NCBI RefSeq assembly: GCF_006974105.1
Contig: NZ_CP036282.1
Location: forward strand, 124,001 to 188,000
DNA from: Rhodoferax aquaticus
Lineage (GTDB): Bacteria; Pseudomonadota; Gammaproteobacteria; Burkholderiales; Burkholderiaceae_C
Direction of reading: 5' to 3'
Length of the DNA: 64,000 nucleotides
The notes beneath the pieces were generated by a model, which was given only the letters and a program-made list of their open reading frames with translations, was not told the DNA's origin and did no database searches. This document shows, in pieces, positions 1-64,000 of the stretch. How positions within the stretch are numbered: the stretch's first letter is position 1; each line of letters opens with the position of its first letter. The position numbers and the translations under genes were made by a program.

Positions 1-2
1 CC

Positions 3-2189
3 AAGGACAACAACAAGATTAACCAGAAGGGTGAGCGGGCGTTTGCGCCCATCGAATACATCCGGGCGGTGAACCCTATCGTCATCGTGGACGAGCCGCA
101 GAACTTCGAGACCGATGTGCGCCGCCGGGCGCTGTTTGACTTGAACCCGCTGTGCACGTTGCGTTACTCGGCCACGCACAAAAACCCCTACAACCTGCTG
201 TATTCACTCAACCCCGTGCAGGCGTATGACTTGGGGCTGGTCAAGCAGATTGAGGTGGACGGCGTGCTGGCCGACGAAGACCACAACCAGGCCTTTGTGG
301 AGCTGGTGAGCATCGAGGCCAAAGCCAAGGGTATTTCTGCCAAGGTGTGCATGGATGTGAATGGCAAGACGGGCCCCAAGCGTTCCGAGTTAACCCTGAA
401 GCTGGGCGACGACCTGTATGACAAGTCCAAGCAGCGCGATGTCTATCAAGACGGCTACATCCTGAATGAAATTCGGGCGGAGGATGGTGAGATCGAATTC
501 TCTGGCGGGCGTGTGATTCGCATCAACCAGGCCCAAGGTGGGCTGGCCGATGATGTGATGCGCTTTCAGATTGAGCGCACGGTGGCGGCGCACTTTGCCA
601 AGCTCAAAAATGTGCAGCCCATTGGCGTGAAGGTGTTGAGCCTGTTTTTTGTCGACAAGGTGGCTAACTACCGGGCGTATGAAGAGGACGGCAACCCGAC
701 GCTGGGCAAGTTTGGTGTGTGGTTTGAAGAAGCGTTCAACAAATACGCCAGCAAGCCGCAGTACCTTGGCTTGATTCCACACAGCGCCGGCGAGGTGCAC
801 GACGGGTATTTCTCCGGCGACAAAAAGGGCAAGGGAGCGAAAGCTAAAACGGTGTGGGTGGATACGTCTGGCACGGTAGCGAAAGACGACAGCACTTACC
901 AGCTCATCATGAAAGACAAAGAGCGGCTGCTGAGCGCGGCGGTGCCGCTGCAATTCATCTTCAGCCACTCGGCGCTGCGTGAGGGTTGGGACAACCCCAA
1001 TGTGTTCCAGATTTGCACGCTCAACGAGACCAAGAGCGCCGTGAAGAAGCGCCAGGAAATCGGGCGCGGGCTGCGTCTGTGCGTCAACAAGGATGGCGAA
1101 CGTGTGCAAGACAAACGGGTAAACGTGCTGACGGTCATACCCAACGAGAGTTATGAGACCTTTGCCAAGTCGCTGCAGCAAGAGATTGAGGATGAAACCG
1201 GCGTGAGCTTTAGTGGGCGGGTGAAAAACGCCCGCGCCAAGGCGCGCATCAAGCGCAAAGCCTTGTCCGCTGATGAAGAAGCGCTGTTCCAAGCCATTTG
1301 GAAAAAGATCAACTACCAGACCAGCTACAGCGTGACGCTGGATACCCCGGCGCTGATTGCGGAGTGTGTAAAAGCGCTGGGGGACATGAACCAGTACCCC
1401 AAAGTGCGCCCACCCAAGATACGCGCCGACAAGGCCAAGATCATCATGCGCCGCGAGGGGGTGGAAGGGTTGCACATTGGCACCGGCGACACCGACGCTA
1501 GGGTGTACGGTAGCACGGTGCCCGATGTGTACGCCTATATCCAGAACCGGATGCACCTGTCTCGGTCCACCATTTTTGCCATTCTGGACGGGTCAGGGCG
1601 CTTGGGGGAGTTGTTGCGCAACCCACAGGCGTTTTTGGACACCGCCATCGCGGCCATGCGCACCTGTCTGCAGGCGCTGATGGTCCAAGGCATCAAGTAC
1701 AAAACCATCAACGGGCGTGAGTATGAAATGAGCCTGTTTGACGAGGAGCAGGAAACCTACCTGAGCAGCGTGTATCCGCCCGCCAAAGACGACATGACCA
1801 CGCCGGTGGATAAAACCTTGCTGCAGGCCCAGCCGGTGGATGAGCAAAAAGCGCCTGTGGGTGAAGCGTTTACCTGCGTGCTGAGCCAAAGCGACACCGA
1901 AAGCCAGTTCGCCCATGACTGCACGGTGGACGAGCGCGTGAAGTTCTTCTTTAAGCTGCCCAGCCGCTTCAAGGTGGCAACCCCTTTGGGCAACTACAAC
2001 CCCGATTGGGCTGTGGTGCTGGAGGACGATACGCGGGTGTACTTCGTGGCAGAAACCAAATCCACCACGGTGCGCGATAACCGGCGGCCTGCGGAGAACC
2101 TGAAAATTGATTGCGCGCGGGAGCACTTTGGCTTGGCAAGTGATCTGAAATTTGAGGATGTGACGAAGTTGAGTGAGTTGCTAAGCTGA
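3..2189 (+). CDS. res: Type III restriction enzyme Res subunit, 3' part
   Basis: The gene enters from upstream; the first complete codon is at base 3 and 728 residues are visible. Type III Res subunits are ATP-driven translocases with a C-terminal nuclease that act with a Mod methyltransferase. Seen here: a DEPQ Walker-B box at 90-101, a helicase motif V/VI block (SALREGWDNP, then EIGRGLRL near 1056-1080), and a C-terminal PD-(D/E)XK-type site with PDWAVV near 2001 and AETKS near 2049-2063. Full-length relatives are about 900-1000 residues, so the Walker-A part lies upstream. The nuclease residues look intact, so the visible part seems functional. Mod is not in the window and would be expected upstream. 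Confidence 0.9.
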   Translation, partial: KDNNKINQKGERAFAPIEYIRAVNPIVIVDEPQNFETDVRRRALFDLNPLCTLRYSATHKNPYNLLYSLNPVQAYDLGLVKQIEVDGVLADEDHNQAFVELVSIEAKAKGISAKVCMDVNGKTGPKRSELTLKLGDDLYDKSKQRDVYQDGYILNEIRAEDGEIEFSGGRVIRINQAQGGLADDVMRFQIERTVAAHFAKLKNVQPIGVKVLSLFFVDKVANYRAYEEDGNPTLGKFGVWFEEAFNKYASKPQYLGLIPHSAGEVHDGYFSGDKKGKGAKAKTVWVDTSGTVAKDDSTYQLIMKDKERLLSAAVPLQFIFSHSALREGWDNPNVFQICTLNETKSAVKKRQEIGRGLRLCVNKDGERVQDKRVNVLTVIPNESYETFAKSLQQEIEDETGVSFSGRVKNARAKARIKRKALSADEEALFQAIWKKINYQTSYSVTLDTPALIAECVKALGDMNQYPKVRPPKIRADKAKIIMRREGVEGLHIGTGDTDARVYGSTVPDVYAYIQNRMHLSRSTIFAILDGSGRLGELLRNPQAFLDTAIAAMRTCLQALMVQGIKYKTINGREYEMSLFDEEQETYLSSVYPPAKDDMTTPVDKTLLQAQPVDEQKAPVGEAFTCVLSQSDTESQFAHDCTVDERVKFFFKLPSRFKVATPLGNYNPDWAVVLEDDTRVYFVAETKSTTVRDNRRPAENLKIDCAREHFGLASDLKFEDVTKLSELLS

Positions 2190-2473
2190 TCGTTCCGCCG
2201 CGCGGCCCCTTGCCCAATTTCAGTAACCCGGCATTGGATTACACCTGCAGCTTGGCGCAGGTGCCGGTGATGCCCAGATTGGCGATGCAACTCGTTAACA
2301 CGTTCACGCCAAGCTTGGATAGTCAGTTCAGGCGCTTGCTTCACCACGCAGCCGCTGTCAACTCGCAGTCGCAAACTACCCCCAAACCCCCCGCCTTGAA
2401 CGCTTCGGCACGTAGCGGTTTGCTTGGATGTTGGGCGTGAGGCCGTGGTAAGTTCCTCGTCGGTGATGAGCAG
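2190..2473. other. Intergenic stretch with a decayed minus-strand coding remnant
   Basis: No convincing intact gene. On the minus strand, one frame between about 2373 and 2237 reads as protein-like sequence ending in GITGTCAKLQV and a TAA. It is broken by two TGA codons, one of them directly after a Trp codon. TGA where TGG might be expected is a common decay pattern, so this may be the 3' end of a dead gene, perhaps a relic of the restriction locus. I do not recognise the family. The reading is weak. Confidence 0.25.
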
Positions 2474-2800
2474 TCAAGCAGCGTGCAAGGCGGGCAATAG
2501 GTCGCTCACCTGCGTAGGGCGCACCACACGCGCAACCTCTTGCCCATCACGAAGTAGCACCAGCGTAGGCCAGAGCTTGACGCGGTAGCTGCGCCCCAGC
2601 GCCCGCCCCGGTCCATCTTCTACCTTTACGTGCCGCCACTGCGTGTGCAGCGCCAGCGCCTCGGCCACGACCGGTTGTGCCGCACGGCAATGGCCACACC
2701 AGCTCGTGCCAAATTCCAGCACGGTCAGGCCCGGCAGGGCGTCCACGTCGGTGCGGCTTGGTGCGTCTGTTTCGCTGAGGTAGGGTGTGGGTGTGTGCAT
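2474..2800 (-). CDS. Thioredoxin-like protein
   Basis: A 108-residue single-domain thioredoxin fold. The redox motif is WCGHC (Cys35 and Cys38), and the cis-proline loop is LWPTLVLL with Pro78. There is no signal peptide, so it should act in the cytoplasm in thiol-disulfide exchange. The WCGHC motif resembles the protein-disulfide-isomerase type more than the WCGPC of classical thioredoxin. The start ATG lies 19 bases after the stop of the upstream acetyltransferase gene on the same strand, so the two are probably co-transcribed. Substrate unknown. Confidence 0.85.
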   Translation of the reverse strand: MHTPTPYLSETDAPSRTDVDALPGLTVLEFGTSWCGHCRAAQPVVAEALALHTQWRHVKVEDGPGRALGRSYRVKLWPTLVLLRDGQEVARVVRPTQVSDLLPALHAA

Positions 2801-2819
2801 ATTGGAATTGTGGACCAGG

Positions 2820-3407
2820 CTATTGCGCCGCCGAAGTCGTGCGCAGTCGCTCTTCCAGGCCTAAGCGCACGCTAGGCCACTCGTCGTCAATGATGCTGAA
2901 GCGCACCGAGTTGCGCTTGCGGCCATCGGGCATGATGCGTTCGTTGCGCACAATGCCTTCTTGTTTGGCACCTAGCCGCAGAATCGCATTGCGAGACTGG
3001 GTGTTGATCTCGTCGGTAGTGAGCTGTACGCGCACGCAGTTCAGCGTTTCAAAGGCGTAGCGCAGCATCAGAAATTTGGCCTCGGTGTTCACGAAGGTTT
3101 TTTGCCAAGAGGCCGAAAGCCAGGTGCTGCCGATTTCCAGCTTTCGGTTGTTCCTGTCAATCTTCCAAAACCGGGTGGAGCCCACCACCTGCTGAGTACT
3201 CACGATCTCGGTCACAAAGGGCATGACAGTGCCTGCCTCTTTGCCTGCCAGTGCGTTTTGGATGTAAGCCGCAACCGTGGTGGACGACGGCACGACGGTG
3301 AAGGGCAAGTTCCAGAGTTCACCATCGGAGGCGGCATGCACCAAGGCATCGGCATCGGTGGCCAACAGGGGGCGCAAGCGAACACGCGGACCTAGCAGTG
3401 ATTCCAT
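2820..3407 (-). CDS. GNAT family N-acetyltransferase (RimJ/RimL type)
   Basis: A 195-residue protein with the RimJ/RimL layout: an N-terminal LRPLLATDADALVHAA segment, a central strand with the substrate-side ...VGSTRFWKID region, then the acetyl-CoA-binding helix region and the C-terminal RLGAKQEGIVRNERI segment typical of this subgroup. Such enzymes acetylate protein N-termini or small amines. No substrate can be assigned from sequence. It precedes a thioredoxin-like gene on the same strand with a 19-base gap. Confidence 0.8.
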   Translation of the reverse strand: MESLLGPRVRLRPLLATDADALVHAASDGELWNLPFTVVPSSTTVAAYIQNALAGKEAGTVMPFVTEIVSTQQVVGSTRFWKIDRNNRKLEIGSTWLSASWQKTFVNTEAKFLMLRYAFETLNCVRVQLTTDEINTQSRNAILRLGAKQEGIVRNERIMPDGRKRNSVRFSIIDDEWPSVRLGLEERLRTTSAAQ

Positions 3408-3594
3408 AGGGGGCTCAGTTCTTTAGCGACGCGAATGAGAGCCACTGGTGTGAAAGACCTTAGCAATCGGGTGAGTCTGGATCATGGCTGGGCTTCATCA
3501 ATGTGCTTGCTGTACAGCCTTGATTTATAGCTGATCCGCGCAAGCCATCTGAAGGTGCCAACCCAGGATTGCAGACATGGTTTCCCCCTGATTT

Positions 3595-3643
3595 TGCTAT
3601 TGATTTGTGAGCTGCCTACGCAGTATTTATGGGCGCAAAGGCC
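3595..3643. repeat. Dispersed intergenic repeat, copy 1
   Basis: Reads TGCTAT-spacer-GAGCTGCCTACGCAGTAT-TTATGGGCGC and directly abuts the stop codon of the sulfate-binding protein gene on the minus strand. The same core recurs near 13407, 16022 and 38611, with weaker relatives near 14302, 19826 and 48215. Confidence 0.7.
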
Positions 3644-4681
3644 TTATTTCTTGGTGTAAATCTGGTCAAAGCTTGCGCCATCGGCAAAGTGCGCGGCGTC
3701 AGCTTTTTCCCAGCCGCCAAAGGCTTCTTCAATGGTGAAGAGCTTGATGGGGGCAAATTGCTTGGCGTACTTGGCTTTCGCTTTTTCTGAAATCACGGGG
3801 CGGTAGAAGTTTTTGCCAATGATGTCCTGGCCTTCTTCGGTGTACAAGAATTTCAGGTATTCCTCTGCGACCGCACGGGTGCCTTTTTTGTCTACGTTTT
3901 TGTCGACCACGGCCACGGCGGGCTCTGCCAAGATGGACAGAGGGGGTGCCACGATGTCAATCTTGGTGCGAAATTCTTTTTCTAGCAGATAGGCCTCGTT
4001 CTCCCAGGCAAGCAGCACGTCGCCTTGGTTGCGCTGGGCAAACGTGACGGTAGAGCCGCGAGCGCCCGTGTCCAAGATGGGCACGTTGGCAAACAGCTTG
4101 GCGACAAATTCTTTGGCCTTGGCGTCGCCACCGTACTTGCGCTTGGCAAACTCCCATGCCGCCAAGTAGTTCCAGCGTGCACCGCCAGAGGTTTTGGGGT
4201 TGGGGGTGATGACTTTCACATCTGCACGGATCAAGTCATCCCAGTCTTTGATGTTCTTGGGGTTGCCTTGGCGCACCGCAAACACAATGGTGGAGGAGTA
4301 AGGCGTGGAGTTGTGGGGCAGGCGTTTTTGCCAGTCTTTGTTGATCCAGCCACCGTTTTTCACAATGGCGTCGGTGTCGCCAGCCAGCGCCAGGGTGACC
4401 ACGTCAGCGTCCAAGCCGTCGATCACGGAGCGGGCTTGCTTGCCCGAGCCGCCATGGCTTTGTTTGATGACTACGTCTTGGCCAGTTTTGGCTTTCCAGC
4501 TTTTCGCAAAGGCGGCATTGAATTCCACGTACAGCTCGCGGGTGGGGTCGTACGAGACGTTGAGCAGCTCAATGGCTTTTTGGGCGGATGCGCCCATGGA
4601 AGCCGCTGCCAAGGTGGCAGCGACGGCGAACTTTAAAAAGGGACGGCGGGTAGCAGAACCGGTGGTAGGGCGCAAAGCCAT
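3644..4681 (-). CDS. sbp: Sulfate ABC transporter periplasmic binding protein
   Basis: A 345-residue Sbp/CysP-family protein. Family hallmarks include [14 protein letters not shown] after the signal peptide, [13 protein letters not shown] and [15 protein letters not shown]. The start is ATG at 4681, with GGAG seven bases upstream; the frame extends eight codons further without such a site. The signal peptide carries TRRPFLKF, a good twin-arginine (Tat) motif, so export is probably via Tat and folded. Known role: binding sulfate or thiosulfate for CysTWA. No permease or ATPase gene is adjacent, so it must work with a transporter encoded elsewhere. Confidence 0.9.
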
Positions 4682-4815
4682 AACAAAACTCCAGAATAAA
4701 AACACCGCAAAGGTGCGATAGAGCAGATTCTGGGAGTGGATGCTTAAAACCGGAACTACTGATTTGTTTGTTCTTTATTACTAATTCATCTGTTTGTGCC
4801 GCGATGGCAGCGGGA

Positions 4816-5562
4816 CTAAGGCGGGGCCGTGTTCCAGCGCTGGAGGATTTGCGCGTAACTGTGGTCCGTGTGCAGGTTCTTAAGACCTTGGTCTAGCAGC
4901 TTGGCATAGCGTGCAGATTCCGGCCGTAGTTTTGAAAATGAAACAAACAAGCGCGTATTCATCACGACACCCACTTGCTTGATTTTTCCGCCAAGCTCTT
5001 GTGGGTGGGTGGCTTGCAAATGGTCCACCACGCGGGTGTACACCAGCGAGTACGCGGTTCGACCCAGTAAGAGCTTGCGCAGATTCAGAAGGTCGGTTCG
5101 TGCCACATCCCGTGCGATGCTGTGGTCCAACTCTACGGCGTCACCGTAGGTGTATCCATTGGTAAAACCAACCCGCTGGCCTTTCAGATGCTGGGGGGCC
5201 AAGTTGCGTTCTTTGCTGCTCGCCATCGCATAAATGCCAATGGTGGCGTCAAACAAAGGGGTTTGGTGGAACAGATAGTCGGCGTTCAGTTGGCTGTCTG
5301 GGGCGCTGTCAAAGCAACCTAGTTCTTGCCCCGCTTTCACCTGGGCCATGCAGCGGGCATAGGGCATGGTCCTGAAGTTCACCTCGACCCCTACCGACTG
5401 GTAGGCCGCAGTGATGATGTCTACCCCCAAGCCGTGGGCCTTGCCATGGCGCGCAGCCGCATAAGGGTACCAGTCGTCTTCGCCCACCAAGGTGATGCGT
5501 TCTTGGGCACGGGCTGAGCCAAGCAGCAACACACACACGATGAAAGCCCACAGACGCCGCAT
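4816..5562 (-). CDS. Extracellular solute-binding protein, family 3
   Basis: A 248-residue periplasmic protein: signal peptide MRRLWAFIVCVLLLGSARAQ, then a family-3 fold (DWYPYAA, GLGVDIITAAYQSVG, RTMPYARCMAQV). The start at 5562 follows AAAGGGTTT and gives a clean signal peptide; an upstream in-frame ATG at 5598 would only add an unlikely leader. No transport genes are adjacent. Orphan proteins of this type either feed distant importers or present ligands to sensors. The gene faces away from an RbsB-like protein plus histidine kinase pair. Ligand unknown, possibly an amino acid. Confidence 0.8.
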   Translation of the reverse strand: MRRLWAFIVCVLLLGSARAQERITLVGEDDWYPYAAARHGKAHGLGVDIITAAYQSVGVEVNFRTMPYARCMAQVKAGQELGCFDSAPDSQLNADYLFHQTPLFDATIGIYAMASSKERNLAPQHLKGQRVGFTNGYTYGDAVELDHSIARDVARTDLLNLRKLLLGRTAYSLVYTRVVDHLQATHPQELGGKIKQVGVVMNTRLFVSFSKLRPESARYAKLLDQGLKNLHTDHSYAQILQRWNTAPP

Positions 5563-5771
5563 AAACCCTTTGAATTGAATGGACCACATGGTTCGCAATG
5601 CGTGCTAGGCGCATGTGGCAACCGGTGCAAATTATTGCACCGCATGGCAGAAATGTCCCTAGAGCCCTGCCATCGCTTGAAGGTAGATAAAAATGGGACT
5701 TTCGAGTAAGGTCCAAGGCGCAGTTTGCATCTTTGGGCCTTACGTTGGCGCACGCCCTCCCTGGAGCTCGT

Positions 5772-6761
5772 ATGAAAATAGTCCCTGTGTTACGTTCCTG
5801 CGCCATGGTCTTGTGCCTGGCGGCGTGCGGTGAGTCCGGTGGCCCCGCCATCAGCAGCATGGAGAGCGCCAGTAAGCCCGCAGTGGCGGCAGAGCCCGCT
5901 AAACCCGCCGGTCCTCGGATAGGGCTCTTGATGAAGACGCTGGCCAATCCTTTCTTCGTTGAGATGGAGAAGGGCGCACGGCGCGCAGAGAAAGACCTGG
6001 GCGTCACACTGGTGGTCAAAACATCTGCCCAAGAGACTTCGGTAGGCCAACAAATTGACTTGGTGAACGATCTGATTGCGCAGAAGGTGGCGGCCATTGT
6101 GATTGCACCCTCCGATTCGTTTGCCTTGGTGGCCCCACTGAAGAAAGCAGCAGATGCCGGCATCAAAATCGTCAACATCGACAACCGCCTAGACCCTAAA
6201 GAGGTCGAAAAAGCAGCGTTGCTGCCTATCCCCTTTGTCAGTGTGGACAACTTCGCGGGCGCGTACAAAGCGGGTAAAGCGTTGGCCGACTCCGTGAGCA
6301 CCCCCGCCATGGCCGGCATTATCGAAGGCATTCGCAGTGCCGACAATGCGCGGCTGCGCATGGAAGGTGCGAAGAAGGCATTGTCCGAAAGCAAACACGT
6401 GACCGTGGTGGCGTCTGAAACTGCAAACTGGAAGATCGAAGACGCCTACACCGTGACCCAACAAATGATGGCTCGGCAACCTAAGATTCGGCTCCTCTTT
6501 GCCGCTAACGACATGATGGCCTTGGGCGCGATCAGGTACCTGCGTGAGACCGGACGCAAAGACGTGCTCGTGGCTGGCTATGACGCCAATGGGCAAGCCC
6601 TGGAAGAAATCCAAGGCGGCCACATGCTGGCTACGGTAGACCAGCAAGCCGCTGAGCAAGGCTACCAAGGGATTGCGCTTGCCCTCAAACTTATTCGCGG
6701 CGAAACGGTTGCGCCCATCACACTCATTGATACCAAGCTCATTTCCAGCAATAGCAAGTAG
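5772..6761 (+). CDS. RbsB-like periplasmic binding lipoprotein
   Basis: A 329-residue type I periplasmic binding protein of the ribose/sugar group. ATG at 5772 follows a GGAG site; the N-terminus ends in a lipobox LAAC with Cys19, so it should be a lipoprotein. After a Pro/Ala-rich linker the mature domain begins with GLLMKTLANPFFVEMEKGA, and the hinge and ligand loops are visible at NIDNRLDP and FAANDMMALGA. No sugar ATPase or permease follows. Instead a membrane histidine kinase starts 31 bases downstream on the same strand, which suggests a sensing role: ligand-bound protein presented to the kinase's periplasmic domain. Confidence 0.85.
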   Translation: MKIVPVLRSCAMVLCLAACGESGGPAISSMESASKPAVAAEPAKPAGPRIGLLMKTLANPFFVEMEKGARRAEKDLGVTLVVKTSAQETSVGQQIDLVNDLIAQKVAAIVIAPSDSFALVAPLKKAADAGIKIVNIDNRLDPKEVEKAALLPIPFVSVDNFAGAYKAGKALADSVSTPAMAGIIEGIRSADNARLRMEGAKKALSESKHVTVVASETANWKIEDAYTVTQQMMARQPKIRLLFAANDMMALGAIRYLRETGRKDVLVAGYDANGQALEEIQGGHMLATVDQQAAEQGYQGIALALKLIRGETVAPITLIDTKLISSNSK

Positions 6762-6792
6762 GGTGCTTAGTGATGCGTAGTGCGGTCAGTCA

Positions 6793-8760
6793 ATGAAGCT
6801 TCAGTTCAACATCACAGCAAAGCTCCTAGGCTATTTGCTGGTCGCTAGTGTTTTGCCATTTGCGGCCTTGGGCGTGGTTGCGTTGCAGCTCTCCACGCAA
6901 AGCTTGACGGCGCTGGCACGTGAGCAAAACGTACACATTGTGGGCGGGTTTGCCGCCTATTTGCGCTTGCACATCGACCAAGTGGACCAATTGGTCGGCA
7001 GCATTGCCCACAACGACGCCATTGGGCAAGCCCTGGACAAGGCCAACAATCCGCGCGCAAGTAGTTTTGATGAATTCAACGCACGGGCCCAACTGAGCTA
7101 TGCCGTGAGTGGCTACGCAAGCGCAAAAGGGCTCGTGTCATTGGACTTGTTCTCGATGACGGGCGTTAACTTCCACATTGGTGAAACGCTTAATCCGAGG
7201 CCTATTTCGCCCCAGGCGGTAGCCAACTTGCTAGCCCAGGCAACAGCATCGTCTGGCCCCACGTTTTGGCGGGGCATGGGACCCAACGTCAGCCCCGAGT
7301 CGCGCTACCCGCAGGTATCTACCGTTGTGCGGGCCATCCAGTACTACTCGCCGTCCACCGGACAGGCCAAGCCCGTAGGGGTGTTGGTGATCAGCTTGAA
7401 TGACGACGTGATGCGCGACTACCTTGCGCGTGCCACGATTCTGCGCGGCCAGAAGCTCATGAAGCTGGACCGCAACGGCACGGTGGAACTGCACTCTGAC
7501 GCGCGCATGGTGGGCAGCCGACTCTCTAAAGAGTTTTTGGACACCGTCAAGAGCCAAGTGGGAACCCAAGAGCTCAGGTTGGACGGTGACGACGTACTGA
7601 TGGATGTAGTTCACCTGGACGCAGGCCATGGCGATCTGGTCATGATTACCCCTCGCCAGTTGGTGACCGGTCGTGTGGACCAGCTCACCCGCACTACGGT
7701 GGGTTTGCTGGTGTTGGGCTTGTTGGGCATTGCTGCTTTGACGTGGCACTACGCAGTGACCGTGGTGCGGCCCATACGTGCGGTGTCACATGGGTTCAAA
7801 TCCTTGGAGCACATGCCATCCCAAGCCTTAACAAGCCTTGAAGTTCCGAAATCTGGGGATGAAATTGCGGCCTTGGTGGAAGGCTACAACCACTACCTGC
7901 AAACCCTCAATGGACTGGAAGAGCAAGTCGCCAAGCGCACTGCGTCATTGGAGGAGGCGCTCAAAGACCTGCAACATGCGCACAATGAAGTGATGCAGGC
8001 CGAAAAGTTGGCCTCGCTAGGGCGCATCGTTGCTGCTGTGGCGCACGAACTCAACACGCCCATTGGCAATGCGGTCACGGTGGGCAGCACCATAGGTGAT
8101 GAACTTCAGGCCCTGCGCCTGGAAATGCAAAGCAACGCCCCACGGCGCTCCCTGATGACCGCAGTTCTAAACAAATGCGACCATGGCGTGCTGATCTTGA
8201 TGAGAAGCCTAGACCGCGCTGCCAGCTTGATCGGGAACTTCAAACAAGTCGCGGCGGACCAAACCAGCGACCAACGCAGAAGCTTTGACTTGGCGGAGAC
8301 TACCGAGGAAATACTGAGTACGGTGGCCGCGGTTGTCAACAAACAGTCTTGCCAGATTGTCACGGACTTGGAGCCAGGCATTGCGTGTGACGGGTACCCA
8401 GGTGCCTATGGCCAAGTGCTGATCAATTTGGTCATGAACGCGGCGGTCCATGCCTATCCCGATGGCGGAAAAGTGTACGTTTCAGTCCGAGCCGTATCTG
8501 CAGAACAGGTCCGCTTGTCGGTCAGAGACGCAGGGGTGGGGATGCCTTTAGACATTCAAAACAAGATTTTTGAGCCCTTCTTCACCACCCGTCTAGGCCA
8601 AGGCGGGTCTGGCTTGGGCATGAGCATCGTGCACGGACTTGCCACCAAGACCCTGGGTGGCAGCATTACCGTGAATTCCACACCCCATGTAGGGACCGAG
8701 TGCGTGCTCCTGTTTGCGCGTGTAGCTCCACGCAGTCTGGCACCCCATCTAGCGCCTTAA
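6793..8760 (+). CDS. Membrane sensor histidine kinase
   Basis: 655 residues. Transmembrane segment at about 10-32, a large periplasmic sensor region of Cache type, a second membrane segment near 300-320, a HAMP-like region and a coiled coil (LEEQVAKRTASLEEAL). The HisKA box VAAVAHELNTP has its phospho-acceptor at His418. The HATPase domain shows the N box (QVLINLVMNAAVHAY), G1 (DAGVGM) and G2 (GGSGLGMSIV). It lies 31 bases after the RbsB-like lipoprotein and the two are probably one transcription unit. No stand-alone response regulator is adjacent, so its partner is encoded elsewhere. Confidence 0.9.
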   Translation: MKLQFNITAKLLGYLLVASVLPFAALGVVALQLSTQSLTALAREQNVHIVGGFAAYLRLHIDQVDQLVGSIAHNDAIGQALDKANNPRASSFDEFNARAQLSYAVSGYASAKGLVSLDLFSMTGVNFHIGETLNPRPISPQAVANLLAQATASSGPTFWRGMGPNVSPESRYPQVSTVVRAIQYYSPSTGQAKPVGVLVISLNDDVMRDYLARATILRGQKLMKLDRNGTVELHSDARMVGSRLSKEFLDTVKSQVGTQELRLDGDDVLMDVVHLDAGHGDLVMITPRQLVTGRVDQLTRTTVGLLVLGLLGIAALTWHYAVTVVRPIRAVSHGFKSLEHMPSQALTSLEVPKSGDEIAALVEGYNHYLQTLNGLEEQVAKRTASLEEALKDLQHAHNEVMQAEKLASLGRIVAAVAHELNTPIGNAVTVGSTIGDELQALRLEMQSNAPRRSLMTAVLNKCDHGVLILMRSLDRAASLIGNFKQVAADQTSDQRRSFDLAETTEEILSTVAAVVNKQSCQIVTDLEPGIACDGYPGAYGQVLINLVMNAAVHAYPDGGKVYVSVRAVSAEQVRLSVRDAGVGMPLDIQNKIFEPFFTTRLGQGGSGLGMSIVHGLATKTLGGSITVNSTPHVGTECVLLFARVAPRSLAPHLAP

Positions 8761-8963
8761 TCCCCCATTGTGCCTGCCGGGGTACCGCAGGCCATGGCAC
8801 CGCCAGACGCAGTTACACCTATGTGCTGCAGTCTCAGAAAGCCCAGCTAATTTCAGTACGTTTCAGGATTTCTTTAAGACATTTTTGGCACAAAGCAAGA
8901 AACTACCTGTAACAAATTCAGCAAGGTGCCAAGCGAGCTTGGCTTTTCAACAGGATTTAAAAA

Positions 8964-9542
8964 ATGCTGTCACGCAGAGAAAGTGTGCCCCACGTGCCAT
9001 TGATCCCACGCGCAAATTTTGGTGATGTATTCGAGTTGCCCAAGCAACCACAGCCCAAGAGTTCGTCGATCTGGCGCGATACCGTGGTGGTACGCAATCG
9101 CCAAGGAAGGGAAGAAGTCTTCACCATCGGACCGGACGGGTGCGTGTGGAGCTTCTTCCCCGACGCGGTCAGTAGCGGCGATTTTGGGAGCTACCACTTA
9201 GAGAGCCTGGGTATGCAGGCCGATGTTTTGGCGGTAGGTGACGATACCTTTGGCAACCGGGTGGTGGTCGCCGCCAAAGGGCTCAAAGTGCAGTACCGGG
9301 TCGAGGAACAAGCCCCACAAGGCACTGAGTCCAGCTGCATCTTGGCACGCTGGTCTATGCCCAAAGAAGCGCTCTTGCCCCATGTGCGCGGTGCCATCGC
9401 CGTAAAGCGCCTGTACACGGAAAGCGTGTTTGGCTACATGCACATTGCCGCGGTATTGAGCATTGATGAGTCGGTGGACGATGCAGGCGTCGCCCTGGCT
9501 TACTGCGACTGGCAAGAGGACCGCACCGAACTGCGGGTGTAA
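8964..9542 (+). CDS. Hypothetical protein
   Basis: 192 residues, no signal peptide or membrane segment, and no family I can name. ATG at 8964 has AGGA eight bases upstream. The sequence is mixed alpha/beta with VVRNRQGREEVFTIGPDGCVW near the middle of the N-terminal half, suggestive of a beta-rich fold, and an acidic C-terminus. It stands alone: a 200-base gap separates it from the kinase gene upstream, and it converges on the hybrid kinase gene. Base composition resembles its neighbours. Function not assigned. Confidence 0.65.
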   Translation: MLSRRESVPHVPLIPRANFGDVFELPKQPQPKSSSIWRDTVVVRNRQGREEVFTIGPDGCVWSFFPDAVSSGDFGSYHLESLGMQADVLAVGDDTFGNRVVVAAKGLKVQYRVEEQAPQGTESSCILARWSMPKEALLPHVRGAIAVKRLYTESVFGYMHIAAVLSIDESVDDAGVALAYCDWQEDRTELRV

Positions 9543-9546
9543 GGCG

Positions 9547-9566
9547 CCAACCCGTTTAGGGTTTGG
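9547..9566. terminator. Candidate bidirectional hairpin between convergent genes
   Basis: CCAACCC - short loop - GGGTTTGG lies at the junction of the convergent ends of the 8964 and 9556 genes and overlaps the stop codon of the latter. The stem is short and lacks a clear T-run on either side, so it is only a weak candidate. Confidence 0.3.
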
Positions 9567-11508
9567 TGCTGTATTTCAGCAGCAGCTTTTGTAAGCTCTC
9601 GGCCTTAAAGGGCTTGCCCATATGCTCGTCCATGCCGGCCTCCAGGCAGGCCGTTCGGTCTGATTCCATAGCGTTAGCGGTCATGGCGATGATGGGCGTG
9701 TGCTGGCCCGCAGGTTCGCGGGCCCGGATGATGCGTGTGGCTTCTAGGCCATTCATCACCGGCATTTGAATATCCATCAACACCACGTCCCAGGCACTGC
9801 TGGCAAACAAGTCCACCCCTTCTTGGCCGTTTTGCGCCAATACCACCTCATGGCCCCACTTGCTGAGCAAGGTGATGGCCAGCTTTTGGTTGATAGGGTG
9901 GTCTTCCACTAACAGCACCCGCAAAGGGCGCTGCTGGGCTGGGGCTGGGGCAGGCGTAAATGGAGTAGGCATGACCGAGTCTATGCTGTCATCCAAAGCC
10001 GCTAACAAATGCACGGTGAAATAGAAGCTGCTGCCCGCGCCGGGTGTGCTCTCCAGCCACATTCGCCCCCCCATCAGCTGCACCAGTTGCTTGCAAATGC
10101 TCAGCCCCAAGCCTGTGCCGCCAAATTTGCGTGTGGTGGAGGTGTCGGCCTGGCTAAAGGCCTCGAACACCTGGCCCTGCATGTCTGTCGGAATGCCAAT
10201 GCCTGTGTCACGCACGGCAAACTGCACTTCAAAAGAATCGTCGGGCAGTCGGGACCATCGCACCTCTATCCGCACACTGCCGGTGGTGGTGAACTTGATG
10301 GCGTTATCACACAGGTTGGTGAGCACTTGCCGAATGCGGCCCGGGTCGCCCAAGAAGTGAGTCGGAAGATCCGACGGCACTGTGCTCACGAGCGGCAAGT
10401 TTTTCTTTTGGGCACGCGCACCCACCGCCTTGAGCGTCTGGTCCACAAGCTCCGCTACGGAAAAATTGACCTGTTCAATCGCCAGCTTGCCTGCTTCAAT
10501 CTTTGAAAAGTCCAAAAAGTCATTGAGGATGACCATCAGCGTCTGCGCAGAGCCCTTCACGGTGCCCAAGTAGTCGCGCTGCTGTGCGGTGAGTTCTGTA
10601 TCCAAGGCCAAATCGGTCATGCCTATGACCCCGATCATGGGCGTGCGAATCTCGTGGCTCATATTGGCCAAGAACTCACTCTTGGTCCGGTTGGCGTTTT
10701 CGGCAGACAGTTTGGCGCTGCGTAATTGTTGTTCAGTCCGGCTTTTGAACCAAAACATGACCACAAAGGTGGCGACCAAAATCCCCCCAAACAACAGTGA
10801 GGCCTCGTTGATTTGGTTGCCCGCCAAGAGTTCTGCCTTTTCTAGCGGCACGGTCACCGAAAGCGCGCCCATCAGCTGGTGCTGAGCCCATTGCTTGCCC
10901 GGAGCCACGCCTTGGCTCGCGCGCAGGCTAAGAATAGGCGCTGTCTTCTCATAGGCGTTGTGGCAGGTCACGCACGACATTTGCGAGGCGGGGTCTGCTT
11001 TTAAAAAACGCAGCACCCGCTGCCCATCGTGGGTTTCTATGCGGGACACCGAGCGCCACGCAATGGCCTCTTTGGGAGCGGCCTGGTCTTGGTTCTCCAG
11101 TTGCGGCCACGCCCAGAGCAAGAAATCGTCGGACAGACCTTGTGAACCCTCTAGGTTCCACTTGCTCACGGGGCGGTAGGCAAACAGCTTGTCAGAGTCG
11201 GCAGAGGCAGAGAGCCCCACTAACTTTAAAAACTGGGCGGGAATCGGCACATGCCCGGGTAAGTTGGCAAAGTTCACGTCGGGGCCAAAGCCGTCTTTGC
11301 GCAGCTTCTCGGCTACTTCCTTGGCATACACCGAGCGCGCGGTCGTGGCTTGACTGGCCACCACTTCGGCAATGGCCAGGGCTTGGTGCTCCACGGTCTG
11401 GCGCACCGCATCTCGCACCACCGCATAGCCCAGCACGCAGGCCAGCACAAAAACTGTCACCAGCAAGGCATAGGAGCGTGAAAAACGGGTTACCCAAGTG
11501 CGAAGCAT
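9556..11508 (-). CDS. Hybrid histidine kinase with c-type haem-like periplasmic domain
   Basis: 650 residues from ATG at 11508, which follows AAAGG; in-frame ATGs at 11544 and 11535 are alternatives. Membrane segment near 10-30, then a periplasmic DUF3365/Tll0287-like domain with a CVTCH motif that fits covalent haem attachment, and a second membrane segment near 220-240. Cytoplasmic HisKA follows (SHEIRTPM, His285), then HATPase ([25 protein letters not shown]) and a C-terminal receiver ([10 protein letters not shown], phospho-acceptor in [10 protein letters not shown]). The haem site suggests redox or gas sensing; that is inference. There is no adjacent output gene. Confidence 0.9.
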
Positions 11509-11568
11509 GCAGCCTTTCAAGCGGTACACCCGCATGCGGTCCATTGTAGGGAGGCTGGCAAGATTTGA

Positions 11569-12390
11569 CTACTGGGAGCTGCTTGCATCGGCTCGCGGCG
11601 TGTATCCGCTGGTCTTGCGAAACTCGTCTGGGGTGGTGCCCATGCGGTTTTTGAACATGCTGATGAAGGCCGAGGCGCTGCTATAGCCTAGGTCCAGCGC
11701 AATGGTTTCTACCGTTTGGCCGCGCTCCAAAAGCCCCATGGCCTTGACCACACGCAGGCGCTGGCGCCACTCGGCCAAGCGCATGCCGAGCTCACGCTCG
11801 GCGCGGCGCATGAGGGTGCGTTCGGTGGTGTGCGCGGCCCGGGCGAGCTCTGGCAAAGCACGCGTGTCGCCGGGGTGGGCTTGCAGCCACTGCAACACGG
11901 GGCCTAGCACCGGGTCTTCTGAGCTGGGCAAATAGCTGCCTGCACGCGGTGCCACGTTGAGTTGGTCTACCAACACGTGCAGCAAACGTGCATCGGCCGC
12001 AGTGCTTGGCAGGCCCGCGGTGCGCAGGCGCATGTGGTCTAGCAGCGCTCGCACCAAAGGGCTCACGGTGAGCGCGCAAGGCTGGGTAGGCAACTGCGAG
12101 CTGCATTCGGGCGACACATAGAGCGAGCAATGGTGCGCTTCCAAACGGTTGAGGCCCACATGGTCCAAGTTAGGTGGCAGCCAAATGCCGTAGTGCGGCG
12201 GTGCCAAGTAGTGGTGGCCCGCCACCTTGACTTCCATGACCCCGCTGAACGCATACACAAACTCGCCCCACGCGTGCTGGTGCGCGGGGTAAAGGCCTTC
12301 GGCTGGCACATAGGCACTGCGAAACATGATGGGCGCGGGCAGCGCGGGGCTAGACAATGGGATCTCTAGCTTAGGTTGCAGGATGGGCAT
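11569..12390 (-). CDS. AraC family transcriptional regulator (cupin type)
   Basis: 273 residues. The N-terminal half is cupin-like (HQHAWGEFVYAFSGVMEVKV, PPHYGIWLPP), the usual ligand-sensing module of this subgroup. The C-terminal half carries two helix-turn-helix motifs (ELARAAHTTERTLMRRAER and ETIALDLGYSSASAFISMF). Start ATG at 12390. It is divergent from the DMT transporter gene at 12504 across a 113-base gap, the common arrangement for a regulator and the exporter it controls; a GGCTTGTC direct repeat (12414 and 12427) lies in that gap. Ligand unknown. Confidence 0.9.
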   Translation of the reverse strand: MPILQPKLEIPLSSPALPAPIMFRSAYVPAEGLYPAHQHAWGEFVYAFSGVMEVKVAGHHYLAPPHYGIWLPPNLDHVGLNRLEAHHCSLYVSPECSSQLPTQPCALTVSPLVRALLDHMRLRTAGLPSTAADARLLHVLVDQLNVAPRAGSYLPSSEDPVLGPVLQWLQAHPGDTRALPELARAAHTTERTLMRRAERELGMRLAEWRQRLRVVKAMGLLERGQTVETIALDLGYSSASAFISMFKNRMGTTPDEFRKTSGYTPRADASSSQ

Positions 12391-12503
12391 GGCGTGGTGG
12401 GCTGGGGCTTGGCGGCTTGTCGGTATGGCTTGTCAGTTAATCACTATATCCATGAAAGCGGTCAGTCCGATAATGGCCCTCTCTTCAATCACCCGGTGTT
12501 GTT

Positions 12504-13424
12504 ATGGATTCACGCAAAGGCTTGGACGGCCAGGCCATCACCCTCATGCTGGTGCTCTGCTTTCTTTGGGGCATGCAGCAGGTGGTGCTCAAAGCCACCG
12601 CGGCAGACATTGCGCCGGTCATGCAAATTGCGCTGCGCTCCGGCGTGGCCGCCGCGCTGCTTGCGGTGTACATGTGGCTGCGCGGCGAGCGCATGGACCT
12701 GCGCGACGGCACCTTGCTGGCAGGCGTGGCGGTGGGCTGTTTGTTTGCCTTGGAGTTCATGCTCGTGGCGGAGGGCCTGCGCCATACCAACGCCTCGCAC
12801 ATGGTGGTGTTTTTGTACACGGCACCTATCTTTGCCGCTCTAGGCCTGCAGTGGCGCTTGCCCGCCGAGCGCTTGAACAAAGTGCAGTGGTTGGGCATTG
12901 CCTTGGCGTTTGGTGGGCTTGCCTTCGCCTTCTTGGGCCGCACCGGCAGTGCCAGTCCCGCGCAAGGCAACGTGCTCTGGGGTGACCTTTTAGGTTTGTT
13001 GGGTGGCATGGCGTGGGGTGCTACCACCGTGGTGGTGCGCTGCTCGCGCCTGGCCAAGGCACAGGCCAGCCAAACGCTGATGTACCAGCTGATCGGCGCG
13101 TTTGTTTTGCTGCTGGCCGCCGCGTGGGGCACAGGCCAAGCGGGTGTGAACTTCACGCCCCAAGTGTGGGCTAGCTTGGCGTTTCACTCGGTGGTGGTGT
13201 CGTTTGCCAGTTTTTTGGTGTGGTTTTGGCTCTTGCGCACTTACCTTGCCAACCGCTTGGGGGTGTTCTCGTTCATGACCCCGTTGTTTGGCGTGCTCTT
13301 GGGTGCCTGGTTGCTGCACGAGCCGCTGGAGCCTAGCTTTCTACTGGGTGCCATACCCGTGCTCGTGGGCATTGTGCTGGTGAGCGGCGGCGACTGGGTA
13401 GCGCAGCTACTATCAAAAAAGTAG
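12504..13424 (+). CDS. EamA/DMT family transporter
   Basis: 306 residues, about ten transmembrane helices in two EamA repeats: FLWGMQQVVLKATAADIAP near residue 20-40, and a second repeat beginning around residue 155 at the LLGGMAWGATTVVVR segment. Members of this family usually export amino acids or other small metabolites. It is divergent from an AraC regulator. The last codons and the TAG stop are supplied by a copy of the dispersed repeat, so the C-terminal LLSKK tail probably differs from relatives lacking it. Substrate cannot be assigned. Confidence 0.85.
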   Translation: MDSRKGLDGQAITLMLVLCFLWGMQQVVLKATAADIAPVMQIALRSGVAAALLAVYMWLRGERMDLRDGTLLAGVAVGCLFALEFMLVAEGLRHTNASHMVVFLYTAPIFAALGLQWRLPAERLNKVQWLGIALAFGGLAFAFLGRTGSASPAQGNVLWGDLLGLLGGMAWGATTVVVRCSRLAKAQASQTLMYQLIGAFVLLLAAAWGTGQAGVNFTPQVWASLAFHSVVVSFASFLVWFWLLRTYLANRLGVFSFMTPLFGVLLGAWLLHEPLEPSFLLGAIPVLVGIVLVSGGDWVAQLLSKK

Positions 13425-13455
13425 CTGCCTACGCAGTATTTACGGGCGCAACACG
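13407..13455. repeat. Dispersed repeat, copy 2, providing a stop codon
   Basis: Begins CTACTATCAAAAAAGTAG, itself a small CTAC/GTAG hairpin, continues CTGCCTACGCAGTAT and ends ACGGGCGCAA. It overlaps the last codons of the DMT gene and lies between two convergent genes. It may act as a weak transcription end. Confidence 0.7.
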
Positions 13456-13460
13456 CTGAT

Positions 13461-14210
13461 TTAGCCCTTGTTTTTGGCCTGGCGCTTGCCGCGCGCGCGG
13501 ATGTTGAGCGCTTCCACCCCCAGCGAGAACGCCATGGCCGCATAGATGTAGCCCTTGGGGATCTCTTGGTCAAAGGCCTCGGCAGTGAGGGCCATGCCCA
13601 CCATCACCAAAAACGCCAGCGCCAGCACCTTGACGGAGGGGTGCCTGTCCACAAACTCGCCAATGGGTTTGGCCGCCACCAGCATCACGCCCACCGAAGT
13701 CACCACCGCCGCCACCATCACGCTGATCTGGTCCACCATGCCCACGGCGGTGATGACGGAGTCCAGCGAGAACACAATGTCAATGATGGCAATTTGCCCA
13801 ATGATGGCCCAAAACAACTTGGTGCCCGCCGCCTTGAGCGCCGCGTCATCCGTGGCAGCCGGGGCATGTTCGTCACGCGCCTCCACCTCCACAAAGATCT
13901 CGTGCGAGGCCTTGTACAGCAAGAACACGCCGCCCAAGAGCAGCACCAAGTCCCGCCCGCTAAAGCCCTTGCCCAGCACCGAGAACAGGTCGGTGGTCAG
14001 CCCCATCACCCAGCTCAGCGAAAACAGCAAGAGCAGGCGCGACACCATGGCAAAGCCCAAACCCAAGCGTCGCGCTTTGTCTCGTAGCTCAGGCGGCAGC
14101 CGGCCCACCAAGATCGAGATGAAGATGATGTTGTCAATGCCCAGCACAATCTCCAGCGCTGTCAGCATGCCAAACGCGATCCACACATTGGGGTCAGTGA
14201 GAAATTCCAT
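13461..14210 (-). CDS. TerC family integral membrane protein
   Basis: 249 residues from ATG at 14210, preceded by AAGGA seven bases upstream; the open frame extends 13 codons further without a site. Seven or so membrane segments, with the family signature LEIVLGIDNIIFISIL near residues 20-35 and the second acidic membrane motif IDIVFSLDSVITAVG near 120-135. TerC/Alx-type proteins handle metal ions such as manganese, often linked to exported-protein metallation; the older tellurite name is historical. Charged cytoplasmic loop VEARDEHAPAATDD. No operon partner. Confidence 0.9.
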   Translation of the reverse strand: MEFLTDPNVWIAFGMLTALEIVLGIDNIIFISILVGRLPPELRDKARRLGLGFAMVSRLLLLFSLSWVMGLTTDLFSVLGKGFSGRDLVLLLGGVFLLYKASHEIFVEVEARDEHAPAATDDAALKAAGTKLFWAIIGQIAIIDIVFSLDSVITAVGMVDQISVMVAAVVTSVGVMLVAAKPIGEFVDRHPSVKVLALAFLVMVGMALTAEAFDQEIPKGYIYAAMAFSLGVEALNIRARGKRQAKNKG

Positions 14211-14301
14211 CGGGTAGTCCTTGGGGTGAAGTTGCAGGATGGTGAGCATCCTAGCCGCAAGCCCTTACACAGGTAGGGCCATTGCGTGGGGCGGGCGCAG
14301 C

Positions 14302-14345
14302 TTGCTATGCAACTAGTAGCTAATTGCGCTGGTTTCATGCGGGTT
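14302..14345. repeat. Degenerate dispersed-repeat relative
   Basis: Contains CTATGCAACTAGTAGCT followed by AATTGCGC, matching the 5' half of the dispersed repeat but not its GGGCGC tail. It sits in the divergent gap upstream of the MYG1-like gene. Confidence 0.35.
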
Positions 14346-14371
14346 ACTGGCAAGCTGGGTAAGATAGCCGC

Positions 14372-15346
14372 ATGCTTAAAACTACCGTAATCGCCACGCA
14401 CAGTGGCAGCTTTCACGCCGACGATGTGTTTGGTGTGGGCGTCTTGATGGGGGTGTACCCCACACACACTTTGGTCCGTACCCGCCAGCAATCTGAGATG
14501 GATGTGGCCGACTTTGTGGTGGACGTAGGGGGCGTGTGGGACGCAGCCGCGGGCCGCTTTGACCACCACCAGCGCGGCTTTAACGGCGCGCGCCCCGCGC
14601 AGCAGGTGGGCGACACCGTGCAGCCTGGCGTGGGCTATGCCAGCGCGGGTCTGGTGTGGGCAGCACATGGCGCAGCCTATGTGGAGAGCTGGGCCGCAGC
14701 CCACCGCCAGCCACTGGATGCGCAAGCGGTAAGCGATGTGGTGCGCTCTATCGACCATGCGCTGGTACAGTACCTGGACATGGTGGACACCGGCCAAGGC
14801 GATGTGGCGGCCGGCATTTTTGGCTTGTCAGCACTGATTGCGCAGCTCAACACCCATTGGCTGGAAGAGCAGGGCCTAGACCACGCCGCCAAGGCAGCGC
14901 TGCAGCAAGCCCGCTTTTTAGAGGCTATTGCCATCACGCGCAAATTTTTGGACCACGCCATCAGCAAAAAGGTCGCCCAGATTCGCGCAGTCGACATCGT
15001 GCGCCGCGCACCGCGTGTGCTGGGTGGCAAGGTGCTGCACTTGAACGAAGGCGGCATGCCATGGACGCGCGTGGTGGTGGACGAAATGCCCGAGGTCATG
15101 TTCGTGATTTACCCCGACTCTGATGGCAATCAGTACCAACTGAAAACCGTGCCCGTGGAAGCTGGCTCCTTCACCGCCCGCCTGGACCTGCCTGCGAGCT
15201 GGGCAGGCCTGCGCGACCACGAGTTGGCGGCTGTGACCGGCGTGGCCGACAGTGTGTTTTGCCACCTGAACCTGTTCATCGGCGGTGCGCGCAGCTATGA
15301 AGGTGCGGTGCAGTTAGCCGCGCTGGCGCTGGCAGAGTCCGCCTGA
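14372..15346 (+). CDS. MYG1 family protein (DHH-like phosphoesterase/exonuclease)
   Basis: 324 residues, about the usual family length. Conserved metal-site blocks: THSGSFHADDVFG (residues 9-21) and GRFDHHQRGF with DHH at 64-66, followed by HVDxx-type downstream blocks such as EQGLDHAAKAA and VHLNEGG-like VLHLNEGGMPW. The eukaryotic homologue MYG1 is a 3'-5' RNA exonuclease of mitochondria and nucleus; the bacterial role is not established. The stop overlaps the start of the next gene (TGATG), so the Mpv17-like membrane protein is translationally coupled to it. Confidence 0.85.
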   Translation: MLKTTVIATHSGSFHADDVFGVGVLMGVYPTHTLVRTRQQSEMDVADFVVDVGGVWDAAAGRFDHHQRGFNGARPAQQVGDTVQPGVGYASAGLVWAAHGAAYVESWAAAHRQPLDAQAVSDVVRSIDHALVQYLDMVDTGQGDVAAGIFGLSALIAQLNTHWLEEQGLDHAAKAALQQARFLEAIAITRKFLDHAISKKVAQIRAVDIVRRAPRVLGGKVLHLNEGGMPWTRVVVDEMPEVMFVIYPDSDGNQYQLKTVPVEAGSFTARLDLPASWAGLRDHELAAVTGVADSVFCHLNLFIGGARSYEGAVQLAALALAESA

Positions 15347-16020
15347 TGTCGGCGACAATGCCGATGACGGCCCTGGGCCAAGTGCGCGCCGCAGTCCAAG
15401 CCAATTTTTTGCCGGGGCTGGTGCTGTGGTCCTGTCTGGCCGCCTTGCTGGCGGCTTATGCGAGCAGCGCCTCGGTGCAAGCGGGCTTGGCGCAGTGGGG
15501 CTTGGTCAAGCAGGCCTGGGGCTATCCGTTTGCCTTTGCCTCGTACGTGGTGTTTGCCGTGGTGGTGCCCGAGGCGCTGGGCTTTTTGGTACTCAAGCAA
15601 ACCTGGTCCCCAGGCAAGTGGCGTGAAATGGGCTACGCCGCCTTGGTATTTGGCACGGTGGGGGTCACGGTAGACATGTTCTATGCCTTGCAAGTGAGCC
15701 TGTTTGGCGAAGGCCATGATTCCGCCACCCTAGCGAAAAAGATGGTGTTTGACCAGTTTGTGTACTCACCGGTGTCCAACTGGTTTGTGGTCGCCCTGTT
15801 TGCGTGGCGCGAAAACGGCTACCACGCCAGCACCTGGCGGGTCGCCTTGTCAGCCCACTTTATGAGCACCCGCTACCTGCCCATGCTGGTGGCGCTGTGG
15901 TGTGTGTGGATACCCAGCGTGCTGGTGATTTACTTCATGCCCACGGCCTTGCAGTTCCCGGTGGCGTCCATTGTGCTGAGCTTTTGGATACTGATATTCA
16001 AATTCATCCGCAAGAGCTAA
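15346..16020 (+). CDS. Mpv17/PMP22-like integral membrane protein
   Basis: 224 residues with about four to five membrane segments. Not a familiar bacterial family at first sight, but the C-terminal half resembles the eukaryotic Mpv17/PMP22 signature: KMVFDQFVYSPVSNW (compare K-M-x-x-D-Q-x-x-x-x-P), a W-R-x-x-L block, then ALWCVWIPSVLVIYFMP and a terminal W about 20 residues later. The comparison is from memory of the family pattern, not an alignment run. Start ATG overlaps the MYG1 stop by one base. A solute or ion channel role is inferred only. Confidence 0.6.
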   Translation: MSATMPMTALGQVRAAVQANFLPGLVLWSCLAALLAAYASSASVQAGLAQWGLVKQAWGYPFAFASYVVFAVVVPEALGFLVLKQTWSPGKWREMGYAALVFGTVGVTVDMFYALQVSLFGEGHDSATLAKKMVFDQFVYSPVSNWFVVALFAWRENGYHASTWRVALSAHFMSTRYLPMLVALWCVWIPSVLVIYFMPTALQFPVASIVLSFWILIFKFIRKS

Positions 16021-16021
16021 C

Positions 16022-16069
16022 GCTACATAAAACATAGCTGCTTGTGCAGTATCCATGGGCGCAAGAGGG
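16022..16069. repeat. Dispersed repeat, copy 3
   Basis: GCTACATAAAACATAGCT then GCTTGTGCAGTATCCATGGGCGCAAGAGGG. It fills most of the gap between the convergent 15346 and 16088 genes, starting two bases after a stop codon. Confidence 0.7.
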
Positions 16070-16087
16070 TAATCTTGCTTTTTTCCT

Positions 16088-16975
16088 TCAAATAAACAGC
16101 CTCTCTTGCAAAAATGCCAAGAAGGTGGCCGTCTTGAAGGCCAGCCAGGGCCGCGCGGGGTAGACCGCATACACCGGCTGGCCCGCGCGTAGCTGGTAGT
16201 CGGGTAGCAGCTGCACCAAGCTGCCCTGCGCCAACTCTTGCGCGACCAAGAGCCGGTCAATCACCATCACGCCGCCACCCGCCACGGCGGCGGCTACCAG
16301 CGCCATGCCGTCGTTGATTTGCAACTTGCCCGGCACGCGCAGCAGTGACGTCGCTCCGTCGTGGGTAAAGCTCCATTCATCAAACACCCGCGCGCCGCTG
16401 CAATACAACAGGCAGTCATGCGCCAGCAAATCGGTGGGCACACGCGGTGTGCCTTTGCGCGCCAAGTAGGCCGGTGCGGCCACCAGAACGCGGGGGTTGT
16501 CGCACAGGCGCCGCGCGATCAGCGTGGAGTCTTCCAAGTGCGCCACCCGCAAGGCCACGTCAATGTGCTCGGCAATCAGGTCCACCATGCGGTCGTCCAC
16601 TGAGAGGTTGATTTCTACCTTGGGGTACAGCGCGGTGAACTCCACCAGCAGGGGCACCAGGTAGCGTTGTCCCAAGGGGCGCGGGCAGGTCACGCGCAAG
16701 CGCCCCATCACCTCGTTTTGGTGCTGCTCGGTGAGTTGCTCAATGTTGGCCACCGCACGGTCAATGTGCTGCGCCTCGGCAAATACTAGCTCGCCAATTT
16801 CGGTCAGAGTCAGGCGCCGGGTCGAGCGCTGAATAAGGCGTGCGCCCAGCTCATCCTCTAGCTTGGCCAGCTGGCGCGACACCACCGACTTGCCCATGCC
16901 CAGGCCTGAAGCGGCTTTGCTGATAGAGCCCGCGTGGACGATGGCGCTGAACAGTGCGAGGCGTTGTGGATTCAT
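16088..16975 (-). CDS. LysR family transcriptional regulator
   Basis: 295 residues. N-terminal winged helix-turn-helix (LALFSAIVHAGSISKAASGL, then VVSRQLAKLEDELGARLIQR) and a C-terminal LysR substrate-binding domain (RVTCPRPLGQRYLVPLLVEF). The linker region matches the subgroup in which FSxxVxxGSxxxAA is followed by STRRLTLTEIG. Divergent from the NADP-dependent oxidoreductase gene at 17103; the 127-base shared upstream region is the natural operator. Probably controls that gene and itself. Inducer unknown. Confidence 0.9.
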   Translation of the reverse strand: MNPQRLALFSAIVHAGSISKAASGLGMGKSVVSRQLAKLEDELGARLIQRSTRRLTLTEIGELVFAEAQHIDRAVANIEQLTEQHQNEVMGRLRVTCPRPLGQRYLVPLLVEFTALYPKVEINLSVDDRMVDLIAEHIDVALRVAHLEDSTLIARRLCDNPRVLVAAPAYLARKGTPRVPTDLLAHDCLLYCSGARVFDEWSFTHDGATSLLRVPGKLQINDGMALVAAAVAGGGVMVIDRLLVAQELAQGSLVQLLPDYQLRAGQPVYAVYPARPWLAFKTATFLAFLQERLFI

Positions 16976-17102
16976 GGTGGGTGGCCTAAAACGGTGATTG
17001 CTGCCAAACGGGCAACAATATTATGCAAACTTAGTGACTATGCGGGCAATAAGTGCGTCTCTACACTCCTGCTCATTCCTATCTACCCCTTGGAGAACCT
17101 TT

Positions 17103-18113
17103 ATGAGCAACGCCATCAACCGCCAATTCAAACTCGCCGCCCGCCCCGCTGGCGCCGTGAAAGCCACCGACTGGAACCGCACCGAAGAAGCGGTGCGCGC
17201 ACCCGCCGAGGGCGAAGTGCAGATCCAAAACTTGTACCTCTCGCTAGACCCCGCCATGCGCGGTTGGATGAATGAGAGCAAGGCCTCCTACATCCCGCCC
17301 GTGGGCATTAACGAAGTCATGCGTGCCATTGCCGTGGGCAAAGTGACCGCCTCCAACAATCCCAAGTTCGCCGTGGGTGACCATGTGACCGGCCTCTTGG
17401 GCGTGCAAGACTTTGCCTACTCCAGCGGCCAAGGCCTCACCAAAATCGACCCCAAGTTGGCGCCCTTGCCGCTGTACCTAGGCACGCTGGGCATGCCAGG
17501 CCTGACCGCCTACTTTGGCCTGTTGGAAGTGGGCCAGCCAAAAGCGGGCGACACCGTGGTGGTGTCTGGTGCTGCAGGCGCTGTGGGCTCGGTGGTGGGG
17601 CAAATTGCCAAGATCAAAGGCGCGCGCGTGGTGGGCATTGCCGGTGGTGCCGACAAGTGCCGCTACTTGGTCGAAGAGTTGGGCTTTGATGCCGCCATCG
17701 ACTACAAAACCGAGAACGTGGCTGAGGCCTTGAAGACCCACTGCCCCGACGGCGTGAACGTGTACTTTGACAATGTGGGCGGCGACATTTTGGACGCCGT
17801 GCTCACCCGCCTCGCGCGCGGTGCTCGCATCGTGATCTGCGGCGCCATCTCGCAGTACAACAACACCACGCCCGTCAAAGGCCCTGCCAACTACTTGTCG
17901 TTGCTGGTGCAACGCGCCACCATGACCGGCATTGTGGTCTCCGACTACTACGACCGCGCTGCAGAAGCCGCCATGGTCATGGCCGGTTGGATCCAGTCCG
18001 GCAAGCTCAAAACCCGCGAAGACATCGTCGACGGTCTGGACAACTTCCCCAAGGCCTTTGACATGCTGTTCACCGGTGCAAACAACGGCAAGCTCGTGTT
18101 GAAGGTGGCGTAA
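17103..18113 (+). CDS. NADP-dependent oxidoreductase, MDR superfamily (CurA/LTB4 dehydrogenase-like)
   Basis: 336 residues from ATG at 17103, preceded by GGAG; the upstream in-frame ATG at 16998 has no such site. Zinc-free medium-chain reductase: LSLDPAMRGWM near residues 45-55, LGMPGLTAYFGLLEVG near 130-145, and the nucleotide-binding VSGAAGAVGSVVGQIAK (about 155-171). YFDNVGGDILD is the family's NADPH-domain hallmark. Such enzymes reduce alpha,beta-unsaturated ketones or aldehydes. Divergent LysR gene suggests induction by a substrate or stress. Confidence 0.9.
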   Translation: MSNAINRQFKLAARPAGAVKATDWNRTEEAVRAPAEGEVQIQNLYLSLDPAMRGWMNESKASYIPPVGINEVMRAIAVGKVTASNNPKFAVGDHVTGLLGVQDFAYSSGQGLTKIDPKLAPLPLYLGTLGMPGLTAYFGLLEVGQPKAGDTVVVSGAAGAVGSVVGQIAKIKGARVVGIAGGADKCRYLVEELGFDAAIDYKTENVAEALKTHCPDGVNVYFDNVGGDILDAVLTRLARGARIVICGAISQYNNTTPVKGPANYLSLLVQRATMTGIVVSDYYDRAAEAAMVMAGWIQSGKLKTREDIVDGLDNFPKAFDMLFTGANNGKLVLKVA

Positions 18114-18241
18114 GCCCACCGTAGGTCACGCAACGCGCTGCATGCGGGCGTGTTGCGGCATAGCCTAGAAGCTGGTGAACCCCAGTTGACTCCGGCCCTT
18201 CGTTGGTGAGAATGGCGTGACTGTTCACCACAAGATATGGC

Positions 18242-18643
18242 ATGAAATACGCACAACACGGAGAGTTTTCGTTGCATTGGCAAGGCGATGTGCTCGTTGC
18301 CCGCTATACCGGCACGTGGAATGAGTTGGCATCCACCAACCTCCATGCAACGGCAAAGCAAATGTGGGCGGCGGGTTTGCCAGCGCCGGCTTGGGGATTG
18401 CTCAGCGATGTGCGCGAGTGGGGCGGAGGCACACCGCAAGCCCTTGAGCTGTGGTGGGAGTTTTTTGAAGACTGCGTGCAGCACGGTTTGCTGGCCGTGA
18501 GCGATGTAGTGCCGAGCCCCATGTTGAAACTGGTCTTGAGCCCCTTGGCCAAGCGGGCCAGCGCATTGGCCCATTACCATCGTGGGGACAACATCGAAGA
18601 CGCCCTGCAATGGCTAGCCTCCCAGGGCTTACGGACCGGGTGA
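18242..18643 (+). CDS. Hypothetical protein, possibly STAS/SpoIIAA-like
   Basis: 133 residues with no signal peptide or membrane segment. The pattern of a beta-strand opening (FSLHWQGDVLVARYTGTWN), alternating helices and strands, and a closing HRGDNIEDALQWLASQ helix resembles SpoIIAA/STAS-like domains annotated in Burkholderiales. No partner kinase or phosphatase is adjacent. The assignment is by general pattern and is weak. Start ATG at 18242; it converges on the 18667 gene with a 23-base gap. Confidence 0.55.
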   Translation: MKYAQHGEFSLHWQGDVLVARYTGTWNELASTNLHATAKQMWAAGLPAPAWGLLSDVREWGGGTPQALELWWEFFEDCVQHGLLAVSDVVPSPMLKLVLSPLAKRASALAHYHRGDNIEDALQWLASQGLRTG

Positions 18644-18666
18644 GCTGCGGCTCCGTAGCACAGCGT

Positions 18667-19107
18667 TTAGTTGCGTGGCGGTGTCATTTGATCTGCGGGA
18701 AGCAAGGCCATTACGGCCATCGAAAAATGCGAGTTGGCATGGGCGTTGAGCTTGCTGAATTCAGGTGTTCTGAAGAGCGCGGCCCAGTAAGTTAGCGTCG
18801 CCCAGCGGGACACATGGACATAGTGCGGCGCGTTGTCTGCATTGAGGTTCTGCAAAAACTCTTCAGACAAATATCCCGCTTGCCGCTTCATCAGCGCACG
18901 CATATCGTTCAGCGCTAACAAAGCGTCAGCGGGCGCGCTGTCGGGCGCGCTGTCGGGCGCGATGCTCACTTCCACCACTACCGTCACCGGCCCCACCAGG
19001 TCGGGCACGGTTTGGGCATGGCTTGGCAGAGAGATGCATGCCAACAGGGCCAACGCACACGCAAACAAGGCCTGCCCCATGGGCCGAAAGGCAAGGACTT
19101 CTTTCAT
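18667..19107 (-). CDS. Secreted protein with ABM-like (dimeric ferredoxin-fold) domain
   Basis: 146 residues from ATG at 19107; a longer in-frame TTG start at 19164 is less likely. N-terminal signal peptide (ALFACALALLACISLPSHAQ), then a mature domain of about 100 residues. The LKRQAGYLSEEFLQNL, YVHVSRWATLTYWAALF sequence matches the antibiotic-biosynthesis-monooxygenase (ABM) type fold, here exported. A short APDSAPDSAPA stretch between the signal peptide and the domain is encoded by a tandem 12-base repeat. Function in the periplasm is unknown. Confidence 0.65.
   Translation of the reverse strand: MKEVLAFRPMGQALFACALALLACISLPSHAQTVPDLVGPVTVVVEVSIAPDSAPDSAPADALLALNDMRALMKRQAGYLSEEFLQNLNADNAPHYVHVSRWATLTYWAALFRTPEFSKLNAHANSHFSMAVMALLPADQMTPPRN
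18929..18960. repeat. Tandem 12-base repeat inside the 18667 gene
   Basis: GGGCGCGCTGTC occurs twice followed by a partial third copy. In frame it encodes the repeated Pro-Asp-Ser-Ala unit of the linker after the signal peptide; a copy-number change would alter linker length by four residues without a frameshift. Confidence 0.6.
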
Positions 19108-19221
19108 AGGCTGCGGTACTCCATGCAGAGGGTCAACTCGGGATGAGTCAACGCTGATCTTCAACTGGTGGATGTAAGCCGTCTGTGCGCTGCCAGACCA
19201 ATGGCAACGATGCGATGTGAC

Positions 19222-19680
19222 TTATTCCACTTGGGCACGCCGTCGGCGCCTGAGCCGGACCACCAAATAGGCCACCACGCCAACGTTCACGCTCAAGACG
19301 CTCAGATTGACAGCCGTCGTGTGAACCACCAAGTGGCTTAGCTCCAGCGGAACATAGACCGCGCCCGACACCGCAGCCAGCCACTCGGCCCAGACTCTGC
19401 CACGCCACAGTCCGTACCCTTCAGTCGGCCGCAAGGCTGCGTAGCCCCAAGCGAGCAGAATCACCTGCCGCATATCCGCGTTCTGCAGCGCACGGATGTC
19501 ATCCAGCAGCATGCGCGGAAAGTGAGCCTGCGGGTCCACATGCAAGCGCCCCAGCAACGCGTAGGCCAGTTCCTGCACATCATGGTGCGCCAGACCCAAG
19601 AGCCCCACGCTGGCAGCAATAGCCACCAAGCCCTTGAGCCCTTCAAACAGGGCGATAGACAGCAGCGCCTTGTTGATCAC
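19222..19680 (-). CDS. DUF2127 family membrane protein
   Basis: 152 residues, three to four membrane segments. The family opens with an LFEGLKGLVAIAASVGLL helix and carries a GLWxxRxWAEWL block (GYGLWRGRVWAEWLAAVSG) in the third quarter, followed by PLELSHL. The C-terminus is a basic RLRRRRR tail facing the cytoplasm. GTG start at 19680. No known function. It lies on the same strand as the secreted ABM-like gene, 114 bases upstream of that gene's start. Confidence 0.8.
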   Translation of the reverse strand: MINKALLSIALFEGLKGLVAIAASVGLLGLAHHDVQELAYALLGRLHVDPQAHFPRMLLDDIRALQNADMRQVILLAWGYAALRPTEGYGLWRGRVWAEWLAAVSGAVYVPLELSHLVVHTTAVNLSVLSVNVGVVAYLVVRLRRRRRAQVE

Positions 19681-19825
19681 CGTGTCTAACCCGCACAGGG
19701 GTCTGGGTTTTGTTGGAGCGAGGGGATGTTGTGGATGGCAAAGGCCGGTAGGTGTTAGCGGCCTACTGGCCTACCTTAGAGGCAATGGCTTCCGAGCGCA
19801 TTGATTGATCTCAAGTCACGATGCA

Positions 19826-19872
19826 ATTGCTATGAATATAGGAGCTGCGTGCGCAATGTAGACGTGCGCAAT
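19826..19872. repeat. Degenerate dispersed-repeat relative
   Basis: TTGCTATGAATATAGGAGCT then GCGTGCGCAATGTAGACGTGCGCAATA. It sits 13 bases past the stop codon of the OLD-family gene, between two minus-strand genes. Confidence 0.45.
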
Positions 19873-19884
19873 AACTGTTCTACT

Positions 19885-21684
19885 TCAGGTTTTGATCTGA
19901 ATTACTTGTACTAACCAGACTTGCAGTGGATCTAGGCGATCGGATGCGTTGGCCAATAGCCATTTGACGATTTGAGGGCCATGCGAAGTTTTGTGATATT
20001 CCAAGGTTCCAACTTCCCTGAAAACCGCATTGAGCAGTTTTGCTGCGTGTATTGCATTACTGCTTGCATTCCTTGGTTGCAAGAGGCAGTCAAGCCCTTT
20101 TCCAAGTCGTTCTAACGCCTCTGCAACGGTACTCGTCGAGATCTCACGATCAAGCGATGTACTAAGCACTGCTGAAATGGCGTCTGCATGTAAGAAGTAG
20201 TCCTCCAGCATGGTGACCGGCAGAAAGTGAACTACCCCAGCACAGTCAGCTTCAATTTGTGTGATTTGCTCTTTTCGACGGCTTTCTCTATCCAATGCAA
20301 TTGCGACCATTGGCGGGGCGAGAAAACTGCTTGAGCTCAGTTTGCTGTAGATGTTGGCAATCGTTTTAGGACTTATTTTTTTTGACTCAAGATCGCCGGT
20401 TGCATGTAGCGGAAGTGTGGCTATTCCTTGTGCATGTTCGGGGAAGTACTTCCTCAGCAATAAGGGAAAGACAGCAGCCTCAGTTTCGCCCTCTACCCAA
20501 AGAACCTTATCGCAACCATGCAAATCCGTGAGGCTGATACCGAGGTCAAGAAGCCCAGCTCTTAGTTCGTTGAGTTTTTTGCCAACAGTCTGTTTCACTG
20601 TGGTTTGTTGTCCATCATGTTCCATCAACGTGACCGTCGTCGCGTCTACTGTGCGCAATACGTCGCTGGAGTGCGTTGTTATAAAGAACTGATGTTTGCT
20701 GCCAACTTCCGCCAAGATCGACAGCAGTTCACGTAAGGCTCTTGGATGTAAGAATGAGTTAGGTTCCTCTAACAGGATGAGACGTTGAGTCTGCGCGGTA
20801 AGTGCTACGTAGAGAATTGCTAGCGCATTCCCTATGCCTGTACCCACTCGATTAATGGGCACCGCTAAATCCCCTCGGTTCAAATGAGTCGGAGCGGAAT
20901 GCACTCGAAGCTCAAACTGGTTGTTTCCATTCGGTGGCGCTGCCACCCAGTAAATAGTGGGAAATACCCGGTGCAGTAGCTTGTTGAGCTGGTCGAACAA
21001 ATTGCTGTTGTTGGACTGCAGATAGTTGATGCAGTAGGCCAAATTTTCGCTGTTCGGTAGCAACTCTCCATTGGCGAAATGACCACAAATCGGCTTGATG
21101 TTTCGCTCAGAAGAAAAGCGATATATCTTTTGAGGGAGCTTTTGCCAGATTTGTCTTAACTCTTCAGCATTGTTGGTCACTACGAAGCTGCTGAAGTCCG
21201 ACAAATTTATTGCCGAAAATTTGGTGTTCGTCCCGAAAGTGCGCCATGTTGCAGGCCAGTCGCGGAACTGTAACCGCGCTGCAACAGGGCTATTGATCTG
21301 TAGTTTGAAGCTCAATTCCTGCTGGGTAGAACTAAGTCGTTGTCGAATGAGGTCAAAGTCGTTGCAGTACAAATGACCAGGTGCATTCCCGACCCCTAAA
21401 TAAACATCCGATACAGGGTATGCAAGGCTCTTCAGTTCTTGTGTAGAAACTGAAATGGTCAATTCGACTTCAGACTTTTCAGTAGGGACGTGACCCGGTT
21501 CATTGGAGTTCAACGTGGAAAGATGTGGAGTGTCACTTAATTCGTGCAGGGCGATTGCCTCTAGAACTGAAGTTTTTCCACTTGAGTTGGCTCCCAAGAG
21601 AATGTTGAAGCCAGGTCCGAATTCAAACTCTGTAGGTTGGAAAAAACTCTTGTAGTTTGCAATCTTCAGGTGCGATATGTGCAT
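19885..21684 (-). CDS. OLD family ATP-dependent nuclease (AAA + TOPRIM)
   Basis: 599 residues from ATG at 21684, or 603 from 21696. N-terminal ABC/SMC-like ATPase: MHISHLKIANYKSF opening, Walker A LLGANSSGKTS (near 29-39), a signature-like VGTGIGNALAILYVAL, Walker B LILLEEPNSFLHP and ITTHSS H-loop. A TOPRIM domain starts near residue 390 with KVLWVEGETEAAVFPLLL, where the Glu is the metal ligand. OLD proteins nick and degrade DNA and often serve in phage defence. No UvrD-like helicase gene is adjacent, so this is a stand-alone class 1 type. Base composition is visibly AT-richer than neighbours, suggesting transfer. Confidence 0.88.
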   Translation of the reverse strand: MHISHLKIANYKSFFQPTEFEFGPGFNILLGANSSGKTSVLEAIALHELSDTPHLSTLNSNEPGHVPTEKSEVELTISVSTQELKSLAYPVSDVYLGVGNAPGHLYCNDFDLIRQRLSSTQQELSFKLQINSPVAARLQFRDWPATWRTFGTNTKFSAINLSDFSSFVVTNNAEELRQIWQKLPQKIYRFSSERNIKPICGHFANGELLPNSENLAYCINYLQSNNSNLFDQLNKLLHRVFPTIYWVAAPPNGNNQFELRVHSAPTHLNRGDLAVPINRVGTGIGNALAILYVALTAQTQRLILLEEPNSFLHPRALRELLSILAEVGSKHQFFITTHSSDVLRTVDATTVTLMEHDGQQTTVKQTVGKKLNELRAGLLDLGISLTDLHGCDKVLWVEGETEAAVFPLLLRKYFPEHAQGIATLPLHATGDLESKKISPKTIANIYSKLSSSSFLAPPMVAIALDRESRRKEQITQIEADCAGVVHFLPVTMLEDYFLHADAISAVLSTSLDREISTSTVAEALERLGKGLDCLLQPRNASSNAIHAAKLLNAVFREVGTLEYHKTSHGPQIVKWLLANASDRLDPLQVWLVQVIQIKT

Positions 21685-21705
21685 CTCTGTTCCCATGTAA
21701 ATAAC

Positions 21706-21728
21706 CCCGCAGGCGTATGCTCTGCGGG
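21706..21728. other. Stem-loop upstream of the OLD-family gene
   Basis: Perfect 7-base stem CCCGCAG / CTGCGGG with a 9-base loop, in the leader of the OLD-family gene (minus strand). There is no T-run on either side. It could be a leader structure, or a stop for transcription arriving from the pyrimidine transporter operon. Confidence 0.4.
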
Positions 21729-21755
21729 TTGGATTGTGGCAGCTTGTTTTGGTGA

Positions 21756-21893
21756 CTAAACCACCTTCGCCCGTTCCAACGTCGCATGCAGCAGCATATT
21801 GCAGCCTGCCGTGATGTGCTCCGGTTTGGTGTCTTCAATCTCGTCTTGGCTACTGCCGTCTTTACTGGGGATGAAGACTATGCGGCTGGGCAG
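21756..21893 (-). pseudogene. 3' remnant of a Zn-dependent amidohydrolase gene
   Basis: On the minus strand this reads IVFIPSKDGSSQDEIEDTKP, then EHITAGCNMLLHATLERAKVV and a stop. That is close to the C-terminus of the amidohydrolase gene at 26527 (MIFIPCKDGISHNEIEDAKP, then EHITAGCNVLLHAMLERAGT). Directly upstream in frame is a TAG, so only about 45 codons survive and no start is available. It lies just past the end of the ABC transporter genes, so the transporter block is flanked by two copies of the same hydrolase 3' end. Probably a duplication or recombination scar. Confidence 0.85.
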
Positions 21894-21936
21894 CTAATCA
21901 CGAGAGGTTCAAACCTCTTCTGGCCGCATCAATACG

Positions 21937-22860
21937 TCAACGTTCGCCTTTTCGATACGGTTTCATCAACGCTTGCGGGTAGCTGGCTTTGCGTGCCACC
22001 AGCACCAGCGCGAGGATGGACAGCACGTAGGGCAGCATCAGGTAGAGCTGGTAGGGCAGCACTGCGCTACCGCTTTGCTGCAGTCGCAACTGGATAGCGT
22101 CAAAGAATGCAAACAGCAGCGCGCCCAGCAAGGCCTTGCCGGGCCGCCATGAGGCAAATACAACCAATGCCACACAGATCCACCCGCGGCCGTTCACCAT
22201 ATTGAAGAAGAAGGCGTTGAATGCAGACAGGGTGAGGAAAGAGCCTGCAATACCCATCAAAGCAGAGCCTGCCACGATGGCACCGGTGCGCACTTGCGCC
22301 ACCGAAACGCCTTGGCCTTCCGCGGCTTGCGGGTTCTCGCCAACCATGCGCACAGACAAACCCAAGGGCGTGCGATACAACACATACGCCAATAACGGAA
22401 CCAATGCCAGTGCCAACAGCGTGAGCGGTGTTTGCTGCGCAAGCACTGGCAGGCCCAGCCACCCCATCTCGGCAAAGGGGGTGATGGTGGGCGGCGTGCT
22501 CACTTTGGGAAAACTCACCCGGTAGCCGTAGTAACTGAGCGAGGTGGCCAGCAGTGTGATGCCGAGGCCCGACACGTGTTGCGACAGCGCGAGGCCTACG
22601 GTCAGAAACGCATGCAACGAACCCAGCACCGCCCCGGTGGCCGCCGCTGCCGCCACACCGACCCACAAAGGCGCCCCGGCATACACGGTGAGCCAGCCGG
22701 TGAAGGCCCCTGCCACCAGGATGCCCTCAATGCCTAGGTTCAACACCCCGGCCCGCTCGCACAACAACACGCCCAGGGTCCCAAAAATCAGGGGCGTGGC
22801 TATGCGCAGCACCGCCACCCAGAACGAGAGGTTGGACAAGATATCGACTAGTTCCGTCAT
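21937..22860 (-). CDS. BMP-type ABC transporter permease (second subunit)
   Basis: 307 residues, about eight to nine membrane segments, of the BPD_transp_2 (RbsC-like) fold used by nucleoside importers. Diagnostic blocks: RIATPLIFGTLGVLLCERAGVLN near the N-terminus, NLGIEGILVAGAFTGW, and GRGWICVALVVFASWRPG in the C-terminal half. The ATG overlaps the stop of the preceding permease gene (ATGA). It is the last complete gene of the pyrimidine operon. Paired with the 22857 permease it should form the membrane channel. Confidence 0.9.
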   Translation of the reverse strand: MTELVDILSNLSFWVAVLRIATPLIFGTLGVLLCERAGVLNLGIEGILVAGAFTGWLTVYAGAPLWVGVAAAAATGAVLGSLHAFLTVGLALSQHVSGLGITLLATSLSYYGYRVSFPKVSTPPTITPFAEMGWLGLPVLAQQTPLTLLALALVPLLAYVLYRTPLGLSVRMVGENPQAAEGQGVSVAQVRTGAIVAGSALMGIAGSFLTLSAFNAFFFNMVNGRGWICVALVVFASWRPGKALLGALLFAFFDAIQLRLQQSGSAVLPYQLYLMLPYVLSILALVLVARKASYPQALMKPYRKGER

Positions 22861-23918
22861 TTGAACTTGACCCGGTATTGCGTCATTAGCGTGGCTACCA
22901 GTACCGAAATCAGTGAAGCCGCCACGATCACGTCGGCAATGTAGGTGGGCACTCCCACAGCACGGCTCATGCTGTCGGCGCCCACCAGAACGCCCGCCAC
23001 AAACATACTGGCGGCCACTACGCCCAGCGGATGTAAGCCAGCCAACATGGCAATCACGATGCCGCTATAGCCATAGCCTGGCGACATATCCAGCGTGAGG
23101 TAGCTGGTGCGGCCGGCCACCTCGATGGCGCCTGCCAGCCCGGCCAGCGCCCCTGAGAGCATGGCTACCAGCACCACCGTGCGCGTGACTGGAACGCCCG
23201 CAAACGCCGCGGCGCGCGGGTTGGTACCCACTGCGCGAATGTCAAAGCCCAGTACCGTGTATTTCATCAAAACCCATATCAGCACGGCCAGCGCGCAGGC
23301 GCCCAAGAGGCCCGTGTGCAGCCGGGTTTGCGCAATCAGTTTGCCCAACTCTAGGTCGGCAAGTAGTGCCACACTCTGCGGCCAACCCATGGCGGTCGGG
23401 TCTTTCATTGGGCCGTCCAGCATCAGCGAAACGAAGAGCAGCACGATGAAGTTGAGCAGCAGCGTGGTAACTACCTCGTCTACGCCCAGTCGGGCTTTCA
23501 TCAGGGCCGGGCCTAGCAAGAGCAGGGCGCCCGCCAGCGCAGCGGCCAGTAGCATCAAAACAAATAGCAATGCCGCAGGCAGTTCAAACCCGGTACCACC
23601 GTGCATGCCGCCCACCGCGACAGCGGCCAGAGCACCCACATACAACTGGCCTTCGGCTCCAATGTTGAACAACCGGGCCTTGAAGGCTACGGCGGCAGCC
23701 AGCCCGGTCAGAATCAGCGGCACCGCGCGTGTCAGCGTTTCACTGAGCGCAAACACCGACCCAAAGCCACCTTGCAGAATCAGCCCATAGGTTTGGCCCA
23801 CAGGTGCTCCGGCCCAAAGCACCAGCAGTGTACTGATTAAGAGCGTGAAAAGCACTGCACTGATGGGTGCCAGCACCAGGACTGCAGGTGACGTTGTGTT
23901 GCGTTTGACGAGTTGCAT
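22857..23918 (-). CDS. BMP-type ABC transporter permease (first subunit)
   Basis: 353 residues from ATG at 23918 (MQLVKRNTT); the open frame continues upstream only as an out-of-phase shadow of the ATPase gene. About nine membrane segments, with LTRAVPLILTGLAAAVAFKARLFNIG and AEGQLYVGALAAVAVGG typical of the larger permease of PnrA/BmpA-like importers, and a conserved VGTNPRAAAFAGV loop. Starts seven bases after the ATPase stop and overlaps the next permease by four bases, so coupled translation is expected. Confidence 0.9.
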   Translation of the reverse strand: MQLVKRNTTSPAVLVLAPISAVLFTLLISTLLVLWAGAPVGQTYGLILQGGFGSVFALSETLTRAVPLILTGLAAAVAFKARLFNIGAEGQLYVGALAAVAVGGMHGGTGFELPAALLFVLMLLAAALAGALLLLGPALMKARLGVDEVVTTLLLNFIVLLFVSLMLDGPMKDPTAMGWPQSVALLADLELGKLIAQTRLHTGLLGACALAVLIWVLMKYTVLGFDIRAVGTNPRAAAFAGVPVTRTVVLVAMLSGALAGLAGAIEVAGRTSYLTLDMSPGYGYSGIVIAMLAGLHPLGVVAASMFVAGVLVGADSMSRAVGVPTYIADVIVAASLISVLVATLMTQYRVKFK

Positions 23919-23925
23919 ATTGGGG

Positions 23926-25470
23926 TTAGTGTTCCGCCCCGGCCATGGCCAGACCAATGGTTTCGCGGGTCCAGTCCTCGGCCGGGCGCGCAGCGCTGAG
24001 CGCGCCTGCGTGCATGACGGCCACGCGGTCGCCCAAGGTGAGCACTTCATCCAGATCGTCGGAGATAACCAGCACCGCAGCCCCCGCATCGCGGGCGGCC
24101 AGCAGTTGGCCTTGCACATAGCGTACGGCGCCGATGTCGAGACCCCAGGTGGGTTGGTGCGCCACGATGAGCCTAGGCGTGTGGGTCTGTGCCTGCACGC
24201 CATCTGTGGTGGCCGCGTCAGGGTGCAGAAGGGCTCGCCCCAAAATCAGTTTCTGCATATTGCCACCAGACAGTGCGCGCGCCGCACTGGTTGCACCGCC
24301 ACCGCGCACATCAAATGCAGCAATCACCCGCTGCGCATAGGCTTTGGCTGCGGCACGGCGTACCCACCCCCAAATGGAAAATGCAGGGGTGCGCAGCCGC
24401 TCAGATGCTACGTTCTCCCAGAGCGGCAAGTCTCCCACCACGCCAACAGCGTGCCGGTCTTCGGGAATGCGAGCCACGCCGCGCTTCACCAGGTCCGCAG
24501 GGCTGGCCGGCAGCGGTTGGCCCTGCAGGGTGACGCGCCCTGCGCTTGCCGTACGTGTGCCACTCAGTAGCTCAGCCAGCGCCACTTGCCCGTTGCCCGA
24601 AACGCCGGCAATGGCTACTAGCTCACCACTGCGCAGTTGCAAGTTAACCTGGTGCAACTTTTCGCGGCCGCGGCCGGTGCTTACGTTGTCCAGTTCGCAC
24701 ACCACCTCGCCCGCGCCACGGCTGGGCTGGCGCACGGGCGCTTCAATAGCGTGGCCGACCATCCACTGCGCCAATTGGCTTTGGGTGGTGCCTTGGGCTG
24801 GCGCCTGTGCCACCAGCTTGCCGCCGCGCAGCACGGCCACCCGGTGCGACACTCGCAGCACTTCACCCAGCTTGTGGCTGATGAAGATGATGGACAAGCC
24901 TTGTGCCACCATCTGGGTGAGCACATCAAACAGTGCTTCGCTTTCTTGCGGTGTCAGCACCGCCGTGGGTTCGTCCAGAATCAGAATGCGTGCGCCACGG
25001 TACAGCGCCTTTAATATCTCCACACGTTGGCGCGCACCTACAGACAGGCTGCCCACCAGCGCATCGGCATCTACCGCCAGACCAAAGCGCTGGGCTACCT
25101 CGGCCAGGCGCTGGCGTGCAGCGCTGCGGCGGGTAAAGGGTTGCCACAGGGGCTCAGAGCCCATCATCACGTTGTCCAGCACGCTGAGGTTGTCGGCTAG
25201 CGTGAAATGTTGGTGCACCATGCCAATGCCTGCGGCCAAGGCGGCCTTGGGGTCGCCTGCTGGCAGGGACTGGCCAAATGCGCGGATGTGGCCCGCGTCC
25301 GCGACGTAGTGGCCAAACAGAATGGATACCAGCGTGGACTTGCCCGCTCCGTTTTCTCCCAGCAAAGCCAACACCTCACCCGCACCGAGGTGCAGAGAGA
25401 TGCTGTCATTGGCCACCAGCGAGCCAAAGCGCTTGGTAATGCCGGAGAGAACTAGAACGGGGTCGCTCAC
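23926..25470 (-). CDS. BMP-type ABC transporter ATP-binding protein (two ABC domains)
   Basis: 514 residues with two tandem nucleotide-binding domains. Domain 1 has Walker A GENGAGKST near 37-45, signature LSVGARQRVEI and Walker B ILILDEPTAVLTP. Domain 2 has a degenerate Walker A (GVSGNGQVAL) and signature LSGGNMQKLILGRAL, as in RbsA/YufO-type ATPases where one site is weak. GTG start at 25470, 18 bases after the binding-protein stop. It powers the importer formed with the two downstream permeases; substrate is inferred from the neighbouring pyrimidine catabolic genes. Confidence 0.92.
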   Translation of the reverse strand: MSDPVLVLSGITKRFGSLVANDSISLHLGAGEVLALLGENGAGKSTLVSILFGHYVADAGHIRAFGQSLPAGDPKAALAAGIGMVHQHFTLADNLSVLDNVMMGSEPLWQPFTRRSAARQRLAEVAQRFGLAVDADALVGSLSVGARQRVEILKALYRGARILILDEPTAVLTPQESEALFDVLTQMVAQGLSIIFISHKLGEVLRVSHRVAVLRGGKLVAQAPAQGTTQSQLAQWMVGHAIEAPVRQPSRGAGEVVCELDNVSTGRGREKLHQVNLQLRSGELVAIAGVSGNGQVALAELLSGTRTASAGRVTLQGQPLPASPADLVKRGVARIPEDRHAVGVVGDLPLWENVASERLRTPAFSIWGWVRRAAAKAYAQRVIAAFDVRGGGATSAARALSGGNMQKLILGRALLHPDAATTDGVQAQTHTPRLIVAHQPTWGLDIGAVRYVQGQLLAARDAGAAVLVISDDLDEVLTLGDRVAVMHAGALSAARPAEDWTRETIGLAMAGAEH

Positions 25471-25488
25471 GTCGCGCAGGGGTTCACA

Positions 25489-26487
25489 CTACTTGGCCGT
25501 TGACTTGGGCTGGGTGTCGTCCACCACAACGGTGAAGCTGCCGTCCAAAATGGCTTTTTCCTTAGCCTTCATTTTGGTCACGATGTCGGCAGGCACTTTT
25601 TTCTCGAAGGTTCCCAAGGGGGCCAATGACGAGCCTTTGTACTTCATCATTGAATACTGGCCGTAGTCTTCAGCGGCAAACTTGCCCTCCTTGATCAACT
25701 TGATGGCGCGGTCGGCAGAGGGTTCAAAGTGCCACATTGCTGAGGCGACCACCGTGTCGGGGTATTGGGGCTGGGTGTTGATCACATTGCCGATGGCGAG
25801 TTTGCCCTTCTCTTTGGCTGCGTCGCTCACTCCAAAGCGCTCGGCGTACATCACGTCAGCACCTTTGTCGATCATGGCAAAGGCGGCTTCCTTGGCCTTG
25901 GGTGGGTCAAACCAGCTGTTGATAAAACTTACGCTGAACTCGACCTTGGGGTTTACTTCTTTGGCTCCGGCCATGAAGGCGTTCATCAGGCGGTTCACTT
26001 CTGGGATTGGGAAGCCACCCACCATGCCGATCTTGTTGCTCTTGGTCATGCCGCCAGCCACCATGCCCGAGAGGTAGGCTGGTTCCTGGATGTAGTTGTC
26101 AAACACGCTGAAGTTCGGCGCGGCAGGCTTGCCACTGGAGCCCATCAAAAAAGCGGTTTTAGGAAAGTCTTTGGCTACTTTGCGTGCAGCAGCCTCTACT
26201 GCGAATGCCTCGCCCACAATCAGTGCATTGCCGGCGGTGGCGTACTCGCGCATCACGCGCTCGTAGTCAGCATTGCTCACGTTTTCGCTGGCCTTGTATT
26301 CAATCTCGCCACGCGCCTCGGCGGCTTTGAGCGCGGTGTGCAGGCGCCCGGCCCATTGCTGCTCGAACGGTACGGTGTAGATACCGGCGACTTTGAGTTT
26401 TGCTTGCGCCAGTGCAAGGCCGGGGGCCATGGTGGCCAAAGTTGCGGCCAACACCACCGCGCGGCGGCTGATAAGCTTCAGAGACAT
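25489..26487 (-). CDS. BMP family substrate-binding protein
   Basis: 332 residues. Signal peptide ending ALAQA, then the BMP/PnrA fold: KVAGIYTVPFEQQWAGRLH, YKASENVSNADYERVMREYA, VGGFPIPEVNRLMNAFMAG, and NVINTQPQYPDTVVASA. Proteins of this family bind purine or pyrimidine nucleosides (PnrA) or related bases. ATG at 26487 follows AGGAG. It lies 39 bases past the amidohydrolase gene and so belongs to the pyrimidine operon. A uracil/thymine nucleoside or base ligand is inferred from that context. Confidence 0.9.
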   Translation of the reverse strand: MSLKLISRRAVVLAATLATMAPGLALAQAKLKVAGIYTVPFEQQWAGRLHTALKAAEARGEIEYKASENVSNADYERVMREYATAGNALIVGEAFAVEAAARKVAKDFPKTAFLMGSSGKPAAPNFSVFDNYIQEPAYLSGMVAGGMTKSNKIGMVGGFPIPEVNRLMNAFMAGAKEVNPKVEFSVSFINSWFDPPKAKEAAFAMIDKGADVMYAERFGVSDAAKEKGKLAIGNVINTQPQYPDTVVASAMWHFEPSADRAIKLIKEGKFAAEDYGQYSMMKYKGSSLAPLGTFEKKVPADIVTKMKAKEKAILDGSFTVVVDDTQPKSTAK

Positions 26488-26526
26488 AGTTACTCCTAGA
26501 TTAGTGACACCAAAAACGGACGCACG

Positions 26527-27783
26527 TTACGTGCCAGCCCGCTCCAACATCGCATGCAACAGCACATTGCACCCAGCCGTGATGTGCTCTGGTTTCGCGT
26601 CTTCAATTTCGTTGTGGCTGATGCCGTCTTTGCAGGGGATGAAGATCATGCCGCTGGGGGCCAGCTTGGCCATGTAGACCGCGTCGTGCCCGGCACCTGA
26701 GACGGCGGGCATGTTGGAGTAGCCCAGCTTCTTGGCGGCGCGGCCCACGGCTTCTACGCAGTCGTCGTGGAAGGCAATCGCGTTGTAGCTGGACACCATT
26801 TCGATCTTCACATCCACGCCGTGTTCCTGCGCCACCTTGGCGGCAAAGGCTTTTACCTCGTCGGCCATTTGGTCTACCAGTGCGTCAGTGCTGTTGCGCA
26901 GGTCAATGCTGAACTTCACGCGGCCCGGAATCACGTTGCGGCTGTTGGGGAACACCTGCACCATGCCCACGGTGCCACGGCCATGCGGCGGGTGACGGTG
27001 GGCAGCGGCCACCACGTCTTGCATGATGCGCGTGGCGGCCAAGAGCGAGTCCTTGCGCAGCGCCATGGGTGTGGGGCCGGCGTGGGCCTCCATGCCGGTC
27101 ACGGTGCAGTCAAACCAGCGGATGCCCAGTACGCCACTGACTACGCCAATGGTCACGTCGTTGTCTTCGAGCACCGGGCCTTGTTCGATGTGCGTCTCGA
27201 AGTACGCACCAATCGGGTGGTCGCCCGGTTCTTGGTCTCCGATATAGCCAATGCGTTCCAACTCGCCCTTGACGCTTTTGCCCTCGGTGTCGGTCGCGGC
27301 ATAGGCATGCTCCAGCGTGAAGGCTTTGGCAAACACGCCCGAGCCCATCATCACCGGCACAAAGCGCGAGCCTTCTTCGTTGGTCCAGAAGGCCACTTCA
27401 ATCGGCGCTTCGGTCTCAATGCCCAGGTCGTTCAGGGTGCGTACCACCTCGATGCCCGCCAGCACACCGTAGTTGCCATCGAACTTGCCACCGGTGGGCT
27501 GGGTGTCGATATGGCTGCCGGTCATGATGGGTGGCAGGCTGTTGTTGCGGCCCGCGCGGCGCATGAAGCCGTTGCCGATTTTGTCGATGGTGACGGTCAT
27601 GCCGGCTTCACGCGCCCAACGGGTCACAAGGTCGCGGCCTTGCTTGTCCAGGTCGGTCAGCGTTAAGCGGCACACACCGCCTTTTTGTGTGGCACCAATT
27701 TGCGCCAGCTCCATCAACGAGGCCCAGAGGCGCTCGCCGTTGATGCGGATATTGTTGAGATCGATGGCGGTTGCTGTGGTCAT
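26527..27783 (-). CDS. Zn-dependent amidohydrolase (N-carbamoyl-beta-alanine amidohydrolase type)
   Basis: 418 residues, M20/allantoate amidohydrolase family. Metal site GSHIDTQPTGGKFDGNYGV (His near 87, Asp near 98) and TNEEGSRFVPVMMGSG with the catalytic Glu; a downstream HIEQGPVLE block and a C-terminal GAGHDAVYMA supply further ligands. In the reductive pyrimidine pathway it hydrolyses N-carbamoyl-beta-alanine to beta-alanine, CO2 and ammonia; a hydantoin-type carbamoylase role is the alternative. It follows the dihydropyrimidinase gene by 18 bases. A decayed copy of its last 45 codons lies at 21756. Confidence 0.9.
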   Translation of the reverse strand: MTTATAIDLNNIRINGERLWASLMELAQIGATQKGGVCRLTLTDLDKQGRDLVTRWAREAGMTVTIDKIGNGFMRRAGRNNSLPPIMTGSHIDTQPTGGKFDGNYGVLAGIEVVRTLNDLGIETEAPIEVAFWTNEEGSRFVPVMMGSGVFAKAFTLEHAYAATDTEGKSVKGELERIGYIGDQEPGDHPIGAYFETHIEQGPVLEDNDVTIGVVSGVLGIRWFDCTVTGMEAHAGPTPMALRKDSLLAATRIMQDVVAAAHRHPPHGRGTVGMVQVFPNSRNVIPGRVKFSIDLRNSTDALVDQMADEVKAFAAKVAQEHGVDVKIEMVSSYNAIAFHDDCVEAVGRAAKKLGYSNMPAVSGAGHDAVYMAKLAPSGMIFIPCKDGISHNEIEDAKPEHITAGCNVLLHAMLERAGT

Positions 27784-27801
27784 GGTGCTGTCCTTGTGGG
27801 C

Positions 27802-30643
<2,842 letters not shown>

Positions 30644-30681
30644 GGTGATCTCCGAATCTGTGAATGGGGTGGGGGTGTGCC

Positions 30682-32031
30682 TTAGGCGCGCAGCAATTGG
30701 GCGTGGATGGCTTTGGCAGACTGCTTGCCGTGCTCTACGGCCTCGACCGTGAGGTCTAGGCCGCCTGCGCGGCAGTCGCCACCGGCCCACACGCCTGGCA
30801 GGTTGGTGGTGCCCTGTGCGTCGGTGGCAATGCGCCCACCGCTCAAGGTCAGGCCGGCTTGCTCCAGCACGGGGTTGCCCAGTTGTTGGCCAATGGCTTT
30901 GAGCACGGTGTCGGCTTCAAAGGTTTCGGTTTCGCCTGTGGGCGTTGGTTTGCCGTTGACCAAGGTTTGGCGTGCAAATTTAACCGCGTTGACGTGGCCG
31001 TTTGCGCCCAGCACTTCGACGGGGGCCAGCCAGTGGTGAATGGTGACGCCATGGGTTTGCGCCCATTCTTGCTCGGCGGTAGAGGCGGACATATTGTCTT
31101 TGCCACGGCGGTAGACCATGTGCACTTCCTGCGCGCCCAAGAGTTTGCTTTGTACTGCGGCGTCTACTGCGGTCATGCCACCGCCGATGACCACCACGCG
31201 GCGGCCCACCGGCAAGGTGGAGAGGTCTTGGGTTTGGCGTAGGGTGGCAATGAAGTCCACCGCGTCTTGCACGCCTTGCAGGCTTTCACCGGCCACGCCA
31301 AGCTGGTGCGTGGTAGACAGGCCCATTCCCAGGAACAGTGCGTCATAGTTCTGGCGCAGTGCATCGATTTGCGAAGTAGTCTCTAGCTTCCAGTTGTGGC
31401 GAATCTCAATGCCGCCAATGTCCAAGAGCCATTGCACTTCTTTTTGCGCGAAGTCGTTAGGGGTTTTGTAGCTGGCCAAGCCGTATTCATTCAAACCACC
31501 GGCTTTGGGGCGGGCATCAAACACCACCACGTTGTGACCCAGGCGCGCCAGGGTGTAGGCGCAGGCCAAGCCTGCAGGGCCGGCGCCGACCACGGCGATC
31601 TTTTTGCCAGTGGCGGGTGCCCGCGTAAATACTTGGGGGCGGTCACTTTCCATGAGCGCGTCTACGGCGTGGCGTTGCAGGCGGCCAATGAGTACGGGCG
31701 CACCTTCTTGGGTGTTGCGCACGCAAACGGCTTCGCACAGGTTCTCCGTGGGGCACACCCGGGCGCACATGCCGCCCAAGGGGTTGGAGTCCAAGATGGT
31801 GGTGGCAGCGCCGCGCAGATTGCCCTCGCCAATACGGCGAATGAAGGAGGGCACGTCAATGCTGGTCGGGCAGGCCGTGGCGCAAGGGGCGTCGTAGCAG
31901 TAGAGGCAGCGCTCCGCTTCCAGCACCGCCTGGGCTTGGGTCATGCGGGGGCTTGCGTCGGCAAAGGCGTGGGCATATTCCGCAGCGCTTAGGCGGCCGG
32001 GGCGGACATCAGGTTGGGTGGTGGTGGACAC
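30682..32031 (-). CDS. preT: NAD-dependent dihydropyrimidine dehydrogenase subunit PreT
   Basis: 449 residues from a GTG at 32031 with AGGAG eight bases upstream (32040-32044); a second GTG at 32067 is less well placed. GltD-like FAD/NAD(P)H module: N-terminal Fe-S region CLYCYDAPCATACP and CARVCPTENLCEAVC, then FAD Rossmann VVGAGPAGLACAYTLARLG and NAD(P) Rossmann VVIGGGMTAVDAAVQS. Passes electrons from NADH to PreA. First gene of the ten-kilobase pyrimidine operon, with a RutR-like palindrome about 50 bases upstream. Confidence 0.93.
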   Translation of the reverse strand: MSTTTQPDVRPGRLSAAEYAHAFADASPRMTQAQAVLEAERCLYCYDAPCATACPTSIDVPSFIRRIGEGNLRGAATTILDSNPLGGMCARVCPTENLCEAVCVRNTQEGAPVLIGRLQRHAVDALMESDRPQVFTRAPATGKKIAVVGAGPAGLACAYTLARLGHNVVVFDARPKAGGLNEYGLASYKTPNDFAQKEVQWLLDIGGIEIRHNWKLETTSQIDALRQNYDALFLGMGLSTTHQLGVAGESLQGVQDAVDFIATLRQTQDLSTLPVGRRVVVIGGGMTAVDAAVQSKLLGAQEVHMVYRRGKDNMSASTAEQEWAQTHGVTIHHWLAPVEVLGANGHVNAVKFARQTLVNGKPTPTGETETFEADTVLKAIGQQLGNPVLEQAGLTLSGGRIATDAQGTTNLPGVWAGGDCRAGGLDLTVEAVEHGKQSAKAIHAQLLRA

Positions 32032-32079
32032 GCTGGCAACTCCTGTGAAGGTGGGTGGATTCGGCACATTTCCAAAAAA

Positions 32080-32095
32080 CTGACCGTTTAGTCAA
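32080..32095. promoter_or_regulatory. RutR-like operator upstream of preT
   Basis: On the minus strand this reads TTGACTAAACGGTCAG, an inverted repeat. It matches the enterobacterial RutR consensus TTGACCANNTGGTCAA at 11 of 14 specified positions, as I recall that consensus. RutR is a TetR-family regulator that senses uracil. The site is 49 bases upstream of the preT start and fits control of the pyrimidine operon. No TetR-family gene is in the window. Confidence 0.65.
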
Positions 32096-32244
32096 GTTAT
32101 GAATTGCATACTAGCAATCCGTGTGCCATGCCGTAACTAGGGTTTGTCCGCTCAGGGTTTTCCTTGTCATAGCGTTGTCACGGTACCGTCATACCAGCGG
32201 AATAGAGTGCCAAGGCTTCGCCCCACAACTTCTAAGGTCTTCCC

Positions 32245-33255
32245 ATGTTTCTCAAAAGCGCAGCGGTCGTGATTGCCGCACTCAGCCTGATCTCTTGTGC
32301 CACGACTGGCACACAATCAGCCCAGTCGTACTCTTTCGGTCTGTGGGGTGACATGCCTTACAAAAAGGCGGGTGACGATGCCAAGCTGCCCGCAGTTTTG
32401 CAAAGCATCAACAAGTCAGACATCGCGTTCTCGCTGTACGACGGTGACATCAAAGACGGCAGCTCTAAATGCACCGACGACATTTACACCGACGCGTTGA
32501 AGATGTTTGGCAGCATGAGCAAGCCTGTGGTTTACATCCCGGGTGACAACGAGTGGACCGACTGCCACCGCACCAACAACGGTGGCTACAACGCCCTAGA
32601 GCGTTTGACACACCTGCGCAAAGTGATGTTCCCCACCCTCAACAGCTTGGGCCAGACGCAAATGCCCATGGAGCACCAGGGCAAGTTGGGTGAAAAGTAT
32701 GTAGAGAACGTGCGCTTTGCGCGTGGTGGCGTAGTGTTTGTGGGCCTCAATGTCCCAGGCAGCAACAACAATGTGATCATGAGCGAGAAAGAGTGCAAAG
32801 ACAAAAGCGCGCGTGATTCCGCCCAGTGCGATGCCTCTAACGCAGAGTACCTAGAGCGCGACGCAGCCAATATCGAATGGTTGGCACAGTCCTTCAAAGC
32901 GGCCAAGGAGCAAGGTGCCAAAGGGCTTGTGTTGGTGATTCAAGCGGACCCAGGATTTGACTTGCCTGAGACAGAGAGCATTGACGAAAGCGAAGCGCCA
33001 GGCCAAAGCGGCTACCGCAACTTCATTGCCGCCGTGACCAAAGAAACCGAAAAGTTCAACGGCCAAGTGCTTTTGGTGCATGGTGACACGCACTTCTTCA
33101 AGATGGACAAGCCCTTGTACAGCCCCACCAAGCTCTTGCCTAACCTGACCCGCTTGCAAACCTTTGGCAGCCCTTCGCTGCACTGGGTCAAGGTGACCGT
33201 AGATACCACTACGGAGCAAGTGTTTACCGTAACACCGGTGATCGTTCGCCAGTAA
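32245..33255 (+). CDS. Metallophosphoesterase-like lipoprotein
   Basis: 336 residues. The signal peptide ends in a lipobox LISC (Cys18), so a lipid-anchored envelope protein. Calcineurin-type phosphoesterase motifs are present: GLWGDMP (first metal Asp), YDGDIKDG, VYIPGDNEWTDC (GDN-type) and LLVHGDTHFF (GD.H). The order and spacing fit the family, while the sequence between motifs is divergent. Substrate unknown; a phosphomonoester or nucleotide in the periplasm is plausible. AAGG upstream of ATG. It stands alone, divergent from preT. Confidence 0.75.
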   Translation: MFLKSAAVVIAALSLISCATTGTQSAQSYSFGLWGDMPYKKAGDDAKLPAVLQSINKSDIAFSLYDGDIKDGSSKCTDDIYTDALKMFGSMSKPVVYIPGDNEWTDCHRTNNGGYNALERLTHLRKVMFPTLNSLGQTQMPMEHQGKLGEKYVENVRFARGGVVFVGLNVPGSNNNVIMSEKECKDKSARDSAQCDASNAEYLERDAANIEWLAQSFKAAKEQGAKGLVLVIQADPGFDLPETESIDESEAPGQSGYRNFIAAVTKETEKFNGQVLLVHGDTHFFKMDKPLYSPTKLLPNLTRLQTFGSPSLHWVKVTVDTTTEQVFTVTPVIVRQ

Positions 33256-33280
33256 GGTGCTCCACTAGGGCGGCTTCACA

Positions 33281-33970
33281 TCAGCGCGTAAGCGCGGTGA
33301 AGTCGTCCCAGTGTAAAACCTCGTTGCCATAGCGCTCTTGCAGCAGATTGCGCGCAAAGGCGGCGCCCAAGGTCTCTACGGGGATGCCTCGGTACTTGCG
33401 CAAAGGCCCTGCCAGCACCGGCTGCAGGTGGGGCCACACCGCGAGCGTGATGGCCTGTTGCACACCATAGCGGTTGGTGGGCGTCAAAATCATCGAAGGC
33501 TGGAACAGACTTAAGCGGTGAAAGCCCAAGGCCAGCAAACCTTGCTCTAGCTCGCCCTTGGTGCGCAAGTACAGCGACGCTGACTTGGCGTTAGCACCTA
33601 CTGATCCCAACAGTTCAAAATGCCGCACACCGGCTTGCTTGCAAGCGGTGGCAAACGCCAACACGGCGTCTTTGTCAATGCGCACGAATTCTGCCTTGCT
33701 GATCACGCTAGGCTGGCCCACCCCCAAGGTGCAAATAGCCGTGGTATGGCCCTTGAGCAAATGGGCGTAACTCGTGGGCTCCAGCACATCCACGGTGTGT
33801 TGATGCACGCGCGCATCGCTGACACCGGCAACGTTCTTGCGATTGAGCAGCGTCACTTGATCAACCTCAGACAGGGCGATCAGGGCCTTGAGGGCTTGCC
33901 CCCCCACAGCGCCGCTGGCACCCAGCATGACAACGGACAGCTTGGTATTCATCGCAGAGGGTTTAGGCAT
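33281..33970 (-). CDS. NAD(P)-binding Rossmann protein (HTATIP2-like)
   Basis: 229 residues, atypical short-chain dehydrogenase fold. Dinucleotide motif VVMLGASGAVGGQALKAL near residues 13-30, followed by TLGVGQPSVISKAEF and a HFELLGSVGANAKS block that are standard in HTATIP2/YbjT-like proteins. ATG at 33970 has GGAG nine bases upstream. Probably a stress-linked or regulatory oxidoreductase; substrate unknown. It is co-directional with the Old Yellow Enzyme gene upstream, 69 bases away. Confidence 0.8.
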   Translation of the reverse strand: MPKPSAMNTKLSVVMLGASGAVGGQALKALIALSEVDQVTLLNRKNVAGVSDARVHQHTVDVLEPTSYAHLLKGHTTAICTLGVGQPSVISKAEFVRIDKDAVLAFATACKQAGVRHFELLGSVGANAKSASLYLRTKGELEQGLLALGFHRLSLFQPSMILTPTNRYGVQQAITLAVWPHLQPVLAGPLRKYRGIPVETLGAAFARNLLQERYGNEVLHWDDFTALTR

Positions 33971-34039
33971 GGTTGAGGTCTCCAGTCAGGGTGCGCCATT
34001 GTGCACAAGGCTGTACGGGCAAAAACGAAGGTGGGCACG

Positions 34040-35305
34040 CTAGTTGGCGCGCAGCTTGGTAGGTTTGCGCTTTTTCTTACCTGCCAGTGCCATATGGAAT
34101 GCTTGTTTGGCAAACACCCAGAGACCTGATTCTTTGGGTTTGGTGCGCTCACCGCGCCCAATGCGTTTGAGCTGCCCGGTGTACCAACTGATTTCCAAGA
34201 GCCCCAAGCGGTCAATCGCCTTGATGCCCGTCGTGATGGGTTTGACCGTCTGCAGCGCGGGTTTACCTGCCAACAAACGCAGCGGCACATCAGGCTCAAT
34301 GGCCATGATGCGGGCAATGCCCACCATGTCTACCGCACCGGATTCGATGGCTTGCGCCATGCCCTGGGCCGTGCGAAAACCACCGGTCACCACCAAGGGC
34401 GTGGTGACTGCCTTGCGTGCCTTCTCGGCAAACTCCAAAAAGTAGGCCTCGCGCTGGCGCGTGCTTTCTTTGGTGGGCGCGGCTTTGCTGCCCACGCCTG
34501 TCATCACGGGGGCTTCGTAGGTGCCGCCAGAAATCTCGATGAGGTCAATGCCCGCATTGGCCAAGGCGCGCACCGTGTCCAGCGACTCTTCTTCCGTAAA
34601 CCCACCGCGCTGGAAGTCGGCCGAATTGAGCTTGATACCAATGGGGAACTTGGGCCCAACGACCGCCCGCATGGCTTGGTAGACCTGCAGCACAAAGTGC
34701 CTGCGCTTTTCTGGGGTGCCTCCCCAGTCGTCGTCACGGGTGTTGTGAAGCGGCGATAAAAACTGGCTGACCAAGTAGCCATGCGCGCCGTGGATTTGAA
34801 CGCCGGAAAAACCTGCCTTTTTAACGATGCCTGCTGCGGTGGCGAAGCGCTGCACCAAGGCGTGCACTTCGGCGTCTTCCAGCGTACGGGGCGTCGAAAA
34901 AAAGGCTTGCATATCGGGCCTAAACGGCACAGCCGATGGCGCCACGGTTTCACGGTTTAGGCCGCGCGGGGCTTGCTTGCCAGGGTGGTTGAGTTGCACC
35001 CAGCACTGTGTGCCTTGCTCTGTAGCCGCTTGGGCCCATGCTTGCAGCGCGCCTAGGTGGCGCTCGTCTTCAATCACCACATTGCCGGGCTCGCCGCGGG
35101 CGCGCAGGTCCACCATCACATTGCCCGTGATGCACAGGCCAATGCCACCTTGCGCCCAGGCCTGATACAGGCGGGTGAGTTCGGGCGTGGCGGCTCCATC
35201 GCGTGTGCCTAATGCCTCGGACATGGCCGACTTGAGCAAGCGGTTCTTGAGGGTGATGCCGTTGCGCAGCTTCAAGGGCTGTGCGAGTACCGAGTGGGGT
35301 GTCAT
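34040..35305 (-). CDS. NADH:flavin oxidoreductase, Old Yellow Enzyme family
   Basis: 421 residues from ATG at 35305 (MTPHSVLAQPLKLRNG); the open frame continues upstream without a site. FMN-barrel layout: KNRLLKSAMSEALGTRDG near 20-37, the substrate-binding GVQIHGAHGYLVSQFLSP with the catalytic His/His or His/Asn pair region, and C-terminal VVTGGFRTAQGMAQAI and VGIARIMA for FMN phosphate. Reduces activated alkenes or related substrates. A basic tail (KKKRKPTKL) extends past the barrel. Divergent from the serine hydrolase gene. Confidence 0.88.
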   Translation of the reverse strand: MTPHSVLAQPLKLRNGITLKNRLLKSAMSEALGTRDGAATPELTRLYQAWAQGGIGLCITGNVMVDLRARGEPGNVVIEDERHLGALQAWAQAATEQGTQCWVQLNHPGKQAPRGLNRETVAPSAVPFRPDMQAFFSTPRTLEDAEVHALVQRFATAAGIVKKAGFSGVQIHGAHGYLVSQFLSPLHNTRDDDWGGTPEKRRHFVLQVYQAMRAVVGPKFPIGIKLNSADFQRGGFTEEESLDTVRALANAGIDLIEISGGTYEAPVMTGVGSKAAPTKESTRQREAYFLEFAEKARKAVTTPLVVTGGFRTAQGMAQAIESGAVDMVGIARIMAIEPDVPLRLLAGKPALQTVKPITTGIKAIDRLGLLEISWYTGQLKRIGRGERTKPKESGLWVFAKQAFHMALAGKKKRKPTKLRAN

Positions 35306-35419
35306 GAGCGGGTGTCCAAGGTGGCCAGGAGAAGGGGCATGGTAGTCACAAAGCCAGCGCTTGACTGCGCCCCAGGTGACAAAACTGCCCACTTTAAGCG
35401 GGCCTCTCTAGTGACAAGG

Positions 35420-35447
35420 TGTCCGCTTTTTGACCGATATTGTCCGC
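35420..35447. promoter_or_regulatory. Direct-repeat candidate operator for an AraC-type regulator
   Basis: TGTCCGC at 35420-35426 and again at 35441-35447, 21 bases start to start, i.e. two helical turns on the same DNA face. It lies about 100 bases upstream of the serine hydrolase gene, whose downstream neighbour encodes an AraC regulator. The layout is typical of AraC/XylS-family sites. Not proven. Confidence 0.45.
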
Positions 35448-35548
35448 GGTACAGCATGCAGCCCACGGGCTAGTTTGATTCAATGACAATGAGGCCCGTG
35501 CCAGTTGGTCGCGGAGCCAGTTGATCCCTTATTGACTCAGGAGAACTC

Positions 35549-36766
35549 ATGCGCTGGATCCCTCGTTCACGTATTGCCCAAAGCCTGTTGGCTGTGGTTT
35601 TGCTTTTTGCTGCTTGGCAGGCCGGTCACCTGGGCTGGCGTTATTGGCAGTTTGAGACGCTGTTCCGGGGTGACCGCATCGTGGAAAACTTCCGCTCCAT
35701 GCCAAGCTTCTTCAATTCCGTTGCCATGCACAACTCTGGCGAGGTGATGCCCTGGCCTGTCGCGCCCCAGGTTTTGCCAACTAGCTTCAAGTTTGTGGGG
35801 AAGGAATATGCGTTGCAGGACTGGATTACCAGCACCGGCACCACAGGCCTGATGGTGGTGGCCGATGGCAAAGTGGCGTTTGAGCAGTACTACCAAGACA
35901 ATACAGCGCAGACCGAAGCTATCTCGTGGTCATTGGGCAAGTCCTTTGTATCCTCGCTCGTCGGTTTCGCCCTTGCTGACGGCTCCATCAAGAGCCTGCG
36001 CGACCCGGTCAGTCAGTATGTGCCTGCGCTCAAAGGCGGGGGCTACGAGGGTGTGTCGATTCAGGATGTGCTCGAAATGTCGTCAGGCATCGACTTTGAT
36101 GAAGACTACGCCAATCCGGACGCGGGTATCAACCAATTGGGTCAGCGTATCTTCCTAGGGCAGACGACCAACGACTGGGTTGCGCAGCGCAAGCGTGCCA
36201 AGGCACCCGGCACCGAACACCACTACATCAGCATTGACACCCAGGTGCTGGGCATGGTGTTGGAAGCGGCCACCGGTAAAGGCCTGGCGCACTACATGCA
36301 AGACAAGCTCTGGAGCCAAATAGGTGCTGAGGGCGATGCGCGCTGGCTCACGGATGCGCATGGAGCTGTCTTGGCCTTTGCAGGACTCAATGCCCGCCTG
36401 CGCGACTACGCCCGCTTCGGGCAGTTGTACCTGGACGGTGGCCGCAATCTGCGGGGCGTGCAAGTGCTTCCAGAAGCTTGGGTGCGCGAGTCAGTGAAGC
36501 CCCGCACGCCCTACCTTCAGCCGGGACGCTTGGTAGAAGAGGGCAGCCCGAAGTTGGGCTACGCCTACCAGTGGTGGATTCCGAAAAGCGAAGAAGGTGA
36601 ATTCATGGCGATTGGCGTGTACGGTCAGTTTATTTATGTGAACCCTAAGCGCCGTGTCGTGATCGCCAAAAACACGGCCTACGTGGACTACAACACGGAT
36701 GGCAGCCGCATGGAGTACCAAAGCATCGAAGCATTCCGTGCGATTGCCAAAGCACTCAAGCCCTGA
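35549..36766 (+). CDS. Serine hydrolase (class C beta-lactamase-like)
   Basis: 405 residues with an N-terminal membrane anchor or signal segment (IAQSLLAVVLLFAAWQAGHLGW). Beta-lactamase/esterase fold with SxxK motif SLGK in AISWSLGKSFVSSLVG, a tyrosine motif HHYISIDTQVLG, and a C-terminal KTG-equivalent region near GYAYQWWIP. Envelope-located esterase or peptidase is more likely than antibiotic resistance. AGGAG upstream of ATG at 35549. Followed after six bases by an AraC regulator gene, so co-transcribed. Confidence 0.8.
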   Translation: MRWIPRSRIAQSLLAVVLLFAAWQAGHLGWRYWQFETLFRGDRIVENFRSMPSFFNSVAMHNSGEVMPWPVAPQVLPTSFKFVGKEYALQDWITSTGTTGLMVVADGKVAFEQYYQDNTAQTEAISWSLGKSFVSSLVGFALADGSIKSLRDPVSQYVPALKGGGYEGVSIQDVLEMSSGIDFDEDYANPDAGINQLGQRIFLGQTTNDWVAQRKRAKAPGTEHHYISIDTQVLGMVLEAATGKGLAHYMQDKLWSQIGAEGDARWLTDAHGAVLAFAGLNARLRDYARFGQLYLDGGRNLRGVQVLPEAWVRESVKPRTPYLQPGRLVEEGSPKLGYAYQWWIPKSEEGEFMAIGVYGQFIYVNPKRRVVIAKNTAYVDYNTDGSRMEYQSIEAFRAIAKALKP

Positions 36767-36772
36767 ACTGGC

Positions 36773-37789
36773 ATGACGAGACGAATGGCTGGGGTGATCC
36801 CCTCACATCGACCTGAGGGCATTGCATGGGACTTTGGCTTGCGTCCGCTCCAGCAATACCTCGCAGCCCATGCACCCATGTTGCGCCCACCCGCCGGGCT
36901 GAACAGCGAACAGCTGTTTGCATGGTTGGCGCGCAACGTCACTGATCCTGCGCATGGGCTGCTTTTGGGGCAGTGCTATCGGATTACGGACTATGGCCCA
37001 GTGAGCTTGGCCATGCTCTGTGCCCAGGACATTGGCCAGGCGACGCAGGTGATTTCTGCCCATTTACTGGAGTTCAACAGCCACATCGCCAGCTTTGACT
37101 TGTCCGCTTGTGCGGGGGAAGTCGTGGTGGAGGTGCGATTCAGGGCTGACGTGCTCCAGCAGGAGGCGGTGCACCGTTTCCATGCCAACGTCATGGCCGC
37201 GGCCACCTTGCGTTTGGTGGCCGATCTGGTGGGCCCACGGCGCTGCCTGCGCCGTATGGTCTTGCCGCTGCAAGCCCCCCAAGCAGCGATGAAGGCCTAC
37301 TTTCAGGTGCCTGTCGAGTTTCAGGGGGCCAGCGTGCGGTTTCATTGGGATGGCGATTTTCTCCATTGGCCCCTGCCCACTGCCAACGCCGCCACCTTTG
37401 AAGCAGCGCTGCGCGCTTGCGGCAGCCAACTCAATGCACGGCTTGAGCATGCCTTGGGTGGCACGGCACAGCGCGTAGCCCAACTGCTGGCCTCGTGTGC
37501 CGATGCCTTGCCCTCTATGCGCGCGGTGGCCCAGCACATGCATATGTGCGAGCGCACCCTGCGACGCCGCTTGGAACGCGAAGGCCGCAGTTTTGGTGTG
37601 CTGCTTGAGGAGGTTCAATGGGCACGTGCGCAAGCCCTATTGGCTGTTCCTACGCATAGCACCGCCTCTATCGCTGCCCAGCTTGGCATGGCGAACCCCT
37701 CGACCTTGCGCACCTTGGTAAAGCGCCGCGCGGGCATGGACCTGGTGCGCTACCGAGCCTTACGTACCCAACCTGGCATGTCAAATTGA
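36773..37789 (+). CDS. AraC family transcriptional regulator (arabinose-binding-domain-like)
   Basis: 338 residues, the OruR/ArgR-like size class: an N-terminal AraC-binding-type domain of about 200 residues (GLLLGQCYRITDYGPVSLAML) and a C-terminal double helix-turn-helix (MRAVAQHMHMCERTLRRRL, then ASIAAQLGMANPSTLRTL). Starts six bases after the serine hydrolase stop, so probably controls the shared operon and perhaps the divergent Old Yellow Enzyme gene. TGTCCGC direct repeats upstream of the operon are its candidate site. Inducer unknown. Confidence 0.88.
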   Translation: MTRRMAGVIPSHRPEGIAWDFGLRPLQQYLAAHAPMLRPPAGLNSEQLFAWLARNVTDPAHGLLLGQCYRITDYGPVSLAMLCAQDIGQATQVISAHLLEFNSHIASFDLSACAGEVVVEVRFRADVLQQEAVHRFHANVMAAATLRLVADLVGPRRCLRRMVLPLQAPQAAMKAYFQVPVEFQGASVRFHWDGDFLHWPLPTANAATFEAALRACGSQLNARLEHALGGTAQRVAQLLASCADALPSMRAVAQHMHMCERTLRRRLEREGRSFGVLLEEVQWARAQALLAVPTHSTASIAAQLGMANPSTLRTLVKRRAGMDLVRYRALRTQPGMSN

Positions 37790-37817
37790 ATTCGGGTGTA
37801 GCAAGGTGCTGTGCCAG

Positions 37818-38597
37818 CTACGGGCCACTGGCCCCGCGCTGAAGCTCCGCCAGCACATGGCTCGCCAGCGCTTGGCCCCACGCTGCATAGCCTGCGGGCC
37901 CGGGGTGAAAGCCGTCGCTGGCCAAACCTTGCTGTGCGTTTTGGCTGGGCAACGCATGCAGGCGGCGCCACGGTGACGCAGCCACTGCGCGGTGCAAGCC
38001 TGCGTTCATGGCGTGCGCCCACTGCCCCATGAACCAGCGCAGCGGCTGGGGCAGGGCGCTGAAGGCGTGCATAGGCGGCACGGCGCAGTGCACCAAGAGG
38101 CGCGGGCCGAACTTGGTTTGGATGGTGCTGGCAATGCGCTCTTGGTGCTGCACCCACGCGGTGGGCGCGCGCAAGGCGGTGACATCGTTCACGCCCATGG
38201 ACAGCACCACCACATCAAACGCTTGGGGGCTGGCCTGGTCTAGGCGGGCTTGCAAGGCGGGGGAGTCGTGGCCCGTGGTGGCCCACAAGTCCCAGTGCAC
38301 GGTGTAGTGCGCGGCCAAGTGGTGCAGCAGCTGACCGCTTAAGGCTTGGGCCTGGTCGGCAGCGCCTACGCCAGCGGCTGCGGAGTCTCCAGCAATGAGC
38401 ACGCGTAGCGCAGGTCCTGCGCCCACCGTACCCGTGCGTGGGCCGGGCGGTTCTGGAAGCCGAGGCGTAACCCGGCGCACATAGCGGCCTTGCAGCCACA
38501 GCACCGGCGCCAAGCTGCCCAAGAGTGCGAGCCGCAGCCACGAAGGCAAGGCTTGTGGCCGCGTAGACGCGGTGGCATGGCCTGAGGACTCAGGCAT
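37818..38597 (-). CDS. SGNH/GDSL-type hydrolase
   Basis: 259 residues. An N-terminal hydrophobic segment (LRLALLGSLAPVLWLQG) suggests a membrane-anchored protein. Block I is LIAGDSAAAGVGA with the nucleophilic Ser; block III is VLSMGVNDVTAL (GxND); block V is SDGFHPGPAGY with the Asp/His pair. Lipase or esterase activity on an acyl or carbohydrate ester is expected. Downstream on the same strand is nothing; upstream lies the ABC-F gene with a repeat in between. Confidence 0.88.
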   Translation of the reverse strand: MPESSGHATASTRPQALPSWLRLALLGSLAPVLWLQGRYVRRVTPRLPEPPGPRTGTVGAGPALRVLIAGDSAAAGVGAADQAQALSGQLLHHLAAHYTVHWDLWATTGHDSPALQARLDQASPQAFDVVVLSMGVNDVTALRAPTAWVQHQERIASTIQTKFGPRLLVHCAVPPMHAFSALPQPLRWFMGQWAHAMNAGLHRAVAASPWRRLHALPSQNAQQGLASDGFHPGPAGYAAWGQALASHVLAELQRGASGP

Positions 38598-38610
38598 GGT
38601 TTGTGAGATG

Positions 38611-38653
38611 TGCTATGCAAATAATAGCTGGATGCGCAGTATCCATGGGCGCT
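38611..38653. repeat. Dispersed repeat, copy 4
   Basis: TGCTATGCAAATAATAGCT then GGATGCGCAGTATCCATGGGCGC. It lies between the start of the SGNH hydrolase gene and the end of the ABC-F gene, both on the minus strand. Confidence 0.65.
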
Positions 38654-38691
38654 ACAGCCATCATTTGCCTTTGGTACATGCCGGGGCGCAC

Positions 38692-40656
38692 TTAGGCAGG
38701 CTTGCCCAGCTCTTCCCAGCGCTCCAAGGCTGCCATCAGTTCATCGTCAATTTGCGTGCTGCGCACGGCCAATTGCAAGGCGCGGGCGTTGTCGCTGCTG
38801 TACAGCGTGCCGTCGGCCAGCGCGTCGTTGATGTCCTTTTGCTCGGCTTCCAGGGCGGCTACGCGTTCGGGCAGGCCGTCCAACTCGCGCTGCTCTTTGA
38901 AACTGAGCTTTTTGGTCTTGGTGGGCGCTGGTGCGGCAGGGCTGGTGGCGCTTACTGCGGCCACAGCTTGCTCTTGCTTTTGTAGCTGCTCGCGCTCGTA
39001 GTTAAAGGGCTTGGCCGTGGTTTTGCCTTGCGCGGCGTTGATCTCGTTGGCGCGCCTGGTCTGGATCAGCCAGTCGCTCACGCCGCCTTCGTACTCGCGC
39101 CACTTGGCGTCGCCTTCAAACGCAATGGTGCTGGTGACCACGTTGTCCAAGAAGGTACGGTCATGGCTTACCAAGAACACGGTGCCATCGTAGTTTTGCA
39201 GCAGGTCTTCTAGCAGTTCTAGGGTGTCGATGTCCAAGTCGTTGGTGGGCTCATCGAGCACCAGCACGTTGGCCGGGCGGGCAAACAAACGGGCCAGTAG
39301 CAAGCGGTTGCGCTCACCGCCGGAGAGCGAACGCACGGGTGAGTTGGCGCGCGCAGGTGAGAACAAAAAGTCGGCCAAGTAGCTCTTGACGTGCTTGCGC
39401 TGGTTGCCGATCTCAATCCACTCAGAGCCGGGGCTGATGAAGTCTTCCAGCGTGGCGTCCAAGTCCAGCGCATTGCGCATCTGGTCAAAGTAGGCCACTG
39501 TGACGTTGGCACCCAAACGCACGGTGCCCCAAGGGCTGTGACCGGGCTCGGGGGCGGGTGCGTTGGCCGGCGCTGGGTCTGGCTTGTGCTCACCCAAGAT
39601 GAGCTTGAGCAGCGTGGTTTTGCCAGCGCCATTGGGCCCGAGCAAGCCAATTTTGTCGCCGCGCAAAATGGTGGCCGAGAAGTCGCGCACGATCATACGG
39701 TCGCCAAACGTCTTGGTCACATGGGTCATTTCCGACACGAGCTTGCCGCTCTTGTCGCCGCTGCTCACGTCCATGTTGACGCTGCCCACCACTTCACGGC
39801 GGGACTCGCGCTTGGCGCGCAGCTCATCCAGGCGCACGATGCGGGCGGTGGCACGCGTGCGGCGGGCTTCCACGCCCTTGCGAATCCACACCTCTTCTTG
39901 CGCCAAAAGCTTGTCGGCCTTGGCATTGATGATGGCTTCTTGCGCCAGCTGCTCTTCTTTTTGTAAGAGGTAAGCGGCAAAGTTGCCGGGGTAGCTCAGC
40001 AGCTTGCCCCGGTCCAACTCCACGATGCGGGTGGCCACGTTGTCCAAGAACGAGCGGTCATGGGTGATGGTGATGATGGAGCCTTTGAAGTCCACCAGCA
40101 GGCCTTCTAGCCACTCAATCGAGTCCAAGTCCAAATGGTTGGTGGGCTCGTCCAGCAGCAGCACATCAGGCTGCGCGACCAGTGCTTGCGCCAAGGCCAC
40201 GCGCTTTTTGGTACCGCCAGACAGGGTGCTGACAATCGCCTCAGGGTTCAGGTGCAGGCGTTGCAAGGTTTCGTTGACGCGCTGCTCCCAGTTCCAGCCG
40301 TCCAGTGCTTCAATCTCGCTTTGCATGGCGTCCAGGTCGCCATGTCCCAAGCAATACTCTTCAATTAGGCCAATCACGCGCGCCAGACCTGCGCGGGTTG
40401 CTTCAAAAATAGTAGCGTCTGCGTCCAGCACGGGCTCTTGGGCCACGTAGGCAATGCGGGTGCCGCTTTGCACTTGCAGGGTGCCGTCATCCGGTTTCTC
40501 CATGCCGCCCAAGATTTTGAGCATGGAGGATTTGCCGGCGCCATTGCGGCCGATCAGGCCCACGCGCTCCGTGGTTTCTAAAGAAAAATCAGCGTGGTCG
40601 AGCAGGGGGACGTGCCCAAACGCCAGCTGGGCGTCAAGTAAGGTGATTAGTGCCAT
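38692..40656 (-). CDS. uup: ABC-F ATPase Uup
   Basis: 654 residues with two ABC domains and no membrane segment. Domain 1: GRNGAGKSSMLK, LSGGTKKRVALAQAL and LLLDEPTNHLD. Domain 2: GPNGAGKTTLLK, LSGGERNRLLLARL and LVLDEPTNDLD; the final NDLD is typical of Uup. A charged C-terminal region (VAALEAEQKDINDALADG) forms the Uup coiled coil. Known role: DNA-damage and ribosome-associated functions, including suppression of transposon excision. Length fits the family. An Ala/Pro-rich insertion (APANAPAPE) interrupts domain 2. Confidence 0.93.
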   Translation of the reverse strand: MALITLLDAQLAFGHVPLLDHADFSLETTERVGLIGRNGAGKSSMLKILGGMEKPDDGTLQVQSGTRIAYVAQEPVLDADATIFEATRAGLARVIGLIEEYCLGHGDLDAMQSEIEALDGWNWEQRVNETLQRLHLNPEAIVSTLSGGTKKRVALAQALVAQPDVLLLDEPTNHLDLDSIEWLEGLLVDFKGSIITITHDRSFLDNVATRIVELDRGKLLSYPGNFAAYLLQKEEQLAQEAIINAKADKLLAQEEVWIRKGVEARRTRATARIVRLDELRAKRESRREVVGSVNMDVSSGDKSGKLVSEMTHVTKTFGDRMIVRDFSATILRGDKIGLLGPNGAGKTTLLKLILGEHKPDPAPANAPAPEPGHSPWGTVRLGANVTVAYFDQMRNALDLDATLEDFISPGSEWIEIGNQRKHVKSYLADFLFSPARANSPVRSLSGGERNRLLLARLFARPANVLVLDEPTNDLDIDTLELLEDLLQNYDGTVFLVSHDRTFLDNVVTSTIAFEGDAKWREYEGGVSDWLIQTRRANEINAAQGKTTAKPFNYEREQLQKQEQAVAAVSATSPAAPAPTKTKKLSFKEQRELDGLPERVAALEAEQKDINDALADGTLYSSDNARALQLAVRSTQIDDELMAALERWEELGKPA

Positions 40657-40763
40657 GTGGCCGCGATTATCCCAGAGCGCCTGTGTCAGGGATGTGGCGC
40701 CTGCAAATGGGCCCGTGCGGCAGCAAGCCTTGGGCGCTTGGGCCCAAGCTTGGGGTTCCGTGT

Positions 40764-41204
40764 TTAGAGGCTGGCGGGGCGGGTGTCGCTGCCAGAGCTG
40801 CCGTCTAGCTGCTTGTTGTCACGCACGTTCTTTTGCACGGTCACTGCGCTGTACAAGGCCAGCACGAAGGACATGGCGTAGTAACCTTTTTCAGACAAAA
40901 GCAAAGTCGCATTCCACAAACCAGTGGCCAATAAGAGCAACGCCAAGCCAACGGCCAAGTAGCACAGGCCGTAGTAAGCGCCTGAGACCGGGATGCCCTC
41001 TAACTTGTCCCGCACACACTTTTGCAAAGACACGGCGGCAAACAAACCAAAGGCCAGCAGGGTGAAGTAGTAGCCCTTTTCGTTGAGCTGCATCTCTGCA
41101 TTCCACAAGCCCATCAGAAAACCCAAGGTGCCCAGACCGAGGCAGGCGTAGGTGGCGCCGATGTAAGCACCTGAAGCTTTGGGCAGTGACAAAGAAGATT
41201 TCAT
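40764..41204 (-). CDS. YiaA/YiaB family inner membrane protein
   Basis: 146 residues from ATG at 41204; the longer open frame upstream has no site. Two tandem copies of a roughly 65-residue unit, each with two membrane helices: [19 protein letters not shown] plus VSLQKCVRD in the first and [19 protein letters not shown] plus [10 protein letters not shown] in the second. This is the YiaAB two-helix domain, doubled. Function is unknown. It is divergent from the secreted protein gene at 41348. Confidence 0.88.
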
Positions 41205-41347
41205 AGAGGCCGATGGACAAAGGTAGAGCACCCGCTTTTCACCAAGGTATCCTATGCCTTGAACGAACTCCCATGCGGGCACTGACGTTTCATTATTGCC
41301 GAGTTTGATGACTGCAAATTCACGTACTTACCCCAGCGCACTTTGAG

Positions 41348-42037
41348 ATGAAGCACTCGCCACGTTCCTTTGGCCGATCACTTATGGCCACTTGTCTTGC
41401 CTTGTGGGTCAGCACTGCGTTGCATGCCCAAGCACCAGTGCAGTTCAACAACAGCCCGCAGGCGCTCAAGCAGTACGAAGCCAGCACCATGGACGGTCTG
41501 CGGGAGCGCTGCCCGAGCAAGAAGGCGGGCGCGGACCTGTGGACCCGCGACGAATTGCAAGGCATGCGCAATGGCTATGTGCTGGTGAATGAGCGCTTGC
41601 CCGAAGCCGGCCGTTACACCGTGTTTGTGTTTGACCAAGACAAGCGCAGCTTCACGCTGATGGACGGCCAGGGCTTAGAGCGCAACGCGCGGCTGCACCT
41701 CAAGTTGGCGCTGCCGCGCGACTACGGGCGTTGCCGCATCATGCGCAGCCCCACGGGCGCGGAGCGTTTGGAGGTGGTGCACATTGAGCGTAATTCCATT
41801 GCCGACACCCAGGCCATGGGCCGTCTGCTGGCCGAAGCCACGGAGATGGCGCAACAGCTGGCATTGCCTAGCACCCCGCCCGTGTTGTGTGCAGAGGGCA
41901 CGGCGCCTAAGCCCTTGGCACTGAATGACCGCATCATGGTGCAAGGCAAAGTGCTGGTGCTGCCCGCCTGCCACGAGCCTGCACTGGCGCTGCGTGAGCG
42001 CTTGGACAAACTGGTGCGCAAGGTGTTTGAACGCTAG
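41348..42037 (+). CDS. Secreted hypothetical protein
   Basis: 229 residues. Signal peptide with cleavage after ALHAQA. The mature protein has no family I can name; it contains four Cys residues (RERCPSK, YGRCRIM, VLCAEGT, LPACHEP) that could form two disulfides in the periplasm. Mixed alpha/beta composition with a basic C-terminus. ATG at 41348 with weak upstream site. No obvious operon partner, though the small membrane protein gene at 42161 lies 123 bases downstream. Confidence 0.65.
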   Translation: MKHSPRSFGRSLMATCLALWVSTALHAQAPVQFNNSPQALKQYEASTMDGLRERCPSKKAGADLWTRDELQGMRNGYVLVNERLPEAGRYTVFVFDQDKRSFTLMDGQGLERNARLHLKLALPRDYGRCRIMRSPTGAERLEVVHIERNSIADTQAMGRLLAEATEMAQQLALPSTPPVLCAEGTAPKPLALNDRIMVQGKVLVLPACHEPALALRERLDKLVRKVFER

Positions 42038-42160
42038 TGCGCGCGGCATGTTGTGCGACGTGTAACGCCTTGTAAAGGGAAAACACGCGCCTAGGCCAAA
42101 GACTTAGCATCCAGCTAGCTTGAGCCGATATCAAGGGCGTGGCGATGAAAGGAGCGTGAG

Positions 42161-42361
42161 ATGGACCAAGACGACGAGCCCAATGTGTGGCTTACCGTAC
42201 TCAAGTTGGTAGTGGGTGCCGTGGTCATCATTGGCGGCTTGGGGCTGGTCTTGTGGTGGGCCGGTGAGCACCAAATGAAGAACGCGCCGGACCCCAACAC
42301 CAATAGCTCCAAAGACGCTTGGGGCATCGTGCACGACTCCCCTGTCAACCGCAAGCGCTAG
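42161..42361 (+). CDS. Small single-span membrane protein
   Basis: 66 residues. ATG at 42161 follows AAAGGAG. An acidic N-terminus (MDQDDEPN) leads into one membrane helix (VLKLVVGAVVIIGGLGLVLWW, residues about 13-33) and a polar Asn/Asp-rich tail. Size and composition fit the many small Burkholderiales membrane proteins of unknown role. The good ribosome-binding site and clean helix support it as real. Confidence 0.65.
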   Translation: MDQDDEPNVWLTVLKLVVGAVVIIGGLGLVLWWAGEHQMKNAPDPNTNSSKDAWGIVHDSPVNRKR

Positions 42362-42408
42362 ATCGTTTTTAGACGCATCGCGCTCGCCTTGAGTTTCGCG
42401 CTTTCTAT

Positions 42409-43080
42409 TTAGAAGAGATCCAAAATGCGCCAGCCTCGCGCTTGGGCCAAAGGTCGCAGGCGTGCATCAGGATTGGTGGCGACTGGGTGGTTCACTTTTT
42501 CCAAGAGCGGCAAGTCGTTGATCGAGTCTGAGTAAAAGGTCGTCTCCACCTGGCTCCAGTCCAGCCCACGTGCTGTGAGCCATTCTTCCACCCGAGTCAC
42601 TTTGCCTTCTCTAAACGAAGGGGTGCCGCGAATGGTCCCGGTGAACCAGCCGGTGCTATCGCGTTCCAGGTCCACCGCCATCAGCTCGTCCACGCCAAAG
42701 GCTTTGGCAATCGGGCGGGTGACAAACTCGTTGGTCGCAGTGACGATGATTACATCGTCGCCTGCGTCTTGGTGTTGGCGCACCAGGGCTTGGGCCTGGG
42801 GGTGGATGAAGGTGTGCACGACTTGCTCCATGTACTTAGCATGGGCCGCCAAGGCTTTTTCGGCGCCTTGCGCGCAAAACGCAGCGGTCGAGAAACGCAC
42901 GTATGCATCAATATCGAGCGTCTCGTTTTGGTAGTGCGCGTAAAACGCATCATTTTGGCGCTTGAATTCAGCGGGGTCGACCCAGCCCAAACCCATGGTG
43001 AACTCGCCCCATGAGTAGTCAGAATCCATGGGGATCAAGGTGTGGTCCAGGTCAAACAAAGCCAACTTGCGCGCGTTCAT
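42409..43080 (-). CDS. HAD-IB family phosphatase
   Basis: 223 residues, SerB-like haloacid-dehalogenase fold. Motif I FDLDHTLIPMDSD (nucleophile Asp at residue 10, acid/base Asp at 12), motif II VTATNEF, motif III Lys in REGKVTRVEEW, and motif IV YSDSINDLPLLEKV. Helical cap between motifs I and II. HAD-IB enzymes dephosphorylate phosphoserine-like or phosphosugar substrates. Divergent from an ABC importer for small anions, which suggests a phosphorylated solute, but this is inference. Confidence 0.9.
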   Translation of the reverse strand: MNARKLALFDLDHTLIPMDSDYSWGEFTMGLGWVDPAEFKRQNDAFYAHYQNETLDIDAYVRFSTAAFCAQGAEKALAAHAKYMEQVVHTFIHPQAQALVRQHQDAGDDVIIVTATNEFVTRPIAKAFGVDELMAVDLERDSTGWFTGTIRGTPSFREGKVTRVEEWLTARGLDWSQVETTFYSDSINDLPLLEKVNHPVATNPDARLRPLAQARGWRILDLF

Positions 43081-43343
43081 GCAGTCTCCGAAAAAATAAA
43101 TAGAGGATGTGGACTAGGGGAAAACGAGGGGGGATTGTCCGCGCCAAAACCCTAGGAAGTGCATTGGCGCATGCGAAAGTTGGGTTGAATGTAAAAAACT
43201 CGCCACATTGTGATTCCAATGCGACGAGCATCGGTGCGCGATGGTTAACCCTAGGACAAACAAGGGGTGCATTCCGTAAACTGAATGTCACGCAACTGTC
43301 ATTTGGCAAAACCATACTGCCGCGTCTTTTCAAAGGAACCGTA

Positions 43344-44456
43344 ATGTCAACTCGTTCATTCTCAATTTCCTCGTTAAGCGCGCTGGCGCTAGCAACTTTG
43401 GCTGTGTGTGGCGCCCCCAGCGCACAGGCCCAATCCGCCCAGTTGATTGCCGCTGCCAAAGCAGAAGGCAACCTCAGCGTCATCGCTTTGGCACGCAGTT
43501 GGTGCGGCTACGGTGCGATCATTGACGGCTTCAAAGCCAAGTACGGCATCAACGTCACCGAACTCAACCCAGACGCCGGTTCTGCGGATGAAATTGAAGC
43601 CATCAAGGCCAACAAAGACAACAAAGGCCCACAAGCCCCAGACACCATTGACGTGGGCTTGTCCTTCGGTCCTTCCAGCAAAGCTGCTGGCTTGCTGCAA
43701 CCGTACAAGGTTGCTACTTGGGCATCTATCCCCGCCAACGAAAAAGACCCAGAAGGTTTTTGGTACGGTGACTACTACGGTGTCTTGAGCTTCCAAATCA
43801 ATGCGGACCTCATCAGCAAAGCGCCTACCGACTGGGCTGACTTGCTCAAGCCTGAGTACAAAGGTGCTGTGGCCTTGGCGGGTGACCCACGTGCGTCCAA
43901 CCAAGCCATCCAAGCGGTCTACGCTGCGGGCTTGAGCATGACCGGTGGTGACCACTCCAAGGCTGCTGCTGCTGGTTTGAAATTCTTTGCTGACCTGAAC
44001 AAGGCTGGCAACTTTGTCCCTGTGATCGGTAAAACCGCATCCTTGGCCCAAGGTACAACCCCCATCGTCATTGCGTGGGACTACAACGCTTTGTCTGGCC
44101 GTGACCAGCTCAAAGGCAATCCCAAGGTGAACGTGGTGGTGCCTAAAACTGGCGTCGTCGCTGGCGTGTATGTGCAAGCGATCAGTGCTTACGCTCCACG
44201 CCCCAATGCCGCCAAGCTGTGGATGGAGTACCTGTACTCTGACGAAGGCCAACAAGGCTTGCTCAATGGCTACTGCCACCCTATCCGCTTCAACGAAATG
44301 GCACCTAAGGGTAAGTTCACCAAGGCTTCTTTGGACAAGTTGCCACCAGCTGATGCCTACGCAAAGGCTATCTTCCCATCTTTGGAACAGCAAAACGCTG
44401 CCAAAGAAATCATCACTAAACAGTGGGACCAAGTGGTGGGTGCTACGGTTAAGTAA
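43344..44456 (+). CDS. ABC transporter substrate-binding protein (Fe3+/AEP type)
   Basis: 370 residues from ATG at 43344, which has AAGGA upstream; the frame continues upstream without a site. Signal peptide ends SAQAQ. Type II periplasmic binding protein: SVIALARSWCGYGAIIDGF, YYGVLSFQINADLI, DWADLLKPEYKGAVAL, and a C-terminal YLYSDEGQQGLLNGYCHP. Related to iron, thiamine and 2-aminoethylphosphonate binders and to the phnS product at 58978. Followed by a strong terminator and then its permeases. Ligand undecided. Confidence 0.88.
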   Translation: MSTRSFSISSLSALALATLAVCGAPSAQAQSAQLIAAAKAEGNLSVIALARSWCGYGAIIDGFKAKYGINVTELNPDAGSADEIEAIKANKDNKGPQAPDTIDVGLSFGPSSKAAGLLQPYKVATWASIPANEKDPEGFWYGDYYGVLSFQINADLISKAPTDWADLLKPEYKGAVALAGDPRASNQAIQAVYAAGLSMTGGDHSKAAAAGLKFFADLNKAGNFVPVIGKTASLAQGTTPIVIAWDYNALSGRDQLKGNPKVNVVVPKTGVVAGVYVQAISAYAPRPNAAKLWMEYLYSDEGQQGLLNGYCHPIRFNEMAPKGKFTKASLDKLPPADAYAKAIFPSLEQQNAAKEIITKQWDQVVGATVK

Positions 44457-44479
44457 TCCACGCCTTTGAGCGCTATGAG

Positions 44480-44524
44480 TCGGGCACGGCTGCAACCAGT
44501 GGCCGTGCCCGATTTGCATTTTTG
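44480..44524 (+). terminator. Rho-independent terminator/attenuator between binding protein and permease genes
   Basis: Perfect 11-base stem TCGGGCACGGC (44480-44490) pairs with GCCGTGCCCGA (44502-44512) across an 11-base loop, followed by TTTGCATTTTT. It lies 23 bases after the binding-protein stop, so most transcripts should end here, giving more binding protein than transporter. Confidence 0.85.
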
Positions 44525-44528
44525 ACTG

Positions 44529-45458
44529 GTGTTAACTCCCGACTTGCGAGCACAGAACTTGTCTGCTGAACCCCTAAAACCTTCCAAGCCCTCACCGACA
44601 GGGCCACGCGCGCAATCAGCGAGTACCAACCTCTGGGGTGTGGTGCCCTTCTTTTTGTTTGCGCTGATGTTTTTGTTGTTGCCCACGGCGTACCTCATGG
44701 TGGGCGCGTTTCAAGACGGCGACGGCAACTTCACGCTCAACAACATACGGGGTTTGTTTGAAGCCAATGTGCTCGACGCCTATTGGATGAGTATCAAAAT
44801 CAGCGCCACGTCGGCATTCGGTGGTGCGGTACTGGGTTGTCTATTGGCGTGGTCTGCGGTTATGGGCAAGTTGCCTGCGTGGTTGCGCCCGACCTTGATG
44901 ACCTTTTCTGGCGTGGCCTCTAATTTTGCAGGAGTGCCCTTGGCCTTTGCATTCTTGGCCACCTTGGGCCGCTTGGGCCTGGTCACCATGCTGTTGAAGT
45001 CCTTGTTTGACATCAACCTGTACGCCACCGGGTTCACGATTTTGAGTTTCTTTGGGCTCACGCTGACCTATTTGTACTTTCAGATTCCATTGATGGTCCT
45101 GATCATTACGCCCGCGCTCGATGGTTTGAAAAAAGAATGGCGCGAAGCGAGCGACTGCCTAGGAGGCACCGCCGTGCAGTACTGGCGCTATGTAGCACTG
45201 CCGGTGCTATGGCCTAGTATTGTGGGCGCCATGCTCTTGCTGTTTGCCAATGCTTTTGGTGCAGTGGCAACTGCCTATGCTTTGACGGGCAGTTCGCTCA
45301 ACATCGTGCCAATTTTGTTGTTCGCGCAGATTCGCGGCGACGTGTTGCACAACCCCAATTTAGGTTACGCCATGGCCCTGGGCATGATTGTGATTACTGG
45401 GCTGACCAACGCGGGTTACATGCTGCTGCGTAGCCGTGCAGAGCGGAGAAGCGCATGA
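44529..45458 (+). CDS. ABC transporter permease (PotB/PhnU-like)
   Basis: 309 residues from a GTG at 44529; a TTG a few codons later is an alternative. Six or so membrane segments and the binding-protein-dependent EAA loop (EWREASDCLGGTAVQYWRYV, residues about 205-225). N-terminal polar region of about 35 residues precedes the first membrane helix. Stop and the next start overlap (ATGA), indicating coupled translation. Subunit of the importer begun by the 43344 binding protein. Confidence 0.88.
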   Translation: MLTPDLRAQNLSAEPLKPSKPSPTGPRAQSASTNLWGVVPFFLFALMFLLLPTAYLMVGAFQDGDGNFTLNNIRGLFEANVLDAYWMSIKISATSAFGGAVLGCLLAWSAVMGKLPAWLRPTLMTFSGVASNFAGVPLAFAFLATLGRLGLVTMLLKSLFDINLYATGFTILSFFGLTLTYLYFQIPLMVLIITPALDGLKKEWREASDCLGGTAVQYWRYVALPVLWPSIVGAMLLLFANAFGAVATAYALTGSSLNIVPILLFAQIRGDVLHNPNLGYAMALGMIVITGLTNAGYMLLRSRAERRSA

Positions 45459-46243
45459 AAAAAGAATCCCGTTTAGGCGCTTGGATCGCCATGCTGGTGG
45501 GTGCCAGCTATTTTCTGATTCCACTCATCGCGACCTTTGAGTTCAGCCTGCGCATGCGCAGAGGGGAATACAGTTTTGACGCCTACCGCGTGGTCTTTGC
45601 TGACCCGCTGTTTCAGCAGACCTTTGGCTACTCCATGCTGATGGCGGTGGCCACCATTGTGGTGGGTGTGTTGCTCAGTGTGCCTACGGCCTATTGGGTG
45701 CACTTGAAGATGCCCAAGCTGCGCCCGTGGGTGGAATTCGTCACTTTGCTGCCGCTGGTGATACCGGCCATCGTGATCGTGTTTGGCTATCTGCGCATGT
45801 ACAACAGCAGCTCCATCATTCCGCTCACCGGTAGCGCGCGCGCCACTGACTTTTTGCTCATGTGCAGCTATGTGACCTTGTCGCTGCCCTATATGTACCG
45901 CTCCATTGATACGGGTTTGCGCACGATTGATGTGCGCACCCTCACAGAAGCCGCCGAAGTGTTGGGGGCTGGGCGCGCGACGATTTTGTTCAAGGTCATT
46001 TTCCCGAACATTACCTCTGCGATTCTGTCCGGCGCGTTTTTGACATTTGCGGTGGTAATCGGTGAGTTCACCATGGCCAGCTTGTTAAACCGCCCCGCCT
46101 TTGGCCCCTATTTGCAACTCGTCGGCGCGAACCGCGCGTACGAGCCATCGGCACTGGCGGTTATGGCTTTCTTGATTACCTGGGCCTCTATGGGCCTTAT
46201 CCAAGTATTCGGCCGCAACTCCCGCACCGCGCCCACCAAATAA
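45455..46243 (+). CDS. ABC transporter permease (PotC/PhnV-like)
   Basis: 262 residues, six membrane segments, with the EAA loop TLTEAAEVLGAGRATILFKV near 165-185. Overlaps the previous permease gene by four bases. The two permeases should form the heterodimeric channel of the importer. No frame defects or missing motifs seen. Confidence 0.9.
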   Translation: MKKESRLGAWIAMLVGASYFLIPLIATFEFSLRMRRGEYSFDAYRVVFADPLFQQTFGYSMLMAVATIVVGVLLSVPTAYWVHLKMPKLRPWVEFVTLLPLVIPAIVIVFGYLRMYNSSSIIPLTGSARATDFLLMCSYVTLSLPYMYRSIDTGLRTIDVRTLTEAAEVLGAGRATILFKVIFPNITSAILSGAFLTFAVVIGEFTMASLLNRPAFGPYLQLVGANRAYEPSALAVMAFLITWASMGLIQVFGRNSRTAPTK

Positions 46244-46268
46244 ACAGCAATAAGAAGAGAAATACGCA

Positions 46269-47327
46269 ATGGCTTTTCTGGAAATATCCCATCTCAAAAA
46301 ACACTTTGGCAGCCAAACCGCCGTCAAAGACTTTTCTATCTCGGTAGAGAAGGGCGAGTTCATCACTTTCCTTGGCCCATCAGGCTGCGGCAAGACCACG
46401 ATCTTGCGCATGCTCGCAGGCTTTGAGGCACCCTCAGAAGGCAGCATCGTGTTTGACGGCAAAGACGTCACCCACTTGCGCACCAACCAGCGTAACGTGG
46501 GCATGGTGTTCCAGTCCTACGCGCTATTCCCCAACATGACCGTGGCCGAAAACATTGGCTTTGGCCTGAAAGTGGCCAATATGCCGCAGGCGCAAATTGA
46601 TGCGCGTGTCAAAGAGATGTTGGCTTTGATCAAGTTAGACACTTTGGCAGCCCGCTATCCTTGGCAAATGTCGGGCGGTCAGCAGCAACGCGTGGCGCTG
46701 GCCCGTGCCATTGCCAACAAGCCCAAGGTGCTGTTGCTCGACGAGCCTTTGTCCGCGTTGGACGCCAAGATCCGCGTGTCATTGCGCGAAGAAATTCGTG
46801 TGCTGCAGCGCGAGCTCAACATCACCACCGTGTTCGTCACCCACGACCAAGAAGAGGCCTTGTCCATCTCTGACCGCATCGTGGTGCTGAACGAAGGCAG
46901 CGTGGAACAGATTGGCACTCCTTCAGAGATCTACAACTTCCCCCGCACCCGTTTTGTGGCGTCCTTTGTGGGCACCTTGAACCAACTCCACGGTACGGTG
47001 GTCGACGTGCAAGCCGGCACCATTCAAGTGGGGGACCAAATTTTGGTGTCCACCAACCCCGTCAACGGCTTAACTGCGGGTCAGCCTTGCGTGTTGGCTA
47101 TCCGCCCTGAAGCCATTCAATTGAATGCGCCCTCCGACGGCAAAAACATGGTGCAAGCTACTGTGGAAGACGTGAGCTTCTTGGGCTCCATCGTGCGCAT
47201 TCGCACCCGCGTGGGCAGCGACGTCATTTCGTTTGACGTGTTCAACGACCCCAACCAGACGCTGCCTGCCCGCGGCGTGTCCGTTTCCTTGAGCTTTGCC
47301 TACGAGAATTTGTTAATCCTGAAGTAA
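46269..47327 (+). CDS. ABC transporter ATP-binding protein (FbpC/PotA-like)
   Basis: 352 residues. Walker A GPSGCGKTTI near 37-46, Q-loop VFQSYALFPN, signature MSGGQQQRVALARA, Walker B VLLLDEPLSALD, H-loop VTHDQEEAL, and a C-terminal TOBE domain (CVLAIRPEAIQLN). Energises the permeases encoded just upstream, 25 bases away. Same family as the phnT product at 60084. Iron, polyamine or phosphonate substrate possible. Confidence 0.92.
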   Translation: MAFLEISHLKKHFGSQTAVKDFSISVEKGEFITFLGPSGCGKTTILRMLAGFEAPSEGSIVFDGKDVTHLRTNQRNVGMVFQSYALFPNMTVAENIGFGLKVANMPQAQIDARVKEMLALIKLDTLAARYPWQMSGGQQQRVALARAIANKPKVLLLDEPLSALDAKIRVSLREEIRVLQRELNITTVFVTHDQEEALSISDRIVVLNEGSVEQIGTPSEIYNFPRTRFVASFVGTLNQLHGTVVDVQAGTIQVGDQILVSTNPVNGLTAGQPCVLAIRPEAIQLNAPSDGKNMVQATVEDVSFLGSIVRIRTRVGSDVISFDVFNDPNQTLPARGVSVSLSFAYENLLILK

Positions 47328-47445
47328 GGCGCGCAAGACCTAGGGCTTGGGTCTTGCTGCGGCCAAGCCATGGGCGTATTCTTGGACTGCTTGCGCCTCC
47401 GCACTGTGCGGCAAGGCGCGCAGCAGTAGTTAGGGACTAGCGCAC

Positions 47446-48198
47446 ATGGGGTTCACACACCGCGTTCTGAAATGCTCCGCCTGCTTGGGGCTTTGGCTTG
47501 CCAGTGCTTGGTGCGGTGCGACTGAGTACAAGGTGGACCTGATCCAGTTTGATCCTTGGGCGATGAAAAACCCAGATGGCCAGTCCCCACGGCTATTGGT
47601 TGGCATCGTGCCTGAGCTTTTGGATGAGTTTGAGCGGCGCAGCGGCCACACCACCACGCGGGTGCTCACGCCCTATGTGCGGGTCGAAAAAAACCTAGAG
47701 AACGGTTGGAACGATTTTTCCCTGATGGCTTGGGGCCCCGTTCGCGCGGCCTATGCCAACCGGGGCACGGCCTTTGTGCCTTTGGAGTTTGGGGTGCGCG
47801 CACACAAGAGCGTCAGTCTCAAAAGCTATGCGGACTTGGCCACCATCACCACCAGTGCGCCGCGCGGGCTCAAAGTGGACCCACGCTTTGACGTCGATAC
47901 CGAGTTGCGCAAAGACTATGTGGTGGACTACACCATGGGCATCAAAAAGACCGCCATGCGCCGCGACTCGCAAGCCGTGGCGGGCTCCTTATCGACGATC
48001 AACAACATCATCAGCAAGCTGCACTTGGAATCAGAGTTTGGCGACACCATCCACTTGAACACCACGCACTTCACCGTGGCGTATTCCAAGAAATCCCCCC
48101 ACATTGCCGACGAGGCCCCAGTGAACGCCATTTTCAAAACCATGGTGGACGACGGCACGGCCAAACGCATTTACGACAAGTGGATGGCGGCACAGTAG
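47446..48198 (+). CDS. Solute-binding protein, family 3-like, orphan
   Basis: 250 residues. Signal peptide ends ASAWCGA or nearby. The mature part opens YKVDLIQFDPWAMKNPDG and contains LLVGIVPELLDEFERRSG, the ligand-cleft geometry of family-3 proteins (GxxxELLxxxxxRxG), then a C-terminal IFKTMVDDGTAKRIYDKWM helix. It lies 118 bases past the importer ATPase with no transport genes of its own. Could be an accessory binding protein or a sensor. Ligand unknown. Confidence 0.75.
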   Translation: MGFTHRVLKCSACLGLWLASAWCGATEYKVDLIQFDPWAMKNPDGQSPRLLVGIVPELLDEFERRSGHTTTRVLTPYVRVEKNLENGWNDFSLMAWGPVRAAYANRGTAFVPLEFGVRAHKSVSLKSYADLATITTSAPRGLKVDPRFDVDTELRKDYVVDYTMGIKKTAMRRDSQAVAGSLSTINNIISKLHLESEFGDTIHLNTTHFTVAYSKKSPHIADEAPVNAIFKTMVDDGTAKRIYDKWMAAQ

Positions 48199-48214
48199 CT
48201 GATTTTGGTGCAAC

Positions 48215-48259
48215 TTGCTATTGATTAAGTAGCTGTTTGCGCAATGAGCACCAGCGCCA
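48215..48259. repeat. Degenerate dispersed-repeat relative
   Basis: TTGCTATTGATTAAGTAGCT then GTTTGCGCAATGAGCACCAGCGCCA. It occupies part of the gap between convergent genes ending at 48198 and 48308. Confidence 0.5.
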
Positions 48260-48307
48260 GCGGCACTTTTTGCCTTGAAACGTGCTTGCACCAACGATCT
48301 GGCTTCG

Positions 48308-48955
48308 TTAAGCCGCGTCCACTTGCACTTCGGGCCTCGCGTCCAAGAAGGCTTGCACTTGCATGCACTCAGTCTCGATACGGCGCACGGTGGGGAAGGC
48401 GTCCAAGGGTGCCGCAAACCGCCGTGCGTTGGAAATCTGGGGAATGAGCAAGCAGTCGGCCATGGTCGGGGTGTCGCCATGGCAAAAGCGTCCCGTGGCA
48501 GGGTTGTTGGCCAGCATGGTTTCCAAAGTCGCAAATCCGGTGGTCACCCAGTGGCGGTACCAGGCCGTTTTAGTCGCCTCGTCCAGACCCAAGGTGCGTT
48601 CCAAGTACTGCAGCACGCGCAGGTTGTTGAGCGGATGCATTTCGCAGGCGATGAACTGGCTCAGCGCCCGCACGCGCGCCCGCGCCAAGGAGCCGCTTGG
48701 CAGCAGTGCCGGGCTAGGGTAGGCCTCTTCGAGGTACTCGATGATGGCCAGCGACTGGGTGAGTGCCTCGGCCCCGTCCACCAAGGTAGGCACCAGCTCT
48801 GAGGGGTTGAGCGCTGCGTAAGTGGCGCTGTGTTGCTCCCCCCCGTCGCGTAGCAAATGCACGGGCACTGACTCAAAGGGCAGCCCTTTGAGGTGCAGCG
48901 CAATGCGCACACGGTAAGAGGCAGAGCTACGCCAGTAGGTGTAAAGCTTGAACAT
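48308..48955 (-). CDS. maiA: Maleylacetoacetate isomerase (GST zeta)
   Basis: 215 residues from ATG at 48955 (MFKLYTYWRSSASYRVRIAL); the upstream frame is spurious. Zeta-class hallmark YWRSSASYRVRIAL with the catalytic SSAS region near residues 9-13, then the thioredoxin-fold ALNPSELVPTLVDG and a helical C-terminal domain with IACEMHPLNNLRV. Isomerises maleylacetoacetate to fumarylacetoacetate, or maleylpyruvate to fumarylpyruvate, with glutathione. Starts ten bases after the fahA stop. Confidence 0.92.
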   Translation of the reverse strand: MFKLYTYWRSSASYRVRIALHLKGLPFESVPVHLLRDGGEQHSATYAALNPSELVPTLVDGAEALTQSLAIIEYLEEAYPSPALLPSGSLARARVRALSQFIACEMHPLNNLRVLQYLERTLGLDEATKTAWYRHWVTTGFATLETMLANNPATGRFCHGDTPTMADCLLIPQISNARRFAAPLDAFPTVRRIETECMQVQAFLDARPEVQVDAA

Positions 48956-48965
48956 GCTCGGTGCC

Positions 48966-50294
48966 TTAGGCGCGCGGCTTGGCGGGTAGCACGGTGCCTG
49001 CCACTTCGCCAAAGCCAATGCGGGCCGCGCCGGGCACTTGGGCAAAGCCTTTGAAGGTCACGGTGTCGCCGTCTTCCAAGAAGGTGCGTGTCTCGCCCGA
49101 GGGCAGGCTCAGGCTGCGGCTGCCGCCCACAGTCAGCTCAATCAAAGCACCTGCTTCTTCCAGCGTGGGGCCGGACTGGGTGCCGCTGCCCAGCAGGTCG
49201 CCTGGCTGTAGGTTGCAGCCATTGACGGTGTGGTGCGCCACCATTTGGGAGACGCTCCAGTACGCATCGCGGAAGTTGCTGCGCGACAAGCGGTGGGGCG
49301 CCAGGCCTTGCTCGCGCATGGTGGCGCTTTGCAAGTACACCTCTAGCTCAATGTCGATGGCACCTGAGGCGCGCAAAGTAGCAGAGTCTAGGTAGGGCAG
49401 GGGCTGTGGGTCGTCGCTGGGGCGTGTCCAGGCTGTGCGGTAGGGCGCTAAGGCTTCCACGGTGACAATCCATGGCGACACGGTGCTGGCAAAGTTCTTG
49501 GACAAAAACGGCCCCAGCGGCTGGTATTCCCACCCCTGAATGTCGCGGGCAGACCAGTCGTTAAACAGGCACAAGCCAAACACATGGCTCTCTGCCTCGT
49601 CCAGCGCCACGGGCTCGCCCAAGGCATTGCCCGTGCCGAGGTACACCCCAAGCTCCAGCTCATAGTCCAAACGTTTGGTGGGCTCCACCACGGGTGCGGT
49701 GGCGCCTGGCTTCATCAACTGACTCACGGGGCGGTGAAAGGCCTGGCCCGAGATGCCAATGGATGAGGAGCGGCCGTGGTAGCCAATGGGAATCCACTTG
49801 TAGTTGGGCAGCAGCGGGTTCTCGGGGCGAAACAGCTTGCCAACATTGGTGGCGTGGTGCACCGAAGTGTAGAAGTCGGTGTAGTCGCCAATCTGCGCGG
49901 GTACCGCGTATTCTGCCTCGCTTTGCGGTACCAAGCAGGCGGTCAAGCGGGTTTGCTCAGCGGCACCGGTGCGCAGGGCTTGCGACAAGGCGGCGCGTAA
50001 GGCAGACCATGCCTTGGGCCCCAGCGCCATGAAGGCGTTGAGTGTGCTGGCTGCGCAGGCTTGTGCGGCTGTGTGCGCTGTGCCCGTGAACACATCAGCG
50101 CTTAAGGCGGCTGCCAAGTCCACAATGTGGTCGCCGATGGCTACGCCACCGCGAAACGCTTGGCCACTGCCCACGCGGCGAAACACCGCAAACGGCAGGT
50201 TTTGAATGGGGAAGTCGCAGCCCGCTTGGTTGGCTGAAGTAACCCAGCTTTGCAGGCTGGGGTTGTGGGTGTCGTTCAGTTGCATAGCGCTCAT
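48966..50294 (-). CDS. fahA: Fumarylacetoacetase
   Basis: 442 residues, the length of the homogentisate-pathway enzyme rather than the shorter fumarylpyruvate hydrolases. Signature blocks: DYTDFYTSVHHATNVGKLFR (His/Asp catalytic and metal region), WIPIGYHGRSSSIGISG, LDYELELGVYLG, FNDWSARDIQGWEYQPLGPF. Hydrolyses fumarylacetoacetate to fumarate and acetoacetate. It precedes maiA on the same strand and follows a VOC gene by three bases, a compact three-gene operon. Confidence 0.93.
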   Translation of the reverse strand: MSAMQLNDTHNPSLQSWVTSANQAGCDFPIQNLPFAVFRRVGSGQAFRGGVAIGDHIVDLAAALSADVFTGTAHTAAQACAASTLNAFMALGPKAWSALRAALSQALRTGAAEQTRLTACLVPQSEAEYAVPAQIGDYTDFYTSVHHATNVGKLFRPENPLLPNYKWIPIGYHGRSSSIGISGQAFHRPVSQLMKPGATAPVVEPTKRLDYELELGVYLGTGNALGEPVALDEAESHVFGLCLFNDWSARDIQGWEYQPLGPFLSKNFASTVSPWIVTVEALAPYRTAWTRPSDDPQPLPYLDSATLRASGAIDIELEVYLQSATMREQGLAPHRLSRSNFRDAYWSVSQMVAHHTVNGCNLQPGDLLGSGTQSGPTLEEAGALIELTVGGSRSLSLPSGETRTFLEDGDTVTFKGFAQVPGAARIGFGEVAGTVLPAKPRA

Positions 50295-50297
50295 TGC

Positions 50298-50840
50298 TTA
50301 GGCTTCCACAAAGCCTTTGCCGTCGTGCATCCATGCGGCGTGTTTGGGGGCTTTTTTGGTGCGGTCCCATTCGTTGAGCATGTCCCATTTCACGCTGTTG
50401 AGCTGATTCATCATCGCAGGCGTGCCGGTGTTGAACGCCAGTTCCAAGCGGTGACCATTGGGGTCAAAGAAGTAGATGGACTTGAAGATGGCGTGGTCCG
50501 TCACCCCAATGACCTCAATGCCCGCGTCTTGCAAGCGCTGCTTGGTCGCCAGCAGTTCATCCATGCTGCCCACTTCAAATGCAATGTGCTGCGTCCATGC
50601 AGGGGTGTTGTGGTCGCGGTCCATGGCGGGGCTGTTGGGCAGCTCAAAAAAGGCCAGCACATTGCCCATGCCCGCGTCAATGAATACGTGCATATACGGA
50701 TCGGGGGCTTTGGTGGACGGCACTTCGTCTTCGGCAATCGCCAGCACAAAGTCCATGCCCAGGTGTTTGAGGTACCACTCCACGGTTTGTTTGGCATTGA
50801 TGCAGCGGTAGGCCACGTGGTGGATTTTTTGAATCAGCAT
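50298..50840 (-). CDS. VOC family (glyoxalase/extradiol-dioxygenase-like) protein
   Basis: 180 residues from ATG at 50840, with GGAG eight bases upstream. Two beta-alpha-beta3 modules with candidate metal ligands His8 (KIHHVAY), Glu66 (FFELPN), His85 (WTQHIAFEV) and Glu133 (HRLELAF). Type I extradiol dioxygenases use His/His/Glu from this fold; glyoxalase I uses four such ligands. It heads the operon with fahA and maiA. Too short for 4-hydroxyphenylpyruvate dioxygenase. A ring-cleavage role is inferred from context. Confidence 0.75.
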   Translation of the reverse strand: MLIQKIHHVAYRCINAKQTVEWYLKHLGMDFVLAIAEDEVPSTKAPDPYMHVFIDAGMGNVLAFFELPNSPAMDRDHNTPAWTQHIAFEVGSMDELLATKQRLQDAGIEVIGVTDHAIFKSIYFFDPNGHRLELAFNTGTPAMMNQLNSVKWDMLNEWDRTKKAPKHAAWMHDGKGFVEA

Positions 50841-50950
50841 GTAGTTTTCTCCAAGGCAGTTGCGCAGGGCGTGTGCCCCATTGCGCAATTAGAGAAGCAT
50901 TTGATCTATCATTCAAGCAAGTTTTTATGATGAATATATAAGTCAATCAA

Positions 50951-51874
50951 ATGAACGTCACCCTTAGGCAGTTGCGGGCGTTTTGTGCACTCGCCCAAAC
51001 CAGCAGCTTTACCGATGCCGCCGCCAGCTTGCACGTCACGCAGTCTGCGCTCAGCGGCTTGATCAAAGAACTCGAGCAAACCCTGGGCGTCCAGGTGGTC
51101 AACCGCAGCACGCGCAAAGTGCAACTCTCCGAAGTAGGGCGCGAGTTTTACCCGCTTGCCACCAAAGTCTTGCAAGACTTAGACGGCGCCTTGGAAACCA
51201 TGGCCGACTTGAAAGCGCTCAAGCGTGGCTTGGTGCGCATCGCCGCGCCACAGCTCATGTCGTGCACGGTGTTGCCCGAGGTGATTGCCCAGTTTCAGCA
51301 GCACTACCCCGAAATTCAAGTGCGTTTGTTTGACTGCATGGTGGAGAGCGTGTTGTCCAAAGTGCACAGCGGCGAGGTGGACTTTGGCATAGGGCCTGAG
51401 CGTGAGCCTATGGCCGACATCGAGGCCAAGACTTTGTTTGAGATGCCGTTTGTTGTGGTGTTCCCCAAAGGGCACCCGCTGGAGCCATTGGAACACGTGA
51501 CTTGGGCGCAGGCTTTGCAGCACCCCTTGGTGGCTTTGCAGGGGGAGTTCACCCAACGTTTGCGCCTGGACCTGCACCAGTCGGTGCGGCACTTGGCGCT
51601 CAACCCTGCCAATGAGGTGACCTTTATGACCACCGCACTGGCCATGGTGAGTGCAGGCTTGGGGGTGACCACCTGCTCCCCCTATGCCAACAGCCTGATC
51701 CAGCGGCACCGCTTGCTCAGCAGGCCCTTGGTAGAGCCCGCTATTGAGCGGCGTTTCTTTGTGTTTACCCGCAAAGACCGGCCTCTGTCACCCGCAGCCT
51801 TGCGGTTTGAGACCTTTTTGATGGATTACGTGGCGTGCCACGACTGGCCCGACACGCAAAACATCGAAGACTAA
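50951..51874 (+). CDS. LysR family transcriptional regulator
   Basis: 307 residues. N-terminal winged helix (LRQLRAFCALAQTSSFTDAAASLHV, preceding TQSALSGLIKELEQTLG) and a C-terminal effector domain (GLVRIAAPQLMSCTVLP). Divergent from the VOC-fahA-maiA operon across 110 bases, so the probable regulator of that operon. An AT-rich stretch with TGATGAATATATAA in the shared region fits the T-N11-A type site. Confidence 0.9.
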   Translation: MNVTLRQLRAFCALAQTSSFTDAAASLHVTQSALSGLIKELEQTLGVQVVNRSTRKVQLSEVGREFYPLATKVLQDLDGALETMADLKALKRGLVRIAAPQLMSCTVLPEVIAQFQQHYPEIQVRLFDCMVESVLSKVHSGEVDFGIGPEREPMADIEAKTLFEMPFVVVFPKGHPLEPLEHVTWAQALQHPLVALQGEFTQRLRLDLHQSVRHLALNPANEVTFMTTALAMVSAGLGVTTCSPYANSLIQRHRLLSRPLVEPAIERRFFVFTRKDRPLSPAALRFETFLMDYVACHDWPDTQNIED

Positions 51875-51894
51875 GCCCTCTCAGGCCCAACCGC

Positions 51895-52371
51895 TTAGTG
51901 GTGGTGGCCGTGTGCGCCGTGCACATGTTTGTGTTGGATTTCTTCGCTAGACGCAGCGCGCACTTCGGTCACTTTCAAGCTAAAGCGGAGGTCTTTGCCC
52001 GCCCAAGGGTGGTTGCCGTCCAAGAACACGGTGTCACCCTTGATCTTCATGACGGTAAAGGCAATTTCTTGGCCCTCTGGCGTGCGGCCTTGCAACTGGC
52101 CACCCACCTTGACGCCAGCCGGAAAGTCTTTCTTGGCAATGGTTTGCACCAAGGTTTCATCGCGCACACCAAACGCATCCGCTGCAGCCAAAGCCAACGT
52201 GGTTTGGTAGCCCGCTTCTTGGCCATCCAGCGCTTCTTCGATTTTGGGTAAGGTGTTGCCGTAACCGCCATGCAGGTAGGCCATGGGTTCTTTGGCTTCT
52301 TCAATCAGCTTGCCTTGCGCATCAGAAACTTTGTAGCGCAGGGTCACAACGGTGTCTTTGTCGATTTTCAT
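51895..52371 (-). CDS. FKBP-type peptidyl-prolyl cis-trans isomerase (SlyD-like)
   Basis: 158 residues. FKBP fold with a SlyD-type insert-in-flap domain: MKIDKDTVVTLRYKVSDAQG at the start, AYLHGGYGNTLPKIEEALDG, then the flap KVGGQLQGRTPEGQEIAF, and NHPWAGKDLRFSLKVTEV. The C-terminus is His-rich (HKHVHGAHGHHH), fitting nickel or copper binding as in SlyD. Chaperone and metal-delivery roles are known for the family. It lies 131 bases downstream of the EamA gene on the same strand. Confidence 0.92.
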   Translation of the reverse strand: MKIDKDTVVTLRYKVSDAQGKLIEEAKEPMAYLHGGYGNTLPKIEEALDGQEAGYQTTLALAAADAFGVRDETLVQTIAKKDFPAGVKVGGQLQGRTPEGQEIAFTVMKIKGDTVFLDGNHPWAGKDLRFSLKVTEVRAASSEEIQHKHVHGAHGHHH

Positions 52372-52502
52372 AGGGAGACGGTGGGGGAGTTAATAAGGAA
52401 TGTGCTGATTTTCGCCGATTGGCGGGAGGCGCGGCATTGCGTGGTGATCGGCGAGTCACTGGGCAGGGGCCGATCAGCCTGCGCGATGCGGTCTTTGCCA
52501 GC

Positions 52503-53342
52503 TCACGCCAAGCGCAGGGCCACTACGCCACCCAGGATGATGGCCGTGCCCAGTGCACGGCGCACGGTGAATGCTTCTTTGAGCAACCATGCACCCAGAA
52601 GCACCGCAAACAGCACCGAGGTTTCGCGCAGTGCAGCCACGGTGGCTACGGGAGCTTGGGTCATGGCCCACAGGGCGATGCCGTAGGAGCCCAAGGACGC
52701 ACACGCCCCCAGTGTTGCGATGGGCCAGCGCTTGCGCGCGTAGCGGGTGAACTCTCCTTTGCGTTTGGCCCACACCATCAGGCCAAAGGGCCAACCGTCT
52801 AACAAAAAGAGGGTGACCACATAGGCAATGGCGTTGCCACTGAGGCGCACACCTAGGCCGTCGATCACGGTGTACATGGCAATGATGACGGCATTGGCTA
52901 ATGCAAACGCAATAGCTTTGGGCACCTTGAGAGCTTGGGCGCTTAAACCCAAGACCATGACGCCGCCGCAAATGCCCAATACACCCGCCCACGCCAAAGG
53001 TGTGAGGTGTTCGCCCAAAGTAAGGGTGGCAGACAGTGCCACCAGCATGGGCGCTACGCCGCGCATCAACGGATAAGTGAGGCCCAAATCTCCATGGCGA
53101 TAGGCGCCGGTGAGGGCCAAGTAGTAGCCAATGTGCACACACAAGGACGCTGCAATATAGGGCCACGCCGCTGGCTCAGGCAGGCCAACCCACAGCACCA
53201 ATGGGATGGCGAGCAAGGAGCCAATCAGGTGGATGAGGGCGGTGTCCAGGTCTTTGTCGGTGCTGGACTTCACCAGCGCGTTCCAGCTGGCGTGCAAAAG
53301 CGCCGCAAACAAAACGGCGGCAACTACGGTTCCACTGAGCAT
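52503..53342 (-). CDS. EamA/DMT family transporter at the end of the phosphonate operon
   Basis: 279 residues, about ten membrane helices. N-terminal repeat ALLHASWNALVKSS is the RhaT/EamA opening; the second half has FALANAVIIAMYTVIDGLGV. ATG at 53342 (a TTG precedes it in frame). It starts 15 bases after the FAD oxidoreductase stop, so it should be co-transcribed with the phosphonate genes. Such proteins move small amines or amino acids, often outward; a role in handling phosphonates or their amine by-products is inference. Confidence 0.85.
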   Translation of the reverse strand: MLSGTVVAAVLFAALLHASWNALVKSSTDKDLDTALIHLIGSLLAIPLVLWVGLPEPAAWPYIAASLCVHIGYYLALTGAYRHGDLGLTYPLMRGVAPMLVALSATLTLGEHLTPLAWAGVLGICGGVMVLGLSAQALKVPKAIAFALANAVIIAMYTVIDGLGVRLSGNAIAYVVTLFLLDGWPFGLMVWAKRKGEFTRYARKRWPIATLGACASLGSYGIALWAMTQAPVATVAALRETSVLFAVLLGAWLLKEAFTVRRALGTAIILGGVVALRLA

Positions 53343-53357
53343 CAAATGGGGCTGGGG

Positions 53358-54746
53358 TTAGGCTTTGTCGGATTTGCCTGCCGCGTTGGCAAAGGTACTG
53401 AGCCAACGATCTAGCAACCACGGTGTGCGGTTGTCGTCCTCAGCTTGTTCTTTGCGTCGAATGGCATTGCGCACCATGATAGACCCCACATAGCGCACCG
53501 GCTCTGGTGGAAACTGACCCAAAGGCCCTTGGGTCAGTGGGCTGCGCGTCCAGGCATTGTCCAAGCCCAAGACCATGGAAGACAAAATCTGGCCCCCCAT
53601 GTAGCTGGGCCCCACGCCATTGCCCGAGTAGCCAAAGCCGTACACGATGTGCCGCGCGCCATTGAGTTGCCCAAAAAACGGGAAGCCTGTGACCGACCGG
53701 TCCGACGGGCCGTTCCAGCTCGCCGTCATGGGCAGCTTGCCCAGCTGCGGGAAAAAGCCACGCATGGCTTGGGTGAGCTGGGCTTCGTAAGGCGAGCGCT
53801 GGTCAAACACCGGCTCCATGCGGCCGCCACGGGCAAAGGTGTTGCCGCCTTTGCCCAGCATGATGCGGCCGTCCATGGTGGTGCGGTAGTAGTACACAAA
53901 GGTGCGCGAGTCCAAGACCGAGACGCCGTCGCGCAGGCCGATGTGCGCCAAGAGTTCCGGGCAGCGCTCGGTGATGACCATGTCGCTAGACACAATGGCA
54001 ATGCTGCGCTCAAACTGCTTGAAGCTGCTGGCCATCCACGCGTTCATGGCCAGCACCAGCTTGCCTGCGGTGATGCTGCCGCCGGGCGTACGCACCACCA
54101 CCGGCTGGTCGGTACTGAAGTCAAGCATGGGGCTGCGCTCATAAATGCGAATGCCCATCTCCAGCGCTACACGGCGCAGGCCGCGCACCAGCTTGCCCGG
54201 GTGCACCGTGGCGGCATAGGGTGAAAACACGCCGGCCAAGTTGCGTTTGGAGCCTGAGCGCTGTGCCACTTCGGCTGCGGGCATGGCGTGGTAAGAGTGC
54301 AGGCCGCACGACTCCAGCGCAGCGATCACCGGGTCGAGCGCGCCAATGTGCACGGAAGCAGTGGCGGTGTATAGGGTGCCGTCTTGGCGGTACTCCGCGT
54401 CGATCTGGTGCTTTTTGCAAAAATCACCGATGTGTTGCACCGCTGCCTCGGAGGCGCGCACCAAGCGCACGGCCTCGGCTTCGCCAAACAGCTTGCGCAG
54501 GGTAAAGAACTTGGCCGACCAGGTGAGTACACAGCCGCCGTTGCGCCCACTGGCACCGGCCCCGCACAGGTCGCTCTCCAAGATGGCAATGTCTAGGCAG
54601 GGGTTGTGTTGCTTGGCTTGTATGGCGGTCCACAAACCGGTGAAGCCGCCGCCCACGATGCACACATCGGCGGTGTGATCGCCATGCAGTGCGGGGGCCA
54701 GTTCACCGTCTCGAAACAAGGCTTGCTCTAACCAAAAGGGACGCAT
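53358..54746 (-). CDS. FAD-dependent amine oxidoreductase of the phosphonate operon
   Basis: 462 residues from ATG at 54746. DAO-family FAD enzyme: dinucleotide fold VCIVGGGFTGLWTAIQAK near 28-45, GAGASGRNGGCVLTW near 60-75, and C-terminal HIVYGFGYSGNGVGPSYMGG. Similar to gamma-glutamylputrescine and glycine/D-amino-acid oxidases. Recurrent FAD enzymes of this kind in AEP clusters oxidise AEP or N-alkylated AEP to phosphonoacetaldehyde; that is the best guess here. Lies between the PhnZ-like and EamA genes. Confidence 0.85.
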   Translation of the reverse strand: MRPFWLEQALFRDGELAPALHGDHTADVCIVGGGFTGLWTAIQAKQHNPCLDIAILESDLCGAGASGRNGGCVLTWSAKFFTLRKLFGEAEAVRLVRASEAAVQHIGDFCKKHQIDAEYRQDGTLYTATASVHIGALDPVIAALESCGLHSYHAMPAAEVAQRSGSKRNLAGVFSPYAATVHPGKLVRGLRRVALEMGIRIYERSPMLDFSTDQPVVVRTPGGSITAGKLVLAMNAWMASSFKQFERSIAIVSSDMVITERCPELLAHIGLRDGVSVLDSRTFVYYYRTTMDGRIMLGKGGNTFARGGRMEPVFDQRSPYEAQLTQAMRGFFPQLGKLPMTASWNGPSDRSVTGFPFFGQLNGARHIVYGFGYSGNGVGPSYMGGQILSSMVLGLDNAWTRSPLTQGPLGQFPPEPVRYVGSIMVRNAIRRKEQAEDDNRTPWLLDRWLSTFANAAGKSDKA

Positions 54747-54765
54747 CAAAAGCTCTCAGTCCAAG

Positions 54766-55332
54766 TTAGGCCAGCACAGGCGCGGCGGGCAAGGCGCAGC
54801 GTGCAGCCCGTGCCATGAAGTGATCCAAGCTCGGTGTTGTGCGCGTGGGGTCTTTGGCCAAGTCGTCCCACAGGCGCAGGCATACCGCCTCATGTGCGCC
54901 CTCTTGCGCTATGAATTTTGTAGCTTGCTGCGCAGTGTATACGCCGCCTTGCAAGGCAAGACTGCGCTGTGAATCGGCGGACAGGGCCGCTTGGTAGCCT
55001 GCGTGTGTAGCGCACAGGTAGCGTTTGGCGTCTACGTGCAGGCGTATGCCGCTGAGCACGCTGTCAGGAAACAGGCCGCGCAAAAAGGGGATCACGCGGT
55101 ACTGGTGCACATCGTCCACGCCCGCGAGGGTGGGGGTTTCACCCATGTCATGCAGCAGGTGACCCAGGTCGTGCAACAAGGCGGCGGTGACCAGTGCGTC
55201 GCTGGCACCGGCCTCTTCGGCCAAGGCAGCGGTTTGCAAGGCGTGCTCCAGTTGGGTGACCGGCTCACCGCTGTACTGCGCGTCGCCCTTGGTGAGAAAC
55301 AGGGTGCGGATGTCGTCTAAGTTGAGTGCCAT
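54766..55332 (-). CDS. PhnZ-like HD-domain mixed-valent diiron oxygenase (phosphonate operon HD protein)
   Basis: 188 residues from ATG at 55332, with AAGG six bases upstream. HD-domain fold with candidate metal ligands His30, His54, Asp55, His76, His99 and Asp156. Their spacing, and the Tyr20-x-x-Glu23 pair, match those I recall for PhnZ, which cleaves (R)-2-amino-1-hydroxyethylphosphonate to glycine and phosphate using O2. Basic residues Lys103 and Arg153 could bind phosphonate. Spacing to phnY is 8 bases. It corresponds to the family named for phosphonate operons. A cleavage role is inferred. Confidence 0.85.
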   Translation of the reverse strand: MALNLDDIRTLFLTKGDAQYSGEPVTQLEHALQTAALAEEAGASDALVTAALLHDLGHLLHDMGETPTLAGVDDVHQYRVIPFLRGLFPDSVLSGIRLHVDAKRYLCATHAGYQAALSADSQRSLALQGGVYTAQQATKFIAQEGAHEAVCLRLWDDLAKDPTRTTPSLDHFMARAARCALPAAPVLA

Positions 55333-55340
55333 GGCGTGCC

Positions 55341-56798
55341 TTACTGCCAAGGCAGCGAGAAAGTTTTGACGTTGGTAAAGCTCTTGATGGCTTCTTGCAC
55401 GCCTTCTTTGTAGCCCAAGCCAGAGTCTTTGATGCCGCCAAAGGGCGTGAGCTCTAGGCGGTAGCCTGGCACTTCGCGCACATTCACCGAGCCCACATGC
55501 AGGGCGTTCACAAAACGTGTGATGTAGTCCATGCGGTTGGTGCACACCGAGCTGGACAAACCGTAGGCCGTGCCGTTGGAGATGGCAATGGCTTCGTCAA
55601 TGCTGTTAAAGCGGATGATGGGTGAGACCGGGCCAAAGGTTTCCTCTTTGACCACCAGCATGTCGGGGTGCACATGGTCCAGCACCGTGGGGCTGTAAAG
55701 CGCGCCTTGGCGCGCATTGCCTACCAAGAGGTGCGCGCCTTGTGCCACGGCTTCGTTCACACGGCTTTCAAAAAAGCGTGCAGCTGCTTCGTCAATGACG
55801 GTGCCCATGTCGTTGCTGGCATCTGCCGGGTTGCCAAACTTCCAGGCGCGGGTCTTGGCCACCACCTGCTCGACAAAAGCATCAGCCACGGCACTGTGCA
55901 CCAGCATGCGCTTGACGGCCGTGCAGCGTTGGCCAGAGTTTTTGTAAGAGCCTTGCACCGCCAAGGTAGACGCCTCGTCCAGGTCGGCGTCTTCCATCAC
56001 GATGATGGGGTCGTTACCGCCCAATTCCAGCACCATGCGCCGGTAGCCGGCCTTGCTGGCAATGTATTTGCCGATGGCCACGCCACCGGTAAAGGTGACC
56101 AGGTCCACGTGGGGGTTCGTGATGAGTTCGTCCGCAATCTCGCGTGGGTCGCCGGTGATCACGCTCAGGGCTTCGGGTGGCAGACCTGCTTCGTACAAGA
56201 TGTCGGCAAACAAGATGGCCGAGAAGGGCACTTTTTCCGAGGGCTTGAGCACCATGCGGTTGTTGGTGGCAATGCTGGGCACCACCTTGTGCGCCACCTG
56301 GTTCATGGGGTGGTTGAACGGGGTGATCGCGGTGATCACACCCAGCAGCGGTGCACGCTGGGTAAACACCTTGCGCTTTTTGCCGTGGGGGGTGAGGTCG
56401 CAACTAAATACCTGGCCATCGTCTTTGAGCACTTCGTTGGCGCCAAACACCAGCACGTCGCTCACGCGGCCGGTTTCGTACAGCGCATCTTTGATGCACA
56501 GGCCCGACTCGGCGCTGATGAGCTGGGCAATGGCCTCGCGCCGCTGGGTCACGATGGCGGCCGCTTTGTTGAGCACCGCCGCGCGCTCATAGCGGCTGAG
56601 TTGGGGCTGGTAAGCATGTGCGGTGGCAAATGCCTCGCGCACTTCTTCCAGCGTGGCCTTGGGCACGCGCCCTATCACTGCTTCGGTGAAGGGGTTGTAG
56701 ACCGCAATGCTGCGGTCCTCACTGCGGTCTTGGCCGACCACCCGGCCTGCGATGCGCATGGCATTGAGGCGCTGGTCTTGGATGTACTGTTGAATCAC
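55341..56798 (-). CDS. phnY: Phosphonoacetaldehyde dehydrogenase
   Basis: 485 residues, aldehyde dehydrogenase superfamily. Cofactor region PLLGVITAITPFNHPMN, glycine-rich VTFTGGVAIGKYI, Glu in VLELGGNDPIIVMEDADL and the catalytic Cys in YKNSGQRCTAVKRM. GTG start at 56798. It is placed between phnA and the PhnZ-like gene, which distinguishes it from generic aldehyde dehydrogenases. Oxidises phosphonoacetaldehyde to phosphonoacetate with NAD+. Confidence 0.92.
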   Translation of the reverse strand: MIQQYIQDQRLNAMRIAGRVVGQDRSEDRSIAVYNPFTEAVIGRVPKATLEEVREAFATAHAYQPQLSRYERAAVLNKAAAIVTQRREAIAQLISAESGLCIKDALYETGRVSDVLVFGANEVLKDDGQVFSCDLTPHGKKRKVFTQRAPLLGVITAITPFNHPMNQVAHKVVPSIATNNRMVLKPSEKVPFSAILFADILYEAGLPPEALSVITGDPREIADELITNPHVDLVTFTGGVAIGKYIASKAGYRRMVLELGGNDPIIVMEDADLDEASTLAVQGSYKNSGQRCTAVKRMLVHSAVADAFVEQVVAKTRAWKFGNPADASNDMGTVIDEAAARFFESRVNEAVAQGAHLLVGNARQGALYSPTVLDHVHPDMLVVKEETFGPVSPIIRFNSIDEAIAISNGTAYGLSSSVCTNRMDYITRFVNALHVGSVNVREVPGYRLELTPFGGIKDSGLGYKEGVQEAIKSFTNVKTFSLPWQ

Positions 56799-56828
56799 GG
56801 TGTGCCTTGTGTTCAGTGGCGGGCTGCG

Positions 56829-58064
<1,236 letters not shown>

Positions 58065-58080
58065 TCAGAGTGGGTTTTAA

Positions 58081-58794
58081 CTAAGCGTGTGTTTTGGATG
58101 TTGCAGGCGTGTGACCTTGGCGGCGCAGGTCGTTGGCAATGGTGCGTTCTTTGCTCTGCATGGCGTGCTCAAACATGGCCTGCCCGGCGGCATCTGCATC
58201 TTTGGACGCAATGGCTTTCAAAATCTTTTGGTGCTCGTTGGCAGACACGGGCATCTTCCAGCCTTCAGACAGGTTCAGGCGCCTAAAGAGCGAGAGCTCT
58301 TTGATGAGCTTGCGGTAAATAGCGACCAGCTTGCTATTGCCCGTCATCTCCACCAAGCGGTCGTGAAACTTCAGGTTCAGCAGGTGGTACTGGTAGGTGT
58401 CATCGGCTTTGGCGGCTTTTTTCATGGCGTCTACCAACTCGCGCAGTTCTTTGAGCTGCTGGGGTGTGGCCTCGGTGGCGAGCTTGCGGCCCACCATCTG
58501 GTCCATGGCGGCGCGCAGGTCAAAGATTTCGATGGCTTCTTCGATCGGAATGGCTTTGACAAACACGCCACGGTTTTTCTCCGTGCGTACCAAGCCGGCT
58601 TCGTCCAGCATGCGAAAAGCTTCACGAATGGGGCCACGCGAAACGCCCATTTTTTCAGCCAGGGTGACTTCAATCAGCTGGCTGCCGGGTGGATATTCGC
58701 CCGCAAGAATGGCACGTTCAATTTCTTGTTGCACCACAGTGGCGAGTGAGCTGCTCTGTAGCAGTGCAATGGTGGGGTTGGTCACAGCGTTCAT
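58081..58794 (-). CDS. GntR family regulator of the phosphonate locus
   Basis: 237 residues from ATG at 58794; an in-frame ATG at 58818 would add eight residues. FadR/VanR-type: N-terminal winged helix (EYPPGSQLIEVTLAEKMGV, preceding SRGPIREAFRML) and a helical FCD ligand domain (LRAAMDQMVGRKLATEA, HDRLVEM with FCD metal ligands). It heads the minus-strand phn operon and faces phnS, so it likely controls both. Inverted repeats at 58823-58853 and 58893-58928 are candidate sites. Effector may be a pathway phosphonate. Confidence 0.88.
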   Translation of the reverse strand: MNAVTNPTIALLQSSSLATVVQQEIERAILAGEYPPGSQLIEVTLAEKMGVSRGPIREAFRMLDEAGLVRTEKNRGVFVKAIPIEEAIEIFDLRAAMDQMVGRKLATEATPQQLKELRELVDAMKKAAKADDTYQYHLLNLKFHDRLVEMTGNSKLVAIYRKLIKELSLFRRLNLSEGWKMPVSANEHQKILKAIASKDADAAGQAMFEHAMQSKERTIANDLRRQGHTPATSKTHA

Positions 58795-58822
58795 GCATGG
58801 TATTGGAGCACAACGCATTAAA

Positions 58823-58853
58823 TTGTCAACAATCTACAAAAAACAATTGACAA
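58823..58853. promoter_or_regulatory. Inverted repeat TTGTCAA...TTGACAA near the GntR gene
   Basis: TTGTCAA at 58823-58829 and TTGACAA at 58847-58853 are perfect inverted copies 17 bases apart, just upstream of the GntR gene. A plausible operator for autoregulation. Confidence 0.45.
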
Positions 58854-58892
58854 GTGTGTTGCTGAATCGTTCAATTAAGAGTGAGACATGTG

Positions 58893-58928
58893 AGGTGACA
58901 TGATTAATGGTTAAAAATGTCATCACCT
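58893..58928. promoter_or_regulatory. Inverted repeat AGGTGACAT...ATGTCATCACCT upstream of phnS
   Basis: AGGTGACAT (58893-58901) and ATGTCATCACCT (58917-58928) form an imperfect inverted repeat, with three extra bases in the right arm, about 50 bases upstream of the phnS start. A candidate GntR or other operator for the importer operon. Confidence 0.45.
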
Positions 58929-58977
58929 TGTCACATTAAAAACTGAGCATTGCGGTCTTTCAACCAAGGAGCTTCAC

Positions 58978-60015
58978 GTGAAAATTTCCACTGTGTCTAA
59001 GGCGCTTGTCGTAACCGGGCTGCTGGCATTTGCCAGCTTCGCGTCCGCCCAAAAAACCCAGCTGCTGGTTTACACCGCACTGGAAACTGACCAGCTGAAG
59101 GCCTACCAAGAGGCCTTCAACAAAGTCAACCCCGACATCGAGTTGAAATGGGTACGCGACTCAACCGGTGTGATCACTGCCAAGCTCCTGGCGGAAAAAG
59201 CCAACCCCCAAGCCGACGCCATCATGGGCGTGGCGGCCACCAGCTTGGCCCTGATGGACAAGCAAGGCATGCTGGAGCCCTATGCGCCCTTGAACTTGGA
59301 CGCCATCATGAGCCAGTACCGTGACAAAAAGAAGGTGCCTAGCTGGTGGGGTATGGATGTGTGGGGCGCCACCATCTGCTTCAACACCGTAGAAGCCCAA
59401 AAGCGCAATATCCCCAAGCCAGAAACTTGGCAAGACCTCACCAAACCGGTCTACAAAGGCCAAGTCGTGATGCCTAACCCCGCATCCAGCGGCACGGGTT
59501 ACTTTGACGTAGTGGCGTGGCTCACCTTGTTTGGCGACAAAGACGGCAAGGGCGGCGGCTGGAAGTACATGGATGCGCTGCACGACAACATTGGCCAGTA
59601 CACCCACTCAGGCTCCAAGCCCTGCAATATGGCGGCCAGCGGCGAATACGTGGTGGGCATCTCGTTTGAATACCGCGCCAATGCCAACAAAGCCAAGGGC
59701 GCACCCATTGACTTGGTGTTCCCCAAAGAAGGTCTGGGTTGGGACCTGGAAGCCTTTGCCATCCACAAGGGCACCAAGAAGCTAGACGCTGCGAAGAAGT
59801 TGGCGGACTGGGCCTCGAGCAAAGACGCCATGATGCTGTACGGCAAAAACTTTGCCATCACCGCACAACCTGGCGTGGCCGCACCTTTGGCCAATGTGCC
59901 CAAAGACTATGAGCAGCGTTTGGTCAAGCTGGACTTTGGCTACGCAGCAGAGCAACGCGAACGTATCTTGACCGAGTGGACCAAGCGCTACGACGGCAAG
60001 AGCGAAAAGCGCTAA
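58978..60015 (+). CDS. phnS: 2-Aminoethylphosphonate ABC transporter binding protein
   Basis: 345 residues from GTG at 58978, six bases after AAGGAG. Signal peptide MKISTVSKALVVTGLLAFAS (cut after ASAQ). Type II binding protein: LLVYTALETDQLKAYQEAF, WVRDSTGVITAKLLAEKANP, SWWGMDVWGATICFNTVEAQ, and a conserved PASSGTGYFDVVAWL ligand loop. Placed directly before an ATPase and fused permease and before phnW, so AEP is the likely ligand. Followed by a stem-loop that may protect its transcript. Confidence 0.92.
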   Translation: MKISTVSKALVVTGLLAFASFASAQKTQLLVYTALETDQLKAYQEAFNKVNPDIELKWVRDSTGVITAKLLAEKANPQADAIMGVAATSLALMDKQGMLEPYAPLNLDAIMSQYRDKKKVPSWWGMDVWGATICFNTVEAQKRNIPKPETWQDLTKPVYKGQVVMPNPASSGTGYFDVVAWLTLFGDKDGKGGGWKYMDALHDNIGQYTHSGSKPCNMAASGEYVVGISFEYRANANKAKGAPIDLVFPKEGLGWDLEAFAIHKGTKKLDAAKKLADWASSKDAMMLYGKNFAITAQPGVAAPLANVPKDYEQRLVKLDFGYAAEQRERILTEWTKRYDGKSEKR

Positions 60016-60041
60016 TTCCCTGTACGTACCTGAGGCACCTT

Positions 60042-60068
60042 GGGCCACTGCATACGGTGCAGTGGCCC
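60042..60068 (+). other. Stem-loop between phnS and phnT
   Basis: Perfect 11-base stem GGGCCACTGCA (60042-60052) with TGCAGTGGCCC (60058-60068) and a 5-base loop, no T-run after it. It likely stabilises the phnS transcript or partly limits readthrough into phnT, giving excess binding protein. Confidence 0.65.
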
Positions 60069-60083
60069 TTACCGACCCAAAGC

Positions 60084-61136
60084 ATGAGTTCCACCCCTTT
60101 CCTCCAATTGCGCCAAGTTCGCAAAGAATTTGGCAGCTTCACGGCGCTGCAAGACATTGACCTTGACATTGGCAAGGGAGAGTTCGTGTGCTTTCTGGGC
60201 CCCTCGGGCTGTGGCAAAACTACCTTGCTGCGCATCATTGCTGGCCTAGAGGTGCAGACCCGTGGCCACATCTCCCAAGGGGGGCGCGATGTGTCGCTGC
60301 TGCCGCCTGCCTTGCGTGACTACGGCATCGTGTTCCAAAGCTATGCCCTGTTCCCCAACCTCTCGGTGGCGGACAACGTGGCCTATGGCTTGGTGAACCG
60401 CAACACACCGCGTGCCCACGTGAAGCAGCGCGTGTCTGAGCTGGTGAAGTTGGTCGGCCTGCCCGGCAGCGAAGGCAAATACCCGGGGCAGCTCTCGGGT
60501 GGCCAGCAGCAGCGCATTGCCTTAGCCCGCGCCTTGGCGACCTCACCCGGCTTGCTGTTGCTGGACGAGCCCTTATCCGCTCTGGATGCGCTGGAGCGCG
60601 TGCGCTTGCGCCAAGAAATTCGGGCGCTGCAGCAGTCTTTGGGGGTGACCACCATCATGGTCACCCATGACCAAGAAGAGGCCCTGAGCGTGGCCGACCG
60701 CATTGTGGTGATGAACCAAGGTGCCATTGAACAGGTGGGCACGCCTATGGAGATTTACCGCGAGCCTGCCTCGCCCTTTGTGGCCGACTTTGTGGGCAAG
60801 GTCAACGTGCTGCCTGCCCGCTTGGAGCAAGGCGAGCTGCATGTCGGCGGCATGCGCTTGCCGTTTGAGGGTGTGAGCCGCGACGTGCGCTTGTACCTGC
60901 GCCCTGAAGACGTGCTGGCCCGCCCCATTGCAGCGGGTGATGCGCATGTGTTTGACGCCCGCATCGACAAGATCGAATTTTTAGGCTCGTACTGCCATGT
61001 GCATGTGAACGCGCCTGCCTTGAATGCGCACGACTTGGTGGTCTACCTGTCGCTCAACTTTTTGTCAGAGCAGTCTTTGCAAGTGGGCTCCAGCCTGCCA
61101 CTCAAGTTGCTGCCTGAGCGCATGAAGGTGTTTTGA
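60084..61136 (+). CDS. phnT: 2-Aminoethylphosphonate ABC transporter ATP-binding protein
   Basis: 350 residues from ATG at 60084 (MSSTPFLQLRQVRKEFG); the upstream frame overlaps phnS. Walker A GPSGCGKTTLLR near 42-53, Q-loop VFQSYALFPN, signature LSGGQQQRIALARAL, Walker B LLLLDEPLSALD, H-loop VTHDQEEAL, and a TOBE domain with LYLRPEDVL. Stop overlaps the permease start (TGATG). The family includes PotA and FbpC; AEP specificity comes from the operon. Confidence 0.92.
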   Translation: MSSTPFLQLRQVRKEFGSFTALQDIDLDIGKGEFVCFLGPSGCGKTTLLRIIAGLEVQTRGHISQGGRDVSLLPPALRDYGIVFQSYALFPNLSVADNVAYGLVNRNTPRAHVKQRVSELVKLVGLPGSEGKYPGQLSGGQQQRIALARALATSPGLLLLDEPLSALDALERVRLRQEIRALQQSLGVTTIMVTHDQEEALSVADRIVVMNQGAIEQVGTPMEIYREPASPFVADFVGKVNVLPARLEQGELHVGGMRLPFEGVSRDVRLYLRPEDVLARPIAAGDAHVFDARIDKIEFLGSYCHVHVNAPALNAHDLVVYLSLNFLSEQSLQVGSSLPLKLLPERMKVF

Positions 61137-62854
61137 TGTCTGCCGTGCTGCCCATTTGTGCCGCTGCCCCGGTGCAGCTCAAACAACACTGGATTGACCG
61201 TCTGGCGCACGTGGCTATTGCGATCATAGCTCTGGTTTTGATAGCATTTTTGGCGTCGCCCCTGCTGGCGATCTTGGTGCAGTCCACCGCCAATGCCGAT
61301 GGCAACTTTGTGTGGTTTGACAACTTTGTGGCCTACGCCAAAACCCCAGCGCTCCTAGGCAGTTTGTGGAACAGCGTGTGGGTGTCGGCCGTGGTCACCG
61401 TGATCACGCTGCCCTTGGCGTTTACCTTTGCCTATGCATTGACGCGTTCGTGCATGCCGTTCAAGGCCTTTTTTCGCGGTATTACCTTGGTGCCGCTGCT
61501 GGCGCCGTCGCTGCTGTCGGCGATCTCTTTGATCTACTGGTTTGGTAACCAGGGGGTGCTCAAGGGCTGGATGCACGCAGTGGGCATCTCCGAAATTTAT
61601 GGTGCACCCGGCATCATCTTGGCCGAGTGCTTTGCCGTGTTCCCCCATGCGCTGATGATCTTGGTGACGGCCTTGAGCCTCTCCGACGCACGCTTGTACG
61701 AGGCGGCAGACGCCATGGGCACCAGCGCGCGGCGCAAGTTTTTCACCATCACCCTGCCCGGTGCCAAGTACGGTCTGATCTCTGCCGCTATGGTCACGTT
61801 CACCTTGGTGGTGACCGACTTCGGCATTCCCAAGGTGATTGGCGGCAACTTCAATGTGTTGGCTACCGACGTGTTCAAGCTGGTGATCGGCCAGCAAGAC
61901 TTTGCCAAGGGCGCGGTGGTTGCCATTGTGCTTTTGGCCCCTGCATTGTTGAGCTTTGCGGTGGATGGCTACGTGAGCCGTCGCCAAACCGCCATGCTGA
62001 CCGCGCGCGCTGTGCCATACCGCCCCAAGCCCTCCGCCACGCACGACCGTTGGATGACCGCGTTCTGCTGCGTGATTGCCGCGCTGGTGCTTGCCATGTT
62101 GGGCATGGCGGTGTTTGCTTCGTTCGCGACGTTCTGGCCCTACAACTTGACCCCCAGCTGGCGTCACTACACCCTGGGCCTGCTAGACGCGGAGGTGGGA
62201 GAGGCCTTTTTCAACAGCGTAAAGATGGCAGCCGGCACTGCGGTGTTTGGTACCGCCGTGGTGTTTTCAGGTGCTTACCTGCTAGAAAAAACCAAAGGCA
62301 TGGACCGTCTGCGCGGACTGGTGCGCCTGCTGGCGGTGCTGCCTATGGCGGTGCCTGGCTTGGTGCTGGGCTTGGGTTACATCTTTTTCTTTAACGCGCC
62401 GAGCAACCCCTTGAGTGCGATGTACCACACGCTGACTCTTATGACGGTGTGCACCATCATGCACTTCTACACCACGGGCCACCTCACCGCAGTCACCGCG
62501 CTCAAAGCCTTGGACAGCGAGTTCGAGGCCGTGAGTGCCTCACTCAAAGTGCCATTTTTCAAAACGTTCTGGCGCGTGACCTTGCCCGTGTGTGCGCCCG
62601 CGCTGATCGACATGGCGCGCTACTTTTTCATCAATGCCATGACCACCATCTCGGCCGTGGTGTTTCTGTACGCCCCAGAGACCAAAGTGGCCTCCATTGC
62701 CATTTTGAACTTGGACGAATCCGGTGAAATGGGCGCAGCCGCAGCCATGGCCGTGCTGATCGGTCTGACCTCCACCGTGGCGACCTTGCTCTTTATGGTG
62801 CTGGGTTGGTTCGTGACCAAACACACCCAAGCTTGGCGCAACAGCGCGCGCTAG
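61136..62854 (+). CDS. 2-Aminoethylphosphonate ABC transporter permease, two fused domains
   Basis: 572 residues from ATG at 61136, overlapping the phnT stop. About twelve membrane segments in two halves that correspond to PhnU and PhnV of Salmonella-type systems, here one polypeptide. First EAA loop at [20 protein letters not shown] (near 190), second at [20 protein letters not shown] (near 465). Binding-protein-dependent permease signature present in both. Fused permeases occur in related FbpB-type importers. Next gene is phnW, 47 bases downstream. Confidence 0.9.
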
Positions 62855-62901
62855 CTATCGCAATCCAAGCCCACATCTCAAACACACAGCAGGAGACACC
62901 C

Positions 62902-64000
62902 ATGGACAGAGACAAAATACTGCTCACCCCCGGCCCACTGACCACCACCTTGCGCACCAAGCTGGCCATGCTCAAAGACTGGGGCTCATGGGACGCAGAC
63001 TTTATTGCGGTCACTGCCAGTGTGCGCAAAAGCCTGCTCAACATCGTGCACGGTCAAGAGAGCCATGTGGTGGTGCCCCTGCAAGGCAGTGGCACCTTCA
63101 GCGTGGAGGCAGCTGTAGCCACCGTCGTGCCGCGTGATGGCCACGTCTTGGTCTTGGACAACGGCGCGTACTGCAAGCGGGCAGGGCGCCTCACCACCCT
63201 CATGGGGCGGCGTTGCACCATCCACGAAAGCGATGAAGCCCATGCAGTGTCTGCCAGCGTGTTGGACGGTTTGCTAGCCCAAGACCCCAGCATCACCCAC
63301 GTCATCTTGATCCACTGCGAAACCGGGGCGGGCGTGCTCAACCCACTGCAAGCCGTGGCCGATGTGTGTGCGCGCCACGGCAAGGGTCTGATCGTGGACG
63401 CCATGAGTTCGTTTGGTGCTTTGGAGATTGATGCGCGCACCTGCCAGTTTGACGCCCTCATTGCCGCCAGTGGCAAATGCTTGGAAGGCGTGCCCGGCAT
63501 GGGTTTTGTGTTCATCCGCAAAGCCATTCTGGACGCTTGCGCTGGCAACAGCCAGTCACTCGCCATGGACCTGTACGACCAGTACCAATACATGGAAAAA
63601 ACCGGCCAATGGCGCTTCACCCCGCCCACCCATGTGGTGGTGGCTTTGGCAGAGGCTATTGCCCAGTTCGAGGCGGAGGGTGGCCAACCCGCCCGCTTGG
63701 CGCGCTACCGTGCCAACTACGAAGCATTGGTGCAAGGCATGGCAGGCTTGGGCTTCAAGCCCTTCTTGGACCCCGCAGAGCAAGCGCCCATCATCGTCAC
63801 CTTCCACGCGCCCACCCACCCCAACTACGACTTCAAGCGCTTCTACGAATGCGCCAAGCAATACGGCTTCTTGCTCTACCCCGGCAAGCTCACGCAGGTA
63901 GAAACCTTTCGCGTCGGCTGCATAGGCGCCATAGGCCCCAACGAAATGCGCCAAGCCGTGCACGCCGTGGCGCAGACACTGCAAACCTTGGGGATCGCAC
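62902..64000 (+). CDS. phnW: 2-Aminoethylphosphonate:pyruvate transaminase, 3' end outside window
   Basis: 366 residues visible; the gene runs past the window edge. AGGAG upstream of ATG at 62902. Class V PLP aminotransferase: [10 protein letters not shown] at the N-terminus, [15 protein letters not shown] (cofactor phosphate loop), [13 protein letters not shown] with the PLP-ring Asp, and the Schiff-base Lys192 in [16 protein letters not shown]. Converts AEP and pyruvate to phosphonoacetaldehyde and alanine. Feeds the phnY-phnA route encoded divergently. Confidence 0.95.

Follow-up and report, generated by a model that had tools for sequence, protein, structure and literature searches.

A phnWAY-type phosphonate locus of Rhodoferax aquaticus with two accessory enzymes, a PbfB-type oxidoreductase and a PhnZ-fold oxygenase of the TIGR03276 clade

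The phosphonate genes closing the window (the 64,000-nucleotide stretch of Rhodoferax aquaticus contig NZ_CP036282.1 analysed here) probably constitute a PhnW-PhnY-PhnA type AEP-utilisation locus with two accessory branches, a grading that applies to the explanation as a whole, including the steps proposed for PhnHD, PbfB and the operator. This one cluster takes phosphorus from AEP, a common natural phosphonate, and very probably from the N-methyl and hydroxyl forms of AEP as well. The best reading of the hydroxyl branch is that PhnHD cleaves imported (R)-1-hydroxy-2-aminoethylphosphonate ((R)-HAEP) in a parallel C-P cleavage and is not a feeder into PhnY and PhnA. That extra genes of this kind widen the substrate range is already in print (2021-2025).

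All ten genes of the cluster match named phosphonate families in an NCBIfam profile search, nine of them above the curated cut-off (Table 1). The layout given in the initial annotation agrees with ours in open reading frames, strands and gaps: GntR, phnA, phnY, HD, FAD and EamA genes follow one another on the minus strand at intervals of 25, 30, 8, 16 and 12 bases, with phnS-phnT-phnU-phnW running divergently. The permease placed in the latter unit is indeed there, and is a single 573-aa protein, a fused PhnU2. The phnW stop codon lies 8 bases past the window end, and the GntR gene, which has an ATG at both positions, may truly start at 58794 rather than at 58818. A sigma-70 promoter scan of 52300-60100 returned 0 matches against 2.2 expected.

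Table 1. Features of the phosphonate locus (window positions), with profile scores and, where given, curated cut-offs
Feature	Position	Strand	Profile evidence
EamA/DMT transporter	52503..53345	-	Pfam EamA 64 bits; nearest family TIGR03340 phn_DUF6, 275.5 bits (cut-off 288.15)
PbfB-type FAD aminophosphonate oxidoreductase	53358..54749	-	TIGR03329, 810.2 bits (cut-off 632.8)
PhnHD, PhnZ-fold diiron oxygenase, TIGR03276 clade	54766..55332	-	TIGR03276, 223.7 bits (cut-off 214.6)
phnY, phosphonoacetaldehyde dehydrogenase	55341..56798	-	TIGR03250, 853 bits
phnA, phosphonoacetate hydrolase	56829..58055	-	TIGR02335, 595.8 bits
GntR/FCD regulator phnR_burk	58081..58818	-	TIGR03338, 329 bits (cut-off 271.5)
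Palindrome ATTGTCAACAAT, proposed operator of the divergent promoters	58822..58833		
phnS2, AEP-binding protein of ABC transporter	58978..60015	+	TIGR03261, 493.1 bits
phnT2, ATPase	60084..61136	+	TIGR03265, 501.5 bits (scored with two pre-ATG codons included)
phnU2, fused permease	61133..62854	+	TIGR03262, 786.7 bits
phnW, AEP:pyruvate transaminase (ATG at 62902)	62902..64000	+	TIGR02326/PRK13479; TIGR02326, 495.2 bits

PhnW, PhnY and PhnA are all present, each above its curated cut-off. Judging from its family, PhnS2T2U2 would import AEP and close analogues; PhnW would then convert AEP to phosphonoacetaldehyde, PhnY would oxidise this to phosphonoacetate and PhnA would release acetate and phosphate, reactions established for these families. 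A second C-P route in the genome was considered and rejected, as neither candidate gave a qualifying match: the best PhnX score was 54.8 bits (TIGR01422, cut-off 220), and the model of the C-P lyase protein PhnJ (PF06007) matched nothing. Nor did any genomic protein match PbfA at E <= 1e-60. The three enzymes, the AEP ABC transporter and a regulator are common to the phnWAY pathway of Sinorhizobium meliloti and Burkholderia multivorans; the present locus differs in its GntR-type phnR_burk, where S. meliloti has a LysR gene nearby, and in holding two accessory enzymes and EamA within the same operon.

The regulator belongs to phnR_burk by score and adjoins phn genes. Of 51 intergenic regions between phnS and GntR genes, the window's among them, 37 contain the palindrome ATTGTCAACAAT exactly and all contain it within two mismatches; shuffled controls give 0.05 exact occurrences per 51 regions, the motif having been chosen from the same sequences in which it was counted. 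Bound to this site between the two operons, the GntR protein would control both; the conservation of the palindrome in a single divergent promoter region supports the initial proposal of one regulator for the locus. A regulon reaching beyond the locus was discarded: the sole other exact operator match in the genome falls inside the coding ORF of a glycosyltransferase-like gene.

The FAD enzyme is assigned to the PbfB type by its membership of the TIGR03329 group. Activity of the PbfB group on N-methyl-AEP in cell extracts was published in 2023 (PMC10590968), which lends good support to the earlier suggestion that N-alkylated AEP is used through this protein. By analogy with that group, it would oxidise N-methyl-AEP to phosphonoacetaldehyde and methylamine. 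The TIGR03329 family is common to the window enzyme, PbfB of Vibrio vulnificus (PMC10590968) and other Vibrio members; the assignment is by model score. Among the members listed, those of Vibrio and Plesiomonas are 48-54% identical to the window protein, and the V. parahaemolyticus homologue reaches 851.5 bits on the same model. Their surroundings differ: the Plesiomonas locus carries phnW and phnX and the V. parahaemolyticus record phnX, where the window has phnWAY, and no PhnHD was seen in either fetched stretch.

PhnHD was followed through 119 loci. Eighty are the best of 518 relatives; title or nearest name places every one of them, a few unclassified MAGs included, in Burkholderiales. The other 39 are the PhnHD-bearing ones among 40 fetched, hand-chosen from about 90 full-length places, and one of these has PhnHD DNA identical to a locus among the 80. 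Contigs stop less than 1.5 kb beyond PhnHD in 24 of the 119, so downstream absences are lower bounds. As two gene callers gave spurious ORFs on GC-rich loci, tblastn with known proteins was used instead. In a class-wide sample of 369 genomes, TIGR03276 matched in 42, with only the window's own protein above the cut-off; there were nine full-length places, eight of which were fetched or used as outgroups. The initial annotation had staked its reading on conservation of the six-gene order among relatives. The exact order occurs in 0/119 loci and is abandoned as a conserved unit; five of the six genes keep the same order in Undibacterium, Collimonas, two other relatives and a Variovorax plasmid.

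The protein first described as PhnZ-like does have the fold and ligands of PhnZ, but belongs to the TIGR03276 clade and is not PhnZ itself. It is 30-35% identical to PhnZ and TmpB, and its structure model (pLDDT 88.9) has these two as best folds (TM 0.78-0.83). Alignment to them shows Y20, E23, H30, H54, D55, H58, H76, H99 and D156 retained, with H30, H54, H58, H76 and H99 invariant across nine aligned sequences. It thus carries the diiron motif H..HD..H..H..D together with the YxxE loop; as the motif is described in PMC8177086, the loop's glutamate makes contact with the amino group of the substrate. These features are shared with PhnZ, TmpB and GmPhnZ1; PhnHD nevertheless lies in a clade apart from the PhyH-linked PhnZ-like proteins of loci L042 and L043 (58 proteins, midpoint root, some long branches) and has no detected PhnY* or TmpA partner. 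It scores 143.3 bits on the TmpB model NF049941 and 127.9 on the GmPhnZ1 (hydroxymethylphosphonate) model NF052439, each with a cut-off of 300, and neither PhnY* nor a TmpA-like gene is among the ten cluster genes.

Across the 119 loci, a neighbouring PhyH-type PhnY* or TmpA was detected in none, while the same search recovered TmpA in 7/7 TmpB-clade loci and PhyH in 2/2 PhnZ-like loci. The control queries were taken from two TmpA loci out of the seven and from both PhyH loci, and each pair recovers its other member (70%; 76-77% identity), so that the controls cover partners at these identities and not a distant PhnY*. The outgroup loci L041 (at a contig edge), L146 and L147 contain neither PhyH nor TmpA. 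PhnHD could in principle serve a PhnY*-type hydroxylase encoded elsewhere, completing the ordinary oxidative route from AEP through PhnY* and PhnZ: the genome holds two PhyH-family proteins, one of which aligns over about 145 residues with the PhnY*-type proteins of L042 and L043 at 31-34% identity. Both, however, are more than 1.3 Mb from the cluster, and on the phosphonate hydroxylase model they score at best 49.8 bits (cut-off 500) or not at all. No good candidate was thus found among the PhyH-family proteins, and together with the 0/119 neighbour count this makes a distant partner very unlikely.

The substrate proposed for PhnHD comes from its relation to PbfA, the (R)-HAEP lyase. Of the 90 genomes of the family that carry PhnA or PhnX (the window's own included), 63 contain PhnHD and 8 contain PbfA, and none contains both (Fisher P 2.9e-5; median P 9e-4 with one genome per genus). 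The thresholds were E <= 1e-60 for PhnA, giving 48 genomes of which 46 exceed the cut-off, and E <= 1e-50 for PhnX, giving 47 of which 46 exceed it; a ninth PbfA genome (G451) has neither. The exclusion was already published in 2021, with a phnZ homologue in 24, pbfA in 17 and both in none of 75 phnWAY clusters in Table 1 of PMC8154272, and it could partly reflect lineage. The 24 clusters combine a PhnZ homologue with phnWAY and lack PbfA, as here; relative to the gene content in that table, the window operon additionally contains PbfB and EamA. The addition of the present analysis is the slot exchange. PbfA can occupy PhnHD's operon position, GntR-PhnHD-EamA in L050 and L227 being matched by GntR-PbfA-EamA in L266, where PbfA (644.6 bits, cut-off 525) has a 4-base overlap and a 9-base gap with its slot neighbours. 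EamA is present in only 3/9 PbfA loci and directly follows PbfA only in L266, several of these loci being short contigs. PhnHD, having no PhnY* partner, would accordingly take externally supplied (R)-HAEP and use O2 to split it into glycine and phosphate, PbfA's job in other bacteria. The initial view of both extra enzymes as side entries is therefore upheld as to substrate widening, well supported for the FAD enzyme and indirectly, through slot exchange, for the HD enzyme; the latter is no entry into PhnY/PhnA, because PhnZ-type chemistry itself splits the C-P bond.

That the two accessory genes, HD and FAD, are passengers or serve general stress handling and leave the substrate range unchanged is extremely unlikely. 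HD proteins are often hydrolases, and both window proteins have roles predicted from family and gene context; against this stand the tight operon, the complete oxygenase ligand set of PhnHD and recurrent association. PhnHD is present in 63/90 genomes with PhnA or PhnX versus 22/160 without (P 2e-19), the latter being 22 of 85 PhnHD genomes defined by TIGR03276 at E <= 1e-30, with clade membership checked for part of them. TIGR03329 is above cut-off in five of 250 genomes, and in four of the five it adjoins PhnHD, the matched stretches being 55 to about 510 bases apart. In Achromobacter, a PhnHD of the TIGR03276 clade likewise lies beside an FAD oxidoreductase gene and phnSTU, as described in PMC11203657; that locus differs in combining PhnX with HpnW (TIGR03364) and in having a regulator of the LysR type.

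In 50 of the 119 loci, the first recognised gene that follows PhnHD is EamA, no more than 600 bases away. The window carrier falls below the TIGR03340 cut-off, although no other family comes close for it; among four further EamA proteins scored, one from Vibrio exceeds the cut-off (323.8) and three fall short of it (202.7, 145.2 and 285.7). As a guess, the carrier would belong to the PhnHD branch or handle its product. A dimethylglycine-dehydrogenase-like (DMGDH-like) gene, the operon end in many relatives, occurs in 25/119 loci, each with EamA; in Limnohabitans it is L045:11415-13832. A 45%-identical gene is found near the TmpA-TmpB-like pair of L040, at a distance of about 5 kb, where an N-methylated glycine is the expected product. 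The DMGDH-like enzyme was rejected as a PbfC, sharing 28% identity with the gene that takes the PbfC position in Azospirillum B510. This distribution would fit another alpha-hydroxyphosphonate as PhnHD substrate, either N-methylated (R)-HAEP giving sarcosine, which the DMGDH-like FAD enzyme of relatives could demethylate, or hydroxymethylphosphonate. The occurrence of PhnHD in C-P lyase loci points the same way: the two lie in the same fetched stretch in 6 of the 39 family loci, and likewise on Nostoc and Variovorax plasmids. None of PhnA, PhnX and PhnJ is seen in 29/119 loci, some being cut by contig ends; both observations are contrary to what is expected of a strict PbfA substitute. The 22 of 85 PhnHD genomes lacking both PhnA and PhnX also count against the (R)-HAEP reading. 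Another substrate is still unlikely for the window protein, as the enzyme able to share its slot, PbfA, acts on (R)-HAEP, the hydroxymethylphosphonate and TmpB models are far under cut-off, and the window carries PbfB, not the DMGDH-like enzyme.

The assignment of (R)-HAEP to PhnHD thus draws on gene context and residues, which prove no substrate. We regard as evenly balanced the fuller proposal that PhnHD of TIGR03276 is an (R)-HAEP oxygenase acting on its own, an oxidative equivalent of the PbfA lyase that can take the same slot beside the same EamA carrier. The locus would then break C-P bonds in two ways, by hydrolysis through PhnA and by oxidation through PhnHD, handling three natural aminophosphonates with a single operator, and in many relatives PbfB, PbfC or PbfD would be replaced by a fourth FAD enzyme, the DMGDH-like one of folate type. 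Slot exchange with PbfA gives this family a specific predicted substrate, (R)-HAEP without PhnY*. For metagenomes, counting such phnZ-like genes as PhnY*-dependent AEP degraders would mislead.

The ten genes that the initial annotation had placed between the start of the locus and the window end were all recovered, in a single 4.74-Mb contig and with minus-strand gaps of 25, 30, 8, 16 and 12 bases, phnW ending 8 bases beyond the window. All but one match a named phosphonate family above its curated NCBIfam cut-off. The exception is EamA, with 275.5 bits on TIGR03340 (phn_DUF6) against a cut-off of 288.15; the match of the ten genes to phosphonate families is not due to chance. Elsewhere in the window, an AT-rich gene encodes an ATPase of the AAA_15/OLD type (603 aa), which many defence models match weakly.

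Coordinates of the features discussed, in the window and in one comparison locus (L045)
Feature	Sequence	Position	Strand	Remark
Window	NZ_CP036282.1	124001-188000		64,000 nt
Phosphonate locus	window	52503-64000		ten genes
FAD enzyme	window	53358-54749	-	TIGR03329, PbfB type
PhnHD	window	54766-55332	-	TIGR03276 clade
Candidate operator	window	58822-58833		divergent region
AAA_15/OLD-type ATPase	window	19885-21696	-	GC 0.485 across 20001-22000
DMGDH-like protein	L045	11415-13832		DAO+FAO_M+GCV_T
Na/Pi-cotransporter	L045	8315-9970		PhoU domain

PhnHD, the only TIGR03276 protein in the genome, aligns with PhnZ and TmpB across most of its length and keeps the diiron motif and YxxE loop as defined in the available part of PMC8177086. 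Its AlphaFold model (mean pLDDT 88.9) is nearest to TmpB and substrate-bound PhnZ (TM 0.78-0.83). In a tree of 58 proteins, whose midpoint root and several long branches make outer placements unsure, PhnHD falls inside a group of 46 rows (support 98/94), separate from the PhyH-linked PhnZ-like pair and from seven TmpA-linked rows. Genome-wide searches found neither PhnJ nor, at E <= 1e-60, PbfA, and the best PhnX match, at 54.8 bits, stays below the cut-off of 220; of two PhyH proteins, one reaches 49.8 bits on the methylphosphonate hydroxylase model against a cut-off of 500 and the other is unmatched. The locus is therefore the sole phosphonate route found by these searches, and among the genome's PhyH proteins none stands out as a PhnY* partner for PhnHD.

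PhyH, TmpA, PbfA and PbfC were each absent from the neighbourhoods of 119 PhnHD loci (the best 80 of 518 relatives plus 39 picked from about 90 full-length places). As controls, TmpA was detected in 7/7 TmpB-clade loci, with queries from L148 and L149 that each also found the other, and PhyH in both PhnZ-like loci (L042 and L043, whose queries retrieved one another at 76-77% identity); the outgroup loci L041, L146 and L147 showed neither PhyH nor TmpA. PhnA accompanies PhnHD in 65 loci, PhnX in 19, PhnJ in six and none of these in 29. EamA occurs in 52, and in 50 it directly follows PhnHD among the recognised genes. C-P lyase operons hold or adjoin PhnHD on a Nostoc plasmid (L127), on a Variovorax plasmid (L130), in a species of Rhodoferax, the genus of the window (L210), and in five other loci. 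The six-gene order of the window recurs in none of the 119 and is rejected as a conserved unit; the order minus EamA is present in L074, L122, L211, L212 and a further Variovorax plasmid (L126). A contig end lies within 700 bases of PhnHD in 23 of the best 80 loci, which may be because a 16S rRNA start motif sits about 530 bases past the gene, as observed in Burkholderia multivorans and B. arboris (L268, L269).

The distribution of PhnHD and the (R)-HAEP lyase PbfA is one of exclusion. Among 250 genomes of the family, 90, that of the window among them, encode PhnA or PhnX. PhnHD is present in 63 of these, PbfA in eight and both in none (Fisher P 2.9e-5; median P 9e-4 with one genome per genus), and two of 65 genera contain both types, in different species. 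This exclusion is already published: Table 1 of PMC8154272, in the part available, gives 75 phnWAY clusters, with pbfA in 17, a phnZ homologue in 24 and both in none. The two proteins also exchange position. L266 reads GntR-PbfA-EamA (a 4-base overlap, then a 9-base gap; PbfA at 644.6 bits vs 525), and L050 and L227 read GntR-PhnHD-EamA. PbfA likewise immediately follows GntR in L264 and L261, and across nine PbfA loci, several of them short contigs, EamA occurs in three (L261, L262, L266), directly beside PbfA only in L266. Such a shared slot with a shared EamA was not found in the available portions of PMC8154272, PMC10590968, PMC12366243, PMC11203657 and PMC10574752, nor in literature searches.

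According to the accessible text of PMC10590968, AEP clusters carry three groups of FAD enzymes, PbfB (mostly in Beta- and Gammaproteobacteria), PbfC and PbfD, all oxidising N-methyl-AEP to phosphonoacetaldehyde, with PbfB activity known from cell extracts. The FAD enzyme of the window scores 810 bits on TIGR03329, its V. parahaemolyticus homologue 851.5, and it shares 48-54% identity with Vibrio and Plesiomonas proteins among the matches listed. TIGR03329 exceeds its cut-off in only five of the same 250 genomes, adjoining PhnHD in four, with matched stretches 55 to about 510 bases apart. Across the 119 loci the FAD kinds are mutually exclusive: DMGDH-like in 25, TIGR03364 (HpnW/PbfD1) in 16, TIGR03329 in five and none in 73. 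The DMGDH-like protein, which resembles dimethylglycine dehydrogenase (481 bits to 4pab) and never co-occurs with a second FAD type, is possibly a fourth aminophosphonate N-demethylase. In Limnohabitans, Ramlibacter, Rubrivivax pictus and others its gene terminates a phnA-phnY-PhnHD-EamA operon, and on S. meliloti pSymA a gene 57% identical to it lies near phnWAY. A Na/Pi-cotransporter with a PhoU domain, absent from the window cluster, occurs in 24 of the 119 loci, usually between phnY and PhnHD, as well as in L145, and in S. meliloti before phnW; it is perhaps a phosphate export valve while phosphonates supply C or N.

The single divergent region of the locus carries a candidate operator, ATTGTCAACAAT. 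Of 51 intergenic regions in which phnS and GntR are neighbours 40-400 bases apart, that of the window among them, 37 carry the motif ATTGTCRACAAT exactly, three with one mismatch and 11 with two; shuffled regions give 0.05 exact matches per 51, a contrast that is optimistic because the motif was chosen from the same regions. The whole genome holds only one further exact site, within a coding ORF, and no published operator was apparent from the titles returned by a literature search.

Loci of this kind are already known. The present one is a phnWAY system with an N-methyl-AEP branch and, most likely, an (R)-HAEP branch, to which the analysis adds a sharper prediction of the PhnHD substrate, a candidate operator and a pattern of exchangeable FAD enzymes.
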